Below, in pieces: positions 1 through 64,000 of a DNA stretch of 64,000 bases (its first letter is position 1; each line of letters starts with the position of its first letter). A program made the translations under genes and the position numbers. Source of the DNA: a bacterium (lineage in GTDB: Bacteria > Armatimonadota > Zipacnadia > Zipacnadales > Zipacnadaceae); NCBI GenBank assembly GCA_030602615.1, contig JAUVZM010000002.1, positions 1 to 64,000 of the forward strand, given 5' to 3'. The notes below the pieces were generated by a model. The model was not told the origin of the DNA, made no database searches, and was given only the letters and a program-made list of their open reading frames with translations.

Positions 1-1330
1 GCTGGCTGCCCGGCGCAGCCGGCTGTGCGCGGTCCAGCACTATGCGCTCATCCTTCCAAGTGAAGGGACTGGTCGCATCACCAAAAGTGGGAGCTCTCAG
101 GTTTTCCCTTTTTGGCCATAGGGGATAGAACAGGTAGTGGCGGTCACCCTGGCTGATCGTCTCGAGATCGTGCAACTCTCGGAAATAGCTCAGTGCCTTT
201 GGCCACATCCAGGCAAAAGTAAGCCACCGGCACGGGGCCGGACCATCATCTGTTCGTCTTTGCCAGTGTACCTGGTAATTATAGAACTGGACTCCATCGG
301 CCCCGTGTGTATAGAAATTCTGCGCGGCAGCCCCGTATTGAGCTAACGTCACCACTCTCACCCGATCATCATAGGAGGGCCAGGGGAAAAGCGCCGGGTA
401 GATTTTGCAGTCGGTGCCCCCGGTTAGCTTGACAAACTCTTCAACCTTGATATTGGCGTCGAGGTTAAGGAAGTCACCAGGCACTACGTAATCTACCAGC
501 CCCTCCTTAATCCAGCTCGCCAGATCAAAGCCCAGATAGTCACATTCCTCCAGCGTCTGGGGCATCCGCACCCCCAGGAGGAGCCGGCTGCGCGCCCGCC
601 GCTGGGCCGCGGCATCTAACAACTGACGAGCCTTGCGGGTGAAATCGGTCAGTAAATGCGCGTTCTGCTCACCCTCGCTCGGCTCAAACATGTGGCACCA
701 GCGCATCCAGTCGAACTCTATGCCGTCTACGTCGTGGTCGGCCAGCAGCTCCTCGATATAGGCTAGCATCTTCTGGCGTACCGGCTCATAGACATAGTTG
801 AGAGCCGGACCCCCGCCTTTGCCCTGCAACTGCCATTCCGGATGTTCCGTGATAAAGCTACCCACAGGCGGCCCAGAGCCACTCGGCCAGTTCCCATGGC
901 GGTCATTCATCCGCAAGCAAGCGACAAATTCCATGCCCTGCTGATGGGAGTGGTCGATAATAATATCAATTGGATCATACTTCTTAGAGATAGCGCCCCA
1001 ATTCCCCTGAAAGGGGTTTGGGTCTGGTAGAACTTAGGAAGGCCCTATTCTTGCTATGAATCGGGTAGTCACACACAACGCCAACGTATCCACTCCCGCC
1101 TCAGCCAGCTCATCTATGGACTGTTCCAAGATGGCTTTCGCCTCGTCAGGATCACCCGTGTGCTGGATGAACTCGCCGAATGTGCCACCCCCATCACTGT
1201 TATACAGAATACGCCGCTCATTGTTGGGGAACTCTGCTGCGTTCATACAGGTTGTACCTCCCAACAGCACTCCGACGATTAGTAAGGATACAGCTAAGAT
1301 TGTAGGCTTTGTCTGCTTCCAAATTCTCAT
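1..1330 (-). pseudogene. Secreted glycoside-hydrolase-like protein, interrupted by an in-frame stop, 3' end outside window
   Basis: The N-terminal 98 codons encode a signal peptide (basic MRIWKQTK, a hydrophobic stretch and a cysteine near residue 29) and the start of a TIM-barrel-like domain. A TAA at 1036-1034 interrupts the frame. Reading past it in the same frame stays open to the window edge and gives a convincing barrel: an ACLRMNDRHG segment, then DGIEFDWMRW, the pattern typical of glycoside-hydrolase-like GHL10-type proteins, in which acidic residues at strand ends are catalytic candidates. No frameshift is needed, only loss of the stop. It could be a real nonsense mutation or an assembly error. 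The likely role is extracellular carbohydrate hydrolysis; the substrate is unknown. The C-terminus lies outside the window. Confidence 0.7.
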
Positions 1331-2080
1331 GGCTTATTTCGTCCTTTCGTTTGGGTAATCCTTTCTAGCTGGAATTTCCCATATCCTCTGTTGCTGCGTC
1401 TAACATTCTTTGTGTCCTGCGCTAATTCCTCCTGCTGCGGATCATTTAGCTAACCAAACCCGAGATTGGAAGATTTCTGAAGAAGATTCTGCCCCAAAGC
1501 TGCAATTGCCGAGTATCCATTCTCTCGTGTGTTTATTGGCGCTCTTGCTCAGTTCCTCCCTGTTTGATATGACAAATACGGGGTTTAGTTGCTGTGATTT
1601 GGGGCCGGGGGCTGCATCGGTCATGATATCCGGATCAGTTGCGCATCTTGACAAGGCGACGTTGGGGATGTGATTGTGCCCCCGACTTGGGCAGGCGCTG
1701 TCCGTTGTGCGTGCTTAGTAGTCCGCAGAAGTTGCAGTTGCATCATTGATTTGACAAGTTTAGCGTCGGCGGGCATACTTCAGGCACGAGGTGAGTCGTC
1801 ATGCACAACAGGTGGTCTGAAGGTGGAATTTGACTGCAGGAAACCACTGCAGTTTCATGGCAGCAAGGTCAGCTTCGACAGCGGTGGGCAATTGATCCAG
1901 CTTTCGAATGCCGCAAAACGACTGGCTGGTTTTCCCGGACAGATTGCCAGCATAAGGAGGACTTCCTGACCTGTTCGAAGAACATACTAACTGCAGCAGG
2001 GAATTCCCAATGAGACCAAGACGAACATCCACGTAACACGGTTGACCAATCGGGTTACACATTACTGGAGCAGACATCAA
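1331..2080. other. Intergenic stretch, 750 bp, no gene recognised
   Basis: Divergent spacer between the interrupted hydrolase gene and the first URO-D gene. Short open frames on both strands lack recognisable motifs. The only thing I can point to is a possible sigma-70-type promoter facing right, listed separately. Confidence 0.5.
1751..1779 (+). promoter_or_regulatory. Possible sigma-70-type promoter
   Basis: TTGACA at 1751-1756 matches the -35 consensus fully. After 17 bp comes CATACT at 1774-1779, which matches 4 of 6 -10 bases. It would give a leader of about 300 nt before the URO-D gene at 2081. One good hexamer in a 750-bp gap can arise by chance. Confidence 0.3.
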
Positions 2081-3157
2081 ATGGAAATTGACCGAAAAGG
2101 GACTGTAATATCTGCAATCAGACATGAGGAAACGTCATTGTGCCCATACACATTTGGCTGGGCACCTGACAGTGATATAGCTGAACGAATGGACAGCTAT
2201 TATGGCAGTGCCGATTGGCGAAAAAGCTTTCACAATTATATAGCCATATGCACCGGCCTTAATGAATATGATGGTCGGCGAATCCACAGACCAGGTCCTG
2301 TTTTCCGCAAAGATCACTTTGGGTCGGTGTGGCGGACAGACCTCCGACCAATACAAGTGGTAGAACCTGTCCTGAAAAGCCCCTCTCTCCGAGGATATCG
2401 CTTCCCTGATGTTGAGCGTTTTCTTACCAGCGAGTGGGAGCGAGATGTACAAGAGGCGCTCCAAGAAAATGCCGATTGCTTTACAGTCACTGGTGTAGCT
2501 TTCGGCCTGTTCGAACGCAGTTGGGTGTTAAGGGGTTTCACTGAGATCTTGATAGACTCTGTGACCGAACCACAATTCTTCGCGGATCTGATTGCAGCCG
2601 TCGCCGAGCAACATATTGACAAAGTACTTGACCGGGTATTGGACTTGCCGGTAGATGGGATCTTCTTCGGCGACGATTGGGGCGACCAACGGGGTCCCAT
2701 CATAAATCCGCAACAGTGGCGGGAAGTGCTGAAGCCTCACTATGCCAGGCTATACGCAAAGGTGAAAAATGCGGGCAAGTACGTGCTTCACCACTCTTGT
2801 GGATCAATAGTTGAGTTTATTCCTGACTTGATTGAAATCGGACTGGATGTGCTTGAATCTGTCCAACCCGAGGCCCAGAGCATGGCCCCATACGAACTTA
2901 AGGATCGCTTCGGTGACCAACTGACATTTTGGGGCGGATTGGGGTCCCAAAGTATAATCCCGTTCGGCACACCGGAAGCACTGCGGAAAGAAATCCGCAA
3001 GCTCGCCGCCCATATGCGCCAGGACGGCGGATATATACTTGCCGGTGCAAAGGACCTGCAACCGGAAACGCCCACAGAAAACGCGGCGGCGATTCTGGAA
3101 GAGTTCGTCGCACTGGGCGAACAGGATGCCCATCTGACTGTGCAGACTGCTCCATAG
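2081..3157 (+). CDS. Uroporphyrinogen decarboxylase-family (URO-D) protein
   Basis: 358 aa. Family members are TIM-barrel enzymes that include HemE and corrinoid-protein methyltransferases such as MtaA/MtbA. Many genomes carry multiple non-heme paralogs, often near glycoside hydrolases. Visible here are the N-terminal segment after MEIDRKGTVISAIRHEE, a DGIFFGDDWG strand, an HHSCGS motif that supplies an H-x-C pair as in zinc-binding methyltransferase members, and the C-terminal GGLGSQSIIPFGTPE plus GGYILAGAK segments typical of the family. I see no third cysteine ligand at the usual place. The frame is open back to 2042, but 2081 is the better family start. It is not expected to be HemE. The actual substrate, perhaps a methylated compound, cannot be told. 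Confidence 0.8.
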   Translation: MEIDRKGTVISAIRHEETSLCPYTFGWAPDSDIAERMDSYYGSADWRKSFHNYIAICTGLNEYDGRRIHRPGPVFRKDHFGSVWRTDLRPIQVVEPVLKSPSLRGYRFPDVERFLTSEWERDVQEALQENADCFTVTGVAFGLFERSWVLRGFTEILIDSVTEPQFFADLIAAVAEQHIDKVLDRVLDLPVDGIFFGDDWGDQRGPIINPQQWREVLKPHYARLYAKVKNAGKYVLHHSCGSIVEFIPDLIEIGLDVLESVQPEAQSMAPYELKDRFGDQLTFWGGLGSQSIIPFGTPEALRKEIRKLAAHMRQDGGYILAGAKDLQPETPTENAAAILEEFVALGEQDAHLTVQTAP

Positions 3158-3268
3158 TTGGGTTAGCCGAGGGCCGCCAGTGCAGCGGATAGAATAGCCT
3201 CTATCAAAACCAGTGCGTACTGCCCAACAGATCAGCGAGTATAGTAATCTGCATACAGGATAAACGGA

Positions 3269-3451
3269 TTTTGCGGGGAATCCGCTTCTTGAGACAAGCC
3301 GGAGGTCTACGAGTACCTGGAACAAGAGAGCTTCGGCTACGCCATCCGGTTGCCGGCCAACGACGTGCTAATGTGCCATATCGGCACTGATCACACTCCC
3401 CAGGTTCTCGGGGAAATCCGCAAGCCCCCCATGTTACCTAATCCGGGGTAA
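3269..3451 (+). pseudogene. IS1380-family transposase remnant
   Basis: One frame reads FCGESAS, a TGA stop at 3290-3292, then KPEVYEYLEQESFGYAIRLP and about 25 further codons to a TAA at 3449-3451. This is the segment of IS1380-type DDE transposases just after the catalytic RGD-A-A-F strand; here RGD is degraded to CGE. Nothing else of the transposase or its terminal repeats is visible nearby, so this is an old fragment. It lies between two URO-D genes. Confidence 0.7.
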
Positions 3452-3584
3452 GGGGTAATATGACCGCCAAGAGGGGTCCAAACTCACATTTCGCAGGCAA
3501 GTCCGTGAGAAGGAGAGGAATCACTGTGTCACTCGGCGAATGTTGGCAGTCGCAACAAACCATATGGGTAATTCCGGGTAACTT

Positions 3585-4670
3585 ATGACCCCCCGAGAGC
3601 GAGTCATGTCGGCCCTGCGCGGCGAGATGCCGGACCGCATCCCCTTCACCTGCTACGCTGGCACTCGACCTGACGCAACCAATTTGCTGCCCAGGGGGAG
3701 GACTGAGCGGCACCTTCGAGAAGAGGGACTAGCACTAATGACTCACTGGCCGGTCTTCACTACCACGCGCCCAAACGTCGAGTTCGAGACGCGTGAGGAG
3801 TGGATAGACGGGCGGCTCTTCATCCGCCAAACCTACCACACACCGGTCGGCTCGGTGACCGAGCTGCTGCGGACCGGTGGTGCGTACGACACGAGCCTGC
3901 GCTGCGAGTTCCTCCTCAAGTGCCCGGAGGATTATGAAGTTGTCGAGTTCATGGTGCGCGATGAGGTGTATGAGCCCTGCCACGACAGCTATCTAGCCCA
4001 GGTTGAGAACTTTGGGGAGGACGGGCTGGTTTACAGCTTTCCAGGCCATTCGCCGTTGATGCACATGCTGGTCTACCTGCTCGGCCATGAACTGTGGGCG
4101 CTGCATATGGTAGATCACCCGCGCGAGTTTTACGGCCTGTATGACCTGCTGAACGAGCGGCGCCGTGAGCAGTACGAGCTGTGCGCTAACAGCCCGTGTA
4201 TGTTCTTCAAGTACGGGGACGGCGTCACCAGCGAGATGATGGGCTTGGAGCGCTTCGTGGACTACTGCGTGCCGTGCTACGATGAGTTCGCCGAGATACT
4301 CCACGCCAAGGGAAAGCTGATGTTCGTGCACCTGGACGGCAATATCAAGCTGCTCGCACCGGCCGTGGCCGACAGCAAGCTCGACTGCATAGAAGCATTC
4401 TCCGCGGTTCCGGATGGCGACCTAGACCTGGCCGAGGCGCGTCAAGTCTGGGCAGACAAAATCATCTGGACGAACTTCCCCTCCCCGCTGCACTTGCAGC
4501 CGCCCGAGAAGATCCAAGCCTACTGCCGCCAGATGCTCCGTGACGTGGCTCCCGGTGACCGCTTCCTGGTCGGCATCACCGAGAATATACCCGAAGACCG
4601 CTGGCAAACGAGCCTGACGACGATATCGGGGTTCATTAAGGAGCACGGAACCCTGCCCCTAAAGGCCTGA
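3585..4670 (+). CDS. URO-D-family protein, second copy
   Basis: 361 aa. It starts with the classic MTPRERVMSALRGEMPDRIP, which fixes the start. The rest of the barrel follows, with a MFVHLDGN segment where methyltransferase members carry H-x-C; here the cysteine is Asp, so zinc-dependent methyl transfer in the MtaA manner looks unlikely. The C-terminus (FLVGITENIP) ends at about the usual family length. It is only modestly similar to its neighbour at 2081, so this is not a recent tandem duplicate. Function is unknown beyond the family fold; members cluster with sugar-degradation genes. Confidence 0.8.
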   Translation: MTPRERVMSALRGEMPDRIPFTCYAGTRPDATNLLPRGRTERHLREEGLALMTHWPVFTTTRPNVEFETREEWIDGRLFIRQTYHTPVGSVTELLRTGGAYDTSLRCEFLLKCPEDYEVVEFMVRDEVYEPCHDSYLAQVENFGEDGLVYSFPGHSPLMHMLVYLLGHELWALHMVDHPREFYGLYDLLNERRREQYELCANSPCMFFKYGDGVTSEMMGLERFVDYCVPCYDEFAEILHAKGKLMFVHLDGNIKLLAPAVADSKLDCIEAFSAVPDGDLDLAEARQVWADKIIWTNFPSPLHLQPPEKIQAYCRQMLRDVAPGDRFLVGITENIPEDRWQTSLTTISGFIKEHGTLPLKA

Positions 4671-5382
4671 CTTGCCGGTGACATCGGGATTATATGCAAC
4701 GGTGCTCGGCTTTGTTCGTCGTGGAGGGTATACCGTCCGACGCTAGAATAGTGTTTCTTGTCGTTTGAGGCCAATACCTGTTAGAGTTTCCGCTCTGATA
4801 CGACTTCTACCCTACCATTGCCCTACCCCAGTGCTTTCAGTCCTGCAACATACACCCTCGGTCGGAGAGCCGTACTTCCTACAACTGTGCAACAGATGCT
4901 AGTATGCCTGCTGGCGGGGATGATAGGTGAGGTGGATCCCGAACTTTGCCAGCAGCGCTGAGACTGGGCACCAGCATAGGTGGCTTTCTGGGGTCCGAGA
5001 ACTTAGTGAGGATTGACTCCAAAACAGCGGAGAAGATGCGGGAGACGATCTTCCTGGTAATTGTCGTAGGCTTTTCTGTTCCTCGTCAGGCCAGCCTGAA
5101 CCCCTCTACAACCGTCAGGGCGGCCTCCCTGGATTCTGACCCTATCGCATATGGTTATTTCGCCGTCTCAGGTCCCTTTGCCTTCCGATGAGTTCTGAGT
5201 GTGCTACGAATGGCGCGGAAATTGCAGCAATGGGCCTGACGCCAGCAGGAATGCTAACTGAAACTATTTGGTGAGTCATCCTGTGTCATTGGCCCAGACA
5301 CCTGCGAAATCGGCCCGTAGACTATTTCTCTGCGTCCGTGCCTAGTACTGGTCGCTTCTACGACGAAGGGGGGACCTTCTCG
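4671..5382. other. Intergenic stretch, 710 bp, no gene recognised
   Basis: Separates the URO-D genes from the exopolysaccharide cluster and should hold the main promoter of that cluster. I found no convincing -35/-10 pair, terminator or gene remnant. An 81-codon frame at 4946-5191 has no family features and is not called. Confidence 0.5.
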
Positions 5383-6828
5383 ATGATGAGCTGCTTCCGC
5401 ACGAATTGTGTTCTGTCTGTCTTAGTCCTGCTGTGGGTGATGGGTACGGCCTATCCTGTTGGGGCAGAGCCGGCCACGGCCCCGTACTGTCTGCGGGCTG
5501 GCGATGTGCTCCAGATAACGGTAGCCGGCCATACCGACCTCACTTTTGATTCTCGCAACCCGATAGAAATCCGCCCTGACGGTAAATTCTCATATCCGTA
5601 CGCGGGCGAGGTCGTAGCCGAAGGGCAGACGGTCAGCGAAATCACTGCAGCGCTCACTGAGGCTCTGAGAGGTCAACTGCGCAATCCAGACGTGACAGTG
5701 AACGTGATCAGATACCGGACCCGCCAGATATATGTACTGGGTGAGGTGGAAAAGCCCGGAGCGTATAGCTTACCTAAAGACGAGGCGGTCGGCGTTCGGG
5801 AGGCCATTGCTCTGGCCGAAGGGTTGACAGCCAGTGCCTCGCGAGAGACAGCGAAGCTGTTTCGCAGCGGTAAAGCCCCCCAATCTGTTGACCTGAGCAA
5901 GGTATTGGCGGGCGCCGCTGACTCCGGGGATATTGTCCTGCAGCCCAGAGACACACTGGTTATTGAGCGGCGCAATCTGGTCAGTGTAGTCGGGGAGGTG
6001 GAGAATCCAGGCAGCTATCAGTTGCCGGACAGAAGCAATATATCCGATGCCCTGGCTATGGCTGGCGGCTTTGTCGAAGATCCACAAAGCGGAGGAACCA
6101 CAGCCAACAAAACCCAAGCACTGCTGATTAGACCAGATCAGACTACCGTACCGGTAGATCTGGCGGGAATCTTATCCGGCCAGCATCCTCAGGCAGATAT
6201 CAGAATGGGCACAGGAGATACACTCCTTGTCTTAGAGGCCAGAAATCAAGTGGCCGTGCTGGGAGAAGTTGGCCAGGCCGGCTCATACTACCTGAGCAAG
6301 AAAGAAAAGCTCTCAGCTGTGCTAGCGATGGCAGGAGGAGTCACCAAAGCGGCTGACCTGCAACACATTCACATTATCAGCCCAAATGGACAACAGTGTA
6401 CCGTCAACTGTGAGCCGCTGTTGCGGGAGGGAACAGCTGGACCGGACGTACTATGTGCACCTGGTGATACGGTGATAGTTCCCACCAACCGAAAGCGCGC
6501 GGCAGTTTTCGGCGCAGTTGGTAACCCGGGTGTCTATACCATTGAAGCCGGAGACACAATCCTTGACATGATTAGCAAAGCCGGAGGCGTTGTTCCAGAG
6601 AAGTCAGCTCCTGAACATACCCTGGTGATGCACAAGACCTCACCGGACATCCAGCCCAAGCCGGTTAATCTTCAGGAGATTATGGAAGGACGAGGCGATC
6701 CTGAGGTGCTGGTCATCCAAGATGACGACATCATCTTTGTGCCCGAGTCCAAAGAGCTTCATTGGCAGGATTGGACCAATATACTAACTTCCGCGGCCAA
6801 TCTATTTTGGCTATTTGGCAAGTTCTAA
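5383..6828 (+). CDS. Polysaccharide export protein with multiple SLBB domains (Wza/BexD-type)
   Basis: 481 aa. Start chosen at ATG 5383, since a GAAGGGGGG site lies about 10 nt upstream and the next residues form a signal peptide (MMSCFRTN, then a hydrophobic core ending near AEPA); the frame is open back to GTG 5338. After the signal comes the polysaccharide-export domain (LRAGDVLQITVAGH to about residue 105). Four SLBB-like beta units follow, each opening with a V-x-G-x-V-x-x-P/A-G-x-Y pattern (IYVLGEVEKPGAY, VSVVGEVENPGSY, VAVLGEVGQAGSY, AAVFGAVGNPGVY). Such proteins form the periplasmic/outer-membrane channel for capsule or EPS. It is the first gene of the cluster and works with the adjacent Wzc-like protein. 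Confidence 0.9.
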   Translation: MMSCFRTNCVLSVLVLLWVMGTAYPVGAEPATAPYCLRAGDVLQITVAGHTDLTFDSRNPIEIRPDGKFSYPYAGEVVAEGQTVSEITAALTEALRGQLRNPDVTVNVIRYRTRQIYVLGEVEKPGAYSLPKDEAVGVREAIALAEGLTASASRETAKLFRSGKAPQSVDLSKVLAGAADSGDIVLQPRDTLVIERRNLVSVVGEVENPGSYQLPDRSNISDALAMAGGFVEDPQSGGTTANKTQALLIRPDQTTVPVDLAGILSGQHPQADIRMGTGDTLLVLEARNQVAVLGEVGQAGSYYLSKKEKLSAVLAMAGGVTKAADLQHIHIISPNGQQCTVNCEPLLREGTAGPDVLCAPGDTVIVPTNRKRAAVFGAVGNPGVYTIEAGDTILDMISKAGGVVPEKSAPEHTLVMHKTSPDIQPKPVNLQEIMEGRGDPEVLVIQDDDIIFVPESKELHWQDWTNILTSAANLFWLFGKF

Positions 6829-6903
6829 GGACACAGTTGGCCAAGCGTACGCCCAGCTTTCCGTCCTGAGAATCTCTATGGTTGTCTGAAAGGAGTCAGC
6901 ATT

Positions 6904-8991
6904 TTGTCCGAATCATCGTCTGAGATAGGGCTACGCGAATACCTTCAAATCATCCAGAGACGCAGATGGATAGTCATCGAAGTCTTTATTGTTCTGGTTG
7001 GTATTGTAGCGATTGGTTCATTTCTTCAAGCGCCCGTATACAGGGCAGCGGCGGCGTTGCTAGTAGAGACCGAGGGTCCCAGCTTCGGGCGATATGAAGA
7101 ACTTCCGATGGTCGCACAAGGTCTGGACATGACCCGCGCCGCGACGATAGAGACTCATAAGCGGCTGATAACCACGCGACCTGTTCTTGAGGCAGTGATA
7201 CAGGACTTGGACCTCCCGGTAGGCATAGAGAAGCTTAGGGCGCAAGTATCAATTGAGACGTTTCGCGATACCGATGTAATCGAAATTCACGCAGAGGACA
7301 GGGACCCACAGCTTGCGAGGGATATCGCCAACTCGGTCGCAGAGAATTACATATTGTGGAATCAGGACTACAACCGTGCGTCGGCTGAAAGTGCCTCCCT
7401 TTTCCTGGAGCAGCAGTTAGCTGCGGTGAAGAACGAACTAACTCAAGCCGAGGAGCAAACAGAGCACTACAAGCGCAGCAAGGGGATAAGTGACCTTGAC
7501 GAGGAGACTCGCCAGCAAATCGAGGTACTGGGGAAGTTGGAGGGCGAGCTGGCCTCTGCGGAGGCAGCAGCCCAAGCGGCCTCCGCGCGCAGTCAGGTTA
7601 TAGAAGAGAAACTTTCGCAGCAGCAACGGTTTCGGTTGAGGGATTCTACGGAAAAGCCTAATCCAATAGTGGAGGAATTGCAGGTGGAACTGGCTCGATT
7701 AGAGGCGCAGCGGGCTGGTTTGCTGGAGGAGTATGCCACAGAGAGTCATAACGTGCGGGCAGTGGACGCCCAGATAGATAATTTGAAGCAACAGCTCTTG
7801 CAACAGCTCAGGACAGTCCTGGCTTCTACTACTAGAGGCACTAGCCCAGTGCACGACGAGCTGTTAACTGATGCTGCTCGCAACACAGCCACTGCAGTAG
7901 CGGCGCGCAAGCGAGTGGCAGCGTTAGGACGAATACTGGGGCGAGCCGAGGCCCAGCTAAACGATATGCCTAGCAGAGAGAAAGAGCTGGCCCGGCTGGT
8001 TCGGGCCCAGAACGTTGCCGACCGAGTGTATACACTTCTGCTGGAGAAGTATCATGAGGTACGGGTAGCACAGGCGATGAGGCTCTCGAGTGCTCGCCTG
8101 GTGGAGTCAGCGGTGGTCCCAGAATTTCCCATCAAACCTAGAAAAAAGCTTAACATCACCCTGGCCTGTATTTTCGGACTGATCCTGGGGATTATGCTGG
8201 CTTCTTTGGTTGAATATCTTGATGACACCATCAAGGATCCTGACGAGATCGACGAGCTTATAGGCGCAGCGCTGCTGGGGACAGTGCCCCGCTTGTCCGA
8301 AGACGAGCCTATGCTGGTCACGAGGGCTGAACCGAAGTCTGCGTTAATTGAGGCCTTTCAAACCATCCATGCCAATCTGAACTTCGCTTCGGTTGACCAG
8401 GCAGTTGAGAGCCTGGTGATAACATCGGCAGGAGCAAAAGAGGGCAAGACATTTGTGACTGCCAACCTGGCACTGACGATGGCCCGGCAAGGAAAACAGG
8501 TGATTGTTGTTGATGCTGACCTGCGCCGACCGGCACTTCATAAACGCTTTGGCACAGATAATGCAGAAGGTCTGACCACTGTATTAGCCAGTGGCCGAAG
8601 CATTGAGGAGGTGTTGGCTGCTACGGAAATCGAGGGGCTGTGGCTTTTGCCCAGCGGCCCTATCCCTCCGAATCCCGTAGAACTATTGGCTTCTGACAAG
8701 ATGATGGAGCTGTGCCAGGCGCTAGCAAACAAAGCAGATTTGGTACTATACGACACCCCACCGATAATCATGGTAAGCGATGCCCCCACCCTGGCCTCAC
8801 AGTCGGATGGGGTGCTCTTGGTGATAGAGCAGGGCGGTGTCAGCAGGAGACTGGTAGCGGAGGCTCGGGATGTACTTGCTCGCGCTCACGCCCGCACCAT
8901 TGGCGCAGTACTGAATAAGGTAACCCGGCAGGCCGGCCACTACTATTACTCTTACTACTATAGTTACTACTATCAGAGCAAAGAGGAATAG
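6904..8991 (+). CDS. Wzc-type chain-length determinant and tyrosine autokinase
   Basis: 695 aa with a TTG start behind AAGGAG (6891). An N-terminal Wzz domain has a membrane helix at about residues 19-37, long periplasmic coiled coils follow, and a second helix lies at about 420-440 (LNITLACIFGLILGIML). The cytoplasmic BY-kinase domain contains Walker A (SAGAKEGKT), A' (VVDADLRRP) and Walker B (LVLYDTPP). The C-terminus is a tyrosine cluster, YYYSYYYSYYYQ, the usual autophosphorylation tail, here unusually dense. It controls polymerisation and export of the polysaccharide through phosphorylation cycles. No low-molecular-weight or PHP phosphatase is encoded in the window, so its antagonist must lie elsewhere. 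Confidence 0.92.
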   Translation: MSESSSEIGLREYLQIIQRRRWIVIEVFIVLVGIVAIGSFLQAPVYRAAAALLVETEGPSFGRYEELPMVAQGLDMTRAATIETHKRLITTRPVLEAVIQDLDLPVGIEKLRAQVSIETFRDTDVIEIHAEDRDPQLARDIANSVAENYILWNQDYNRASAESASLFLEQQLAAVKNELTQAEEQTEHYKRSKGISDLDEETRQQIEVLGKLEGELASAEAAAQAASARSQVIEEKLSQQQRFRLRDSTEKPNPIVEELQVELARLEAQRAGLLEEYATESHNVRAVDAQIDNLKQQLLQQLRTVLASTTRGTSPVHDELLTDAARNTATAVAARKRVAALGRILGRAEAQLNDMPSREKELARLVRAQNVADRVYTLLLEKYHEVRVAQAMRLSSARLVESAVVPEFPIKPRKKLNITLACIFGLILGIMLASLVEYLDDTIKDPDEIDELIGAALLGTVPRLSEDEPMLVTRAEPKSALIEAFQTIHANLNFASVDQAVESLVITSAGAKEGKTFVTANLALTMARQGKQVIVVDADLRRPALHKRFGTDNAEGLTTVLASGRSIEEVLAATEIEGLWLLPSGPIPPNPVELLASDKMMELCQALANKADLVLYDTPPIIMVSDAPTLASQSDGVLLVIEQGGVSRRLVAEARDVLARAHARTIGAVLNKVTRQAGHYYYSYYYSYYYQSKEE

Positions 8992-9086
8992 CGAAGTCGG
9001 GCAAGTGGGAAGCCGGGCTTGGGGATGAGCCCGGTTTGTCCAGATGGACGAAAAGCAACATAGCCTAATCATACATTGGGGAGGTC

Positions 9087-10124
9087 TTGAACATATCTGT
9101 GTGGCTAGCAGGAATAGCAGGAGCGTTAGCTGCGCTGGCCTTGACACCAGTCTACGTGAAAATGGCCAGATCCGGGATGATAGTGGCGCAGCCGTCGGCA
9201 GGTAGCTCTGCGGTTCACTGCCGGCCAGTGCCTACCGCCGGCGGGCTAGCGATATGTGGGGCAGTGTTAGTCGTCGGGATCGCTCTCTGGCAGCTACAGG
9301 CAGCTACAGTGAATTCGCTGTGGCCCACGGTTACAATTGGTGTGGGAGCAGCGGCAATGTGTCTGGCCGGCCTGCTGGACGACCTGGCCCGGCTTCCCTG
9401 GTCTGGGAAGATGGCAATTCAGGTGCTTGCCGCCGGTGCGGTTGTTGCTGGTGGCGTGCACCTTCATGTTCTTGCGCTGGCCTTTTGTCTGCCATTGTCT
9501 GTGATATGGATCGTGGGCGTCACCAATGCAATTAATCTCATTGACGGGATGGATGGTTTGGCCGCTGGCATATCCGCACTGGCGGCGGCTTCCTTGGCTG
9601 CGATCGCCTTTGCCCACGGTGCTGTCAACACCGCCATACTATCAGCGGTGGCCAGCGGGGCCAGCGCAGGATTCCTTGTCTATAATTTCTACCCCTCCGT
9701 GACCTTTATGGGCGACGCCGGCAGCCTCTTTCTGGGGTTTCTGCTGGCCACGATTCCCTTGGCAATGGTAACCAGCACCGCGCGGCTTTCGATTCTGTTT
9801 GCGGTAGCAATTGCTCTGGGAATCCCGATATTCGACACCCTTTCGTCTATGGTCCGCCGGGCCAGCCATCGCCAGTCAATGTTTAGTGGTGACCTGGGGC
9901 ACTACTACAACCAACTGATAGCGCGGTATGGCCTTTCCCAGCGGACAGTCGCACTGGGCTCTTACGGGGCCGGGGCGGCTTTGGGAATTATTGCTATCCC
10001 CATTTCACTTCTGCCCTGGTGGGCGGCATTAGCCGTTGCGACAGGGGTTTACCTGGCCATGGCGATGCTGTACCTGCGAATGGGCTTTATCACCTACGCG
10101 GGGGAGGCTGAGCATAGCGAATGA
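9087..10124 (+). CDS. Undecaprenyl-phosphate sugar-1-phosphate transferase (WecA/MraY-type GT4)
   Basis: 345 aa, TTG start after GGGGAGG. Ten or so membrane helices. Family signatures are present: the N-terminal HCRPVPTAGG, the LIDGMDGLAAG loop with the Asp pair, and FMGDAGSLFLGF. These enzymes move GlcNAc-1-P or a related aminosugar-phosphate from UDP to undecaprenyl phosphate at the inner membrane, initiating repeat-unit assembly. The gene overlaps the next one by 4 nt (ATGA), indicating translational coupling. The sugar specificity cannot be read from the sequence. Confidence 0.88.
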   Translation: MNISVWLAGIAGALAALALTPVYVKMARSGMIVAQPSAGSSAVHCRPVPTAGGLAICGAVLVVGIALWQLQAATVNSLWPTVTIGVGAAAMCLAGLLDDLARLPWSGKMAIQVLAAGAVVAGGVHLHVLALAFCLPLSVIWIVGVTNAINLIDGMDGLAAGISALAAASLAAIAFAHGAVNTAILSAVASGASAGFLVYNFYPSVTFMGDAGSLFLGFLLATIPLAMVTSTARLSILFAVAIALGIPIFDTLSSMVRRASHRQSMFSGDLGHYYNQLIARYGLSQRTVALGSYGAGAALGIIAIPISLLPWWAALAVATGVYLAMAMLYLRMGFITYAGEAEHSE

Positions 10125-11110
10125 ATATTGACAGCAGCGTTGTGTTGGTAACTGGCGCGGGTGGATTTATTGGTAGTCATCTCGTTGAAGAGCTGGCGCG
10201 GCAGGGCGCAAAGGTGCGCTGCTTTGTGTGCTACAATTCGCGCAATGATCCCGGTCTTCTCAAGATGTTGCCCTATGAGGTGCGGGAGAGTCTGGAGATA
10301 GTAATGGCTGATCTTACCAGCCCCGAAGCTGTGCGGGAGGCAGTTGAGGGGACGGAAGTAGTTTTTCATCTTGGCGCTATCATCTCGATCCCCTACTCCT
10401 ACGCGCACCCGCGGGATGTACTTGAAGCGAACGTACAGGGCACACTGAACGTACTCTTGGCTGCCCGCGACGCACGAGTGGATCGGGTTGTTCATACCTC
10501 CACCAGTGAGGTGTACGGCAGCGCACAGTATGTTCCGATCGACGAAAAACATCCACTGTGCGCCCAGTCGCCCTATTCAGCCAGCAAGATTGCGGCCGAT
10601 AAGATAGCTGAGTCATTCGGACGGTCCTACGGGCTTGGTGTGGTGACAGTGCGGCCCTTCAATACTTACGGTCCGCGCCAGTCTGATCGGGCGGTGATTC
10701 CCACTATCATCGCCCAGGCGCTGACCGGGGACGAAGTATATCTGGGTGCCACCCATCCCCGCCGGGATCTGACATATGTCTCGGATACAGTAGCTGGCTT
10801 AATAGCTGCCGGATATGGCGAGGATCTCGAAGGTCAGACCATAAACTTGGGCAGCGGCCAGGACATCTCCATAGGCGATCTTGGTCATCGGATCATTGAC
10901 CTGGTGGGCCGAGATGTCGAACTGGTCTTTGATGCGACCAGGATTCGCCCGCAGGCAAGTGAGGTGCAGCAGCTTCTGGCTGATAACAGCAAGGCCGCAG
11001 AGCTTCTGGGCTGGCAGCCCCAGATAGAGCTGGACGAAGGGTTGCAACTTACAATCGATTGGATTTCTAACCGGCTACCCCTGTACAGTCCCGATGATTA
11101 CGTATTCTGA
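10121..11110 (+). CDS. NAD-dependent nucleotide-sugar 4,6-dehydratase/epimerase (LegB-like SDR)
   Basis: 329 aa extended SDR. The Rossmann motif TGAGGFIGSH sits at residues 11-20; the catalytic set is TSTSEVYG followed by YSASK. The region around CYNSRNDPGLL closely resembles LegB-type UDP-GlcNAc 4,6-dehydratases of the legionaminate route and related aminosugar dehydratases. It would convert an NDP-hexose to a 4-keto-6-deoxy sugar. A sugar-nucleotidyltransferase gene follows 7 nt downstream, so the two probably act in one precursor pathway. The aminotransferase and synthase expected for a full legionaminate pathway are absent from this window. Confidence 0.82.
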   Translation: MNIDSSVVLVTGAGGFIGSHLVEELARQGAKVRCFVCYNSRNDPGLLKMLPYEVRESLEIVMADLTSPEAVREAVEGTEVVFHLGAIISIPYSYAHPRDVLEANVQGTLNVLLAARDARVDRVVHTSTSEVYGSAQYVPIDEKHPLCAQSPYSASKIAADKIAESFGRSYGLGVVTVRPFNTYGPRQSDRAVIPTIIAQALTGDEVYLGATHPRRDLTYVSDTVAGLIAAGYGEDLEGQTINLGSGQDISIGDLGHRIIDLVGRDVELVFDATRIRPQASEVQQLLADNSKAAELLGWQPQIELDEGLQLTIDWISNRLPLYSPDDYVF

Positions 11111-11116
11111 AGGAGG

Positions 11117-11809
11117 ATGACAGTGAGGGCAGCTATATTGGCTGGGGGCGAGGGCAAGCGCCTGCGTCCCCTGACTAAATTAGTTCCCAAGCCGCTACTG
11201 CCGGTCGGCGATAGACCCATACTGCAGCTCATAATAGAGCAGCTCCGGCGAGACGGCTTCTACGACATTCATATTGCTACCGGCTACCGAGGAGAGATGA
11301 TTGAATCGTACTTTGGCGACGGTTCTGACTTCAAAGTCAATATTCGCTATTCTCGCGAAGAACAGCCCCTGGGCACCGCTGGTCCCCTGCGCCTAATAGA
11401 AAATCTGGGTGGAGAGCCAATCCTGGTCATAAATGGCGATATACTCACGGAAGCATCCCTTGCGGAGATTTATCGCTCACATCAGAACCGCAATCCCGCT
11501 CTGACAGTATGCACGGTGTCGCATTCGGTGAAGATCCAATACGGCATCTTGCAATCCACCGGTGATGGGATTGCCGGCATTGTCGAAAAGCCTGAATTAC
11601 AATACGACATTTTTGCGGGAATAGCGGTGCTTAGCCCAGAAGCCATAGACTGCATACCCCACGGCCAGCCTTATCAGATGACCGATGTCATAGAGGACTT
11701 GTGTAATAACGGTTCTGAGGTCATAGCTTATCCCATCCATGAATTCTGGATTGATATCGGTCGGCCCGAACAGTATGAAGAGGCCAACAACCTGCTGGCA
11801 GCGGCCTGA
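11117..11809 (+). CDS. Sugar-1-phosphate nucleotidyltransferase
   Basis: 230 aa, starting at ATG 11117 preceded by AAGGAGG. The signature LAGGEGKRLRPLT with PKPLLPVGDRPIL binds nucleotide and metal; the LVINGDIL strand supplies the catalytic Asp; FAGIAVLSPEAI and HEFWIDIGRPEQYEEA complete the fold. This size (only the catalytic domain, no left-handed beta-helix) fits RfbA/RmlA-like, HddC or LegF-type enzymes rather than GlmU. It makes an NDP-sugar, GDP- or dTDP/UDP-linked, for the cluster. Located directly after the LegB-like dehydratase. Confidence 0.85.
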   Translation: MTVRAAILAGGEGKRLRPLTKLVPKPLLPVGDRPILQLIIEQLRRDGFYDIHIATGYRGEMIESYFGDGSDFKVNIRYSREEQPLGTAGPLRLIENLGGEPILVINGDILTEASLAEIYRSHQNRNPALTVCTVSHSVKIQYGILQSTGDGIAGIVEKPELQYDIFAGIAVLSPEAIDCIPHGQPYQMTDVIEDLCNNGSEVIAYPIHEFWIDIGRPEQYEEANNLLAAA

Positions 11810-11886
11810 GACAAGACAAAAGGACTCCTGCCAATCCCTGGGCACTGTCATTCCTATGTTCCCGAGGGCGAAAGCGACAACAGACT

Positions 11887-12321
11887 ATGTGTGTGTGGTA
11901 TCAGCCTCAAGGCAGCAACTGTACCAGTGAGAACCATCGTCTTCTCGGCATTCTTCTATGGACTGCTGTCGCTGTTTACATGATTGGCATATGGATATTG
12001 TCGAGTATTGGCCCCCGTCTTACTGATCCCATTAACGCTACTGGAGTCCCTGATTTCTTCTGGCATCTGGGCCTTTACGCAGGATTAGCCTTGCTTACCA
12101 TCGCTGCCATTCGCAACACCTGGCCCCGACAAGCGACCTGGTTGTCTGCTGTGCAAGGAGCAGGGGTGGCCCTGAGTTACAGTCTGTTGGACGAAGTCCA
12201 TCAGGGCGTCGTACCCGGGCGAGGTACCGACCTCCAGGACATCGCCGGAAATCTGGCCGGAGTAATTCTGGCTACGGCGTTTCTGATACTTTGGCAAAGG
12301 CTCAAGACCTGGCATAGATAG
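11887..12321 (+). CDS. VanZ-family small membrane protein
   Basis: 144 aa with four predicted membrane helices. The conserved family segments are visible: DFFWHLGLYAGLALL in helix two and LLDEVHQGVVPGRGTDLQDI with the AGNLAG turn. The function of VanZ homologs is not settled; some lower teicoplanin binding, and many sit in cell-envelope or EPS clusters as this one does. The start is uncertain: ATG 11887 and GTG 11893 are both possible and neither has a strong ribosome site. Confidence 0.75.
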   Translation: MCVWYQPQGSNCTSENHRLLGILLWTAVAVYMIGIWILSSIGPRLTDPINATGVPDFFWHLGLYAGLALLTIAAIRNTWPRQATWLSAVQGAGVALSYSLLDEVHQGVVPGRGTDLQDIAGNLAGVILATAFLILWQRLKTWHR

Positions 12322-12393
12322 AGAAGTGTCTCGTCCGTTGAGGTCGAGCTATCTCACGTTGGCGTTCGGCGTGCACAACAGGAGGGCAAAGAC

Positions 12394-13308
12394 TTGAGCC
12401 GAGAGATATTTCGTGAAGTTTCCTGTCCAGTCTGTAAACTTCAGATCAATCAGTCCCTCGGGGTAGTTCCCGTTGGTGACAGATTTCGCCAGGCACTCGG
12501 GGACGCAGTGGAGATTCCTGCGGCTAAGGTTGTTCGTTGCAAAGCTTGCGGTCTGTACTACGTCCAACCTATGCCATTCCTGACAACGGAGCAGTACGAC
12601 AGATTGTATGACGAAGACTATTTTCCTCAGAATCCGCCTCGATGGGAGGAGCGCAGATGGCGGGATGCGGAGCGGCGTCTTGGTCTGATCGCTGACCTGG
12701 TGGGGGAAGATGGCGAGCTTCTCGACGTCGGGTGCGGTGAAGGACGGATGCTTAGCATAGCCCGGGCCCGTGGGTGGAAATGCCGGGGCCTCGAGACTTC
12801 TCAGCCCTTGGCCAAGGCGGCGGAAAAGGCCTCAGGAGCACCAGTTGATGTAGGTGTTTTGGAGTCGATAGGCTACGAGGATTCCCGCTTCGCCGCAGTC
12901 TATTTGGACAGCGTCCTTGAACATGTACCCACGCCTGCAGAGTTCGCGAGCGAGATAGCCAGAATCCTTCGGGTCGGGGGAGCGGCCTACATCGTTGTTC
13001 CCAATGAGAACGGCTTATCCTCGCGGGTGCTGGGGCTAGTACAGGCACTTCGCGGGCATAATAGGCGGCTCACACCATTCTCTTCACCGTATCATTGGAT
13101 TGGGTTCTGCAAGCGTAGCCTAGCGGACTGTTTCCGGCGCGCGCATCTGCGGCCGGTGTTCGTCCGAGCCATGCACGGAAGAATGGAGATCTGGAAGCAT
13201 CCCGATCGGTCGAGAAGCTGGAAGTGGTGGCTACTACACTGTCTCTATACGACGGAGGAATTGATTGGCATGGGGCGCACACTGGAGGCGATGTTCCAAA
13301 AGCTTTAG
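12394..13308 (+). CDS. SAM-dependent methyltransferase with N-terminal zinc-ribbon-like segment
   Basis: 304 aa, TTG start 8 nt behind AGGAGGG. The N-terminus has paired cysteines (CPVCKL and CKACGLYY) as in the metal-binding head of many sugar C-methyltransferases and small-molecule methyltransferases. The class I core follows: LLDVGCGEGRML (motif I), YLDSVLEHVPTP (post-motif) and ILRVGGAAYIVVPNE. Context suggests methylation of a nucleotide sugar or of the polysaccharide end, but the substrate is not identifiable. Confidence 0.8.
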   Translation: MSREIFREVSCPVCKLQINQSLGVVPVGDRFRQALGDAVEIPAAKVVRCKACGLYYVQPMPFLTTEQYDRLYDEDYFPQNPPRWEERRWRDAERRLGLIADLVGEDGELLDVGCGEGRMLSIARARGWKCRGLETSQPLAKAAEKASGAPVDVGVLESIGYEDSRFAAVYLDSVLEHVPTPAEFASEIARILRVGGAAYIVVPNENGLSSRVLGLVQALRGHNRRLTPFSSPYHWIGFCKRSLADCFRRAHLRPVFVRAMHGRMEIWKHPDRSRSWKWWLLHCLYTTEELIGMGRTLEAMFQKL

Positions 13309-13424
13309 CCTGGATCTCTGGAAAGCGATGCCAAGGCAGCAGTGTTATATTGTGCCCTGGGCGATGAGGGTTAAAGGGTGAACCACCGAGTATATGAGGT
13401 TCAATCTGCTGGCAGGATGAGAGG

Positions 13425-13904
13425 TTGAGTATTGTGATGAAGTCCATTGGGATATTGTTAAAACTCTGGAGAAAAGTAAGCCACTTGCTCGCGCGCCACT
13501 GCTTGTTCACGCCGCTGCGCATTGCACTATATCGGCAGGCAGGAGCGCGCGTAGGGAGACGGGTGTTTATCGGCCTGGAGTGCTACCTGGATGAGTACAA
13601 GTCTGCTCAGATCATCATTGAGGACCACGCCCATGTGGCGTATCGGGTAACATTCATAGCTCATGGCCCACCCTGGCCGAGCGGACGGCCAATCCACATA
13701 GAGTCGACAGCCTTTGTTGGCGCGTGCGTAGTTATTCTGCCCGGGGTTCGAATCGGACGCGGGGCCATGGTAGGTGCTGGCAGTGTGGTTGTGCACGACG
13801 TGGAACCATGGACTGTGGTAGCTGGTTGTCCGGCCAGACCAATTCAGTCCAGGTTCGATAAAGCATATCTAGTAAGAAGGAGCGAGAGAATGCTCGCCAT
13901 TTGA
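13425..13904 (+). CDS. Hexapeptide-repeat acyltransferase (left-handed beta-helix)
   Basis: 159 aa. Hexapeptide repeats run from about residue 40 (VGRRVFIGLECYLDE) to 140, ending with IGRGAMVGAGSVVVHDVEPW and the AGCPARPI loop characteristic of the maltose/serine O-acetyltransferase group. An FIAHG histidine is the likely catalytic base. It probably O-acetylates a sugar of the repeat unit using acetyl-CoA. TTG 13425, GTG 13434 or ATG 13437 could be the start. A short spacer of about 220 nt with no recognisable gene follows. Confidence 0.82.
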   Translation: MSIVMKSIGILLKLWRKVSHLLARHCLFTPLRIALYRQAGARVGRRVFIGLECYLDEYKSAQIIIEDHAHVAYRVTFIAHGPPWPSGRPIHIESTAFVGACVVILPGVRIGRGAMVGAGSVVVHDVEPWTVVAGCPARPIQSRFDKAYLVRRSERMLAI

Positions 13905-14128
13905 GTCCGGGCTGCCGGGCGGTATGTGTGGGACCAGGGCCTGAGTTCGGAAGGCCAGCGGTGCAAGCTGGTGGAGCCGGTGCGCCAGCCTACGCCACTT
14001 GGCCAGTCAGGTGGGTTGACGCAGAGTTGCTCGGCGCCGATATGCAGGGCTGGCCGGCAAGCAGAAGCGGTATGGGTGCCTGCGGACGGCAGGGCTGTAC
14101 AATAAACGCAACCTGTAAACACTGAGCT

Positions 14129-15211
14129 ATGGAGAGAAGTTCTGTGGGTCATTACAGCAAATCTGTTGAACAATTGCCGTGCGTTTCGGTGATCATTCCT
14201 GTTCGCAACGAAGAGGAACACATCGAGCAGTGCCTGACGAGCGTTCTGGATCAGGACTACCCAAATATCGCAGAAATATTAGTCATTGACGGTATGTCCA
14301 CTGACGGCACTCGCGAGATTGTTCGGCAGTACGTCTTGACCGATTCACGTATACAGATGGTTGACAACCTGAAGCAAATCGTCACCGCAGCTCTGAACAT
14401 TGGCTTTCAGAAGGCAACTGGCGAGGTCATCGTGCGAATGGATGCCCACGCGGTTTATGTCAACGATTATGTGTCCAAATGCGTACACTATCTGCGGGAA
14501 ACAGGCGCAGGTGTTGTGGGCGGGCCGGCGAGGCCCGTCTGCGAGGATAGCCTTTCGGGCAAGATCATAGCTGCTCTGCATAAGAGTCCCTTCGGGATCG
14601 GCGTAGCGAGTTTTCGTCGCACCGATGTAGATGGTTATGTTGATACGGTTTGGAACGGCGCGTTCCGGGCGGTGGCGCTTGATGAGGCCGGACGCTATGT
14701 CCGCGAAGAACTGACCCGCAGTGAAGATATTGATTTGAACTCGAGAATAAGGGCCGCGGGGTATAGGGTCTTCTTGACGCCGAAAATTCGGGCATGGTAC
14801 TACCCAAGGTCATCCCTGTGGGCGGTGCTCAAGCAAAACTTCGGCAACGGCTGCGGCGTTGTTCAATCTCTAGCAACCAGGGCAGGTGGCGTTAGGCTGC
14901 GTCATCTGGTGCCCGGTGTCTTTGTAGCTACGCTTCTCTTGCTGCCCGTGCTGAGTATCGCATGGCCTGGCGTATTGTGGGTACTGGCTTCCCTATTGGC
15001 AATATACAGCTTTCTGCTAGTGGTTCATTCAGTCCTGGCTATTGTCCAGTATGGTGCGGCGGTGGGCCTACTTATGCCGGTTGTCTTCGCCTCACTTCAT
15101 ATCTGTTACGGCTTAGGGTCGCTTTGGGGGATAGCAAAGGCTGCGACGTACAGACGCCCGGAGTATCCACAAGCGAAATATGATAAGACTCTCCCAAAGC
15201 CGTCGGCGTAA
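14129..15211 (+). CDS. Family 2 glycosyltransferase with C-terminal membrane helices (ExoA-like)
   Basis: 360 aa. The GT2 fold is clear: VSVIIPVRNEEEHIEQCL at the N-terminus, LVIDGMSTDGT, VRMDAHAVYVNDYV (DxD-like) and the acceptor-site RSEDIDLNSRIR. Three or four helices follow from about residue 260. This arrangement matches succinoglycan ExoA-type enzymes that transfer a sugar to the lipid-linked intermediate at the inner membrane. ATG 14129 has no site before it, but GTG 14144 lies about 7 nt after GGAGAG and may be the true start. The 3' end overlaps the next gene by 32 nt. Confidence 0.85.
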   Translation: MERSSVGHYSKSVEQLPCVSVIIPVRNEEEHIEQCLTSVLDQDYPNIAEILVIDGMSTDGTREIVRQYVLTDSRIQMVDNLKQIVTAALNIGFQKATGEVIVRMDAHAVYVNDYVSKCVHYLRETGAGVVGGPARPVCEDSLSGKIIAALHKSPFGIGVASFRRTDVDGYVDTVWNGAFRAVALDEAGRYVREELTRSEDIDLNSRIRAAGYRVFLTPKIRAWYYPRSSLWAVLKQNFGNGCGVVQSLATRAGGVRLRHLVPGVFVATLLLLPVLSIAWPGVLWVLASLLAIYSFLLVVHSVLAIVQYGAAVGLLMPVVFASLHICYGLGSLWGIAKAATYRRPEYPQAKYDKTLPKPSA

Positions 15212-16511
15212 CGGCGGTGGCAATAACCTCGCAGAGGTAATCACAACGGGAATAGAACCGTCATTGAAGGACAATGCAGCATACATAACCGCCGTCGAAC
15301 TGGGACATGTAGGGCATCCCTTAGCTGAAAGGTTCGTGGCCGCCGGGTTTGACACTGTCGGTATTGATACCGATGCGACCAGGGTTGACGAAGTGAACAA
15401 TTACAATAGTGGGGCTTACTCGGCAAAGGGCGAACTCGTCGCCAGCAAAGACTATGATGTTATTAATAGTTGCGAGGTGGTTTGCGTTTGTGTCCCAACT
15501 GGCATAGACCTACACCTCCAACCGGACCTTTCCCACATCAGAGCTGCGACCCAACAGATTGCCCAGCGGTTGCACGCTGGTCAACTGGTCGTGGTGGAAA
15601 GTACCGTTTTCCCTGGAGCGACCGAGGAGTTCATCCTTCCGATTCTGAGCAAGTCTGGCTTGTCGGTCGGCAGGGATTACTATCTCGGATATTCCCCGAA
15701 TAGAATTGACCCCGGCAACAAGCGGCACGACCTCAGCACCATCCCCAAACTAGTATCAGGCGTCACCGACGCCTGCCAGACCATGACAGTTGCGTTATAC
15801 ACCCAGATTGCCAACAAAGTCATCCCTGTGTCCACAACGCAGGTCGCTGAGATGGCTAAGCTCTTGGAAAACATGTTCAGAAATGTAAACATTGCACTGG
15901 TAAATGAATTGGCGTTGTTTTGTGAGCAGTCAGGGATCAATATTTGGGAGGTAATTGAGGCCGCAGCAACAAAGCCGTTCGGTTTTATGAAGTTTACGCC
16001 AGGACCAGGGGTTGGCGGCCACTGCATCCCCGTCGACCCGCTCTATCTATCGTGGTGCGCTCGGAAATGGGGGTTCCAGATTCGCTTTGTTGAGCTGGCA
16101 AGTAGCATCAACTCAAGAATGCCTGAGCATGTGGTGAACAAAGTTGTCAAGGCGCTCAACGCGGTCGGCAAGCCCGTGAAGGGCTCCGCAATACTTGTTC
16201 TGGGGGTGGCGTACAAGCCCAACGTGGGCGACACACGCCATTCGCCTGCATTTCTCATTATGGAACGACTGCGGGCGTTAGGTGCTGAGGTCGTCTACAA
16301 CGACCCGTATGTGCCCTCGATATCTTACAAGGGGTTAGCTTTGGAATCTGTTGCTCTGGACAAAGAGGTCCTCCAGGGAGCTGATTGCGTCCTACTTGTG
16401 ACCAACCACGGAGACTATCCTTACGAGCGTATTGCGAATCAGGCCAAGCTAATTGTGGACACACGAAACGCTTTTGCAGACTATCCCGGGCCGCACATAC
16501 ATCACCTTTGA
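15180..16511 (+). CDS. UDP-aminosugar dehydrogenase paralog with altered signature motifs (WecC/WbpA family)
   Basis: 443 aa. Most of the UDP-glucose/UDP-ManNAc dehydrogenase fold is intact: VVVESTVFPGAT, LLENMFRNVNIALVNELA, the catalytic-cysteine loop PGPGVGGHCIPVDP and VLGVAYKPNVGDTRHSP. Two signatures are changed. The Rossmann loop, normally GLGYVGLP, reads ELGHVGHP, with Glu40 in place of the first Gly. The usual SPERI reads SPNRI (Asn174). Known enzymes oxidise C6 of a UDP-sugar to a uronic acid with 2 NAD. Whether this one binds NAD normally is open. A canonical paralog lies at 27781. The overlap with the preceding gene suggests a later start is possible, but none is obvious. Confidence 0.8.
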   Translation: MIRLSQSRRRNGGGNNLAEVITTGIEPSLKDNAAYITAVELGHVGHPLAERFVAAGFDTVGIDTDATRVDEVNNYNSGAYSAKGELVASKDYDVINSCEVVCVCVPTGIDLHLQPDLSHIRAATQQIAQRLHAGQLVVVESTVFPGATEEFILPILSKSGLSVGRDYYLGYSPNRIDPGNKRHDLSTIPKLVSGVTDACQTMTVALYTQIANKVIPVSTTQVAEMAKLLENMFRNVNIALVNELALFCEQSGINIWEVIEAAATKPFGFMKFTPGPGVGGHCIPVDPLYLSWCARKWGFQIRFVELASSINSRMPEHVVNKVVKALNAVGKPVKGSAILVLGVAYKPNVGDTRHSPAFLIMERLRALGAEVVYNDPYVPSISYKGLALESVALDKEVLQGADCVLLVTNHGDYPYERIANQAKLIVDTRNAFADYPGPHIHHL

Positions 16512-16527
16512 AACTGCAGGGATTATA

Positions 16528-16598
16528 GTGGACCCCCACAACGGTACCAATATGCATCTTAAAGAAGGCACCATGCCTGTCTTGACAATGGGGTCCAC
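16528..16598. repeat. Short element bounded by 9-bp inverted repeats (possible MITE or IS deletion derivative)
   Basis: GTGGACCCC at 16528-16536 and GGGGTCCAC at 16590-16598 are exact inverted repeats enclosing 53 bp. TGGACC-type ends resemble termini of several IS3-group elements. No transposase coding lies inside. It sits in the gap just before two visibly AT-richer genes. It could instead be a chance pair or a regulatory palindrome. Confidence 0.35.
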
Positions 16599-16731
16599 CT
16601 AAGTGAATGCATTGTTCCCGAATTACACGGTACTGCTGCACCTCAAAGATATGACATAACGAGGGACCAGCTGAGAGTATGGTCCTTGACGTGACACAGT
16701 GTTGTGTGAAGATATCGGCAAGGAGGGTTCC

Positions 16732-17745
16732 ATGTTATTTCTTGAGCGCTTGGATCTTGAGGATGTTGACTGGCATTCGTTGGATGCCCTGCCAGATCGG
16801 ACGATTCATCAAACACGACCATGGCTCGAGTTTCTCAAGAGAACACAGGGCGCAGAACCCGTGGTAGCGGCTTTGGTGAACGGTGATGAAAGAATAGGAT
16901 ACTTCACCGGCGCAATTGTCCGAAAGTTTGGTCTGAGAATTCTCGGAAGTCCCTTCAAAGGGTGGAGTACTGACTACATGGGATTCAACCTGCTGAGAGA
17001 GGTATCCAATGTTCAAGCGCTTACGGCGCTAAAACACTTTGTTTTCGAACAATTGGAATGTGTTCACTTTGAGATCGTGGATCGGCATCTTTCTTTGGAC
17101 GATATAGACGGAAATGATCCGGACCTGGAGTATTCCTTGCAGATGACCTATGAAGTAGATCTGACACAACCGACAGAAGTGTTGTTCGCTAATCTGAATA
17201 GCGATCGCCGACGATGTATCCGTAGGGCACAAGAGAAAGGTGTATTCGTAGAAGAGGCACACGATATTGAGTTCGCTGAAGACTATTATGCTCAGCTTCA
17301 AGATGTATTCGCAAAGCAGTCGCTCGTACCTACCTATGGCATAGAACGGGTTCACGAGTTGATCAGATGCATTCACCCCACCGGAATGCTTCTCCTGCTT
17401 CGCGTAAAAGACCCGGAAGGGAACTGCATAGCGACCGGGATTTTCCCAGCCATGAACGATACCGCGTACTTCTGGGGTGCAGCTGCGTGGCGGAAAGATC
17501 TGCGCTGGCACCCTCATGAACCGATGCACTGGTACGCCATGAATTACTGGAAAAAGCGGGGAATCAAGCGCTATGACTTCGGTGGCGGCGGAGAATACAA
17601 GAAGAAGTACGGTGGATACAAGATAACCGTGCCACGTTTCATGTGCTCCAAATACGCACTACTTAAGACCCTACGAAATACAGCCCAGCGTGCTGTCAGT
17701 ATGCGCCAACGGTTGGTGGGTAGGTTCAGGCACCCCGCGAGGTGA
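16732..17745 (+). CDS. FemAB/GNAT-like aminoacyl- or acetyltransferase
   Basis: 337 aa. Start set at ATG 16732 because AAGGAGG lies 5 nt upstream; the frame opens earlier at GTG 16699. The protein looks like the tandem-GNAT, FemAB-related group (Acetyltransf_6-type): TRPWLEFLKRTQGAEP near the N-terminus, a central NLNSDRRRCIRRAQEKGV helix pair, and the C-terminal half with HEPMHWYAMNYWKKRGIKRYDFGGGGEYKKKYGG. In EPS clusters such proteins are thought to acylate or aminoacylate sugars. Base composition is lower in GC than the flanking transferase genes. It ends 4 nt before the deacetylase-like gene. Confidence 0.72.
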   Translation: MLFLERLDLEDVDWHSLDALPDRTIHQTRPWLEFLKRTQGAEPVVAALVNGDERIGYFTGAIVRKFGLRILGSPFKGWSTDYMGFNLLREVSNVQALTALKHFVFEQLECVHFEIVDRHLSLDDIDGNDPDLEYSLQMTYEVDLTQPTEVLFANLNSDRRRCIRRAQEKGVFVEEAHDIEFAEDYYAQLQDVFAKQSLVPTYGIERVHELIRCIHPTGMLLLLRVKDPEGNCIATGIFPAMNDTAYFWGAAAWRKDLRWHPHEPMHWYAMNYWKKRGIKRYDFGGGGEYKKKYGGYKITVPRFMCSKYALLKTLRNTAQRAVSMRQRLVGRFRHPAR

Positions 17746-17749
17746 AATC

Positions 17750-18694
17750 GTGAGTGCGCTTGTGAATGGTTTTCCGGGGAAGAAACACTTTGCATTTTCC
17801 ATTTTTGACGACACAGACAATGCCACAATACATAACGTTGAGCCTGTTTACCGGTTTCTGTCAAAATTGGGAATTTACACCACCAAATCTGTGTGGCCTT
17901 TGCCTTGTGTACCAAACATCCCCTCAGCTGGTGACACATTAGCAGATAAGCAATATTTAGAGTTCATATTGTGGCTGAACTCCGAAGGATTCGAGATCGC
18001 TTTCCACAACGCGCAGAACCAGGATGCAAAGCGAGAAGCTACAGCACGTGGCTTTACGCAGTTTCAAGAGTTAATTGGCGCTCGTCCTCGCACCCACACA
18101 AATCATCGTGCCAATCGCGAGAACATCTATTGGGGCGCGAAACGCCTTAATAGTGTCTCAATCAGGGTTGCATACAATATTGCGACGCGCCTGAAATGGC
18201 GCAATTATTTTCAGGGAGAAGTTGAGTCGTCGCCCTACTTTTGGGGCGACATTTGCAGGAGCTATATTGACTACGTTCGCGGCTTCGTTTTTGACGAGGT
18301 GAATCTGCAGCGTATCAACCCCACCATGCCGTATCATGATCCTCGTAAACCGTTCGTAAATTATTGGTTTAGCAGCACTGACGGGCACAACGTGGATTCG
18401 TTTTCCAGAGCAATGTGCGAGGCGAACCAAGACCGACTAGAAACAGAAGGCGGCGTATGCATTATGTACACTCACTTCGCGGCTGGGTTTTGTGACAATG
18501 GTACTGTTCAGTCTGACTTCAAACGTCTGATGCACAGGCTTGCCACTAAGAATGGCTGGTTTGTGCCGGTTGCTACATTGCTGGACTTCTTGAAAGACAG
18601 AAACAATAGTTCCGTCATACCGAGGCAAGAATTGGCGAACATGGAACGTCACTGGTTGCTGCAGAAGTTGGCAAGGGGCTGGCGTGGGGATTAG
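17750..18694 (+). CDS. Polysaccharide-deacetylase-like (NodB-fold) protein
   Basis: 314 aa from GTG 17750, which follows GAGGTGA; the frame opens at 17690 but would overlap the previous gene. The N-terminus FAFSIFDDTDNATIHNV resembles the first NodB motif, with DD where carbohydrate esterase family 4 enzymes keep the catalytic and metal aspartates. The usual H-x3-H metal motif is not obvious; FHNAQN and THTNHRAN are candidates. Proteins of this kind frequently neighbour FemAB-like genes in EPS loci. Likely role: removal of an N-acetyl group from a glycan, but divergence makes activity uncertain. AT-richer than the cluster average, like its partner. Confidence 0.65.
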   Translation: MSALVNGFPGKKHFAFSIFDDTDNATIHNVEPVYRFLSKLGIYTTKSVWPLPCVPNIPSAGDTLADKQYLEFILWLNSEGFEIAFHNAQNQDAKREATARGFTQFQELIGARPRTHTNHRANRENIYWGAKRLNSVSIRVAYNIATRLKWRNYFQGEVESSPYFWGDICRSYIDYVRGFVFDEVNLQRINPTMPYHDPRKPFVNYWFSSTDGHNVDSFSRAMCEANQDRLETEGGVCIMYTHFAAGFCDNGTVQSDFKRLMHRLATKNGWFVPVATLLDFLKDRNNSSVIPRQELANMERHWLLQKLARGWRGD

Positions 18695-18815
18695 CAGATG
18701 ATTGGGTCACAGGAGTATATGCGTGGGAGGATGCTCTCATACGCCCTGTAAATATGCCGTTGCCATCTGCAAACTCCAGAACTGATCCGCGCGTCGTGAG
18801 ATTGGCACCAAATGT

Positions 18816-20303
18816 GTGAGCGGCTTGTTCGGTAGGAAGAGAGCACAAGTGAGCGAAAGCACAGGCGAAGGCGTAGGATACTCTCCCGGCAGAATCGCAG
18901 CCAATATGGGATGGCTGTCGGGCGGCAATGCCCTCTCGATGCTCTTGTCTGCGGCCTATGGGGTTGCTCTGGCCCGCCTGATGGGACCGGTGCTTTTCGG
19001 CGACTATGTCTACGTTACCTCTCTGCAGGCTATCGCCGCTCCGTTGGCTGTCTTCGGTCTGTACCCGATCCTGGTTCGAGAAATGTCGAACCGACCCCAG
19101 GAAAGAGCCAGTCTTGTCGGAAGCGCGCTGGTCCTCTTCTTCTTATTCTCTTTCGTGACTATGCTTGTCCTGCTTGTCGCAGCTTGGTTCTTTGTTAGAG
19201 AACAACACTTTTACATATCGCTATGCATTCTTTCCCTCTCGTTAATCGGCGGGGCAGTAACAAACGGGGCTGGACCTGCCTTCGTAGCCTCTGAGAAAAT
19301 GCAATACAGAGCGCTTCTTGACATCCTGAGAAGCATCCTTCTGCCACTTCTTGTCCTCCCTGTCCTGGTCCTGGTAAGAAGGTTGGACGCCATCATGGGC
19401 GCGATAGTTATTGCCTCTTTCGTTGGGAGTGGGATTGCTTACCTATTGCTCTTGCGGGTGATAGGACGGCCCATTATGAAGTGGGATTGGAAATCGTGGA
19501 TGTTTCTGTTGGGCCAGTCATCGCCTATCTTTGCCACAGCCATGCTCATGGCTGGTTTTGATCGAGTGGATGTTCTGGTGCTGCGTAGCGCCCGGGGTGC
19601 GGCGGTCTGCGGGCAGTATCGGGCTGTCTATCAGATATTGGCCATTATGAAGAAATTCACGGGAAGCCTAGGCACCGCACTCTTGCCCACCATTTTCAAG
19701 TCTGCCGGGCAGGATCCGTCGCGACATGATCGCATCTATCGCTTTGTCAGCCGGTTGACGTGGGCGGGGTTCCTGTGGCTCGCCCTGTGTATCAGCCTGA
19801 CTGCACAACCGCTGACGCAGCTTATGTACGGGAAGGAGTTTGTCGCTGCCGCGCCGGCGGTTGCGCTCCTTGCCTGGTGCATACCGTTCATAGCGGTGAC
19901 ATTCATGATCAGCAATTTCTTCACCGCGGTCCGGAAGCAGCACTATCTGATACACGTATGGACAATCACTCTTGGTACGAATATTGCTGCGAATCTCGTG
20001 CTCACGTACAGGTTCGGGATAATGGGGGCTGCGGCTTCTATGGTGATGTCGTCGGTGGCTTTGTGTGCCTCCCAACAGTGGCTTGCCCATTCGCGCCTGG
20101 GCCTTCGCGCGGAATGGAGCAAGCTTCTGGTCCTTGCAGTCTCGTGTGGGATAGCTTTCGGCATTTCGCGAGCCCTTTTCCTTGAGAGCCCGGTCCTTTG
20201 CGTACTAGCCGCCACAGTGATTTACCTGGCGTCTGCTTTCGCCATGGGGGGCCTGGGCCGCCAAGAAATAGTGCTGCTGAGGAAAGTGGTGACCCGCCGT
20301 TGA
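18816..20303 (+). CDS. Polysaccharide flippase (Wzx/MATE-like)
   Basis: 495 aa with about 14 membrane helices. The opening (GRIAANMGWLSGGNALSML, then LARLMGPVLFGDYVYVTSL) is typical of RfbX/Wzx proteins of the MOP superfamily, which move undecaprenyl-diphosphate-linked repeat units across the inner membrane. GTG 18816 is used; GTG 18849 is an alternative. It is followed 20 nt later by the polymerase gene, giving a Wzx-Wzy-Wzc set for a Wzy-dependent pathway. Confidence 0.87.
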   Translation: MSGLFGRKRAQVSESTGEGVGYSPGRIAANMGWLSGGNALSMLLSAAYGVALARLMGPVLFGDYVYVTSLQAIAAPLAVFGLYPILVREMSNRPQERASLVGSALVLFFLFSFVTMLVLLVAAWFFVREQHFYISLCILSLSLIGGAVTNGAGPAFVASEKMQYRALLDILRSILLPLLVLPVLVLVRRLDAIMGAIVIASFVGSGIAYLLLLRVIGRPIMKWDWKSWMFLLGQSSPIFATAMLMAGFDRVDVLVLRSARGAAVCGQYRAVYQILAIMKKFTGSLGTALLPTIFKSAGQDPSRHDRIYRFVSRLTWAGFLWLALCISLTAQPLTQLMYGKEFVAAAPAVALLAWCIPFIAVTFMISNFFTAVRKQHYLIHVWTITLGTNIAANLVLTYRFGIMGAAASMVMSSVALCASQQWLAHSRLGLRAEWSKLLVLAVSCGIAFGISRALFLESPVLCVLAATVIYLASAFAMGGLGRQEIVLLRKVVTRR

Positions 20304-20322
20304 AAGAGAAGACTCTAGCAAG

Positions 20323-21777
20323 ATGAGCGAATTGAGACTGCCCGGAAGATGGCGAACAACAGAGGTGATTGCCACCCGTCACTTGTGGGCATTGCTCTAT
20401 GCTCTCCTCGTTGCCCTGGGCCTGCTAAGATCAAACCTAGCTGGCATCGCCGCTGTCGGGTTGTTTGTGCTGATTCTGATCGTGCTGAAACCCCGCACTG
20501 GACTGTTTCTGTTGCTCCTCGCGATGCCTTTCCAACGAACGGCGTTCCGACATCTTCCGTCATGGGCGTTTGGCTTGTTCGGCTTTGCCACTCTCGTGGC
20601 GATCGTCTTGCGGGAAGTCCGCGTTTCAAGGACAAGCTTTTCTCGCCGAGCTCACCCGCTGGAATGGCTCGCGGTGGGAATGTTCATCTACTCCTTTGCA
20701 TCTTTCGTCACTTGGATTTTTGCCACTGGCCAACAGACGATAATTGGCCAGAAGGGATTGTATTGTCTTGCGTATACGGTGACCGCGCTCTTCCTGTTTC
20801 TAGCCATCAATCGGTTGGTCAGGTCAGTTCAGCAGCTATACACTGCAATGCTCCCCGTCCTGGTGGTCTGTCTTCTCATCTGTGTAATTGCTATCTACGA
20901 GCATGTCGTCGGCACCAGCCCCATAATGGCGTGGCGTGTGGCTACTTTCTCGACCGGGGAGCATCCTATTCGCGAATACGGAGTATACGGGATCTTTTAC
21001 GACCCCAATTTGTTCGGCAACTATCTGGCAACGATCGCCCTTCTTGTGCTTCCCACTCTAGCAGTCCGGACGGCTCCGGTCAGCTACAAGGTATTGAGAG
21101 TCGCAGTTATCGTGTTAGCGCTGCTCGCCCTCTTCTGGACGTTCTCGCTTAGTTCTTGGCTGGGCTTCGTAGCTGGGTTAGCAATTGTGTGGTGGCACGG
21201 GAAACGCTGGAGGGCGCTCTCTTTGATTGTGTGTGCCATTGTCGCGATGACGCTCGTTGGCGCGCAGTCGAGGACTGTGCTGGAACGCCTTATACCGCAT
21301 TCCGAAGTGTACAGGTTCGCCCAGTTGGCACCGGGGAGGCAGATGCTCAGTGCGGCAGAGGACATCCTCTCGGAAAGAATACTTCTCGACCGCTTTGGGC
21401 TTGAGATCTTCCGCGAGAATCCTGTATTGGGTTCAGGATATGGGTCTTTCGCGATGAAGAGTAGTGTTCAGCGGCTTGCCACAAAGTCTTACACGTCACA
21501 CAATTCCTACGTGCTTGTGCTCGCCGAGCAAGGGCTCCTGGGAATCGGGTTACTACTAGCGCTCATCTACGTGGCTCTTAAGACGGCCTCATCTAACATC
21601 AGGGGGGCGCAGGATCAGTTTATCAGGCAAGTGCAGGTAGGGTCGCTAGCTGCAATCGTTGCGAACCTCGTCTTTTGCGCCGCGTATGCCTCGCTCATGT
21701 ACAATGTGAACCTATGGATGGTATTGGGGCTGACCGTGGCTATTACCAGGATGCAAATAGGGAGGGAAAGAGCGTGA
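20323..21777 (+). CDS. O-antigen ligase/polymerase-family protein (Wzy_C)
   Basis: 484 aa with about 12 membrane helices. A large loop near residues 330-400 contains FRENPVLGSGYGSF and SHNSYVLVLAEQGLLGIGL, the H-containing signature of the Wzy_C family. In this context it is most likely the Wzy polymerase that joins repeat units on the periplasmic side. The stop overlaps the start of the next glycosyltransferase (GTGA). Confidence 0.85.
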   Translation: MSELRLPGRWRTTEVIATRHLWALLYALLVALGLLRSNLAGIAAVGLFVLILIVLKPRTGLFLLLLAMPFQRTAFRHLPSWAFGLFGFATLVAIVLREVRVSRTSFSRRAHPLEWLAVGMFIYSFASFVTWIFATGQQTIIGQKGLYCLAYTVTALFLFLAINRLVRSVQQLYTAMLPVLVVCLLICVIAIYEHVVGTSPIMAWRVATFSTGEHPIREYGVYGIFYDPNLFGNYLATIALLVLPTLAVRTAPVSYKVLRVAVIVLALLALFWTFSLSSWLGFVAGLAIVWWHGKRWRALSLIVCAIVAMTLVGAQSRTVLERLIPHSEVYRFAQLAPGRQMLSAAEDILSERILLDRFGLEIFRENPVLGSGYGSFAMKSSVQRLATKSYTSHNSYVLVLAEQGLLGIGLLLALIYVALKTASSNIRGAQDQFIRQVQVGSLAAIVANLVFCAAYASLMYNVNLWMVLGLTVAITRMQIGRERA

Positions 21778-22850
21778 AGGTGCGATTGCTGGTTAGTAGT
21801 GTGCCAGGTTCGTCCGTAACCGGGGGCGAGATGTACATCCAGAAAGTATTGGCTTTCTTGAAGCAAGCCGGCGATTCAGTTGCGACTGTGTCGTGGGGGC
21901 ATCTCCCGCGTTGGTTAAGACGCTATCCGCTCTTCTGTAACTTGTGGTCCTTCTTCAAACTGGTATTCCGGGAAAGCAGCCTCATCATCGAACCTGAATC
22001 CTATCGGGACCACTTGTTTCTCTGCAATTGGCTGCTCCAGTTTACCAGGCACAGGGTCGTGGTGTTCATACAGTTGGTCCGTTTTGGCCGCTCCGATCCG
22101 TGGCCTGTTTCCAGGTGGCAAAAGTGGGTTTATCATATCTTTCTCAGGACTGCTGATCTAGTGATAGTCAACAGCAATTATGTGGGCAATGCAGCCATAG
22201 CGTTGGGGGCGCGAGAAGAACGGGTGAAGATCATCTACCCGGCTGGCCAGGAGCTGCCAGGCCAAGGCGACACAGCTACCGACGAGGCGACAGAGAACCC
22301 CACTATCTTGTGTGTATCGAATTTGGAAGAGAGGAAGGGGCAAGAGTACCTTCTCAGGGCAGTTGCGCTACTCCGTGAGCAGGAGTTCTCGCTGATGCTG
22401 GTTGGTAGCGAGCGCGCGCGTGAGGCCGACTACGCCGCCAAATTGAGGGATATTATGCAAGCCTTGGATCTCACCGATAGGGTCTGCTTCGCGGGGCGAC
22501 TTGAAGGCAAGGACTTGGCGGCTGCCTACCGGCAGGCGGACATTTTCGTGTTCCCCAGCCTGGTGGAGGGGTATGGGTTGGTTCTATTGGAGGCCATGAG
22601 TTTCGGCTTGCCGGTCGTCACGACCAAAGTCGGGGGCATTCCTGAGATCGCGTCTGATGGTGTCGAAGGAATTCTGGTCCCGCCAAGAGACGAGAAGGCC
22701 TTAGCCAATGCAATTGCGGAACTCTTGGCCTGCCCGACAAAGCGAAGAGAGATGGGGAAGAAGGGAAGGGCAAGGGCCCGGCAACAGCCGTCGTGGGATG
22801 AGGTATGCAAGAAGTTTCGGGAGGTCTTGCTAGAGACATGGGCAGCGTAG
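21774..22850 (+). CDS. Glycosyltransferase family 4 (GT-B), copy 1
   Basis: 358 aa. Start GTG 21774 overlaps the polymerase stop and follows GGGAGGGA; the frame extends back to 21675 inside that gene. N-terminal MKVRLLVSSVPGSSVTGGE-type acceptor domain, then the C-terminal nucleotide-sugar domain: ILCVSNLEERKGQEYLL, VCFAGRLEGKDLAAAY and the EX7E motif in PSLVEGYGLVLLEAMSFGLP. Retaining transferase, cytoplasmic, membrane-associated; sugar unknown. Confidence 0.85.
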   Translation: MKVRLLVSSVPGSSVTGGEMYIQKVLAFLKQAGDSVATVSWGHLPRWLRRYPLFCNLWSFFKLVFRESSLIIEPESYRDHLFLCNWLLQFTRHRVVVFIQLVRFGRSDPWPVSRWQKWVYHIFLRTADLVIVNSNYVGNAAIALGAREERVKIIYPAGQELPGQGDTATDEATENPTILCVSNLEERKGQEYLLRAVALLREQEFSLMLVGSERAREADYAAKLRDIMQALDLTDRVCFAGRLEGKDLAAAYRQADIFVFPSLVEGYGLVLLEAMSFGLPVVTTKVGGIPEIASDGVEGILVPPRDEKALANAIAELLACPTKRREMGKKGRARARQQPSWDEVCKKFREVLLETWAA

Positions 22851-22927
22851 GACGTTGGTCGGCGAGAGCCTTCCGAAAGCGTGCCAAGGGGAGCAATCAG
22901 GCTCAGCATATTGGCAGAGGTGCATTT

Positions 22928-24133
22928 ATGGCAGGCCGCGGCTACAGAATGCGGGTAGTTCTGTTCCCCAATTCGTATCCACCTTATCCACTGGGCGGGC
23001 TCGAGATTGCTGTCCAGAAGCTTGCGGAACATCTGGCAATGCGAGGCTGCGCCGTCATGGTCGTCACAGGCTCGTTAGGCTGGTGGCCTTCCAAACAGCT
23101 TGACTCGGAGTCTACTACGGTTTACCGTGTTCCGCTGGATCTGCCGAGCATCGCTATTAGACATGGCTTCCGACGTCTGATGACATCACTTGTGCACACG
23201 GTGTTGCGCGTGTTGTGGGCTCCGCTAAGTCTCCTCTACCTCCTTTGGCTGATAAAGACCTTCAGGCCTGATGTTGTCAATCTTCACTACATCGCCAGAA
23301 ACGCTCTGTTTTGCCTGGCCGCAAAGAGGCTGCTGAATTTCAAATTGCTCGTAAGCATTCACGGTACGGACATCAAATCCTATCCCCATCGCTCTCTGCT
23401 GATACGCTGGGTTACGAAAAGAGCCCTCGAGGTAGCAGATAGGGTCCTGTCTAACTCGGCATCCTTGCTGAGGGACGCAGAGAGGATATCGGCCAGCGTG
23501 ATTGGTAAGTCAATGGTAGTGGGGAACGGTGTCGACATGGCGGAGTTCGTGTCCTCACCGCAATCCGAGTACGCTCAGCAGAGCTATGTGCTATGCGCGG
23601 CTCGTTTAGTATTCAAGAAGGGAATTGATGTTCTAATTGAGGCGTTCGAGACGGTACACCAGATGTCTGGCGACTTGGCCTTGCTTATCGCAGGGGATGG
23701 TCCGGAACGCCAGAAATGTGCAGCGCTCGTGGAGGAATCGGGCCTCGGGGGCGTGGTTGAACTGCTCGGCAGAGTAGAGCAGGGCCAGATTCCGTCCTTG
23801 TTGGCCGGGTGCGAACTGTTTGTGTTGCCATCCAGGCAGGAGTCCTTTGGAATCGCGATTCTGGAGGCGATGGCCAGCAGAAGGGCAGTGATAGCGACCA
23901 GGGTGGGAGGCGTGCCAGAGCTCGTACGTCACATGGAGAATGGTCTGCTAGTTGACGCGGAATCGCCACAGGAGTTGGCGAGAGCTGTACTATTGCTCCT
24001 TCAAGATAATAAATTGCGGGATAGCCTTGCTAAGGCAGGTTACGAGACTGTCAGGAGCCGATTCACGTGGGAGAAAGTAGTCGAGAAGTACCTGGATGCC
24101 TACCGGCAAGTCAGCGACCAAAGGAGGTCGTGA
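22928..24133 (+). CDS. Glycosyltransferase family 4 (GT-B), copy 2
   Basis: 401 aa from ATG 22928; ATG 22949 directly before the first beta strand (RVVLFPNSYPP) is equally possible, and the frame opens at 22805 within the previous gene. Glycine-rich acceptor loop YPLGGLEIAVQKLAEHL, SIHGTDI, then VLCAARLVFKKGIDVLIEA and the EX7E motif in PSRQESFGIAILEAMASRR. Followed directly, with a GTGA overlap possibility, by the third GT4 gene. Confidence 0.85.
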   Translation: MAGRGYRMRVVLFPNSYPPYPLGGLEIAVQKLAEHLAMRGCAVMVVTGSLGWWPSKQLDSESTTVYRVPLDLPSIAIRHGFRRLMTSLVHTVLRVLWAPLSLLYLLWLIKTFRPDVVNLHYIARNALFCLAAKRLLNFKLLVSIHGTDIKSYPHRSLLIRWVTKRALEVADRVLSNSASLLRDAERISASVIGKSMVVGNGVDMAEFVSSPQSEYAQQSYVLCAARLVFKKGIDVLIEAFETVHQMSGDLALLIAGDGPERQKCAALVEESGLGGVVELLGRVEQGQIPSLLAGCELFVLPSRQESFGIAILEAMASRRAVIATRVGGVPELVRHMENGLLVDAESPQELARAVLLLLQDNKLRDSLAKAGYETVRSRFTWEKVVEKYLDAYRQVSDQRRS

Positions 24134-24138
24134 TAACG

Positions 24139-25263
24139 GTGGCTACAGGTGAAAAGGCGGGATTGGCAATCCACTACCTGGGTTTGCCGGTAAAACAGAT
24201 TCGGAGTGGCGGCGACAAGTACATATCAGAAGTTCTTAATTATCTCTCGGTTCATGCTGCTCTGCGTTATTTGGACTTTTCGGACTGCGTTTGGTCTCAA
24301 AGGGAGACTCATTTCCGAGCAAGTTGGCATGCGGTTGCGACCGCACTTAAGCAGAATCTCTGGGCCATTCGACAGGGATGGCGGTTGCCCAGGGGAGATT
24401 GGATCCTGATTAACTCGTATTACAAACAGCAGTCCTTTCTCTTTGTGTGGTTTGCGAGGTATGTCAGAAGATGCAAGCTTGCCTTGATGGTTAACGCTCT
24501 GTACTACCGATCAAGAGGGAGCTCTTTCCTCAACTGGCTTGACAGAGTCCTGATGTGGGTTTTTCTCAAACCGGCGCATGTCGTAATCGCCAATAGTGAG
24601 ACTACCAAGAACGAGCTAGTAAGGCTGCACCTGCCGATGGGCAAGGTATCAGTTGTGTGTCCCAGGTTAGATCTGCCTCCTCCTCTGACAAGGCCTGCAC
24701 CCATAAAGGATGAGACAGTGTTCAGCCTGATTTTCGTCGGCCAGTGCAAGCCGTTTAAGGAGGTACACCTGCTCATAGAGGCGGTGGGCAAATTGAGACA
24801 CCTGCCAATGCACCTACACATTGTGGGCGATGCCTCCCCGGAGGGCGGGTACCTATCACTGCTAAAGCGCCTAATCGACAAATGGGGGATAGAGGATAGC
24901 GTGACATTCCATGGCCGGCAGGAAGGAGAGGCTCTGACCTGCCGATACCATATGGCCGATGTGTTGGTCTCCCCGGGCAGCGGCGAAGGATATGGCCGAG
25001 TAGTAATCGAGGCAATGCACTTCGGGCTGCCCGTGATTGCTGCCGCAGCCGGTGCCTCGAAGCAACTGGTCAATGACGGTGTCAACGGGCTATTGTTCAA
25101 ACCGGGCGACTCAGAGGACCTCGCCAGGACAATCCAGACTCTCTATGACGATGCGGAGCTGTACGAGAAGATGGCAAAACGTGCGCGGGAGGACAGCAAG
25201 CTTGCTAATTTCACACGGGACGTTGGCAACCAAGTCTGGCAGATCATTCGTGAGGCGACTTGA
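24139..25263 (+). CDS. Glycosyltransferase family 4 (GT-B), copy 3
   Basis: 374 aa. AAGGAGG at 24121-24127 is 11 nt from GTG 24139 and only 2 nt from GTG 24130, so 24139 is preferred; the frame opens earlier at 24067. The N-terminal domain has IRSGGDKYISEVLNYL; the C-terminal domain has SLIFVGQCKPFKEVHLLIEA, VTFHGRQEGEALTCRY and SPGSGEGYGRVVIEAMHFGLP with both EX7E glutamates. It shares the general architecture of copy 1 and may act on the same acceptor series. Confidence 0.84.
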   Translation: MATGEKAGLAIHYLGLPVKQIRSGGDKYISEVLNYLSVHAALRYLDFSDCVWSQRETHFRASWHAVATALKQNLWAIRQGWRLPRGDWILINSYYKQQSFLFVWFARYVRRCKLALMVNALYYRSRGSSFLNWLDRVLMWVFLKPAHVVIANSETTKNELVRLHLPMGKVSVVCPRLDLPPPLTRPAPIKDETVFSLIFVGQCKPFKEVHLLIEAVGKLRHLPMHLHIVGDASPEGGYLSLLKRLIDKWGIEDSVTFHGRQEGEALTCRYHMADVLVSPGSGEGYGRVVIEAMHFGLPVIAAAAGASKQLVNDGVNGLLFKPGDSEDLARTIQTLYDDAELYEKMAKRAREDSKLANFTRDVGNQVWQIIREAT

Positions 25264-25311
25264 TGTGAAAGAGAAGAGCGATGCTATGGGGATCACAGGG
25301 GGGCACTGTCG

Positions 25312-26523
25312 ATGAGAGTTCTCGTACTCTCTCACATGTACCCAAGCAGCATTGACCCTGTCTTCGGGATATTTGTGCATAAGCAGGCGAAGGAACTGGT
25401 GAAGCAAGGCTGCGAGGTGCGAGTAGTCTCGCCCGTCCCGTTCACGCCGACGCTCTTGAGAAAACTGAAAGGCAGATGGCAACGTTATTCTCAGATTCCC
25501 CGAGAAGAAGACTTAGAGGGAATCAAAGTGTATCACCCCAGGTGCCTGTCTCTTCCAAGAAATATCCTGCTGGCATATTCAGGCTACTTGTACTACGCTG
25601 GCGCAAAAGGCGCCATCCGGAGGATATATGATTCCTTCCCCTTCGACGTTATTCATGCGCACGTGGCCGTACCTGACGGACAGGCGGCGATCATGGCGGG
25701 GCGGGCATACGGGAGACCAACCGTCGTCACCTTTCACGGACAAAACGTGTACAACATCCCTAAGTTGAATCACGCGTGGCGGCGGATGGTAATGTCAGTG
25801 GTGCGCGGCGCTTCTCGAGTTGTCGTTGTAAGCACTGCCTTGGGAAACGCGCTTCGGGAATACGTCAGCGACCGAGAGTTATTGGTGGTCAGCAATGGAT
25901 ACTCTCCTGGGGATGTCTCCTCTGGATCCTCGGAGTTGGCCAGCCGTTACCGCGGGAAGAGGGTAATACTCTCGGTCGGGTATCTCATCCCGCGAAAAGC
26001 GCATAAATACGTCGTCATGGCGGTGGCGAAGCTGCTCAAAGCACATCCGAATATCGTCTACGTCATCATTGGCAAAGGGGACGAAGAGCAGCCTCTGAAG
26101 AGGCTAGTCAATGAAATGGGGTTACAAGACGCCGTTGAGTTTATTGGCCAGGTGCCTCACCGAGTTGTGATGGCGTATCTGGCCACTTGTGACATCTTTG
26201 CTCTGCCAAGTTGGAACGAGAGCTTTGGCGTGGTATACGTCGAGGCCATGGCTCATGGAAGGCCAGTCGTCGCTTGCCGAGGGGAGGGTATCCAGGATGT
26301 TATTGTTGATGGCGAAACCGGAGCCCTTGTGGAGCCGAAAGACGTTGACTCCCTGACGAATGCACTGGGGAAGCTGCTCGATGACCAAGCTTACGCAATG
26401 CGCCTGGGTGAGGCGGGAAAAGCATTGGTAGCTCGGAGCTTCACGTGGCAACAAAGTGCTGAGAAGCTTTGCCAACTCTATGAGGAACTGATGCACGGAG
26501 GGGCCAATGGACCGAGAGCGTAG
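25312..26523 (+). CDS. Glycosyltransferase family 4 (GT-B), copy 4
   Basis: 403 aa, ATG 25312. Begins MRVLVLSHMYPSSIDPVFGI, with an HKQAKELVKQG helix, HAHVAVPDGQA, VTFHGQNVYNI, then VILSVGYLIPRKAHKYVV and the EX7E motif PSWNESFGVVYVEAMAHGRP. This is the PimB/EpsD-like layout common in EPS clusters. The 3' end overlaps the next gene by 17 nt, indicating co-expression. Confidence 0.86.
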   Translation: MRVLVLSHMYPSSIDPVFGIFVHKQAKELVKQGCEVRVVSPVPFTPTLLRKLKGRWQRYSQIPREEDLEGIKVYHPRCLSLPRNILLAYSGYLYYAGAKGAIRRIYDSFPFDVIHAHVAVPDGQAAIMAGRAYGRPTVVTFHGQNVYNIPKLNHAWRRMVMSVVRGASRVVVVSTALGNALREYVSDRELLVVSNGYSPGDVSSGSSELASRYRGKRVILSVGYLIPRKAHKYVVMAVAKLLKAHPNIVYVIIGKGDEEQPLKRLVNEMGLQDAVEFIGQVPHRVVMAYLATCDIFALPSWNESFGVVYVEAMAHGRPVVACRGEGIQDVIVDGETGALVEPKDVDSLTNALGKLLDDQAYAMRLGEAGKALVARSFTWQQSAEKLCQLYEELMHGGANGPRA

Positions 26524-27703
26524 GAGAGTTCTGATGCTTCTCTCAAATCCATTCGCACCAGATCCCCGTGTCCATAAGGAGGCCAGGACGCTTACGCGGA
26601 GCGGCTACACGGTCACGATTCTTGCGTGGGACCGCCAAGGCAATGGACAGTACCCGGCCAGGCAAGAGGTGGACGGAGTATACGTTGAGAGGATAACAGT
26701 TCGATCCGGATACGGACTTGGACTAAGGCAAATCCTGCCTATGATAGTCTTCTGGTGCAGAGCATTCAAGAAGGCGCGGAAGATGGACATCCAGGTAGTG
26801 CATTCCCACGACCTGGATACGCTACCTCTCGGTGTTGCCCTGGCAAGAACGAAGGGCGTGCCGCTTGTTTACGATTCCCACGAAAGATTTCCGGAGACAC
26901 TCCGATTTCGAGTACCCGGTGTTGTTGTAAGGATTGCCTACCTCCTGGAAGGCCTACTCGCCAGATTCGTGAACGTGATTATCACTGCAAGTGCCGTGAC
27001 GGCAACTGAACTGCAAGCAATCAGCCACAAGAGTACCGTGCACGTAAGCAACAGTGCCGATGTGGCTGAGTTCGACAATGTAGACCCGGATGAAATCCGC
27101 AAAGAGCGCGAAAGGCTTGGCATACATCGGGATGATCTTGTGGTTGCTTACATAGGAAGATTCGACCCGCAGAGGATGATTGACAGATTAGTGTATGCTG
27201 TAGAAGGAAGGGAAGGGATAAAGGCACTGATCGTCGGACAGATGGCGGGGACCCCTATTCCTGACCTCGCGAACTCCAGGCCCAACGTCATTTGTCTCGG
27301 GTGGGTCGCCCCCCACCGCGTTCCTCTCTACACCTCGGTAGCAGACGTCATCTACTATGGATTTGACGACGGCCACCCGTACGCGCGCTATGCCGCTCCT
27401 AATGCGCTTTATAATTGCATTGCTGCGGGTAGGGCAATCATTGCGACAGGGGTGGGCGAACTGGGGACCATCATCCGAGAAACCGAGTGTGGTCTAATAT
27501 TGGCCAGTCCCGAGCCTGCTGCTATCGCTGGCGCAATTGACCGTCTGGCCACGGACAGGTGTTATCTGGCGCGTCTGCAGCAGAATGCGCGCGATGCGGC
27601 CCGCCATACATACAATTGGGAGAATGCGTCCCAGAAACTAGTCAGCGCTTATGCCTCGCTGAGTCGGTTACAGCCAGGACAGGAGATGGTTGAGCGTGCA
27701 TAA
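26507..27703 (+). CDS. GT4-like glycosyltransferase, divergent donor-site motif
   Basis: 398 aa, ATG 26507. N-terminal MLLSNPFAPDPRVHKEARTL is typical of GT4 transferases, with HSHDLDTLPLG and YDSHERFPET. In the C-terminal domain the usual EX7E donor signature is replaced by YGFDDGHPYARYAAPNALYN, as seen in a subgroup of capsule transferases. The Rossmann strands (VAYIGRFDPQRMIDRLV) are intact. Last transferase of the run; 77 nt separate it from the dehydrogenase. Confidence 0.8.
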   Translation: MDRERRRVLMLLSNPFAPDPRVHKEARTLTRSGYTVTILAWDRQGNGQYPARQEVDGVYVERITVRSGYGLGLRQILPMIVFWCRAFKKARKMDIQVVHSHDLDTLPLGVALARTKGVPLVYDSHERFPETLRFRVPGVVVRIAYLLEGLLARFVNVIITASAVTATELQAISHKSTVHVSNSADVAEFDNVDPDEIRKERERLGIHRDDLVVAYIGRFDPQRMIDRLVYAVEGREGIKALIVGQMAGTPIPDLANSRPNVICLGWVAPHRVPLYTSVADVIYYGFDDGHPYARYAAPNALYNCIAAGRAIIATGVGELGTIIRETECGLILASPEPAAIAGAIDRLATDRCYLARLQQNARDAARHTYNWENASQKLVSAYASLSRLQPGQEMVERA

Positions 27704-27780
27704 GGTGGCCAACATGAATCGCAGTCCGTGTCCAAACTAGTACCAGCCCGACGTCAATCCTTCCATCTGAGAGGACCGCT

Positions 27781-29112
27781 ATGAAGTATGAGAGAGCATC
27801 AGCCGCAGCGTACGACCAAGCAGGGCCAGGGGGGGCCGCAACTACACGTGAAAGGCCCGCGGGTGGTCCCCTCACGCTCCTAAGCAGTGACCCAGAGCGC
27901 GACAGACGCTCGGACACAAGGGTTGCTGTGATCGGGCTGGGGCAGGTGGGGCTGCCAACGGCGCTGCTCCTCTGCAATGCAGGATTCTCCGTTCTCGGCG
28001 TGGACATCGACGCAGAGAAAGTTGAACGGATTGGACAAGGGCAGATGCCAGTCTTGGAGGAGGGGCTGCTCCGCATTGCCGGAGAACCCTCCGTAAGCAG
28101 CAACCTCAGAACCGCTACGATACCATCGAGCGCAGACATCTTCGTCGTCGCAGTTGGGACGCCGATTGAGTCGCAAACCAAGGCGCCCGATCTGAGCATT
28201 CTTTGGAATGCTCTGGACTCCCTGACGCCGCACCTGCACGCCGGCAATCTGGTGATCGTGGAGTCTACGGTGCCGCCAGGTACATGCCGACGGCAAATCA
28301 TGCCAAGGATATCGTCGCAGAGGCCCGATCTCAAGTTTGGTGATAGTCTATTCCTCGCGCACTGCCCAGAGCGGGTGTGGCCTAGTAACACCATTGACGA
28401 AATGGTGAACAACCCGCGCGTCATCGGTGCGACTTGCTCCGAATCCGGGCGCCTGGCCAAGCAGTTCTATGCCCAATTCGTCAAAGGCGAACTGCGTGTA
28501 ACCGACGATCTAACCGCCGAGCTATGCAAATTGGTTGAGAACAGTTTTAGAGACGTAAATATAGCCTTTGCCAATGAAATCGCATCTGTCGCAGAGGAAT
28601 TGGGTGTAGACAGCGATGAACTGATAGAGCTTGCCAATATGCACCCGCGAGTCAACATCCTGAGGCCTGGCATAGGCGTGGGGGGGCACTGTATTCCCGT
28701 TGATCCGTGGTTCATTGTGGATGCCTGTTCCCAGCCATGCTGGATGATCGAAGCTGCCCGAAAAGTGAATGACAGCAAGCCACAGCAAGTTGCTGAAAAA
28801 GTAGCAAGTCAGCTTCGCCAAGTCGATGGAAACAGAATCGCGGTCGTAGGTCTTGCTTATAAGCCCAATGTGGCTGACATGCGTGGCAGCCCAGCCATCC
28901 GAGTCGTTCAGCTATTGCGGGAAATGGGGTACGAGGTCACCGCGAAGGAGCCGCTTGTCCCCGGGCATGGATATACTTCTCTGGAACACCTGGCTCGGGG
29001 CGCTGATTGTTTACTCGTGTTGGTTCCACACGACTGTGTGGTTCAGGAACTGAACACCCGTAGAGCGGACATTCTGCGTGGGATGCGCCATGCAATGATC
29101 CTGGAGTTCTGA
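27781..29112 (+). CDS. wecC: UDP-N-acetyl-D-mannosamine/glucosamine dehydrogenase (canonical)
   Basis: 443 aa. Canonical signatures throughout: VIGLGQVGLPTALLLCNAGF (NAD loop), VESTVPPGTCRR, AHCPERVWP, LVENSFRDVNIAFANE, the catalytic-cysteine loop PGIGVGGHCIPVDPW and VVGLAYKPNVADMRGSP. It oxidises the C6 of a UDP-N-acetylhexosamine to the uronate with two NAD turnovers, supplying an aminouronic acid for the polysaccharide. About 37 extra residues (a charged, low-complexity head) precede the first strand, so the true start may be internal. It contrasts with the altered paralog at 15180. Last gene of the EPS cluster. Confidence 0.85.
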   Translation: MKYERASAAAYDQAGPGGAATTRERPAGGPLTLLSSDPERDRRSDTRVAVIGLGQVGLPTALLLCNAGFSVLGVDIDAEKVERIGQGQMPVLEEGLLRIAGEPSVSSNLRTATIPSSADIFVVAVGTPIESQTKAPDLSILWNALDSLTPHLHAGNLVIVESTVPPGTCRRQIMPRISSQRPDLKFGDSLFLAHCPERVWPSNTIDEMVNNPRVIGATCSESGRLAKQFYAQFVKGELRVTDDLTAELCKLVENSFRDVNIAFANEIASVAEELGVDSDELIELANMHPRVNILRPGIGVGGHCIPVDPWFIVDACSQPCWMIEAARKVNDSKPQQVAEKVASQLRQVDGNRIAVVGLAYKPNVADMRGSPAIRVVQLLREMGYEVTAKEPLVPGHGYTSLEHLARGADCLLVLVPHDCVVQELNTRRADILRGMRHAMILEF

Positions 29113-29117
29113 CCTAA

Positions 29118-29570
29118 TGCTGGGTCAGACAGGAGCAAGCCCGTTTCACCAATTCCGCCGAGGTCAAGAGCCATGGCACCCACCGCGGTTGCCCCCTGGT
29201 CGGCGCGCTGGCCCGCGTTAACAACAACTTCGAGCAGCTCCATCCTCTGGCCAAGGAAACCGCTACTGACTTGGGCTTGACCGTTCCTCGCTTCCATGCT
29301 TTTATGAACACCATCGCTCAGATTGTCGAGATCGCCCACTGTGTGGAAGATAGCATTGGTCTGATAGACACTATTTTGGCGGAAGAGATCTCACAAGAAT
29401 CGGCTGCGGTCAACGCACAGGCCGGCAGCATCGCCACGCTCCGCCGTACACCACGAACCGGGCCAATATCTGTGATTTCTGGAAGGACACATCGAAGGAA
29501 GCCGAGAAACAGCGTGTCAATAGAAGAGCATTACAGGAGCAACGACCTACCGGGAACAGCGCAATCATGA
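29118..29570 (+). pseudogene. Fragment of a group 3 [NiFe]-hydrogenase large subunit
   Basis: The open frame after TAA 29115-29117 reads EQARFTNSAEVKSHG, VGALARVNNNFEQLHPLAK and FMNTIAQIVEIAHCVEDSI, a recognisable central stretch of cytoplasmic HoxH/MvhA/FrhA-type large subunits. After about 29390 the frame loses similarity, apparently through frameshift. Neither the N-terminal RxCGxC nickel ligands nor the C-terminal DPCxxC ligands are present, and no other hydrogenase subunit or maturation gene lies in the window. It cannot be functional. Its 3' end overlaps the start of the oxidoreductase gene. Confidence 0.75.
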
Positions 29571-29587
29571 GAGGAGAGATGGGAGCA

Positions 29588-30676
29588 ATGGCGGACCTGG
29601 CTGAATATCACTGTGCAATTGTTGGGTGTGGGGCTCGGGGGATGCACCAGGCCGAGATGCTTGAGACGATCCCAGAGATGGAACTCGTAGCCGCCTGCGA
29701 CGTTGCCCCTGAGCCGCTGCAGCAGATACGTGACAGGTTCGGGGGCGTGGCCTTGTACACCGACTTAGACGCAATGCTGAGTGAACAGCAGATAGACATC
29801 GTACATCTGATGACCTTGCCCGACGTCCGGGTTGAACCGGTAGTGAAGGCAGCACGCTCAGGCGTCAAGGCAGTCACCATCGAGAAACCGATGGCTCTGC
29901 TGCCTTCGGATGCAGAAGCCATAGCTGCAGCCGCCCAGGAGGCTGGTTGCCTGATGGCCGTCAATCATCAGCGGCGCTACATGCCCTATTGTGAAGGCTT
30001 GCGCCAGGTCTTGGCCAGCGGGCTCGTTGGCGAGATCAGGTTCGCGCGGTGCAGCACCAACTCGAACAGTCTGCTGGAAATGGGACCGCACATGGTTGAT
30101 CTTCTCCTGATGATGCTTGGCGACAGGGACCCGTTAGAATTGTGGGCAACTTCGGTAGGTGCAGACGGCTTCAACAACCCAATAAAGCATAACGCTCCCT
30201 TCCGGACACTGGCACGCGTGTTGTTCCCGGGCGACCTGGAGGTGCTGTTCATCCATAGTCACGATACCGTGGGCACATGGGGAGAGAGCACTCTGTACAT
30301 GCACCTTGAGTTGGACTTCTGGGGCACCCAGGGCCGCGCCTGGTACACACAGAACGAAGGTTGGGGATACCATGCACGTGGCATGACCGAGCCCTCCACA
30401 GGGCCGACGTCCTGGGCGAACGACAACGAGGCAGCCCAGCAGGAATTCACACGCGCTGTGGGGCGCTGGATCGCTGATCCCGCGGTGGGCCACAGATGCA
30501 GTCTGGAGCACTCGCTGCGCGGTTTTGAGATCTTGATGGGCATAATGAAGTCTTCGCTCACCGGGCAGCCTTGGCAATATGGCGATGATGTAAGTGATAA
30601 GGACGTTGCTCAACTGCAGGCGTTGTTGGCGGAACGAGAGGGGACCGCATCTGTTGGGCCGGTATCCGGCTGCTGA
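29588..30676 (+). CDS. Gfo/Idh/MocA-family oxidoreductase, copy 1
   Basis: 362 aa from ATG 29588; ATG 29567 is an in-frame alternative, and a GGAGAG site between the two favours the later one. N-terminal Rossmann loop CAIVGCGARGMHQAEML, then the family signature TIEKPMALL with the EKP motif, and a C-terminal alpha/beta dimerisation domain with a conserved MGPHMVDLLLMMLGD histidine. Such enzymes oxidise or epimerise sugars, inositols or sugar acids with NAD(P). Followed 6 nt later by the SIS-like gene, so the two likely form an operon. Confidence 0.85.
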   Translation: MADLAEYHCAIVGCGARGMHQAEMLETIPEMELVAACDVAPEPLQQIRDRFGGVALYTDLDAMLSEQQIDIVHLMTLPDVRVEPVVKAARSGVKAVTIEKPMALLPSDAEAIAAAAQEAGCLMAVNHQRRYMPYCEGLRQVLASGLVGEIRFARCSTNSNSLLEMGPHMVDLLLMMLGDRDPLELWATSVGADGFNNPIKHNAPFRTLARVLFPGDLEVLFIHSHDTVGTWGESTLYMHLELDFWGTQGRAWYTQNEGWGYHARGMTEPSTGPTSWANDNEAAQQEFTRAVGRWIADPAVGHRCSLEHSLRGFEILMGIMKSSLTGQPWQYGDDVSDKDVAQLQALLAEREGTASVGPVSGC

Positions 30677-30682
30677 CACCCA

Positions 30683-31945
30683 TTGACAGATGTGGCGGTG
30701 CATTCCGACCGGCATGTCCAGGGTGCGCGTAGAGGAGGTCAATCTACTCTGTTCTTTGTCGCCTCGTCAGGAAGTACACAGCATGTGTCAGAGTCTGCCC
30801 GCCACACTCCAGCGGCAGCCTACCTGGATCGTGTGGTTGCGACCGTAACCAGGATAGGCCACAGCTTGCCGCGCATCACTGCCGTAGCCGAGGCAGCGGC
30901 CGAAAACATAGTTGGTGGCGGGGAATTGTGGCTGGCCGGGAACGAGGGTTTCATCCTGGAAGCCTGTGGGCGCGCGGGCGGGATGATGGCCGCGCGGCGG
31001 TGGCAGAGCTCCGACAAATCGTCGGAGGGAGACGTAGTACTGCTTGGCTCCACGAACGGGGAGGGCAGTGAGGATATGATCGTCGTAGAAGCGAGTAGGG
31101 AAGGCGGGGCACTTGTCATCCTCTTTGGGCCAAAGAGCCTCCCGGGCACCGACCTTTTCGTAGATGCATTCGCCCCGCCAGCCAATGATCCCACAACGCT
31201 GCCGACGATATCGCCAGCCCTGGCTGCGAGTTTGTGGGCCTTCACTGGCGAGTTGGTTGCAGCGCTCATCCGGCGTGGCAAGATGCCGCCTATGTACCAG
31301 AGTGGGCTGGTGCCCGGCGGTCCGGAACGCAACGAGCAGCATCTCCGGTTGCGATGGGAGCCGGTGGAAATCTCGTCAATTGGTCCGGGGGTACTGGGCA
31401 GGGAATACTTGGAATGTCTGACCCAAATCGTTCAGCGGCTGCAGGCCACCCAGATGGACAAGTTCGCCAAGGCTGGGCGGATGGCCGCAGCGGCTCTGCG
31501 GGCTGGTCATACTGTCTGGTACGATTCGCTGGGGCATTTGTCCCCCGAGCAGCTTGGCCAGGTGGGTGATCCCGGGTTCGTCAAATTGCTGCCGCCGGGG
31601 CTGACACCCGAGAAGCTGGAAGGCGTCCTGGAGCGCGGTGACCTGGTCCTGTACGTGGGTATGTATGAGCCGTATGGTCCCTGGGTCGAGACGGCACACG
31701 GATGCGGGGCTAAAATCGTGACAGTTGTATCGGGCACACCGCAGCGTCAGGCCGAAGAGATGGGCGCCGATGTTAACATCAGTGGCTGTTGGCCCTTCGG
31801 CGAATCCGTCGTGGAAGTGCCTGGATATGACGTCAAGATTCTGCCCCCCACTGGTGTTATCCAGTCGAGCGCCTACTGGATGTTCGTGGCCGAAGCAGCG
31901 GCCTACATGAGGCAGCCGTCCACCGCCAGGCAAAGCCTGCCCTGA
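30683..31945 (+). CDS. Protein with two SIS-like (sugar isomerase) domains
   Basis: 420 aa from TTG 30683; the first 35 or so residues look non-conserved, so a later start (GTG 30784 region) is possible. The first half (YLDRVVATVTRIGHSLPRI, AAENIVGGGELWLAGNEGF) and the second half (GRMAAAALRAGHTVWYDSLG, LVLYVGMYEPYGPWVETAHG, GAKIVTVVSGTPQ) each resemble the phosphosugar-binding SIS fold. No catalytic signature of a characterised isomerase is visible. Pairing with the Gfo/Idh/MocA gene suggests sugar-phosphate metabolism or sensing. I do not recognise a named family. Confidence 0.55.
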   Translation: MTDVAVHSDRHVQGARRGGQSTLFFVASSGSTQHVSESARHTPAAAYLDRVVATVTRIGHSLPRITAVAEAAAENIVGGGELWLAGNEGFILEACGRAGGMMAARRWQSSDKSSEGDVVLLGSTNGEGSEDMIVVEASREGGALVILFGPKSLPGTDLFVDAFAPPANDPTTLPTISPALAASLWAFTGELVAALIRRGKMPPMYQSGLVPGGPERNEQHLRLRWEPVEISSIGPGVLGREYLECLTQIVQRLQATQMDKFAKAGRMAAAALRAGHTVWYDSLGHLSPEQLGQVGDPGFVKLLPPGLTPEKLEGVLERGDLVLYVGMYEPYGPWVETAHGCGAKIVTVVSGTPQRQAEEMGADVNISGCWPFGESVVEVPGYDVKILPPTGVIQSSAYWMFVAEAAAYMRQPSTARQSLP

Positions 31946-32019
31946 GCCCGGCCCTCCCTCATTCGCAGAGATATTGGTTCCCTTGGCAAGCGATCAGAGG
32001 GGATTTGACCCGGGCCTGG

Positions 32020-32250
32020 CTACTCCCACTCGATGGTGGCCGGGGGCTTGGAGGTGATGTCGTACAGCACCCGGTTGACCCCGCCTACTTCGTTGACGAT
32101 GCGGCCGGCGATGCGGGCCAGTACCTCATCGGGAATCGGGGCCCAATCGGCAGTCATATAATCGCTGGTGGTCACCGCTCGCAGGATGATCGGATGAGCG
32201 TAGGTGCGCTCATCATCCATCACTCCCACCGACTGCAGGTCAGCAAACAC
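32020..32250 (-). pseudogene. guaA: C-terminal fragment of GMP synthase
   Basis: The frame encodes [40 protein letters not shown] and the terminal [10 protein letters not shown] with its natural stop. These are the last 75 residues of GuaA, the dimerisation and XMP-binding end. The glutaminase and ATP-pyrophosphatase domains are missing; a TGA lies just upstream in the same frame, and copy A of a 105-bp repeat begins about 40 nt further upstream. The gene is truncated here, presumably with a complete guaA elsewhere. Confidence 0.85.
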
Positions 32251-32290
32251 TCCTCAGGGAATTCGATGCTGGGCACTAGTTGCGCCCAGT

Positions 32291-32395
32291 GGAGCACACA
32301 GTTTGCTTTCCAAACTGCCGCTTTGCTTTACGTATGTAACTAGCTTCGTTACCTGCGGCGCGTTTCCTCCGGCAACCCGGACGGGCTTGCCTGTC
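32291..32395 (-). repeat. 105-bp repeat, copy A
   Basis: Aligns without gaps to 33803-33907 with about 18 mismatches (83% identity), in the same orientation. It starts inside the last codon of the MFS gene (minus strand) and ends 40 nt before the guaA fragment. On the minus strand it can fold: GGCAA/UUGCC with inner CCC/GGG around GUCC, and CAGTTTG/CAAACTG around GAAAG. Not a riboswitch family I recognise. Confidence 0.7.
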
Positions 32396-33668
32396 ATTGG
32401 GTGGAAGACTGCAGGGAGGATGTGACGGGGGCCGGCGTGATCATCGCACTGAAGATCAACATCAGGATGGCTACGAATCCAGCGCCCGTAAAGACCATAG
32501 TGTAGCCGTAAGTGTCCCAGACCCATCCACCCAGCCAGGGCAGGGACATGGAGATCGCATGGTCGATGCTGATACCCAGGGACAAGGTTGGGGCAATGTG
32601 TTCGGGCCGCTCGGCTATCTTTGAGAGGTAGGTGTCCCGGGCCATGCCCATCGAGAAGGCAATCTGGTCCACGACGTAGCACGCAAGCATCGCCAGGCGA
32701 CCTATCCTGCGGCCCGGCGACAGATGCCCATACGCAAAGGTGATGACCATAAGTACGAGGGCATCAATGACGAGGATGGGGCGCTCTCCGATCCGGTCGA
32801 TGAGATTGCCCAGCAATGGTTGGACGAAGATGCCAATCACCGCCGAGATAATCCAGAGCTGGGCGAAGACGTACGCTTCTTGATGAAAGATGCGGACCAG
32901 CACCCAGGGCGCAAACGTAAGGAAGACCTGCTTGCGGGCCCCGAACAGTAAGCACAGTACATAGTAGAGCCAGTAACGGTGGCGCACCACCAACTTGGGC
33001 CTCGTTAGCCGAGTAACATGTTTGGGCATCGCGGCAAACGCGGGGATTGCCAACAACGCGGCCACAGCCCCGCACAGGAAGACGGTCCCATAGTGAAAGT
33101 GAAGGTACTTCATCCCAATCCAGACGATGATGCATCCACCTATAGTGGCCGCCATCGCCACTGCACCAACTTGACCCAACCGCCGGCCCTTCGCGTTCTC
33201 CTGGGCCAGTTGCATGGCGATCGAGCGTCGTATCGGCATGGCAAGGTGACTACCGGCGCTCCAGCCGACCATCCCCATCATCATGAGGTACCAGGAATCG
33301 CCAGCTACGCCCACAACAAACATTCCAGCCATAGTCACGAGAGCACACAGAGCGCCCACATGGGTCTCGGCCATGAAGAAGAGCATTCCTGCAAACAATG
33401 CTGTGAGGAAGCCGGGCATCTCCCTGGGCAGCTCGAGGCTACCGCGTTGAGCGGCAGTGATGTCGAACGTGTCGGACAGATAGTTGTTGAAGGTCGTCTG
33501 GAAGATGCCGCTGCCCAGGCCCAGGCAGGCAACGGCAACGAGAAACAGAACAAGCCCGGGACGGGCTCCCCGCAATTTTTGATAAGACCGTTTCAGTGTC
33601 ATAGCTGCCGGCTGGGTCCTCTCGGGGAAGTCTGGCCTTCTCATGACATTGTCTGAACCGATCGGCAA
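32394..33668 (-). CDS. Major facilitator superfamily transporter
   Basis: 424 aa with 12 predicted membrane helices in two groups of six, separated by a cytoplasmic loop near residues 205-225 (MPKHVTRLTRPKLVVRHRY). Helix one (LVLFLVAVACLGLGSGIFQTT) is preceded by a basic head; ATG at 33602 (MTLKRSYQKL) may be the true start because the first 22 residues are unlike the family. The helix two to three loop (MPIRRSIAMQLAQENAKGRRLG) shows the arginine-rich pattern of MFS proteins. Substrate unknown; the neighbourhood suggests sugars or sugar acids. The gene is bracketed by the two copies of the 105-bp repeat. Confidence 0.82.
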   Translation of the reverse strand: MPIGSDNVMRRPDFPERTQPAAMTLKRSYQKLRGARPGLVLFLVAVACLGLGSGIFQTTFNNYLSDTFDITAAQRGSLELPREMPGFLTALFAGMLFFMAETHVGALCALVTMAGMFVVGVAGDSWYLMMMGMVGWSAGSHLAMPIRRSIAMQLAQENAKGRRLGQVGAVAMAATIGGCIIVWIGMKYLHFHYGTVFLCGAVAALLAIPAFAAMPKHVTRLTRPKLVVRHRYWLYYVLCLLFGARKQVFLTFAPWVLVRIFHQEAYVFAQLWIISAVIGIFVQPLLGNLIDRIGERPILVIDALVLMVITFAYGHLSPGRRIGRLAMLACYVVDQIAFSMGMARDTYLSKIAERPEHIAPTLSLGISIDHAISMSLPWLGGWVWDTYGYTMVFTGAGFVAILMLIFSAMITPAPVTSSLQSSTQ

Positions 33669-33802
33669 TTCCTACCGACGTCGGCTCCATAGGTGAGATA
33701 ATGAAAAGTCTACGAGCTTGTAAGGGGTCTCTTATGGATCATTCAGTATATTGTCAGGTGGCAAGCCCTGTCGCGACACGGCGCATAAATGGGCGGCAGC
33801 AC

Positions 33803-33907
33803 GGAGCACATAGCTCGTGTTCCAAACTGCCGCTTTGCTTTACGTATGCGAATAGGTTCGTTATTTTCGTTGCTTTTCCTCCGGCAACGCGGACGGTATT
33901 GCCTGTC
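33803..33907 (-). repeat. 105-bp repeat, copy B
   Basis: Second copy, lying 135 nt or more upstream of the MFS start on the minus strand. Besides GGCAA/UUGCC, the end of this copy and its downstream flank form a strong hairpin: GCGGCAG pairs with CTGCCGC, and inside it GGA/TCC and CAC/GTG pair. CGTTGC can alternatively pair with GCAACG across GGAGGAAAA, which excludes the first hairpin. This could be a cis-acting RNA element or a mobile repeat. Confidence 0.7.
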
Positions 33908-33956
33908 CCGGGTGCAATGCGGAACACTCGCTGTTGAAGGGAAAGGGTCAGATTTC

Positions 33957-34014
33957 GTGGAATAGTATAGGCCTGTGGCCTGGCGCGAGCTGCTGCGGGC
34001 TTCATCTATTCCAC
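33957..34014 (+). promoter_or_regulatory. Structured leader of the transketolase gene
   Basis: GTGGAATAG (33957-33965) and CTATTCCAC (34006-34014) are exact 9-bp inverted repeats enclosing a second hairpin AGGCC/GGCCT around TGT. The structure ends 12 nt before the AAGGAG site of tkt. It may affect translation, but a 9-bp repeat with a 40-nt gap can occur by chance in a window this size. Confidence 0.25.
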
Positions 34015-34037
34015 TACCAGCATACAAGGAGCATACG

Positions 34038-36050
34038 ATGGCAGATATTGACGAGCTGTGTGTCAACACTTTGCGTTTCCTGGCCGCCGATGCCGTCCAG
34101 CAGGCCAAGTCGGGACATCCCGGGATGCCGCTGGGGGCAGCGCCCATGGCCTACGTGCTGTGGGACCGGTTTCTGAAGCACAATCCGCGTGACCCGAACT
34201 GGTTCGATCGAGACCGATTTGTCCTGTCGGCGGGGCACGCGTCCGCGCTGCTGTATTCGCTGCTGCATATGTATGGCTATGACTTTCCGCTGGACGAAAT
34301 CAAGAATTTTCGGCAGTGGGGCAGCATAAGCCCGGGTCACCCTGAGGCACAGCTAGCTCCCGGGGTGGAGGTAACAACGGGGCCGCTGGGCCAGGGGTTT
34401 GGGATGGGTGTAGGCATGGCGTTCGCTGAGCGGTTTTTGGCCACGCAGTTTAACACCACCGACGACAACGGTCGAGAATACAATGTGGTTGACCACTACA
34501 CCTATGCAATATGCTCTGATGGCGACCTGATGGAGGGCATCTCCTCGGAGGCCGCTTCTTTCGCGGGGTTTTTGAAGCTGGGCAAGCTGATATATCTGTA
34601 CGATGATAATGACATCTCCATCGAGGGCAGCACCGACCTGACCTTTACCGAGGATGTCGCGGCGCGGTTTGAGGCCTACGACTGGCAAGTGCTGGAAGTT
34701 GACGATGGCAATGACCTGGCGGCCATTGAACAGGCTATTCGTACCGCTCAGGGGCAAACACAGCGGCCCTCACTAATCATTGTGCACACCCATATTGGCT
34801 ATGGCAGTCCCAAGCAGGATATGGCCGAGGCCCATGGCGCGCCCCTGGGCGAGGAGGCCCTGGATGCCACTAAAGACAATCTGGGCTGGCCGCACCAGCC
34901 GCGTTTCCACATTCCAGATCAGGCACAGGAGCATATGCAGCGGGCTATCATGCAGGGCGCCGACTATCAGGCCCACTGGGAGAAACTCCTTGAAGATTAT
35001 GAGAAAGCAGACCCGGAGCAGGCGACTGCATTTGCGCTGATCAGAGCCGGGCAACTGCCGCCCGACTGGGATGCGGACATTCCTGTCTTCGACCCTGATG
35101 AGGGGCCGCAAGCAACGCGCAGCTCTTCGGGGGCGGTGCTCAATGCCCTCGTTGGACGTCTTCCCAACCTGGTGGGCGGCTCGGCGGATCTGGCCCCGTC
35201 GAATAACACTCATCTGGACGGCTATGGAGATATGAGTCCTGACCAGCCGGGGGCGCGCAATATCCACTTCGGGGTGCGCGAACACGCTATGGCGGCCATT
35301 GTCAATGGTATGGCCCAGCACGGCGGGCTTATCCCGTTTGGGGCTACCTTTCTGGTTTTTTCGGACTATATGCGACCAGCCCTGCGGATTGCTGCGATGA
35401 TGAAGGCCCCGAGCATCTTCGTTTTCACCCACGATAGCATCGGAGTGGGCGAAGACGGGCCAACCCACCAGCCGGTGGAGCAGATTATGAGTCTGCGGGC
35501 TATTCCCAATATGGCGGTGTTCCGGCCCGCTGATGCCAACGAGACGGCCCAGGCCTGGCGGTTGGCGATTGAGTGGAATGACCGTCCGGTAGCCCTGGCC
35601 CTGAGTCGCCAGAAGCTGCCAATACTGGACCCAAATGAGTATCCGATTGCTGAGGGCACTGCCCGGGGCGCCTATGTGCTGTCCGAGGCTGCCGCAGATA
35701 CGCCCCAGATCATCCTGATCGCCACTGGGTCCGAGGTCTCTCTGGCCTTAGATGCCCAGGACGAATTAGCTAAGCAGAGCATAGCCGCTCGCGTGGTCTC
35801 GATGCCCTGCTGGGAGCTGTTTGACCAGCAGCCTGCCGAATATCGGGGGCAGGTGCTGCTGCCGCAGGTACCCAAGCTGGCCATCGAGGCCGGCGTCAGC
35901 CAGGGCTGGTGGCGTTATGTGGGCGGGGATGGTGACGTTATCGGTTTGGATCGCTTTGGCGCTTCGGCTCCAGGCGATGTAGTGATGGAGAAGCTGGGGT
36001 TGAATGTTGACAACGTTGTGGCGCGGGCAAGAGAACTTGTGAGTAACTAG
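34038..36050 (+). CDS. tkt: Transketolase
   Basis: 670 aa. Start at ATG 34038 with AAGGAG 6 nt upstream and the family opening [20 protein letters not shown]; the frame is open back to 33975. The pyrophosphate/thiamine domain has [24 protein letters not shown] and the ThDP motif SDGDLMEG to DDN; the pyrimidine domain has [13 protein letters not shown] and [16 protein letters not shown]; the C-terminal domain closes with EAGVSQGWW. It exchanges two-carbon units in the pentose phosphate pathway. Full length and apparently intact. Convergent with purA. Confidence 0.96.
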
Positions 36051-36143
36051 CCATTGGGATAATCTTGCAGCTACCTGACTCATAAACCAGGCACGATGCT
36101 CTCTGGGCTGTGCTCGACCCGGATGAAGTAATTCCCTCGCTGC

Positions 36144-37424
36144 CTACTGAATGACGATGGTCTGCTCGCGGCTGGGCCCTACTGAGATCAATATTGCGGG
36201 AACTGCCGCCAGCTCCTCTATTCTTTCAACGTATGCCTGAGCCGCGGCGGGCAGGTCCTCGCGGGCCTCGATCTGCCCCAGCGGCTGCTGCCAGCCAGGT
36301 AGTTCCTCGTAGACAGGTCTGACCTTCTCCAGATCAGCGGGCCACGAGGGCATAGTGTCGAGCATCACCCCGTCTATCTCGTAGCCGATGCACACCGGAA
36401 TTGTCGCCAGCTCGTCGAGGACGTCCAACTTGGTGATGGCCAGGCAGGTCGCGCCGTTGAGCATAGCAGCCGTGCGGACGACTACTCCGTCCAGCCAGCC
36501 GCAGCGCCGGGGCCGACCGGTAGTTGTGCCGTATTCCTGGCCGCGGTCGCGCAGAAGCTGGCCGCCCTCGCCTTCGTCTTCGGTGGGCAACACCCCCGCC
36601 CCGACGCGGGTAGTATAGGCTTTGCAGACCATAATGACCTCATCAATTGCCGTTGGCCCCAGACCAGTACCCAGGCAGGCGCCGGCGGCAACCGGGTGCG
36701 AGGAGGTCACAAACGGGTATGTTCCGCAATCCAGGTCTAGAAAAGTGCCCTGCGCGCCCTCCAAGACGATTCGCCGCTGGCTGCGCAGAGCATCCTGGAC
36801 CAGGCGGTGACCATCAATGGCATAGCTGCTCACTTTCTGAGCGGCTGGCCAGATCTCTTCAAATACCTGCTCAGCGCTCAGAGGTGGCTGGCCATACCTG
36901 TGCTGGACGATGATATTCTTCTCAGTCAGTTGGTCCTCGATGAGCCTGCGCAACTGCTGGGCATCAGCCAGGTCGCGAAACCGCACCGGACGGGGCATAC
37001 GCCGGGTCTTGTCAGTGTAGGCGGGGCCAATGCCGCGCAGGGTCGTGCCGATGCTGTCGCGACCGCGGGCCTGCTCGGCCAGCTTCTCGATGTGCTTGTG
37101 GTAGGGCATGACCACGTGGGCCGTATAGCTGACTCGCAGGTTTTCGCAGGAGTGCCCACGGGCCTGCAGATTTTCGATCTCTTCAGCCAATACCAGCGGG
37201 TCAATCACCGTACCGCCGCCCATCAGGCAGATACAGTCCTCGCGCAGGATTCCCGAGGGAATCAGATGGAGCTTGAACTCCTCGGCTTGGACTATCACGG
37301 TATGCCCGGCATTACTACCGCCCTGGTAGCGGACGACCAGGTCGGCATCTGCAGCGAGGATATCGGTGATCTTGCCCTTGCCCTCATCACCCCATTGGCT
37401 GCCGACAACAACGGTGACTGACAT
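36144..37424 (-). CDS. purA: Adenylosuccinate synthetase
   Basis: 426 aa from ATG 37424, giving the family start MSVTVVVGSQWGDEGKGK; the frame extends upstream to 37907 but that part has no homology and crosses the promoter. GDEGKGK is the GTP loop; GGSNAGHTV, RGIGPAYTDK, the EGAQGTFLDLDCGTYPFVTS core and TTTGRPRRCGW are all conserved. It joins IMP and Asp with GTP hydrolysis to make adenylosuccinate, the first committed step to AMP. AGGAGG lies about 12 nt before the start. The leader contains a terminator-like hairpin, listed separately. Confidence 0.97.
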   Translation of the reverse strand: MSVTVVVGSQWGDEGKGKITDILAADADLVVRYQGGSNAGHTVIVQAEEFKLHLIPSGILREDCICLMGGGTVIDPLVLAEEIENLQARGHSCENLRVSYTAHVVMPYHKHIEKLAEQARGRDSIGTTLRGIGPAYTDKTRRMPRPVRFRDLADAQQLRRLIEDQLTEKNIIVQHRYGQPPLSAEQVFEEIWPAAQKVSSYAIDGHRLVQDALRSQRRIVLEGAQGTFLDLDCGTYPFVTSSHPVAAGACLGTGLGPTAIDEVIMVCKAYTTRVGAGVLPTEDEGEGGQLLRDRGQEYGTTTGRPRRCGWLDGVVVRTAAMLNGATCLAITKLDVLDELATIPVCIGYEIDGVMLDTMPSWPADLEKVRPVYEELPGWQQPLGQIEAREDLPAAAQAYVERIEELAAVPAILISVGPSREQTIVIQ

Positions 37425-37448
37425 AGTTGCTGTTGCCTCCTGACTCAC

Positions 37449-37480
37449 AAAAAATGGTCCAGGGGTCGCCCCGATGGACC
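37449..37480 (-). terminator. Terminator-like hairpin in the purA leader (candidate attenuator)
   Basis: Reading the minus strand, GGTCCA then GGGG pair with CCCC and TGGACC (loop CGA, two-base bulge), spanning 37480-37456, and are followed by A and six T (37454-37449). The hairpin lies between the predicted promoter and the purA ribosome site, so it would stop transcription before purA unless an alternative fold or factor intervenes. The plus strand has no T-run after the stem. No known purine-riboswitch core is visible. Confidence 0.65.
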
Positions 37481-37515
37481 TTGGATTGGCAGATAAGCGT
37501 GCCGCTCCCACTAAT

Positions 37516-37544
37516 ACTCTACCATATCTACTCCACAGTGTCAA
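37516..37544 (-). promoter_or_regulatory. purA promoter
   Basis: On the minus strand TTGACA (37544-37539), 17 bp, then TAGAGT (37521-37516), preceded by TGG as an extended -10. It gives a leader of about 85 nt to purA. Confidence 0.65.
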
Positions 37545-37675
37545 CTTTGTGCCATTGTGAGAGAAGAATGTCAGGTCCCAGCCCCAGGTGCCGAGCAAAA
37601 TGCCAAACAGGATATCGGGCCCAGGCAGGATATTCTGGTGCCAAGGGGAAAAGCTGGGGGTGGAGAGGAAACGAA

Positions 37676-37849
37676 ATGATTGTACCACCGAATGAGGAAG
37701 TGTGCGCCAGTGGCCGGTTAAGACTGATTGCCGAGTTGCGGTACTACCCCTGTGATGAGTTCTGGGGCCGACTGGGGTATTTGTTAGAAGCGGAAAGGTC
37801 GGGCTGGTTGCATGATTATACGCGATGTTTCTGGAACTACTTACACTGA
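37676..37849 (+). CDS. Small uncharacterised protein, 57 aa
   Basis: ATG 37676 follows GGAGAGG by 7 nt; the product is rich in aromatic residues (RYYPCDEFWGRLGYL, then WLHDYTRCFWNYL) with two cysteines. The stop lies 14 nt before the GNAT gene, which suggests a two-gene operon. I do not recognise a family. It might be a spurious frame, but the ribosome site and spacing favour a gene. Confidence 0.4.
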   Translation: MIVPPNEEVCASGRLRLIAELRYYPCDEFWGRLGYLLEAERSGWLHDYTRCFWNYLH

Positions 37850-37863
37850 CGGGAGGGAGACGA

Positions 37864-38811
37864 ATGTACGCGATTAGAAAATTTCGAAAAGGTGATGAGG
37901 GCCTCATCTATAGTGTGCTGCACAGTTCCAGTAGACTCATTCAGATTCTGTCTTGCTATGAGGATTCCAGCAAACTGAAACACGGCGATATCCTGGAGAT
38001 GACAGCAAACCCCAATTTCGATCCCGCTGGGACCTTTTTCATCTGCAGGGGCGACCGAGAGGTAGGATTCGCTGTGGCAAGTCAGGGCAGCCTTCACTTT
38101 TTCCATGTCCAGCCGGAGCATTTCGATGTGGCGGCCGAGATGCTTCTGGACCACCTGCTAGAATGGCAGCAGCAGAAAGGCGCCGACAGAGTGCGACAGG
38201 ACCGCATGAGAGGGATTGAGGGGTCTATTTCGACGATTTCGGACGTGTTCAGGCTGGAGGAAGACAAAAAGTATATCGACTTATTCGTGAGCAAAGGGTT
38301 CAAGAGGTCGCCTGAATGCGGGAATATGGTGGTAGAGCTTGCCGGGTTCAGGTGGACCGAAGAGCAAAAGGCCCTGGAGGATGAGTTGCGCGCCGCCGGC
38401 ATCGTGGTAAAGGGGGCGCAGAGGAACGAGGTAAGCGAATTCGTGCGTGGCCGCCCAGTGGACTTGATCGATGAGGTTGTTATGCCTTATCTTAACAGCA
38501 GTGAGCCTGATGCGCTACAGCTCGCCTGGGATAAAGATCACATAATCGGCTATTGTGCGTTTTTCCCCTGGACCTTCTTCTCTGTGCCCGAAATGCCCGA
38601 ACTCGGGCACATATTGGTTGACGAAAGTTATAGGAGACGAGGGATAGGCGAGATACTTCAGTGTCACCTTTTGGAGTGGGGCAAAAAACATGGCGTCGAG
38701 AAGGTAAGGTTAAGTACCATTAACAACGATATACCAAGGTTCCATATTTATTCGAAGGTCGGGTTTCGAGTTACAGAAAAATGGTATCAAAGCATGCAAA
38801 AGATATTCTAA
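37864..38811 (+). CDS. GNAT-family acetyltransferase (probably tandem GNAT domains)
   Basis: 315 aa from ATG 37864, behind GGGAGGGAG. The C-terminal half has the acetyl-CoA site LGHILVDESYRRRGIGEILQ and the closing IYSKVGFRVTEKW. The N-terminal half (YAIRKFRKGDEGLIYSVLH, with FHVQPEHFDVAAEMLLDHLL) looks like a second, degenerate GNAT fold. Substrate unknown. The frame opens earlier at 37825 across the small upstream gene. Confidence 0.8.
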   Translation: MYAIRKFRKGDEGLIYSVLHSSSRLIQILSCYEDSSKLKHGDILEMTANPNFDPAGTFFICRGDREVGFAVASQGSLHFFHVQPEHFDVAAEMLLDHLLEWQQQKGADRVRQDRMRGIEGSISTISDVFRLEEDKKYIDLFVSKGFKRSPECGNMVVELAGFRWTEEQKALEDELRAAGIVVKGAQRNEVSEFVRGRPVDLIDEVVMPYLNSSEPDALQLAWDKDHIIGYCAFFPWTFFSVPEMPELGHILVDESYRRRGIGEILQCHLLEWGKKHGVEKVRLSTINNDIPRFHIYSKVGFRVTEKWYQSMQKIF

Positions 38812-38939
38812 CGGGCACGGACACCCGGAGGCGACGCCGTTGACCACTCACTGTTGCGGCACAGTTGTCGTGTAGACACGCACCCCCCTGCATATGCAAG
38901 CTCCCAGCCGCGTCGGTGGGCAATCTGGGCAACTTCCTC

Positions 38940-39158
38940 CGGCGGTTGGCTTTGTCGGCCAGCATCCAGCATTGGTCACTGCGCAGTATCCAGACCAAGC
39001 TGATCAAAGTGGCCGTTATGCACTGGGGTGGTTACCGCACCTATCGGCAGTTGCGCCCCTTCTTCCTGGGACTGATCGTCGGCAATGTTCTGGCTGGCGC
39101 TATCTGGATAGTGGTCGCCTTCGTTATGGGAAATGGCTATATACTTCTGCCGGACTAA
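38940..39158 (+). pseudogene. C-terminal remnant of a DUF6785-like membrane protein
   Basis: The frame reads KLIKVAVMHW, GGYRTYRQLRPFFLGLIVGN, then a membrane helix and GNGYILLPD before TAA. This matches the last two helices of the large OPT-like DUF6785/6784 membrane proteins found in Armatimonadota and Planctomycetota. No upstream part of about 500 residues is present, so the gene is a truncated relic. The surrounding 38812-39251 holds nothing else I can support. Confidence 0.6.
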
Positions 39159-39251
39159 GGATAGCACAAAGCCAGGGCTGACCTCACCCACCTTGTGGAG
39201 GCTATTGGTCATGCTTGACAGGCCTACAGCTGAGCTCGTAAGCTAGCTATT

Positions 39252-41489
39252 ATGCAGCCAACGCCTCTGTGGTCCGAATCCAACCAGACCAGTACCGACC
39301 CAGAGACCGAGCTTTCCCTCGGTGGCACCATCAGCCGGATTGTCTTCCATAATGATCAGACCGGCTGGACGGTGCTGAATGTGGAAATAGCCGAGGATGC
39401 CGACGCGACCGCGGTCGGTGTGATGTTGGCGCCCACCAGCGGCGAGTCAGTGCGGCTGACCGGCACTTGGCAGACTCATCAGCGCTATGGCCGGCAATTC
39501 CGTTTCACCACTTATGAGCTGCTGCGTCCCACCACTGGTGAGGGCATCAAGCGCTATCTGAGTGGTCCACTGGTGGAGGGCATAGGCCCCAAGCTGGCCG
39601 AGGCGCTGGTGGAGAAGTTCGGCGACCGGACACTTACTATTCTCGATGAGGCCCCCGAGCGGCTGCAGGAGGTCTCCGGTATTGGCCCCCAACGGGCAGA
39701 AGCACTCACGACCTCGTGGCAGCGCCATCGCCAGATGCACGGGGTGATGATATTCCTGCGCCAGCATGGCATCGGGGCAGCCCTGGCCACCCGGATCTAC
39801 AACCGCTACGGCCCGCAGGCGGTTGAGCTGATCGAGCAGCAGCCCTATCGGCTGGCCCGCGAGATTCGGGGGATCGGCTTCGCCACGGCTGACAATATTG
39901 CTCGCAGTGTGGGCATTCCGCGCGACGACCCCCAGCGACGGCAGGCGGCGCTGCTGCACGTGTTGGCCGGTGCCAGCGACAATGGTCACTTCTTTCTGCC
40001 TCGCGGCGAGTTACTTCGGCGCGCCGCGCACTTGCTGGGGCTCGATGAGCAACTCTTGGAGCTCTCGCTGGGGGAACTGGAAGCCCAGGAAGAGGTGCAG
40101 ATTGACAGTAGCGACGAGCAGGTGGCAGTCTACTTGCCCGAGATGCTGGCAGCCGAGCGCGATGTGGCTCGCAGACTCTCTGCCGTAGCGGACGACTTTG
40201 CGCAAGCCGCCCCCGAGCGCGGCCAGATTGAGCAGTGGCTGGAGCGCCGGACCTCGCTGGGGGAACTACCTCTGACCGAAGAGCAGCAAGACGCGCTTAA
40301 AAAAGCGCTTCGCTCGGGCCTCAGCGTTATTACCGGTGGCCCCGGCACCGGCAAGACCACTATAATTCGCGCGCTGGCCGAGGCCTGTGCCAGCCTGGGG
40401 CGCCGGGTAGCGCTGGCCTCTCCCACCGGCAGAGCCGCGAAACGCCTCGAGCAGATGACCGGGCGAGAAGCTTCGACCATTCATCGTCTGCTGTCGTATG
40501 ATCCGTACCAACATCGCTTCCGACACGGACCGGGCCATCCCCTGCCTGTTGACACCCTGGTGGTTGATGAGGCCAGCATGCTGGATGTGCTCCTGGCGCG
40601 CGACCTGCTGCAGGCGCTGGCACCGGGCACCCAGCTCGTGCTGATCGGCGACGCTGACCAACTTCCCAGCGTCGGGCCGGGCAATCTGCTGCGCGACCTG
40701 GTCGAATCAGGGGCTGTATCTGTCTGTCATTTGACCACCATACACCGCCAGCAAGCCGGTAGTTTGCTGGTGCAGAATGCCCACCGCATCAACCGCGGTG
40801 AAGGCCCATATTTGCCCACCGGCAAACAGTGGCAGGGGGAAGATTGCGTCTTTGTAGAGGAGGAAGACCCGGAGAATGCGGGCCGGCGTGTGGTGAAGAT
40901 GGTGGCGGAGAAGCTACCGAAGCTCGACTTCTCCCCGGACGATATCCAGGTTATTACGCCGCTGCATCGTGGGCCGATCGGCGTCCGCGCGCTCAACGCT
41001 GCCTTGCAGGAACAGCTGAATCCGCCTCAACCGACCCGGGCACAGGTGAAGCGCGGGGAGACTGTGTTCCGCACTGGCGACAGGGTTCTGCAGACGGTCA
41101 ACAACTACGACAAATCGGTCTACAATGGCGACATCGGTCGGATAGCAGCCATAGACGTCGAGGGTGAGGTGCTGCGGGTTGGCTTCGACCAGGGCGAGGT
41201 CGGTTATGAAGTTAATGAGCTTGATGAGCTGGAACTGGCCTACGCGCTAACCATTCACAAATCTCAGGGCAGTGAGTATCCGGCCGTGGTTATCGTAATA
41301 CATAGCTCGCACTACATAATGCTGCAGCGCAATCTGCTGTATACCGCGCTGACTCGCGCCGAACAGATGGCCTGCCTGGTGGGTAACCGCCGGGGCATCT
41401 ACAAGGCGATCAATACTGCCTCGGAGCGCCGCCGCTACACCCGCCTGCAGCAGCGACTGCGTGGGGAATTGACTGAGCAAGATGCTTGA
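39252..41489 (+). CDS. recD2: RecD2-type ATP-dependent DNA helicase
   Basis: 745 aa. N-terminal OB-like domain (GGTISRIVFHNDQTGWTVLN), helix-hairpin-helix repeats (LQEVSGIGPQRAEALTTSW, EIRGIGFATADNIARSVG), then superfamily 1B helicase motifs: Walker A ITGGPGTGKTTII near residue 362, LASPTGRAAKRL (Ia), VVDEASMLD (II), LIGDADQLPSVGPG (III) and the C-terminal ALTIHKSQGSEYPAVV with YTALTRAEQ (VI). It is the stand-alone RecD2 form that acts in DNA repair without RecBC. A -10-like TAAGCT ends about 8 nt before ATG 39252 and no ribosome site is visible, so translation might be leaderless. Confidence 0.93.
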   Translation: MQPTPLWSESNQTSTDPETELSLGGTISRIVFHNDQTGWTVLNVEIAEDADATAVGVMLAPTSGESVRLTGTWQTHQRYGRQFRFTTYELLRPTTGEGIKRYLSGPLVEGIGPKLAEALVEKFGDRTLTILDEAPERLQEVSGIGPQRAEALTTSWQRHRQMHGVMIFLRQHGIGAALATRIYNRYGPQAVELIEQQPYRLAREIRGIGFATADNIARSVGIPRDDPQRRQAALLHVLAGASDNGHFFLPRGELLRRAAHLLGLDEQLLELSLGELEAQEEVQIDSSDEQVAVYLPEMLAAERDVARRLSAVADDFAQAAPERGQIEQWLERRTSLGELPLTEEQQDALKKALRSGLSVITGGPGTGKTTIIRALAEACASLGRRVALASPTGRAAKRLEQMTGREASTIHRLLSYDPYQHRFRHGPGHPLPVDTLVVDEASMLDVLLARDLLQALAPGTQLVLIGDADQLPSVGPGNLLRDLVESGAVSVCHLTTIHRQQAGSLLVQNAHRINRGEGPYLPTGKQWQGEDCVFVEEEDPENAGRRVVKMVAEKLPKLDFSPDDIQVITPLHRGPIGVRALNAALQEQLNPPQPTRAQVKRGETVFRTGDRVLQTVNNYDKSVYNGDIGRIAAIDVEGEVLRVGFDQGEVGYEVNELDELELAYALTIHKSQGSEYPAVVIVIHSSHYIMLQRNLLYTALTRAEQMACLVGNRRGIYKAINTASERRRYTRLQQRLRGELTEQDA

Positions 41490-41495
41490 AGTGGG

Positions 41496-41532
41496 CAGCT
41501 AACCTCGCCGGTCAACTTGGCCGGCGTAGCTG
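41496..41532. terminator. Bulged hairpin between convergent genes
   Basis: CAGCTA and CGCCGG (41496-41511, with ACCT between) pair with CCGGCG and TAGCTG (41521-41532). There is no T-run on either side. It may help end transcription of recD2 and, on the other strand, overlaps the end of the phosphatase gene. Confidence 0.35.
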
Positions 41533-42294
41533 AGTGGTGTGAGCCGCGACCAGCTCGCAGCAGGAAGCTGCCGCCAGGACTATCGGCTCGTGTCTGTCGC
41601 GAGCGGCAAAGCCCGCAAAATCCGTGATGGACTCGCCCGCCAGGTTGTAGGCTATCGCGCCGGCCTCCGCGGCGATGGCCAGGCCCGGCACCACGTCCCA
41701 CAGCAGCCAGTTAGAGAACAGGCAGGCCTTAAAAGCCCCCGTGGTCAGATAGCCGCAGTGCAGCGCGGCGCTGCCCAGGTTGCGCTGGCTGTGAGGTAGA
41801 TCAAGGTGCAAATCCCTGGCTGCTTCTGTGGTGAACGCAATCATATCGCTGCGCACGATTTCTTTGCAATCAGGTACGGACACCGGGGCCCCGTTCAGAT
41901 ATGCGCCCTGCCCCTGGAAGCCTGTCCACGTCAAGCCCAAGGCCGGGGAATGGATGACTCCGGCTGTGGGCACTGCCTCGCTGCACCTGCCGATGCAGAT
42001 AGCCCACAGCGGCAGGCCGCCGATGAAGTTGTGAGTACCGTCAATAGGATCAATGTACCAGGCATTGTCTGTGTCGGTATCAGCAGAACCGGCCATCTCT
42101 TCGCCAACGATTACGTCACTGGGCCAGCGCTGGCCCAAACCGGTGCGGATAAGCTGTTCGACTTCGCGGTCAGCATCGGTCACCAGACTGCCGTCGGCTT
42201 TGCCCTCAATCTGCAGCTTATCGGCGTGCGAATGTGCCAATTCACCGGCCTGATGGGCTAGTTTGATGAGAAACTGCTGGTCCTGGTGATTCAT
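41512..42294 (-). CDS. Inositol-monophosphatase-family phosphatase
   Basis: 260 aa from ATG 42294; the frame extends upstream to 42408 without homology. Metal-site motifs are complete: GEEMAGS (GEE), YIDPIDGTHNFIGG (DPIDGT) and LLWDVVPGLAIAAEAGA (the C-terminal WD motif). The family includes inositol-1-phosphatase, histidinol-phosphatase HisN, FBPase IV and CysQ. The motif spacing suits the HisN/SuhB side, but the substrate cannot be fixed. Confidence 0.88.
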   Translation of the reverse strand: MNHQDQQFLIKLAHQAGELAHSHADKLQIEGKADGSLVTDADREVEQLIRTGLGQRWPSDVIVGEEMAGSADTDTDNAWYIDPIDGTHNFIGGLPLWAICIGRCSEAVPTAGVIHSPALGLTWTGFQGQGAYLNGAPVSVPDCKEIVRSDMIAFTTEAARDLHLDLPHSQRNLGSAALHCGYLTTGAFKACLFSNWLLWDVVPGLAIAAEAGAIAYNLAGESITDFAGFAARDRHEPIVLAAASCCELVAAHTTQLRRPS

Positions 42295-42472
42295 AAGCGT
42301 TGTTACTCCCAATAGCGGATTAGGCAGCGTTAAGCAGTTCTTTGCAAAGGAACCCCTTTCCTCCTTAGTAGGCTCTCGCACCCGGCACACGGTTTGGGAA
42401 GGAGACATACTGGGCCAACGGGAAATAGCACCTGGTAGCAGTTACGAGCATATAAGCAACCCGAGGACAGAG

Positions 42473-44845
42473 ATGGCCGCAGTAGGCAAGTATGCGCAAC
42501 TGGTTAGCCGAGTGATGCCAGTAGTTGTGCTGGCGCTGTTGCCCGTTGTCGCTGGAAAGCTGTTTGCCTGGCAGGGAATGCTGGTAGCGCTGGTGGTACT
42601 TATTGCGGCACTTCTTTTTGTCGTGGGTCTGTTTGGGAAGTCCCAGCGGATAAAGCTGGGCGTCGTTGACTATGCGCTAATTGGCGTGTTGGTCTGGACG
42701 GCAGTCAGCATGACTCAAACGGTCTACCTCCACGCTAGCCTGCTGGCCCTGGCGCAACTTCTTAGCTATTTTGCGGCCTTCTGGCTGGCGCGGGCACTGC
42801 TGGGCCGGCAGCCCTGGCAACAGGCGGCCGTCGGGGCGATACTGGCTGGAGGGGTGCTCTCGGCGGTTTGGGGACTTAATGAATATGTGCGCACGGCTGC
42901 AGTTCTGGGGGAGACGACCTGGCGCATCTATGGCCCGTTTTTCAATCCTAATCTGCTGGCTGGATATCTGCTGCTGGCGCTGCCGGTGGCTGCAGCAGTC
43001 GTCTGGTGGAGCCGAAACCAGGCTGACTCCGGGGGCAGGTCGCTTCTCACCATTGCCGGGGGTTTTGTGATTGTGTTGATGTCCGCGGCATTGCTGCTGA
43101 CGGGATCAAAGGGAGGACTGCTGGCGGCGGCAGTGGTCATCATGGTGTTGGCCTTCACGTTGCCGCGCCCAGGCACTCGTCTGGCCCACCGGGTCCGCTG
43201 GTTGGCAATAGTTTTATTGCTGGTGGGCGCAGGTGTTGCGCTAGTTGCTCCTCCGATTCGGGTGCGCATCCTCAGCGCCTTCACCACCCAACGCCGCTCG
43301 GCCGCCTTCCGCTACTACACCTGGACGGCCACCACCCAAATGATAGGACAGCGGCCGCTGCTGGGCTTTGGCCCGGGCAGCTATGAGTATGTCCAGCCGC
43401 AGTTTGCCATGGCCGGCTTCACCCGCACCGCCCATCAGACACTGCTGCAGATTGCCGCCGAAACTGGCCTTCCCTCGCTGGTGTTGCTGCTGGTAGCGCT
43501 GTCTGCTATTGTCATCGAGCTGCGCAGTCGGATCAGCCGGGCGCCTCCGGGCCAGCGTCTGCTGGCCGCCGCGGCCCTGGCGGCCTTTGTTGGCTTCTGG
43601 GCGCACAACCTCATAGACTACTCCTGGTACGTGCCGGCAGTTGGTATCACCGTCTGGATGCTGGTGGGGATAGCGATGGCCGATGAACCGCCGCTCGAGG
43701 CGCTCGCGATTGATGCGTTGTGGCCCAAAGTCGGGCGTGCCATTCTCATAGCGGCCTTGGTGGCGGGATGCTGGTTGTTGGCTCGCGGTTTGCGCAGCCA
43801 GGCCCTGGCCGTCGAAGCAGAACAGCTGGCCCGCCAGGGCATACCCAGTGCTGCGGTAGCGCGAATTGAGCGAGCCATTGCTCTGGATCCGCTGGATGCT
43901 GACCACTATGAGGACCTCTCTACATTCCTCGTGGCCCAGGCCACAGTTGCGGGCCGTGGCAAGCTACAGCAGGCTGTTACTGCCCAGCGCCGCGCTGTGG
44001 CCCTGGCTCCAACTCAGCCCAGCCTGCACCGCAAACTGGCGCACTTGTATGCACAAGTTGGCGATTTACCGTCAGCCGTCGGTGCCGCCCGCCAGGCTGT
44101 GCAACTGTACCCGAACTACACGAAGGGCTGGCTCACTCTGGCCGAACTGCAAACAGCAAGCGCCAAGCCGTCAGCAGCGCTGGCCAGCTACCGGCGGGTG
44201 ACCGAACTGTACTTCAGCCCGGTGCGTGAATATGCGGCGCTGGGAGAGTTTTCCGAGCCGGGTTATGCCGAGGCGTGGCAGGTAGTAGGGCGCGAGGCGC
44301 TGAACACAGGAAACGATGAATATGCCAGCTTCGCGCTGGGAATGGCCGCGAAGGTGTTCACGGTATATTTTCAGCAATTGCCGCTGCGCCGCGAGCTTAT
44401 GAAGCTACAGGCGCAGTGGGACGAGGCGCGCTATCAGCGTAGGAGGGTGATGGCTGGCGAGGTTGCCCGGGAGCTAGTCAGTTTGCAACGCCCGATGGAG
44501 CTGCTGCGAGCCGGGGAGCTATACATAGCCCTGGAGAGATCTGCGTTAGCGGGGCAGGTGTTAGAACAGCTCTGTGCGCTGACGGGGAGCGACACAGCTC
44601 TGGAGCAGTTAATTGTGGGGCGGGGCTGTATTGATTTGGCTGGGATTGTGGAAAGCCCCAGAGCGCAGAAGATGCGAGATCGCGGGCGAACACTGATAAA
44701 GACTGGGCTGGCTGCCCTGGAAGGCGAGCTAGGGAGCCAGGATTGGGAAGAAGACGACACTTACGTCGCTCGATATATGCTGCAGTACGGACGACCGCCA
44801 CCCCCCTCAGCGACGATTTCGCTGGTCACAGGAGGCAAACAATGA
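42473..44845 (+). CDS. O-antigen-ligase-family membrane protein with C-terminal TPR domain
   Basis: 790 aa. About twelve helices in residues 1-450, containing the Wzy_C loop (GPFFNPNLLAGYLLLALP, RPLLGFGPGSYEYVQPQF, TAHQTLLQIAAETGLPSLV). From about 465 to 600 TPR-like helix pairs follow (AAVARIERAIALDPLDADHYEDL, AVTAQRRAVALAPTQP, AVGAARQAVQLYPNYTKGWLTLAEL). This fusion is common in Gram-negative phyla with uncharacterised glycan or glycoprotein ligases. It lies outside the EPS cluster, 15 kb away, and might serve a different polymer. Overlaps aroQ by 4 nt (ATGA). Confidence 0.85.
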   Translation: MAAVGKYAQLVSRVMPVVVLALLPVVAGKLFAWQGMLVALVVLIAALLFVVGLFGKSQRIKLGVVDYALIGVLVWTAVSMTQTVYLHASLLALAQLLSYFAAFWLARALLGRQPWQQAAVGAILAGGVLSAVWGLNEYVRTAAVLGETTWRIYGPFFNPNLLAGYLLLALPVAAAVVWWSRNQADSGGRSLLTIAGGFVIVLMSAALLLTGSKGGLLAAAVVIMVLAFTLPRPGTRLAHRVRWLAIVLLLVGAGVALVAPPIRVRILSAFTTQRRSAAFRYYTWTATTQMIGQRPLLGFGPGSYEYVQPQFAMAGFTRTAHQTLLQIAAETGLPSLVLLLVALSAIVIELRSRISRAPPGQRLLAAAALAAFVGFWAHNLIDYSWYVPAVGITVWMLVGIAMADEPPLEALAIDALWPKVGRAILIAALVAGCWLLARGLRSQALAVEAEQLARQGIPSAAVARIERAIALDPLDADHYEDLSTFLVAQATVAGRGKLQQAVTAQRRAVALAPTQPSLHRKLAHLYAQVGDLPSAVGAARQAVQLYPNYTKGWLTLAELQTASAKPSAALASYRRVTELYFSPVREYAALGEFSEPGYAEAWQVVGREALNTGNDEYASFALGMAAKVFTVYFQQLPLRRELMKLQAQWDEARYQRRRVMAGEVARELVSLQRPMELLRAGELYIALERSALAGQVLEQLCALTGSDTALEQLIVGRGCIDLAGIVESPRAQKMRDRGRTLIKTGLAALEGELGSQDWEEDDTYVARYMLQYGRPPPPSATISLVTGGKQ

Positions 44846-45288
44846 AAGTTCTGGTCGCACATGGTCCCAACTTGAACCTGCTGGGCCGCCGCGAACCGGA
44901 TACCTACGGGGAGCAGACACTGGAGGAAATCAACCGGATGATCGTGACCGAAGCAGCGCAAGCAGACATTGAAGTCAAGTTCGTGCAGTCCAACATCGAG
45001 GGAGAGCTGGTTGATGCTATCCAGCAATCGGCGCAGTGGGCCGATGCCATAATCATCAACCCGGCTGCCTATACCCATACCTCGGTGGCGCTGCGCGATG
45101 TGCTGGCTGCGGTGGATATCCCGGCGGTAGAAGTGCACCTGAGCAATATCTACGCCCGCGAGGAATTCCGCCACCGCTCGCTTACCGCAGCGGCGTGCCG
45201 TGGGCAAATCTCCGGGTTCGGCGCGTGGGGTTACGTCCTGGCACTGCAGGCCGCTCGGCATATCGTTGAGGGGGAATCCGGTGAGTAG
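44842..45288 (+). CDS. aroQ: 3-dehydroquinate dehydratase, type II
   Basis: 148 aa, start ATG 44842 overlapping the previous stop and preceded by AGGAGG. The signature PNLNLLGRREPDTYG carries the catalytic Arg and Tyr; NPAAYTHTSVALRDVL and EVHLSNIYAREEFRHRS supply the substrate loop and catalytic His. It removes water from 3-dehydroquinate in the shikimate pathway; type II enzymes are dodecamers. Its neighbours are an M24 peptidase (8-nt overlap), a pairing seen widely in bacteria. Confidence 0.95.
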   Translation: MKVLVAHGPNLNLLGRREPDTYGEQTLEEINRMIVTEAAQADIEVKFVQSNIEGELVDAIQQSAQWADAIIINPAAYTHTSVALRDVLAAVDIPAVEVHLSNIYAREEFRHRSLTAAACRGQISGFGAWGYVLALQAARHIVEGESGE

Positions 45289-46348
45289 CTACGCCCGGCG
45301 CCGCCACGAGTTGAGCAAGTGGCTTGAGCAGGATGAGCTGGATCTGTTCATCGTAAGCTCGCGGCCCAATCTTCGCTATTTAACTGGCTTTACTGGTGAG
45401 GGGATTGGCCTGGTCAGCGCCAGCCGGGCCGTGCTCATCACCGACCGGCGCTATGAGATTGAAGCTGGCGAGGAAGCATCCGATTGCCAGGTGGTCTTCG
45501 CCGAGCAAGGCCATCTGCAGCAACTTGCCAGCTACCTCGCCGAGTTGGAACAGCCGCGGGCAGGTTTCGAAAGCCAGCATCTCAGTTACGCGAATTACCG
45601 GAAGCTTGCGGAGCTGGCTGATGCGGCTGATCTTGTGCCTGCCGAAGGAGTTGTTGAAGGGCAGCGTGCCATCAAAGATGACACGGAGATTGCTGCCATT
45701 CGCCGGGCCGCCCAGGTGGTCAGTGAAGCAGTTCCGTGGGTAATTGCGGGGCTGACGGCGGAGATTACAGAGCGGCGGTTATCGCTGCGGCTGCGGGAGG
45801 CGATCCTCCAGGCAGGAGGCGACGATGTCAGCTTCGAGCCGGTAGTCGCCTTTGGGGAAAACTCAGCGCGGGCCCATGCTGTGCCCACGGACCGCAAGCT
45901 AGCTCAAGGGGATGTCGTGCTCATCGATGCCGGCGCGAAAGTAGAGGGATACTGCTCCGATATGACCCGGACGGTGGTGTTCGGTGAACCCACCAGGAAG
46001 TTCATTGAGGTTTACAAGACGGTTCACCGAGCGCAACATGCAGCGATGGGCGCCATCGCTCCCGGCGCCGTGGCTGCTGAGGTGGACGCTCAAGCTCGTG
46101 AGGTGATTGATAGCAGCCCTTATGAGGGTAGCTTTGGCCATAGCCTGGGTCACGGTGTTGGCCTGGAGGTCCACGAAGGCCCCAAGTTGGGCAAAGCATC
46201 AGAAGAGGTCCTCGCAGCCGGGCAAGTGGTAACCAACGAACCAGGCATCTACCTGCCAGGATGGGGAGGAATTCGCCTCGAAGAATTGGTTCTGGTGACC
46301 GAACAGGGCGCCCAGTTGCTGACTCAGGCGCCATATTTGGAATGGTGA
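45281..46348 (+). CDS. M24B metallopeptidase (Xaa-Pro aminopeptidase/dipeptidase)
   Basis: 355 aa from GTG 45281 after GAGGGGGAA. N-terminal creatinase-like domain (RRHELSKWLEQDELDLFIV, RPNLRYLTGFTGEG) and the pita-bread catalytic domain with all metal ligands: VLIDAGAKVEGYCSDMTRT (two Asp), GHSLGHGVGLEVHEGP (His), NEPGIYLPGWGGIRLEEL (two Glu). It cleaves peptides with proline in the second position. The tandem of aroQ, this gene and often efp is a familiar bacterial arrangement; efp is not present here. Confidence 0.92.
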   Translation: MSSYARRRHELSKWLEQDELDLFIVSSRPNLRYLTGFTGEGIGLVSASRAVLITDRRYEIEAGEEASDCQVVFAEQGHLQQLASYLAELEQPRAGFESQHLSYANYRKLAELADAADLVPAEGVVEGQRAIKDDTEIAAIRRAAQVVSEAVPWVIAGLTAEITERRLSLRLREAILQAGGDDVSFEPVVAFGENSARAHAVPTDRKLAQGDVVLIDAGAKVEGYCSDMTRTVVFGEPTRKFIEVYKTVHRAQHAAMGAIAPGAVAAEVDAQAREVIDSSPYEGSFGHSLGHGVGLEVHEGPKLGKASEEVLAAGQVVTNEPGIYLPGWGGIRLEELVLVTEQGAQLLTQAPYLEW

Positions 46349-46367
46349 GCAACTCGCGGTGCCCCGG

Positions 46368-47072
46368 CTACTGGATCTGGAAGCGGTAGCCCACGCCCCA
46401 GACGGTGCCGATACGCCAGGGCACCTCAAAGCTTTCCTCCAGCTTGGTGCGCAGCCGCTTGATGTGCGTGTCCACCGTACGCAAGTCTCCCTCGGCCGAT
46501 TCGTATCCCCAAACTCGCTGGATGATCTCCTGGCGGCTAAATACGGTGCCGGGTTCGGCGGCCAGGAAGTACAGCAGATCGAACTCCTTGGGGGTTAAGT
46601 GAACCTGTTGTCCGTTGATCTCGACTCTGTGCGCAGGCAGGTCAATTTCCAGGCCCGGGAAACTGAGGTGCTGTTCATGTGCTGCGGTGCGCTCGCTGAT
46701 AACTGCCCGGCGCAGCAGCGCCCGGACCCGCGCCACAAACTCGCGGATGCTGAAGGGCTTGGTGATGTAGTCGTCAGCGCCCACCTCCAGGCCCACTACC
46801 ATATCCAGCTCATCGTCTTTGGCAGTCAGCATTATCACGGGCAGATCATAGTCAGCACGGACCTGCCGACACACATCGAGGCCGTCTATACCTGGCAAGA
46901 TGAGATCGAGGATAATCAAGTTCGGCTGCCGTCCTTGTAGGATAGCTAGCCCCTCTTCGCCGGTATCGGCTGCGTCTACCTCATAGCCTTCATACTCTAG
47001 CGCCGCAGTGACAATCGTCTGATCTTGAGTATTATCCTCAATCAACAGAATTCTTTCTTTGTCTTTGACCAC
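46368..47072 (-). CDS. OmpR/PhoB-type response regulator
   Basis: 234 aa. Receiver domain with ILLIEDNTQDQ (acidic pocket), phospho-acceptor Asp in LIILDLILPGIDG, and IMLTAKDDE plus DDYITKPF (Thr, Lys switch residues). DNA-binding winged helix from about residue 135 (HLTPKEFDLLYFLAAEPGTVFSR, RTVDTHIKRLRTKLE, GTVWGVGYRF). No histidine kinase gene is adjacent, so it is an orphan here. A promoter with an extended -10 precedes it. Confidence 0.92.
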   Translation of the reverse strand: MVKDKERILLIEDNTQDQTIVTAALEYEGYEVDAADTGEEGLAILQGRQPNLIILDLILPGIDGLDVCRQVRADYDLPVIMLTAKDDELDMVVGLEVGADDYITKPFSIREFVARVRALLRRAVISERTAAHEQHLSFPGLEIDLPAHRVEINGQQVHLTPKEFDLLYFLAAEPGTVFSRQEIIQRVWGYESAEGDLRTVDTHIKRLRTKLEESFEVPWRIGTVWGVGYRFQIQ

Positions 47073-47187
47073 AGCACCGTCCTCCCAGGTAGGTCAGAAA
47101 TAAGCGGGGCAGGCCGCCCGGAGTACTGCCAGCCCATCCGGCAATTCCCATATTGAAGCCCAGTTGGCCCGGGCTAACCTGTAGTTA

Positions 47188-47216
47188 AGTATACCACGTC
47201 TGGTCGGATTGAGCAA
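47188..47216 (-). promoter_or_regulatory. Promoter of the response-regulator gene
   Basis: Minus strand: TTGCTC (47216-47211), 17 bp, then TATACT (47193-47188) with TGG immediately before it as an extended -10. The leader to ATG 47072 is about 110 nt. Confidence 0.5.
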
Positions 47217-47306
47217 TATGTCAATGCAAATTAGCCGACAGTAAAGCAGTGACCATCGCTGAGAGTCAGGCTTCGGGCTGGCGAAGCACAGTCAGCGGCG
47301 ATTTTG

Positions 47307-47403
47307 TATAATTGGTGGCCTTACGCAGTCTGGGCGGGCAGGTACTTGCGCCCAATTATGAGAATGTACTGATTGAGTGACCGCACATAATACTGGTGTG
47401 CGG
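47307..47403 (+). promoter_or_regulatory. Possible promoter and operator-like hairpin before the oxidoreductase gene
   Basis: TATAAT at 47307-47312 is a perfect -10 but lacks a good -35. At 47381-47403 CCGCACA and TGTGCGG form a 7-bp inverted repeat around TAATACTGG, about 30 nt before the start. This may be a repressor site or a leader hairpin. Confidence 0.3.
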
Positions 47404-47430
47404 GGAATATGAATATGCTAAGGAAGGTTT

Positions 47431-48405
47431 GTGATTGCTATGCAGGTACGGGTTTGTGTGATCGGTGCCGGGGTTATGGCTAACAATGTTCACTATCCCT
47501 CGCTCGCGGCGATGGAGGATGTGGAGATAGTGGGTGCCTGCGATCTGCAGGAGGATCGGCTGGCGGAAACCGCTGGCTGCTACAACATTGAAGGGCGGTT
47601 CACCGACTACCGCCAGATGTTGGAGCAGTTGCGCCCTGATGCCGTCTATATCATTATGCCTCCGCATCATCTGTACGACTTGGCCATTGACTGCCTGGAG
47701 ATGGGGCTAAATGTGTTCATTGAGAAACCGCCGGGCATAACCACTCATCAGGTGAGGTGGATGGCCAAGTACGCTCAGAGAAACGATGCCATCGGCATGG
47801 TCGGCTGGAATCGGCGCTTCATTCCGGTTGTCAACTACTGCCGGGAGAAGGTCCTCAGCTACAATGACAACGTCCAGCAGGTAGTGTCAACCTTCTACAA
47901 GTGTCATGCGGACTCCGCTGGGCCCTACTATCGCGGCGCGATCGACATTTTGTGGTGCGACGCGGTCCATGCTGTGGATACGCTGCGCTGGCTGGCCGGT
48001 GCGGAAGTCGTTAATGTCGCCAGCGTGGTCCGCAGAGTACACCACGACTTTGATGACAGCTTTACGGCGCTGGTGGAGTTTGACAGCGGCTGCGTGGGGG
48101 TACTGCTGACCAACTGGCGGGCCGGTGCCCGCATCCATCAGTTTGAATTGCACACCGACGGGGCCTCTGCGTTCATCAACGGGGATTACGAGTCGGTGAT
48201 TCATATCAACGGCGAGGCGTTTGTCGAGCGGCTCGACCCCAGGGAGATTGCCGGCAGTGACGAGTTTTATCGCTACTACGGCTTCTTTGATGAGAACCGG
48301 CACTTCATTGACTGCGTGAAGAGTGGGACAGAGCCGGAGGCATCATTTGCTGATGCAGTCAAGACAATGGAGCTGGTGGACGAAATCTACCGGCAATCCT
48401 GGTAG
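47431..48405 (+). CDS. Gfo/Idh/MocA-family oxidoreductase, copy 2
   Basis: 324 aa. AAGGAAGG lies near 47420; GTG 47431 or ATG 47440 may be the start. Rossmann loop VCVIGAGVMANNVHYPSL, the EKP signature in VFIEKPPGITTHQVRWMA, and GWNRRFIPVV with the C-terminal DILWCDAVHAVDTLRWLAG histidine region. Likely an NAD(P)-dependent sugar or inositol dehydrogenase. It stands alone, convergent with the discoidin gene. Confidence 0.85.
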   Translation: MIAMQVRVCVIGAGVMANNVHYPSLAAMEDVEIVGACDLQEDRLAETAGCYNIEGRFTDYRQMLEQLRPDAVYIIMPPHHLYDLAIDCLEMGLNVFIEKPPGITTHQVRWMAKYAQRNDAIGMVGWNRRFIPVVNYCREKVLSYNDNVQQVVSTFYKCHADSAGPYYRGAIDILWCDAVHAVDTLRWLAGAEVVNVASVVRRVHHDFDDSFTALVEFDSGCVGVLLTNWRAGARIHQFELHTDGASAFINGDYESVIHINGEAFVERLDPREIAGSDEFYRYYGFFDENRHFIDCVKSGTEPEASFADAVKTMELVDEIYRQSW

Positions 48406-48442
48406 ACCATCTGCCGGGCAACTGCTGCGCCGACGTACCGGC

Positions 48443-48481
48443 GAAAAAACAGGGCGGATTGGCAAGCTTGCCAATCCGCCC
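48443..48481 (-). terminator. Intrinsic terminator of the discoidin gene
   Basis: A perfect 30-bp palindrome at 48452-48481 (15-bp arms, GGGCGGATTGGCAAG) is followed on the minus strand by TG and six T (A-run 48444-48449 on the plus strand). The T-run orientation shows it ends minus-strand transcription; the palindrome may also stop the convergent gene. Confidence 0.85.
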
Positions 48482-48523
48482 GATCTCTGTATTGCCGGTC
48501 GTAGTTGAGGTCAGCGGTTGAGG

Positions 48524-49294
48524 CTACTCCTCCTGTCCGGCTTCCGATTCTTCGGCAGGCGAGGCAGGGCTTGTGGTCACTTCTTCTAATGTCTTCTGCT
48601 CTTGCTGGTAGAGCTTGAAATCGCGCAGTTGCTTCAGCTCCTGAAGCAGATTCTCCAGCCGAACGATGACGTCGTCCAGAGCGCTATCGCCGACAATCGC
48701 CTCGTATATCTCCACTTCTCCCATCCCCACGCACTTGTCGGAGCCGTGATTGGAAGTGATTACCAAGCGGACATAGCGGGCTTCGACGGGCAGGAAATCG
48801 AAATGCTGCTCGATGGGCCTGTTGACTACCAGAAAGCGCCCCACTGTCTTGTACGGGCCCTCGGGGGTGGTCGTTGAGACTTGCAGTTCGACATCGCGCA
48901 CCCAGCGACCGATGAAGAGCGGATCGTCGGTGGCCGGATCAATCACGATTCGGCGCAGCAGACGGGTCTGATCCTGGGCGAAGGCAAAAACGACCCACTC
49001 AGGGCTTTCCTCAGACGGAGTATACTGCGATGACCAGCCGTAGGAATCGGCCGGCGTGTAGTTGCCCAGCACATGCTTGCCGTCGATAAGATTAGTGACC
49101 TGCCACTCCGGCATCACTTTGCCATTCTCGTCTACTGCTTGACCCGAGAAGGCAACTATTCGCCCGCCCATCTCAGCAGCAGCCAGATTCGTCCCGCCTG
49201 CGCTAATGGCATCAGAAGCATACAGCGGCATAGTTAAGCTGCTTATCAGCAGCAAAGCCATTAGTGTACCGGTAGGTAGTGAGATTTTGACCAT
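48524..49294 (-). CDS. Secreted discoidin (F5/8 type C)-like protein
   Basis: 256 aa. Signal peptide (MVKISLPTGTLMALLLISSL to about residue 27), then a jelly-roll domain: NLAAAEMGGRIVAFSGQ, VTNLIDGKHV, GWSSQYTPSEESPEWVVFAF, RIVIDPATDDP and the closing ARYVRLVITSNHGSDKCVGMGEVEIYE. This is the carbohydrate- or surface-binding F5/8 C fold. A C-terminal helix (LENLLQELKQLRDFKLYQQE) probably forms a coiled coil and ends in an acidic tail. Lies 50 nt downstream of the PASTA kinase gene, so it may be co-transcribed with the envelope operon. Confidence 0.82.
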   Translation of the reverse strand: MVKISLPTGTLMALLLISSLTMPLYASDAISAGGTNLAAAEMGGRIVAFSGQAVDENGKVMPEWQVTNLIDGKHVLGNYTPADSYGWSSQYTPSEESPEWVVFAFAQDQTRLLRRIVIDPATDDPLFIGRWVRDVELQVSTTTPEGPYKTVGRFLVVNRPIEQHFDFLPVEARYVRLVITSNHGSDKCVGMGEVEIYEAIVGDSALDDVIVRLENLLQELKQLRDFKLYQQEQKTLEEVTTSPASPAEESEAGQEE

Positions 49295-49344
49295 TGAATC
49301 ATCATCCTCCAGGGTGTGGTACCTCTACACCTTATAGACAGTGC

Positions 49345-51141
49345 TCATTCAGTGTCGTTGCCCGACGGCGTTTCCACCTTGAAATTCTTTCGGACTATCA
49401 GTTTGCCCTCATGGTAGACCTCTATCGTGGTATTGCCACGGCCTGTGATCCGTAGTGTGCTAGCCTGACCCGGTTCCATTTCTTCGTCAAGCACTACTAT
49501 TGGGCCTCCCCGGGCGTCGCGCTGGATAACCCTAACCTGCTGCCCCTGCTTCTGGCCGAATACAGTGATATTGATGATGTAGTCACGACTCGTGCCATCG
49601 GCGGAGACGCTGGTCTCATCCGCGCGGATAGTGACGTCAGGCTCCAGCGGCTGTTGTTGCTGCTCCTCGTCAGAGGGTTGTAGCGGTTCGACGGGTTGTT
49701 CTTCTTCGGTTGGTTCCGGACCTCTACTTATGACCAGGGCAATGGGCCAACCCTTTTCCACCACCGTGCCCGGTGCATGCGACTGACGAATAACCTTGTC
49801 TTTCTGAATTTCACTGCTGTATCTTTCGGTGGTCTCGCCCACCGTCAGGCCAATCTGTTCCAGCTCACCCGCAGCCCGCTGGACCAACATACCTGTCAGG
49901 TCGGGCACGGTGACGGTCTCTTTGCCCAGGTTGATGGTCAGTTGGACCTTGGTGCCGACAGGAACCGACTCGCCCTCGGTAGGATGCTGTTCGGTGACCT
50001 GGCCGACTGGCTTGTCGGGTTCGCGGATGGTACGGACCCTACCAACTACCAGCTTGGCGTCGGTCAGCTTTTGTCGGGCCTCCGCCTCGGTTAAGCCTCG
50101 AACTGAGGGCACTTGCACTTCGGCGGGGGGGGCACCGGGATAGAAGGCTTGTTTTATCAGCCATCCCGCCATCACCAGGGCAACCAGCGCCAGCCCTATC
50201 ACCGCTGCGGTATGCCAAATCAGCGTAGTGTCGGCAGCCTGGCCTGGCTCTGCGGGTTCGGGGGTTGGCTGCATCGGAGCGGTAGCATCTTCGGCGGATA
50301 ACACGCCGGTCCGGTCTAGTTCCGCGCCGCTGGCCAGCTTCTCCAGATCAGTGCGCATCTCCTCAGCCGTGCGGTAACGCCGGGCTGGATCCTTGGCCAT
50401 TGCCTTGTTTAGCAGATACTCTTGGGACGGTGAGATGGTAGGATTAAGCGCCCGGGGTGAGGGAGGCTGCTGACGGACGTGCTTGGCCGCTACCTGCGCC
50501 GCAGTCTCTCCTGAGAAGGGGGGCTGGCCGGTGAGGGTCTCGTAGATAACGCAACCCAGTGAGTACAGGTCAGACTGGGGACCTATCGCCCGGCCCTGAG
50601 CCTGTTCCGGTGAGATATAGTGCGCGGTGCCCATCACCATGCCCGTAGGACCCTCGCTGGTCTGACCGACAGCAGTGGAGATTCCGAAATCGGACAGCTT
50701 GGGCTCGCCCTGGCTGGTGAACAGAATATTCTGTGGCTTTACGTCGCCGTGGACCAGTCCGTGATGGTGGATCTCCGCCAGAGCCTGGCAGCACGAGATT
50801 GCGACCTGGAGCACCTTGCGCGGCGGAAGTGGTGCGTATTCGGCGATGATCTGCTTAAGGTTAGGCTCGGGCAGATACTCCATTACCAGAAAGTGGACGT
50901 CCCCTTCTACTCCGGTGTCAAACACCTGAACGATATTTGGATGGGTCAATTTCGCCGCTGTGCGTGCTTCCCGGCGAAAACGTTCCAGCGCCTCGGGGTC
51001 CTCGGCCCACTGGGGCTTTAGGATCTTCACTGCTACTGTCCGATCCAACCTCAGATCCGTCGCCCGGTAGACGGTAGCCAAGCCTCCGCCGCCGATGCGA
51101 CTGCTCATCCGGTATCGGTCAGCGAGTATTGTCCCTTCCAT
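49345..51141 (-). CDS. pknB: PASTA-domain Ser/Thr protein kinase (PknB-like)
   Basis: 598 aa. Kinase domain residues 12-270: G-loop IGGGGLATVYRA, lysine in VAVKILK, the catalytic loop HGDVKPQN (the usual HRD is HGD), DFG in KLSDFGIS. A membrane helix lies near 308-330. Two extracellular PASTA units follow (VQVPSVRGLTEAEARQKL; VTVPDLTGMLVQRAAGEL), then a Pro/Glu/Gln linker and a C-terminal beta-rich domain of unknown role. PASTA domains bind muropeptides or lipid II, and such kinases control elongation and division. In most operons of this type the gene directly follows pbpA; here a 2.4-kb cassette intervenes. Confidence 0.93.
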   Translation of the reverse strand: MEGTILADRYRMSSRIGGGGLATVYRATDLRLDRTVAVKILKPQWAEDPEALERFRREARTAAKLTHPNIVQVFDTGVEGDVHFLVMEYLPEPNLKQIIAEYAPLPPRKVLQVAISCCQALAEIHHHGLVHGDVKPQNILFTSQGEPKLSDFGISTAVGQTSEGPTGMVMGTAHYISPEQAQGRAIGPQSDLYSLGCVIYETLTGQPPFSGETAAQVAAKHVRQQPPSPRALNPTISPSQEYLLNKAMAKDPARRYRTAEEMRTDLEKLASGAELDRTGVLSAEDATAPMQPTPEPAEPGQAADTTLIWHTAAVIGLALVALVMAGWLIKQAFYPGAPPAEVQVPSVRGLTEAEARQKLTDAKLVVGRVRTIREPDKPVGQVTEQHPTEGESVPVGTKVQLTINLGKETVTVPDLTGMLVQRAAGELEQIGLTVGETTERYSSEIQKDKVIRQSHAPGTVVEKGWPIALVISRGPEPTEEEQPVEPLQPSDEEQQQQPLEPDVTIRADETSVSADGTSRDYIINITVFGQKQGQQVRVIQRDARGGPIVVLDEEMEPGQASTLRITGRGNTTIEVYHEGKLIVRKNFKVETPSGNDTE

Positions 51142-51152
51142 GGTTACACCTC
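51118..51152. repeat. 35-bp direct repeat, copy at the intact pknB start
   Basis: Spans the first 24 nt of pknB and 11 nt before it. 53561-53595 carries the same 35 bp with about three mismatches, all upstream of the ATG; the 24 coding bases are identical. See the copy there and the PBP remnant nearby. Confidence 0.85.
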
Positions 51153-51202
51153 GAAGGCCAACTGGGCAGTATGATCAATGCCAGCAACTATCTCTTCAAC
51201 CA

Positions 51203-51300
51203 CTACTTGTCCAGCACAGCGGCAAGCACCTCTCGAGCGATGGAACCGGCTACGCACCGGGGCCGGCTCACTCCGGAGCAAGGCCACGCGGAAGCGCTCC
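51203..51300 (-). pseudogene. 3' tail of a second penicillin-binding-protein gene
   Basis: The minus strand reads AGSIAREVLAAVLDK and a TAG at 51205-51203, 61 nt before the pknB ATG. This matches the C-terminal helix of transpeptidase PBPs (the intact PBP here ends AGPIARQILEVLLSCQ), and the DNA of the two copies agrees at nearly every base over the AGxIAR segment. About 20 codons further upstream, FRVALL lies in a different frame, indicating a frameshift. Everything before about 51300 is missing. It is the remains of a PBP gene that once preceded pknB. Confidence 0.6.
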
Positions 51301-51386
51301 AAATCGGGGAAAATGTGCGATTGATCTTCATGATATCCAATTGTGGTATAGCTCTACTGGCGAAAACCCTCCTGTGCTATTGAGGA

Positions 51387-52388
51387 CTAGAGCTCCATTG
51401 TGTGCCCCTGCTGGGCGGCTTGGCGTGCGCTATGTACTATCGCTACCGAGTGTTTGGCTGTTTGCGCATCGACGGGAACAGGTGTTCTGAGAGCAACACA
51501 CTCCAGAAATGCCCGGTCTTCCGCGCGGAACATATCGTCGCGCTCGGTAGGGATCGTGCGGTGCGTCCAGTCCCGGTCGTGGGTGGTATATACTGAGACT
51601 GTGCATTGCTCCGACGAAGCAAGTTCCACCAATATGCTACCTTCAGTGCCAAGCAGCTCCGTCATGCGCCGCCGGGCCCGCTGGAAGAAGTCAAGGTGGA
51701 TGCTGCCTATCACACCACCGTTGAATTCAACCAGGATTTCAGCCAGGTCGGGCGCCTTCATGGGTACGTCGCTGTGGTTGCCAGTCATTGCTGTCACCCG
51801 GCGAGGTGGTCCATTAGCGTACCACACCGCCAGGTCCACCTCGTGTATCAAGTCAAAGGCGCCAGTGGTCTGTGTGCTGAACAGGGTCTGGAAATCGGGA
51901 CGTATCTCCGGCAGATACTCGCCAACCATTGCACGCACCGCGACCAGCCGGCCAATAGCGCCCTCATCGAGTCGCTGTTTAGCCAAGCGCAAGCCCTCGT
52001 GGAATCGAAGGCACAGACCAACCATCAACAGCTTCCCCCGGTCTTGGACCAAGCGGCTCAGCTCGTCTATTCCCTCAGGAGAGTCCGAAAGCGGCTTTTC
52101 ACAGAAGACGTCGCACCCTGCCTCAATCGCCGCATGCGCCTGTCCGATATGCAGAGCAGGCGGTGTACATATGAAAACCGCGCCGAAGTCATGCTGGAGA
52201 GCTTCGCTAAGCGTGGGATACAACTCATCGGTCCCCAGGGCCTCGCGTAGGACCTCGAGTTTGGCAGAGTCAGTATCACAAGCCGCCAAGCGAGATACGC
52301 CCAGCTCCTGTAATATGCTAAAATGCCGGGACCCAATAGACCCTGCCCCCACTATCAGTACACTGGTATCTCCCCAGTCATTTTTCAT
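51387..52388 (-). CDS. Gfo/Idh/MocA-family oxidoreductase, copy 3
   Basis: 333 aa. Rossmann loop VLIVGAGSIGSRHFSILQEL, the EKP signature in VFCEKPLSDSPEG, GLCLRFHEGLRLAKQRL and the C-terminal IHEVDLAVWYANG histidine segment. The GSIGSRH type of loop is common in members near surface-sugar genes. Last gene of the inserted cassette, 19 nt after the SDR gene. Product and substrate unknown. Confidence 0.85.
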   Translation of the reverse strand: MKNDWGDTSVLIVGAGSIGSRHFSILQELGVSRLAACDTDSAKLEVLREALGTDELYPTLSEALQHDFGAVFICTPPALHIGQAHAAIEAGCDVFCEKPLSDSPEGIDELSRLVQDRGKLLMVGLCLRFHEGLRLAKQRLDEGAIGRLVAVRAMVGEYLPEIRPDFQTLFSTQTTGAFDLIHEVDLAVWYANGPPRRVTAMTGNHSDVPMKAPDLAEILVEFNGGVIGSIHLDFFQRARRRMTELLGTEGSILVELASSEQCTVSVYTTHDRDWTHRTIPTERDDMFRAEDRAFLECVALRTPVPVDAQTAKHSVAIVHSARQAAQQGHTMEL

Positions 52389-52407
52389 ATTATAACTCCT
52401 TCTTCAA

Positions 52408-53220
52408 CTACCAGGCGGTGAGTCCGCCGTCCACGACAATGTTGACACCCGTTACAAATGACGAAGCCTCTGAGGCAAGAAAGACAGCCGGTCCTTTCAT
52501 CTCCTTGCCGTCCTGCCCCATCCGCCCCATCGGAAAGGTCTTGCTGTAAGCCTCAACGAACTTCTCGGGCTGATTGCGGAAGAATCCGCCGGGACTGATG
52601 CAGTTGACGCGGATGCCATCTGGAGCAAGATAGACCGCCATGTCTCGCGTCATGTTGATCACGCCGGCTTTTACCGCCTCGTAGTCCAGCGTCACACCGC
52701 CCATATCGGTTCCCTCGTAGACGCGCCGATCCTTGCCGATCATACCCGCGGTAGAACCGATATTGATGATGACACCTGACTGAGCTGGCTTCATTGCCTT
52801 AGCCACTACATGCTTGCTGCACAGGAACACGCCCGTGAGATTGACGTCAATGGTCATCTGCCACTCTTCGAGACTGCGCTTCTCGAACGGCGCGGTTTCG
52901 GGCGTGCTCACGACATTGCCCGCGTTGTTGACCAGAATGTCAATCTGGCCGAATTCTGCAAGTATCTGGTCTACTACGGATTCGACTTGGGCCTCGACAG
53001 CCACGTCGAGCTGTACCGGCATGACTTTGCGGCCCGTCGCGGAGCTGATCTTCTCGGCGGAAGCTTCAGCATTGGCCAGCGTACGGCTGGTGATGGCAAC
53101 ATCGGCGCCCGCCTCTGCCAGGGCCAGAGCCATGTCATAACCGAGATTCCTGGCTCCGCCGGTCACGAACCCCACCTTGCCATCCAGCTTGAATAGTTCC
53201 CAAATATGCCACTCGTCCAT
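52408..53220 (-). CDS. Short-chain dehydrogenase/reductase (gluconate 5-dehydrogenase-like)
   Basis: 270 aa. Cofactor loop VTGGARNLGYDMALALAEAG, NNAGNVVS, catalytic Ser in IINIGSTAGM and the YxxxK pair in LDYEAVKAGVINM; C-terminal CISPGGFF and FVTGVNIVVDGGLTAW. The classical SDR length and motifs fit sugar-acid or polyol dehydrogenases such as gluconate 5-dehydrogenase, but specificity is not certain. Middle gene of the cassette that splits the PBP and PknB genes. Confidence 0.87.
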   Translation of the reverse strand: MDEWHIWELFKLDGKVGFVTGGARNLGYDMALALAEAGADVAITSRTLANAEASAEKISSATGRKVMPVQLDVAVEAQVESVVDQILAEFGQIDILVNNAGNVVSTPETAPFEKRSLEEWQMTIDVNLTGVFLCSKHVVAKAMKPAQSGVIINIGSTAGMIGKDRRVYEGTDMGGVTLDYEAVKAGVINMTRDMAVYLAPDGIRVNCISPGGFFRNQPEKFVEAYSKTFPMGRMGQDGKEMKGPAVFLASEASSFVTGVNIVVDGGLTAW

Positions 53221-53235
53221 ACCAGATACCTCCTC

Positions 53236-53520
53236 TCAGTAGATACGGCCGCACTTGCGAACGGTGTCAAGCATGGCCTTGTAGTTTCGCAATGGGATGT
53301 AACGTGCTATGGAGTTGCCCGACCCGAGGGCGAATCCACCCCTGGGCGCGACGTTCTCGATCAGATACTTGGTCGCTGCGATCACTTCTGCCACACTGCC
53401 ACGGGTCAGCAATCCGACATCAATGCCGACTTCGGCAAGGGGCACCCGATCCGGCAGCCGCTCCCGAGTTACAGCCGATTCAAATCTGTTAAAGTCCGGG
53501 CGTGCTCGAAAATCAGGCAA
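53236..53520 (-). pseudogene. Internally deleted URO-D-family gene
   Basis: 94 codons from TTG 53520. Residues 1-35 (FNRFESAVTRERLPDRVPLA, EVGIDV) are a typical URO-D N-terminus; residues 36-94 (LLTRGSVAEVIAATKYLIEN, GGFALGSGNSIARYIPLRNY) are a typical C-terminus. About 250 residues of the barrel between them are missing, and the join at GIDV/GLLTRG keeps the frame. The protein could not form the barrel. It lies 15 nt before the SDR gene. Confidence 0.75.
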
Positions 53521-53560
53521 ATTGGTATCTCACCTCGACTACCTTTACGTCTCGAGCAGC

Positions 53561-53595
53561 GTCAGCGAGTATTGTCCCTTCCATTGCTATACCTC
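53561..53595. repeat. 35-bp direct repeat, orphan copy of the pknB start
   Basis: Contains ATG (53584-53582, minus) and the first eight pknB codons (MEGTILAD), then runs into unrelated sequence. It lies 57 nt after the stop of the intact PBP gene, almost the same spacing (61 nt) as between the PBP remnant and the real pknB. This looks like the original PBP-PknB junction after duplication. Confidence 0.85.
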
Positions 53596-53641
53596 AAATC
53601 CCCCGCGGCCAAGCCGTGCACCGGGTGTGACTAATTGCGGA

Positions 53642-55036
53642 TCACTGACAACTCAGCAGTACTTCGAGAATCTGTCGGGCGATGGGACCGGCTGCCGGGC
53701 GGCCCGGTACGGTATTCTCGACGATTACCGCAACTGCCGCTTGCGGTGCCTCCACAGGCCCGAAGCCCAGCGCCCAGCTATGAGGCTTGCCCTCAGGATT
53801 TTGCGCCCAACCTGTCTGGGCAGCCACGCGGCAGCCAGACAGCACCACATTGCTTGCACTACCTTCTTCGACAGATACCTGCATCATACCTGCCACCTGT
53901 TGGGCAGTTTCCTGATTGATAGCTGCTCCCAGCCGGCCGCCACGGTAGTCAGTGACCGTTTCACCACCCTGCCGGGTGATTCTGTCCACCAGATAGGGCT
54001 GGATCACCCGGCCGCCGCTGGCGATGGTAGCCGCCAGCCGCGCCATAGCTATTGGCGTTACGAGGGTTGCTTCCTGACCAAGGGCTGCTTCTACCAGTTC
54101 AGTTTCGGCATCGTCGCCGACCAGATCAGCCATCTTTCCCTGTGCCGTCGGCAAGGGCAGATCAGATCCCTCCAACGGGTGGAGTTTTTTGGCATAATTG
54201 CGGAACTGCTCAGGTCCAATCAGTTGAGCCAGCTCAGCAAAGGCTATGTTGCACGAGTCGGCCAGCGCTCGACTCAGCGTTAGTCTGCCGTGGCCCCCGA
54301 GCTTGCTGCAGTTGACGGTTATTCCGGCAATCTGCTCGGTTCCTGTACAGTCGAATACTTTCTGTTCGGTAGCTACTCCTGTGTCCAGGCCGGCTGCAGC
54401 GACAAGTATCTGTAATATCGTCCCGGGCGGGTACAGTCCCTGCAGGGCCCGGTTCAGTTCGGGCGAAGCAGGATGATTGGTGAACATCTCGTAGTTCATC
54501 TGGCTTTCCATCACCCGGGCGGGGTCATAGCTGGGTGCGCTGACCATCGCCAGGATAGCACCATTGCCCGGATTCAGGGCAACCACTGCCCCGCGCCTGC
54601 CCTCCATCAGCTTGGTTGCGCGCCGTTGAGCCTTGCTGTCTATGGTTAACACGACATCCAGCCCCTGCTCTGTGTAGCCGACTGCCCCCCACCGATCCTG
54701 GTAGGCGCCGATGCCCAACAGCGCTTCCCGCAGGCCTTTTTGCAGACCGGTATTCTCATTGTAGCCGGTGAGATGGCAATAGACCGGGCCGGCCGGGTAG
54801 GTGTGTTGCCAGCCCTCGTCATCTTTTTCCACCCCCATGACCAGCTCGCCGTCGCCAGTGTAGATGAAACCGGGCTTGATGCTTTTGGCCCGTTGTTGGG
54901 CTTGCTGATTGTAGGGATGGGCCCGCAGGGCTGGCGCTCGCACCACCTGCCAGTACCCAAAGACCAGAGCCATCAGTAGGAAGCTCCAGACGGCGCCCAG
55001 CGCAATGCGCCTGATATTTTGGGATAGCTCGTTCAT
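53642..55036 (-). CDS. Penicillin-binding-protein-like transpeptidase lacking catalytic residues
   Basis: 464 aa with an N-terminal membrane helix (residues 11-30), a short N-terminal domain and a full-length transpeptidase domain from about 120. It aligns with PbpA/FtsI-type proteins, including AMVSAPSYDPARV and the SxN motif SCN at 261-263. The SxxK motif, normally in YPPGSTFK, reads YPPGTILQ: Thr206 replaces the nucleophilic Ser and Gln209 the Lys. KTG reads QTG (Gln407). All three changes are single-codon states in an otherwise open, well-conserved frame. Transpeptidation and beta-lactam acylation are therefore not expected; a scaffold or SEDS-activating role is possible. Overlaps the FtsW/RodA gene by 4 nt. 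Confidence 0.85.
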   Translation of the reverse strand: MNELSQNIRRIALGAVWSFLLMALVFGYWQVVRAPALRAHPYNQQAQQRAKSIKPGFIYTGDGELVMGVEKDDEGWQHTYPAGPVYCHLTGYNENTGLQKGLREALLGIGAYQDRWGAVGYTEQGLDVVLTIDSKAQRRATKLMEGRRGAVVALNPGNGAILAMVSAPSYDPARVMESQMNYEMFTNHPASPELNRALQGLYPPGTILQILVAAAGLDTGVATEQKVFDCTGTEQIAGITVNCSKLGGHGRLTLSRALADSCNIAFAELAQLIGPEQFRNYAKKLHPLEGSDLPLPTAQGKMADLVGDDAETELVEAALGQEATLVTPIAMARLAATIASGGRVIQPYLVDRITRQGGETVTDYRGGRLGAAINQETAQQVAGMMQVSVEEGSASNVVLSGCRVAAQTGWAQNPEGKPHSWALGFGPVEAPQAAVAVIVENTVPGRPAAGPIARQILEVLLSCQ

Positions 55037-56340
55037 GTCAGCGCGCTTTCTTCGGGTTGCGGCACACAGTCGCGCGAGACGGCCAGCAGCAGGCCAACAG
55101 CCAGGAAATTGATCACAATGGATGTGCCCCCGTAGCTGAGAAAAGGGGTAGTTATTCCTGTCAGGGGAATCAGGCGCAACAGTCCGCCCATAATGATCAA
55201 CGTCTGCAGCGAGAAAACGGTGGCCAGCGCCGCAGCCAGCAGACTGGCGAAGCGGTCGGTAGCCTGCCAGGCGAGGCTGTAGCTACGCACGGAAATCAGG
55301 GCATAGATTATTACTATCCCCCCGGACCCGACGAGGCCCAGATCCTGTCCTATTACGACCAGGATCAGGTCGGTGGGGGCGGCCGGCAGGTTGGTTACTG
55401 ATAGGTGTCCCAGGCCTGCCCCGAAAATCCCTCCTTCACCCAGGCAGAACATCGCCTGCAGGGGTTGGTAACCTATCCCGGTAGGATCTGCCCAGGGGTT
55501 GAGCCAACTGCTGATTCTAACTCCTACCTGAGGGAATAGCTGATATGCAAGAGTCAGGCCCACCGCGAAGAGCGCTACCGCCGCTATTCCATACGCGGGC
55601 TGGCCGGTTGCCAGGTAGAACATAGTGACAAACAGACCAAAGAAAAGGATGGCGGTTCCCAGGTCGCGTTGTCCCACAAAGATTGCCAGACAAGAGATCA
55701 CGATGAGCAGCAACGGTGCCAGCGACCGCAGCGAGGGAGTCTGGATACTGATGCGGCCTCTGCCCCTGCGACCCAGCATCTGGCGGTAGTCAGCCACATA
55801 GCCGGCCAGAAATATCGCCATTAGAATCTTGGCGACCTCGCCTGACTGGAAGGTAACCAGATGCGGAATGGACAGCCACAGGCGCGCGCCATTGATCTCC
55901 TTGCCCCACAGCATTGTAGCCGCTAGCAGAGCGATTGCGGATAGGCCAGCCAGGTACTTGAATCGGGCCAGGGAGCGAATATCCTCGATCAAGTAGTAGA
56001 GCGCGACCATCAGAAAGATTCCGATGATGATGGCAATGAGCTGGCGAGTGGCCAGGTAGGCGTCGGTGCGGGTCAGGAAGACTATGCTCAAGACGCATAG
56101 CAGGCCACACAGAGGCAGCAACAGGCGATCGCGACGGGCCGTGACCAGATCCATAAGCACAACTGCTACTAGCAAAACCCCGGCTGGTGTCAGCCCACGC
56201 ATAGCCCAGCCCAGCGGCTTGCCAGTGGCTGCCGTAACTAGCATCAGCCCGGCCGCCCCTACCACGGCGCAGGCTATCAGCAATATTATTTCTATGCGCC
56301 TGGTCTGACTTATTGGGGATTGACTCCTTTTCGTCGCCAA
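55033..56340 (-). CDS. FtsW/RodA-type SEDS peptidoglycan glycosyltransferase
   Basis: 435 aa with about ten or more membrane helices. Conserved SEDS segments are present: FQSGEVAKILMAIFLAGY, VGQRDLGTAILFFGLFV, the extracellular loop PTGIGYQPLQAMFCLGEGG, GAGLGHLSVTNLP, and PTDLILVVIGQDLGLVG, which keeps the conserved Asp of the catalytic loop (usual hTDFIF) but has QD for EE. C-terminal TPFLSYGGTS is intact. It polymerises lipid II and normally needs a class B PBP partner, encoded directly downstream but apparently inert. Confidence 0.92.
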   Translation of the reverse strand: MATKRSQSPISQTRRIEIILLIACAVVGAAGLMLVTAATGKPLGWAMRGLTPAGVLLVAVVLMDLVTARRDRLLLPLCGLLCVLSIVFLTRTDAYLATRQLIAIIIGIFLMVALYYLIEDIRSLARFKYLAGLSAIALLAATMLWGKEINGARLWLSIPHLVTFQSGEVAKILMAIFLAGYVADYRQMLGRRGRGRISIQTPSLRSLAPLLLIVISCLAIFVGQRDLGTAILFFGLFVTMFYLATGQPAYGIAAVALFAVGLTLAYQLFPQVGVRISSWLNPWADPTGIGYQPLQAMFCLGEGGIFGAGLGHLSVTNLPAAPTDLILVVIGQDLGLVGSGGIVIIYALISVRSYSLAWQATDRFASLLAAALATVFSLQTLIIMGGLLRLIPLTGITTPFLSYGGTSIVINFLAVGLLLAVSRDCVPQPEESALT

Positions 56341-56363
56341 CTGCTCGCCGGTGACGGCTGTAC

Positions 56364-56900
56364 CTAATGCTGATAGCGGAAGGTGGTGGCACCGATGGTA
56401 ATTTCGTCACCGTCGCTCAGGGCGACATCGTCCTGGATTCTGACGCCGTTGTGGACGGTTCCGTTCGTAGAATGGTAATCCCGCAGGATAAAGCTGTTGT
56501 CTTGTTGGACGATCAACGCGTGGGTAGCCGATACATAGCGGTCCTGCAAGCTGAGGTCGTTATGCCACTTGCGGCCGATGCTGATTGACTTGCTCAGCGG
56601 AAAGCTGGTGCCTATCGAGAGATTCGTAGCCGAGGTCTCGACCACAAGCAGGCGGGCAAGGCGAGGTGGCTCGGCGCCTGCCTCCTTCGCCTCCAGTTCG
56701 GGCCGGGTCGGCTCCGGCGGCGACTGTCGGGAATCACGCTCGAACACTGGCCGCTGGGCAGGTTGGCCATCGTGCTGGGCCACCGGTTGTTGGGCCGTGG
56801 CGATATGGAGAATAAGCAGACGAAAGACAACTGCGATAAACACGTATAGCAGCGCGACAAACAGATACTTACCGATTGTCAGCAAGAGGCCTAGTTCCAC
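56364..56900 (-). CDS. FHA-domain protein with N-terminal membrane helix (FhaB-like)
   Basis: 178 aa, GTG start. A helix at about residues 6-30 anchors it in the membrane, a polar linker follows, and the FHA domain occupies 100-178: SIGRKWHNDLSLQDRYVSATHALI (GR, S..H) and RDYHSTNGTVHNGV with the phosphothreonine-binding Asn. FHA domains read phospho-Thr marks; in this operon it probably binds targets of the downstream PASTA kinase. First gene of the operon, followed by FtsW/RodA, PBP and PknB genes. Confidence 0.9.
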   Translation of the reverse strand: MELGLLLTIGKYLFVALLYVFIAVVFRLLILHIATAQQPVAQHDGQPAQRPVFERDSRQSPPEPTRPELEAKEAGAEPPRLARLLVVETSATNLSIGTSFPLSKSISIGRKWHNDLSLQDRYVSATHALIVQQDNSFILRDYHSTNGTVHNGVRIQDDVALSDGDEITIGATTFRYQH

Positions 56901-56962
56901 TGCTGGTCACCTGGTGGTCAACGTAAGCTACTTGAGGAGAGCTTCTGCCATCCAGCACCAAG

Positions 56963-56991
56963 ATTATAGCAGAAGGAGCAGGCGATGTCAC
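56963..56991 (-). promoter_or_regulatory. Promoter of the FHA-SEDS-PBP-PknB operon
   Basis: Minus strand: GTGACA (56991-56986, 5 of 6 -35 matches), 17 bp, TATAAT (56968-56963, perfect). The leader to the FHA start is about 55 nt. Confidence 0.75.
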
Positions 56992-57084
56992 TACCCGGCT
57001 GGCCGTTGGAATGGTGCTCGTTGCACCCAGTGAGTCGCGGACTGGGCCTGGTCAGGCGGCTACCTTCCGTGTGGGCGATATTTA

Positions 57085-57093
57085 TGGTATAAT
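57085..57093 (+). promoter_or_regulatory. Extended -10 promoter of ftsK
   Basis: TGGTATAAT: a perfect -10 at 57088-57093 with the TGN extension, but a weak -35 (TTCCGT, 57065-57070, 17 bp away). About 75 nt before the ftsK start; divergent from the wall-operon promoter. Confidence 0.6.
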
Positions 57094-57173
57094 AATGACA
57101 GTAGCAAGAATGTTGCGGATGTTCACCCGCCTAATGACGCAGATTACTTCGGAGAACTCGGAGGGTGAAACGG

Positions 57174-59453
57174 ATGTTAAGAGATCAGCGCGACAACCGA
57201 TTGAGGCGTGATATAATCGGTATTGGCCTCGCCACCCTCGGTGCTGTGGTGCTGGTCAGCCTCGTCTACGGCCAACAGGGCACCGGTTTCCTTCCCCGCA
57301 TTGTCTCCCAGGGCTTGCTGCTGGCATTTGGGGTCGGTGCTTATCTTACTCCGGTCATTCTGCTGGCGCTTGGTGTGCTGCATATGCTGGAGCGCCAGGA
57401 TCTGGGCGATATACATACGGCCATGGGGCTGGGGCTGCTATTCCTGATAGTGATGGTCCTGTTCCAGTTGTCGATCCCCCTGGAAGACTTCTTTGCGCGG
57501 GAGGCTGTTCTGGCCGGTGGCGGCTACGTTGGTGCTGCCCTGGGCTGGCTTCTACTCAAGGTAGTGGGTTCGTGGGGCAGCTATATTGTGCTTCTTGCCC
57601 TCGGGGTGGTTGCTATATTGCTGGTAACGAGGGTCTCAGTACAGGGTCTGGCGGGCCGCTCGGTTTCTATGCTAGCCGAGGGCGGCGTCCGCGCGCGCCG
57701 CAGTGTCAGCCGCAACTTGCCTGGCCGCGAGGCGGGCCTGCGGGCTCGTGCCGAAAAGGCCGTGCGGCGCAACGGTTCAGCGCGGCGCAGCTTGCGCGGC
57801 CCCCGGGTGCAACTCGAAGATGATGAGGTGCCCTCTGACGCGGCTAGTGAAGGAGGAGAATCTAGCGGTAGGCGGCCATCGGAAGGGTCAAATCCAGAGC
57901 CGGCGGCCGGAACGAAAACTGGTGCCTCCCCCGCCAGCCAGCAGCATTCAGGAAGACCTCAGTTGCAGTTAGTAAGCGAGCCGACTGGCTTCACGCCCCC
58001 GCCTCTGACGCTTCTGAGCAAAGAAGGTATGGACCTGCAGACCGGTGAGATGCGCGCCGAGATTGCCGAACGCATCATCAAGCTGGAGGACACCCTGGAG
58101 AGCTTCGGCATCAGTGCCACAGTTGCTGACTACGAGTGCGGGCCGGTGCTGACCCGCTACGAAGTCGAACCAGAGAAGGGCATTCGGGTGAGTAAGATTG
58201 CGCGCCTGGCCGACGATCTGGCTATGAGCCTGGCGGCGGTGGACGTGCGCGTGGAGGCGCCTATTCCCGGCAAGTCAGCCATCGGCATTGAGGTGCCCAA
58301 CGAGCACCGCTCGATAGTCAGCCTGCGGGGGCTGATGGAGTTGGATCTGTTCAAGAATCACAGAGGCACACTGCCGATAGCGCTGGGACGCGACATCGCC
58401 GGCGGGCCGGTGGTGACCGATCTTATGCCTATGCCCCATCTGCTGGTTGCGGGCGCGACGGGAGCGGGCAAGAGTATCTGCCTGCATACGGTAATCCTGA
58501 GTCTGATAATGACTCACGCGCCCCGGGAATTGAAGCTGATCCTCATTGACCCGAAGCGAGTGGAATTGACCATATACGACGGCATTCCGCATTTGATGTC
58601 GCCGGTGGTCTACAGCGTCAGGGAAGCGGCGGACGTGCTGCACAAGGCGATAATGGAGATGGAGAAGCGCTACGATAAATTTGCTCTGAAAGGCGTCAGC
58701 AATCTGCCTGAATATAACCAATTGGCTCAAATGCCCAAAGAGCACGCCGCGGACGAATTCCAGCCGCTGCCCCGCGTGGCAATCATAATTGACGAGCTGG
58801 CTGACTTGATGATGCAGGCACGGGCCGAATTTGAGTATTCCATCTGCCGCATAGCCCAGTTGGCGCGGGCGACGGGCATTCATTTGGTCATTGCCACCCA
58901 ACGGCCAGCAGCCAATATCATCACCGGCAATATCAAGGCCAATATGCCCTCCCGGATCGCCCTGGCGGTGGCTTCAAACGTTGACTCCCGGGTTATCCTG
59001 GATACCCAGGGAGCTGAGCGGCTGATCGGCTCGGGTGACATGCTCTTTGCACCGCTAGATGCCCCCAAGCCCCGGCGTATTCAGGGCGCGTTTGTGCGGC
59101 GCGAGGATATCGCCAAGGTGGTTGAACATCTGTGCCGGCAGGGCGAGCCGGAGTTTGAGATTGAGCCAAGTGTTGTGTCTGATGAAGATGACTATGCGGC
59201 CGAGCTGGAGGCCAGTGACGAGCTGCTGGAAGCCGCCGCTGAGTATGTCATAAATGAAGACCAGGCCTCAGTCTCAATGCTGCAACGGCGCTTCAAGATT
59301 GGATATGCGCGCGCCGGCCGCCTCATTGATATGCTGGAACGAGCCGGGATTTGTGGGCCGCATCAGGGCTCTAAGCCGCGCGAGGTTATCGGGACAATAG
59401 CGGTGTTGCGAGAGCACCAATCTGCTGAAGACGAGCAGTCCGGCAATTGGTAG
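57174..59453 (+). CDS. ftsK: DNA translocase FtsK/SpoIIIE
   Basis: 759 aa. ATG 57174 sits 8 nt behind GGAGGG; GTG 57165 is an in-frame alternative. Four membrane helices in residues 20-155, a basic/proline-rich linker (shorter than in E. coli), then the alpha/beta motor: YEVEPEKGIRVSKIARLADD, IGIEVPN, Walker A VAGATGAGKS, LILIDPKRVEL and Walker B VAIIIDELADLMM, with ATGIHLVIATQRPA. The C-terminal gamma winged helix (VSMLQRRFKIGYARAGRLIDML) reads orienting sequences. It pumps chromosome ends through the septum. Confidence 0.96.
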   Translation: MLRDQRDNRLRRDIIGIGLATLGAVVLVSLVYGQQGTGFLPRIVSQGLLLAFGVGAYLTPVILLALGVLHMLERQDLGDIHTAMGLGLLFLIVMVLFQLSIPLEDFFAREAVLAGGGYVGAALGWLLLKVVGSWGSYIVLLALGVVAILLVTRVSVQGLAGRSVSMLAEGGVRARRSVSRNLPGREAGLRARAEKAVRRNGSARRSLRGPRVQLEDDEVPSDAASEGGESSGRRPSEGSNPEPAAGTKTGASPASQQHSGRPQLQLVSEPTGFTPPPLTLLSKEGMDLQTGEMRAEIAERIIKLEDTLESFGISATVADYECGPVLTRYEVEPEKGIRVSKIARLADDLAMSLAAVDVRVEAPIPGKSAIGIEVPNEHRSIVSLRGLMELDLFKNHRGTLPIALGRDIAGGPVVTDLMPMPHLLVAGATGAGKSICLHTVILSLIMTHAPRELKLILIDPKRVELTIYDGIPHLMSPVVYSVREAADVLHKAIMEMEKRYDKFALKGVSNLPEYNQLAQMPKEHAADEFQPLPRVAIIIDELADLMMQARAEFEYSICRIAQLARATGIHLVIATQRPAANIITGNIKANMPSRIALAVASNVDSRVILDTQGAERLIGSGDMLFAPLDAPKPRRIQGAFVRREDIAKVVEHLCRQGEPEFEIEPSVVSDEDDYAAELEASDELLEAAAEYVINEDQASVSMLQRRFKIGYARAGRLIDMLERAGICGPHQGSKPREVIGTIAVLREHQSAEDEQSGNW

Positions 59454-59511
59454 GCTACATCTGACAGCCAAGCGTAGGTCTAAGTAAACTGACTCTCACC
59501 ATAGGGAGTTA

Positions 59512-60432
59512 TTGACCTTGTGTAGTCAGCTCAAAGCTGCTGATCGCACTTGCCCCGAATCTAGCAAGAGCGACCCAGTTCCCAATAATACACTCAACGA
59601 TCTGACCGGCAAAGAGTGGATCAAGCGGACAAAGTCATGGTTTGTCTGTGACTCGCCCCGCTATCACCGCAACCGCGAGACCGAGCTGCACCCGGCGCGC
59701 TTTCCCGAGGAGATGATTGCCCAGTTCGTCACTTTTTTCACTAAGGCGGGCCAGTGGGTGTTTGATCCGTTCTGCGGAAGTGGCGCGACGCTGGTAGCTT
59801 GCCTGGAGCAGCGCCGGCGGGCAGTAGGCCTGGAGTTGGCCTCCCGATATGCTGAGGTGACCGGCCAGCGCCTGGCCGAGCTTGAGGCGGATGGAAAGGC
59901 TCAGGTCATCGAAGGCGACGCTACGCAACTGATGAAGCCGGATTTGTGGCAGGATTGCATTGCGTGCTCTGACGGTTGGTTACCGCAATTTGACTTTATC
60001 ATCACCTCGCCGCCGTACTGGAATATGCTGCGGCACAGCCGGGGTGGGGTGCACTCGACGCACAAGCAGCGCGCCGAGACGGGATTAGATACACACTATT
60101 CGGACAGCGGGCCGGATTTAGGCAATATCGAAGATTACGACGAGTTTATTGAGGCTGTCGGCGATGTATTCGATCAGTGTCAGAAGTTGCTGAAGCCGGA
60201 GAAGTATATCGTCGTTGTGGCACAAAACATTCGTGTTCCCAACGGATATGTGATGCCGCTGGCTTGGGACCTGGCCCGGCGCATCAGTGCCTCGTTCAGC
60301 TTCCAGGGCGAGCGTATCTGGTGCCAGGACTCCAAGCAGCTTGGCATCTGGGGCTACCCGAAAGTCTTCGTCCCCAACTACCACCACCACTACTGCCTGA
60401 TATTCCGTAACGATCAGCCCCAGTCCTCATGA
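59512..60432 (+). CDS. Site-specific DNA methyltransferase (N4-C/N6-A type)
   Basis: 306 aa, TTG start (weak site AGGGAG). Motif order is SAM-binding motif I first (FDPFCGSGATLVA, near residue 85), then catalytic motif IV TSPPYW near 167. A short N-terminal part includes FVCDSPRYHRNRETELHPAR, as in many orphan N4/N6 methylases. No restriction endonuclease gene is adjacent, so it is solitary here. The stop overlaps the rimO start (ATGA), coupling a DNA methylase to a ribosome-modifying enzyme. Confidence 0.85.
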   Translation: MTLCSQLKAADRTCPESSKSDPVPNNTLNDLTGKEWIKRTKSWFVCDSPRYHRNRETELHPARFPEEMIAQFVTFFTKAGQWVFDPFCGSGATLVACLEQRRRAVGLELASRYAEVTGQRLAELEADGKAQVIEGDATQLMKPDLWQDCIACSDGWLPQFDFIITSPPYWNMLRHSRGGVHSTHKQRAETGLDTHYSDSGPDLGNIEDYDEFIEAVGDVFDQCQKLLKPEKYIVVVAQNIRVPNGYVMPLAWDLARRISASFSFQGERIWCQDSKQLGIWGYPKVFVPNYHHHYCLIFRNDQPQSS

Positions 60433-61766
60433 AACCCTCCGTCGCCCTCGTATCGCTGGGTTGCTCGAAGAATCTGGTTGACTCCGAGGTGATGCTAGGG
60501 CTGCTGGACCAGGCCGGCCACCCGATTGTCGAGGATAACGAGGATGCCCAAGTTGTTATCGTAAACACGTGTGCGTTCATCGAGCCGGCGGTGAATGAGG
60601 CTATTGAGGCAGTCCTGGACGTCTCCGAATTGAAAAAGAATGGCAAGCTGCAAGCGCTGATCTGTGCCGGTTGCCTGTCGCAGCGTTATCAGGACGATCT
60701 GCTCGAAGAGCTGCCCGAAGTGGATGTCTTTCTGACGCCGGGTGCAGTAGGTGAGGTAGTGAAAGCCGTGCAGGTGGCGCTCAGTGGCCGGCGGGAGGTG
60801 ATGAAAGCACCGCTGGAATATAGCTACGATGCCCACACGCCCCGCTGGCGGTCAGCGCCCTCCTGGCTGGCGTATGTGAAGATAGCCGAAGGCTGTGATA
60901 ACCACTGTGCTTATTGTACTATTCCGTCGCTGCGCGGCCGCCATCGCAGCCGACCAGTTGATGATATTTGCGATGAATTTTCTGACCTGGCTAGCGATGG
61001 AGCGCGGGAGATAGTACTGATCGCCCACGATACAACGCGATACGGTGCTGAGATGGAACCGCCCAGCTCACTAGCGGCGCTGCTGGACAGCCTCCCGACT
61101 CGTGACTACGACGGCTGGATTCGGATAATGTATATGTATCCGAGCCGGGTAAGTCAACAACTCATCGAGGCGATAGCGCAGTCTAACGTGATTGTGCCGT
61201 ACTTTGACATTCCTTTCCAGCATGTTTCGGAGGATATTCTTCAGCGCATGGGTCGAGCGGGAGATGGCGAAATCTACCTCAATGAACTTGCCCGGATTCG
61301 GCGGATGATCCCTGATGCGGCCATTCGCACCACCCTGATTGCCGGTCTGCCCGGCGAGGCCGAAGAAGATTTCCAGATGCTGCTGGACTTTGTGCGCGAG
61401 GCCCGCTTGGACCGGCTGGGCGTCTTTCCCTACTGGCCGGAGGCGGGTACGCCTGCCGCCGAGATGGAAGACCAGGTTCCGCCGGAGGTAGCTCGCCAGC
61501 GCCAGGCGGAGCTGATCTCAGTTCAGGAAGAGATTTCGCTGGAGAAAAACCAACAATTTGTCGGTCAGAGGATGCACGTGCTGGTCGAGCATGAGCTTGA
61601 AGAGGGGGTGTGGGCCGGTCGTTCGTATCGCGACGCTCCTGAAGTGGACGGAGAAGTCATGCTGCGCGCTACGGGCGAAGGTCCGAAGCCCGTGCCCGGC
61701 GAATTCGTGTGGGCTACTGTCGAGAAGGCCCAGGTGCATGACTTAGAGACAATACTCATCAATTAG
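60429..61766 (+). CDS. rimO: Ribosomal protein S12 methylthiotransferase
   Basis: 445 aa. Three N-terminal cluster cysteines (LGCSKNLVDSEVM, VNTCAFIEPA, CAGCLSQRY), then the radical-SAM cysteines CDNHCAYC and TIPSLRGRHRSR, IPFQHVSEDILQRMGR and a C-terminal TRAM-like domain (VEHELEEGVWAGRS). LGCSKN and the TIPSLRG...R pattern separate RimO from MiaB. It adds a methylthio group to an Asp of S12 using SAM and an auxiliary 4Fe-4S cluster. Confidence 0.95.
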   Translation: MKPSVALVSLGCSKNLVDSEVMLGLLDQAGHPIVEDNEDAQVVIVNTCAFIEPAVNEAIEAVLDVSELKKNGKLQALICAGCLSQRYQDDLLEELPEVDVFLTPGAVGEVVKAVQVALSGRREVMKAPLEYSYDAHTPRWRSAPSWLAYVKIAEGCDNHCAYCTIPSLRGRHRSRPVDDICDEFSDLASDGAREIVLIAHDTTRYGAEMEPPSSLAALLDSLPTRDYDGWIRIMYMYPSRVSQQLIEAIAQSNVIVPYFDIPFQHVSEDILQRMGRAGDGEIYLNELARIRRMIPDAAIRTTLIAGLPGEAEEDFQMLLDFVREARLDRLGVFPYWPEAGTPAAEMEDQVPPEVARQRQAELISVQEEISLEKNQQFVGQRMHVLVEHELEEGVWAGRSYRDAPEVDGEVMLRATGEGPKPVPGEFVWATVEKAQVHDLETILIN

Positions 61767-61805
61767 GGCCCAAGGCCGCGTTGCTCTATCAAGAATGGTG
61801 GAAAC

Positions 61806-63305
61806 ATGTCTGGTCAAGTTCGCGTAAGATTTGCGCCGGCGCCGACGGGTTACATGCACATCGGTAACCTGCATACGGCGCTGTTTAACTGGTTGTTTGC
61901 CCGCAGGCAGGGCGGGGCTATGATCCTGCGCATTGAGGACACCGATGAGCTGCGCTCGACCTCTGATGCTCTGGAGGTCATCTATCAGGGCTTGAAGTGG
62001 ATTGGCCTGGATTGGGACGAGGGGCCGGATGTGGGCGGCGAATACGGCCCGTACGTGCAATCTGAGCGGCTTGATATCTATCAGGAGTATCTGCAGCAGT
62101 TGCTGGAGGCTGGACGGGCCTATGAGTGCTTCTGTAGGCCGGAGGAGCTGGAAGAGCGTCGCGAGGTCATGCGCGCCCGCGGCATTCCGCCCAAATACGA
62201 CGGGCGCTGCGCCCAATTGTCCGAGGATGAGCGGGAAGACCTCCGGGCAGAGGGGCGCGAAAGCTGTATCCGCTTTCGGGTCAAAGAGACGGGCACGACG
62301 GTGATTCAGGATATCATTCAGGGCGAGGTCTGCTACGACAATTCGCTCATCGGCGATCCGGTCATCATCAAGACCTCCAGCTTCCCCACCTATCATTTCG
62401 CCTGTGTGGTTGACGATCACCTGATGCAGATCACGCACGTTATCCGGGCCGTTGAGCATCTGCCCAACACCCAGATACATATCCAGCTTCAGGAGGCGTT
62501 GGGACTCCAGACACCTCAGTACGCTCATCTACCTCTCGTCCTCGGGGAGGACCGCAGCAAATTGAGCAAGCGCCACGGAGCGGTGGCCGTGACCGACTAC
62601 CAGGAGCAGGGCTTTCTGCCGGAGGCTATGTTCAACTTCCTGGCACTGCTGGGCTGGTCGCCGGGAGATGAGCAAGAAGTAATGGCTCGGGAGCGGATTG
62701 TCGAGCAATTCAGCCTGGCGGCCTGCGATAAGTCGCCCTCGGTCTTTGATGTGCAGAAGGCCGAGTGGATGAATGGCGAGTATATGAAGCGAATGGATGC
62801 TGAGCAGCTTGCCGAGCGCCTGCTGCCCCTGCTGGTCGAAGAGGGACTGATGGAGCCGCAGCCCTCCGCCCAGCGCTGGCAGTGGCTGGTCCAGGTGGTG
62901 GACCTGATGAAGGAGCGCACGCCGCTGCTGACCACCTTCGTTACCTGGGGGCGCTACTTCTTCACTGGTGATTATGAATACGAGAATCGAGCGCGGCAGA
63001 AGTGGCTGAATCGCGAAGATACTCCGGAGAAGCTGGAGGTACTGGTCGAGCGACTGCAACTTTTGCAGGCATGGGACCATCCAACTATTGAAGGCACGGT
63101 TCGGGGACTGGCGGAGGAGCTGGAGGTCTCGGCGGCGAAGGTAATACATCCGTGCCGGGCCGCAGTTACTGGAACAACTATCGGCCCTAGTTTGTTTCAT
63201 CTAATGGAACTGCTTGACCAGGATGATGTCGTCGGTCGGTTGCAGCGGACGGCGCAGTTGGTCCGGGCCGGGGAACTTGCGCCACTGCCCAACGAGAATG
63301 AGTGA
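61806..63305 (+). CDS. gltX: Glutamyl-tRNA synthetase
   Basis: 499 aa. Class I signatures: PTGYMHIGNLHTALFNWLFA (HIGH-like HIGN) and KLSKRHG (KMSKS-like) near residue 252. Rossmann domain, GLDWDEGPDVGG and the anticodon-binding helices are all present and full length. The 4-Cys zinc site found in some GluRS is not evident. It charges tRNA-Glu, possibly also tRNA-Gln if the organism uses GatCAB. Confidence 0.96.
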   Translation: MSGQVRVRFAPAPTGYMHIGNLHTALFNWLFARRQGGAMILRIEDTDELRSTSDALEVIYQGLKWIGLDWDEGPDVGGEYGPYVQSERLDIYQEYLQQLLEAGRAYECFCRPEELEERREVMRARGIPPKYDGRCAQLSEDEREDLRAEGRESCIRFRVKETGTTVIQDIIQGEVCYDNSLIGDPVIIKTSSFPTYHFACVVDDHLMQITHVIRAVEHLPNTQIHIQLQEALGLQTPQYAHLPLVLGEDRSKLSKRHGAVAVTDYQEQGFLPEAMFNFLALLGWSPGDEQEVMARERIVEQFSLAACDKSPSVFDVQKAEWMNGEYMKRMDAEQLAERLLPLLVEEGLMEPQPSAQRWQWLVQVVDLMKERTPLLTTFVTWGRYFFTGDYEYENRARQKWLNREDTPEKLEVLVERLQLLQAWDHPTIEGTVRGLAEELEVSAAKVIHPCRAAVTGTTIGPSLFHLMELLDQDDVVGRLQRTAQLVRAGELAPLPNENE

Positions 63306-63339
63306 ACATCAGTCAACCAATAGCGCAAGGAGGATAACA

Positions 63340-64000
63340 ATGTTTAATGTACGGACAACTCTGCTCGTCACAGTGACAATTGGACTTATCTTTGGCCTGA
63401 TGGGGCCGGTTTTCGCGCAGGAGAGCGATGGCATCTACATCGCTAACGGTATCGTCGCCCGCATTCGCACGCCAGGCCCCTACGAGAATATCTACCAGCG
63501 CTCAGCCGCCATTGACCAGGCCATTGCCGAAGTGATTTCGATGCAGGATACCCAGAATCCCCAGGTCAGAGTTGCTATGAAGGACGGGAAGTGGTCGGTC
63601 TATTCTGGCCCCGTCCGCATCATCTCGGTCTATCCTGAGGAAGCTGAGGCCAACGGGATCTCAGCGAAGGCACTGGCTCAGATCTGGGCAAAGAATATCA
63701 AGACCCGCCTGCCACTGACCACGCCGAAATCCAAGATGCCCCCTGGAGCTGTACTGCCCGAGGTTGAAGTCTACCCGCTTCCGCCTCCGCCCGCAGCCAC
63801 CACAGAAGCGCAGCCCGGCGCGGCAGAAGCCAGCAGCAATATGTCACGCAGCGCGGCACTGCTGCTTACTATTGATGCGTTCAATGTAACTCGTGCCCTC
63901 TCTGAAGAAGACTATCTAAGCAGGCGCGAGGAGATAGCTCGCAGTCTGTTGAAGAACCTGCGACCGTTCATGGGCGGCGAAGCTCCTGCCATCGAAGCTC
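63340..64000 (+). CDS. Secreted protein of unknown function, C-terminus outside window
   Basis: At least 220 aa, open at the window edge. ATG 63340 is 6 nt behind AAGGAGG. Signal peptide to about FAQES (residues 1-27). The mature part begins DGIYIANGIVARIRTPGPYE with YQRSAAIDQAIAEVIS, and WSVYSGPVRIISVYPEEAE with LAQIWAKNIKTRLP; this beta-alpha pattern recalls short periplasmic domains at the head of some membrane proteins. A Pro-rich stretch then an SRREEIARSLLKNLR helix follow. I do not recognise a named family. Confidence 0.6.
   Translation, partial: MFNVRTTLLVTVTIGLIFGLMGPVFAQESDGIYIANGIVARIRTPGPYENIYQRSAAIDQAIAEVISMQDTQNPQVRVAMKDGKWSVYSGPVRIISVYPEEAEANGISAKALAQIWAKNIKTRLPLTTPKSKMPPGAVLPEVEVYPLPPPPAATTEAQPGAAEASSNMSRSAALLLTIDAFNVTRALSEEDYLSRREEIARSLLKNLRPFMGGEAPAIEA

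Follow-up and report, generated by a model that had tools for sequence, protein, structure and literature searches.

SEDS polymerases are held to require their class B penicillin-binding protein (PBP) for activation, apart from its crosslinking. A related arrangement is known from the degenerate LytM factors EnvC and NlpD, which keep a wall-enzyme fold, have lost catalysis and act as activators; they are like the role proposed here for a PBP, but differ in fold and in target (amidases), with no transpeptidase or SEDS protein involved. In Actinobacteria the locus order is fha-rodA-pbpA-pknB, and M. tuberculosis PBPA has intact catalytic motifs. The contact through which activation occurs was placed between ECL4 of FtsW and the pedestal of FtsI (PMC8765783). 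Engineered mutants had been used to ask whether class B PBPs are essential for something other than crosslinking. A C. difficile SpoVD mutant without catalysis (S311A) still allows (asymmetric) division, provided that its SEDS partner is present, and for B. subtilis PBP2b catalysis is dispensable whereas the protein is essential (PMC12713402). These are laboratory versions of active enzymes. A search of open-access full text turned up no naturally dead class B PBP that had been retained beside its SEDS partner, which is weak evidence of absence.

The window (the whole stretch of DNA analysed, 64,000 nucleotides) comes from a genome (G000) of the class Ca. Zipacnadia, Armatimonadota, a class of uncultured marine-sediment bacteria. 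It carries a PBP gene with the following features:

53642..55036, (-) strand: PbpA-type class B PBP homolog, catalytically degenerate, 464 aa (ORF, PF00905 at full length, relatives of solved structure)
54410..54421, (-) strand: degenerate SxxK, T206-I-L-Q209, with Thr for Ser and Gln for Lys
54248..54256, (-) strand: intact SxN motif, S261-C-N263, as read from the sequence
53810..53818, (-) strand: degenerate KTG, Q407-T-G, with Gln for Lys
54662..55036, (-) strand: residues 1-125 (TM helix and pedestal), under unrelaxed constraint

In a profile search the protein matches PF00905 end to end (1-299/299, E 8e-47). Its closest solved structures are PbpA-type, such as 4MNR, 4JBF and M. tuberculosis PBPA (3LO7/3UN7), in an alignment that spans residues 31-461. 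Judged from its sequence, it meets the description of a PbpA-type class B PBP of ~460 aa with a TM helix, a pedestal and a C-terminal transpeptidase fold. A match to PBP_dimer_2, the PbpA dimerisation domain, at residues 56-101 reached 21.6 bits, under the cut-off of 27, and a structure prediction from a shallow alignment (the window protein and two relatives) was unusable, with a mean pLDDT of 35. M. tuberculosis PBPA has the same fold and length and is the enzyme with intact motifs, in contrast to the window protein, which is without the Ser and both Lys. The altered residues lie in the contexts LQGLYPPG-T206-I-L-Q209 and A-A-Q407-T-G. An earlier note had read the Ser of SxxK as T206, its Lys as Q209 and the KTG Lys as Q407, with SxN retained, and had reported an overlap with the gene of an FtsW/RodA (SEDS) protein; the ORF, its coordinates and its motifs bear out the first, and the overlap is real at 4 bp (ACATGA). 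Of the motifs that define an active serine DD-transpeptidase, SxxK and KTG are therefore unmet and SxN is met; with no assay, the loss of activity is an inference from these residues.

The same lesion is present in independent assemblies, CSMAG_2722 (90% identical) and the Guaymas Basin Candidatus Zipacnadia MAG Meg22_1012_Bin_272 (75%). Within the genus, PbpA is dead in five of the seven genomes (G000, G006, G002, G003 and G005) and intact in G001 and G004. In all five dead members Thr replaces the Ser, the SxxK Lys has become Q or E, and the KTG Lys has become Q, E or V. The comparison with homologs that the earlier note had proposed for T206, Q209 and Q407 thus found Thr206 common to the five species and the Lys sites lost in all of them. 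The frame is open in each, the gene of G005 being divided between two contigs. S206, K209 and K407 are present in the 26 intact class orthologs compared and in four further intact sequences. Among the 77 sites that are at least 95% conserved in those 26 orthologs, just four (206, 209, 393 and 407) differ in every one of the five dead species, and three of these four are catalytic (hypergeometric p = 0.002).

Across the class, 13 of the 43 genomes that carry the gene have lost the Ser and/or Lys, 29 are intact and one is partial (G029, KTG kept). Dead forms outside the genus clade read as follows:

G011: SVFE
G008: SVFT, SCP, MTA
G010: SVLT
G007: PMME, SCP
G015 and G025: WxxA, with SxN and KTG gone
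G041: AALQ, SCR, IAG
G042: Ser to Ala, SCD

Inactivity is least certain for G010 and G011, where only the SxxK Lys is missing. Placed on the SEDS+kinase tree, the dead state takes five changes by free parsimony, or at least six losses if it is irreversible, which would fall in the five-species clade, G007+G010, G008, G011, G015+G025 and G041+G042; the join of G041 and G042 on this tree involves long branches. In G015 and G025 the dead state spans genera, and their transpeptidase (TP) domains still share 49% identity. Beyond the class, all 13 of the further PbpA-like sequences fetched from the phylum are intact at SxxK; one of them (G085) ends before KTG. Recurrent catalytic loss (at least five or six times) under continued selection suggests a structural partner rather than an enzyme. 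Zipacnadia would then hold natural repeats of the experiment done with SpoVD and PBP2b. Those mutants are, like the window PbpA, non-catalytic class B PBPs, and they support growth or division with their SEDS partner, but the dead state in Zipacnadia is natural, fixed and recurrent. What is new is that a pseudoenzyme state is fixed and recurs; each of the parts belongs to a known kind.

The genes around PbpA lie on the same strand:

56364..56900, (-) strand: protein with an FHA domain, lying upstream in the conserved unit (PF00498; synteny)
55033..56340, (-) strand: SEDS (FtsW/RodA family) glycosyltransferase, 435 aa (PF01098; alignment to 6PL5/8BH1 chains)
51142..53598, (-) strand: insert of ~2.4 kb, unique to the window genome, separating PbpA from the kinase and lacking in G006/G002/G003/G005
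49345..51141, (-) strand: PknB/Stk1-type Ser/Thr kinase with PASTA repeats, HGD in place of HRD (NF033483; alignment)
48524..49294, (-) strand: protein with a discoidin (F5/8 type C) domain, conserved on the downstream side of the unit (PF00754; synteny)

It is the start of the PBP gene that overlaps the stop of the SEDS gene. The kinase meets the criterion for a PASTA kinase of the PknB/Stk1 kind, with a kinase domain and PASTA repeats (NF033483, 509 bits against a cut-off of 450). The usual gene order in the class is FHA - SEDS - PbpA - PASTA kinase - discoidin protein, and the FHA-SEDS-PbpA-kinase core is also found elsewhere in Armatimonadota. In dead-PbpA lineages the SEDS-PbpA-kinase order is retained wherever the contig permits reading. 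The actinobacterial locus is alike in having the SEDS gene immediately upstream and an FHA protein and a PASTA kinase in the locus. This anatomy fits a partner role for PbpA, with the SEDS overlap and N-terminal constraint retained, catalysis lost and other transpeptidases present.

The SEDS protein of the window has the PF01098 fold, a catalytic Asp in ECL4 and the conserved W, Q and SYGG residues expected of the family. In alignments with solved RodA and FtsW, its D324 (codon 55369-55371) falls on their catalytic Asp, and the window protein retains 87 of the 87 sites conserved in intact-PbpA genomes, D324 included. The RodA-PBP2 and FtsW-FtsI core complexes (6PL5, 8TJ3, 8BH1) have the same SEDS and class B PBP architecture, but they contain an active PBP, and the window genome, which has three SEDS genes, has separate FtsI-like and MrdA-like PBPs too. 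Of the dead lineages whose SEDS sequence was readable, only one lacks the catalytic Asp. The SEDS protein of G003 (L045) has D324E at this position, plus S407P. That of G002 (L044) has G395S; judged by its position relative to SYGG, this is the equivalent of G371S in E. coli FtsW, which is non-functional and dominant-negative (PMC8765783). The G008 SEDS gene (L051 5076-6319), also next to a dead PbpA, is in two overlapping frames, either a real frameshift or an assembly error.

Selection was measured by codon maximum likelihood (GY-type, F3x4) on a 10-taxon tree, with p-values that assume the model. The "other branches" of this tree include two dead tips, G008 and G011. Synonymous divergence is deep on those branches, and the fit was therefore repeated on a tree of the genus alone. 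PbpA in the dead crown has an omega of 0.283 against 0.145 on other branches, and omega = 1 is rejected (2dlnL 240). Relaxation is specific to one region: residues 1-125 show none (0.188 against 0.157, p = 0.42), while the TP domain is relaxed (0.328 against 0.136, p 4e-11), though still far from neutral. The genus-only tree agrees (TP domain 0.327 against 0.156, p 1e-4; residues 1-125 n.s.). In the dead clade the SEDS gene shows relaxation as well (0.226 against 0.106, p 2e-7; genus-only tree p 5e-5). The kinase is not significantly relaxed on the 10-taxon tree and gives p 0.017 on the genus-only tree, and relaxation of the discoidin gene is significant on neither. An FtsI-like PBP from the same genomes, used as a control, gave 0.202 against 0.198. 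Genome-wide relaxation in the dead clade is excluded, as the FtsI-like and discoidin genes show none. By these measures PbpA meets the criterion for a pseudoenzyme (catalytic residues lost, purifying selection across five species), its absence of activity again being deduced from residues alone.

Other enzymes for crosslinking are at hand. The survey for further class B PBPs and L,D-transpeptidases that had been proposed found, besides the window PBP, an FtsI-like PBP, pieces of a MrdA-like PBP at two contig ends, a class A PBP and one YkuD L,D-transpeptidase in the window genome. In the dead-PbpA genomes that were examined, the FtsI-like and class A PBPs have an intact SxxK and KTG. The MrdA-like motifs are intact in the window genome (SVFK/KTG), and YkuD is present in five of the seven genus genomes. 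The MrdA-like pieces (L002 and L004, at the ends of G000:C69 and C51) overlap and are non-identical, from a second copy or from strain variation in the assembly.

The explanation to which we lean, with moderate confidence, is that PbpA is a natural pseudo-transpeptidase retained as a structural partner and activator of SEDS, with crosslinking left to others. It starts from what is observed directly: the lesions with their sharing and recurrence, purifying selection, relaxation confined to one region, an intact SEDS active site in the window genome, gene order and overlap, and the other transpeptidases. With the Ser nucleophile and both Lys gone, PbpA would be unable to be acylated or to crosslink, and should be blind to beta-lactams. 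Selection would retain its membrane anchor, its pedestal and the fold of its TP domain, and these parts may bind and allosterically activate the SEDS polymerase of the overlapping gene, the pair being subject to the FHA/PASTA-kinase module encoded alongside. Strands would be crosslinked by the FtsI-like or MrdA-like PBPs, the class A PBP or the L,D-transpeptidase. The activity of the SEDS protein, its activation by a dead partner and the enzyme that crosslinks in trans are all inferred, the latter two by analogy with the SEDS literature. The earlier note had proposed such a pseudoenzyme, and the shared lesion, the open frames, a dN/dS below 1, the unrelaxed pedestal, the relaxed TP domain and the other transpeptidases all support it. 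It had also named as a refutation intact homologs in the same clade with pseudogenisation only here; intact homologs do exist (G001 and G004), but five species share the lesion, with open frames and a dN/dS of 0.28. A PBP kept beside SEDS after catalysis is lost, with a pedestal as constrained as before, would be natural sequence evidence for the structural-partner role, and the intact sisters in the same genus serve as controls with which the surfaces that matter can be located. Our confidence goes no higher mainly because SEDS is relaxed in the dead clade too. D324E in G003, G395S in G002 and the broken SEDS frame of G008 (which could be assembly) also count against an activator, as do a well constrained TP domain, unneeded for a purely pedestal function, and the lack of biochemical data and of a usable structure model.

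The same SEDS relaxation keeps alive an unlikely alternative, in which a third, redundant SEDS-PBP pair is slowly decaying: PbpA catalysis became dispensable and was lost first, SEDS is following and residual constraints preserve the proteins for now. It would account for relaxation in the TP domain and SEDS with none in the discoidin and FtsI-like genes and little or none in the kinase, for the SEDS changes in G002, G003 and G008, and for the presence of three SEDS genes. Decay is harder to reconcile with a dead state that persists across several species, and across genera in G015/G025 at 49% identity of the TP domain, with a PbpA omega of 0.28 that is not near 1 and unrelaxed residues 1-125, and with a window SEDS intact at every conserved site.

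As a rather improbable reading, the whole SEDS-PbpA pair of Zipacnadia may be converting, repeatedly and in parallel, from making peptidoglycan to serving the FHA/PASTA-kinase module as a partner or sensor without enzyme activity; catalysis would be lost first in the transpeptidase and then, in some species, at the polymerase active site. It is doubtful, in turn, that the pair is already a non-catalytic sensor or scaffold for this module, in which the PBP pocket and the SEDS cavity would serve as binding sites for stem peptide or lipid II and signal to the kinase, with no peptidoglycan made. The conserved linkage with FHA and the PASTA kinase, the full or nearly full constraint on the kinase and discoidin genes while PbpA and SEDS relax, the SEDS active-site changes in two sister species and a TP fold under selection although dead all speak for it. 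Nevertheless, the SEDS catalytic Asp persists in all but one readable dead lineage, the window SEDS keeps all conserved sites, and there is no direct evidence for ligand binding or signalling.

Far less credible is altered chemistry, in which PbpA would still crosslink and Thr206, or some other residue, would act as the nucleophile. All five dead species of the genus have T206 and the TP domain is under purifying selection, but the nucleophile-activating and substrate-binding Lys are lost together, to Q, E or V, and P, W or A stand at 206 in dead lineages outside the genus clade. No new conserved Ser, Cys or Lys stands out near the active site of the dead genus PbpAs, and a compensating new nucleophile was rejected on this ground. 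An assembly error or a pseudogene of one genome, conceivable for metagenome assemblies, is excluded with near certainty by five separate assemblies at 75-90% identity that share the lesions, open frames and strong purifying selection.

Two features of the locus stand apart from these questions. PbpA and the kinase, about 50 bp apart in relatives, are separated in the window genome by the 2.4-kb insert, and the first bases of the kinase gene (~38 bp, 89% identical) are present at both of its edges, 51118-51155 and 53561-53598. The insert holds an SDR gene (52408-53220), a GFO/IDH/MocA oxidoreductase gene (51387-52388) and an ORF (53236-53520) that by eye resembles the C-terminal end of uroporphyrinogen decarboxylase. 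The PASTA kinase of the genus, in dead- and live-PbpA genomes alike, has HGD for HRD in its catalytic loop (a non-RD kinase) and retains the Lys and DFG.
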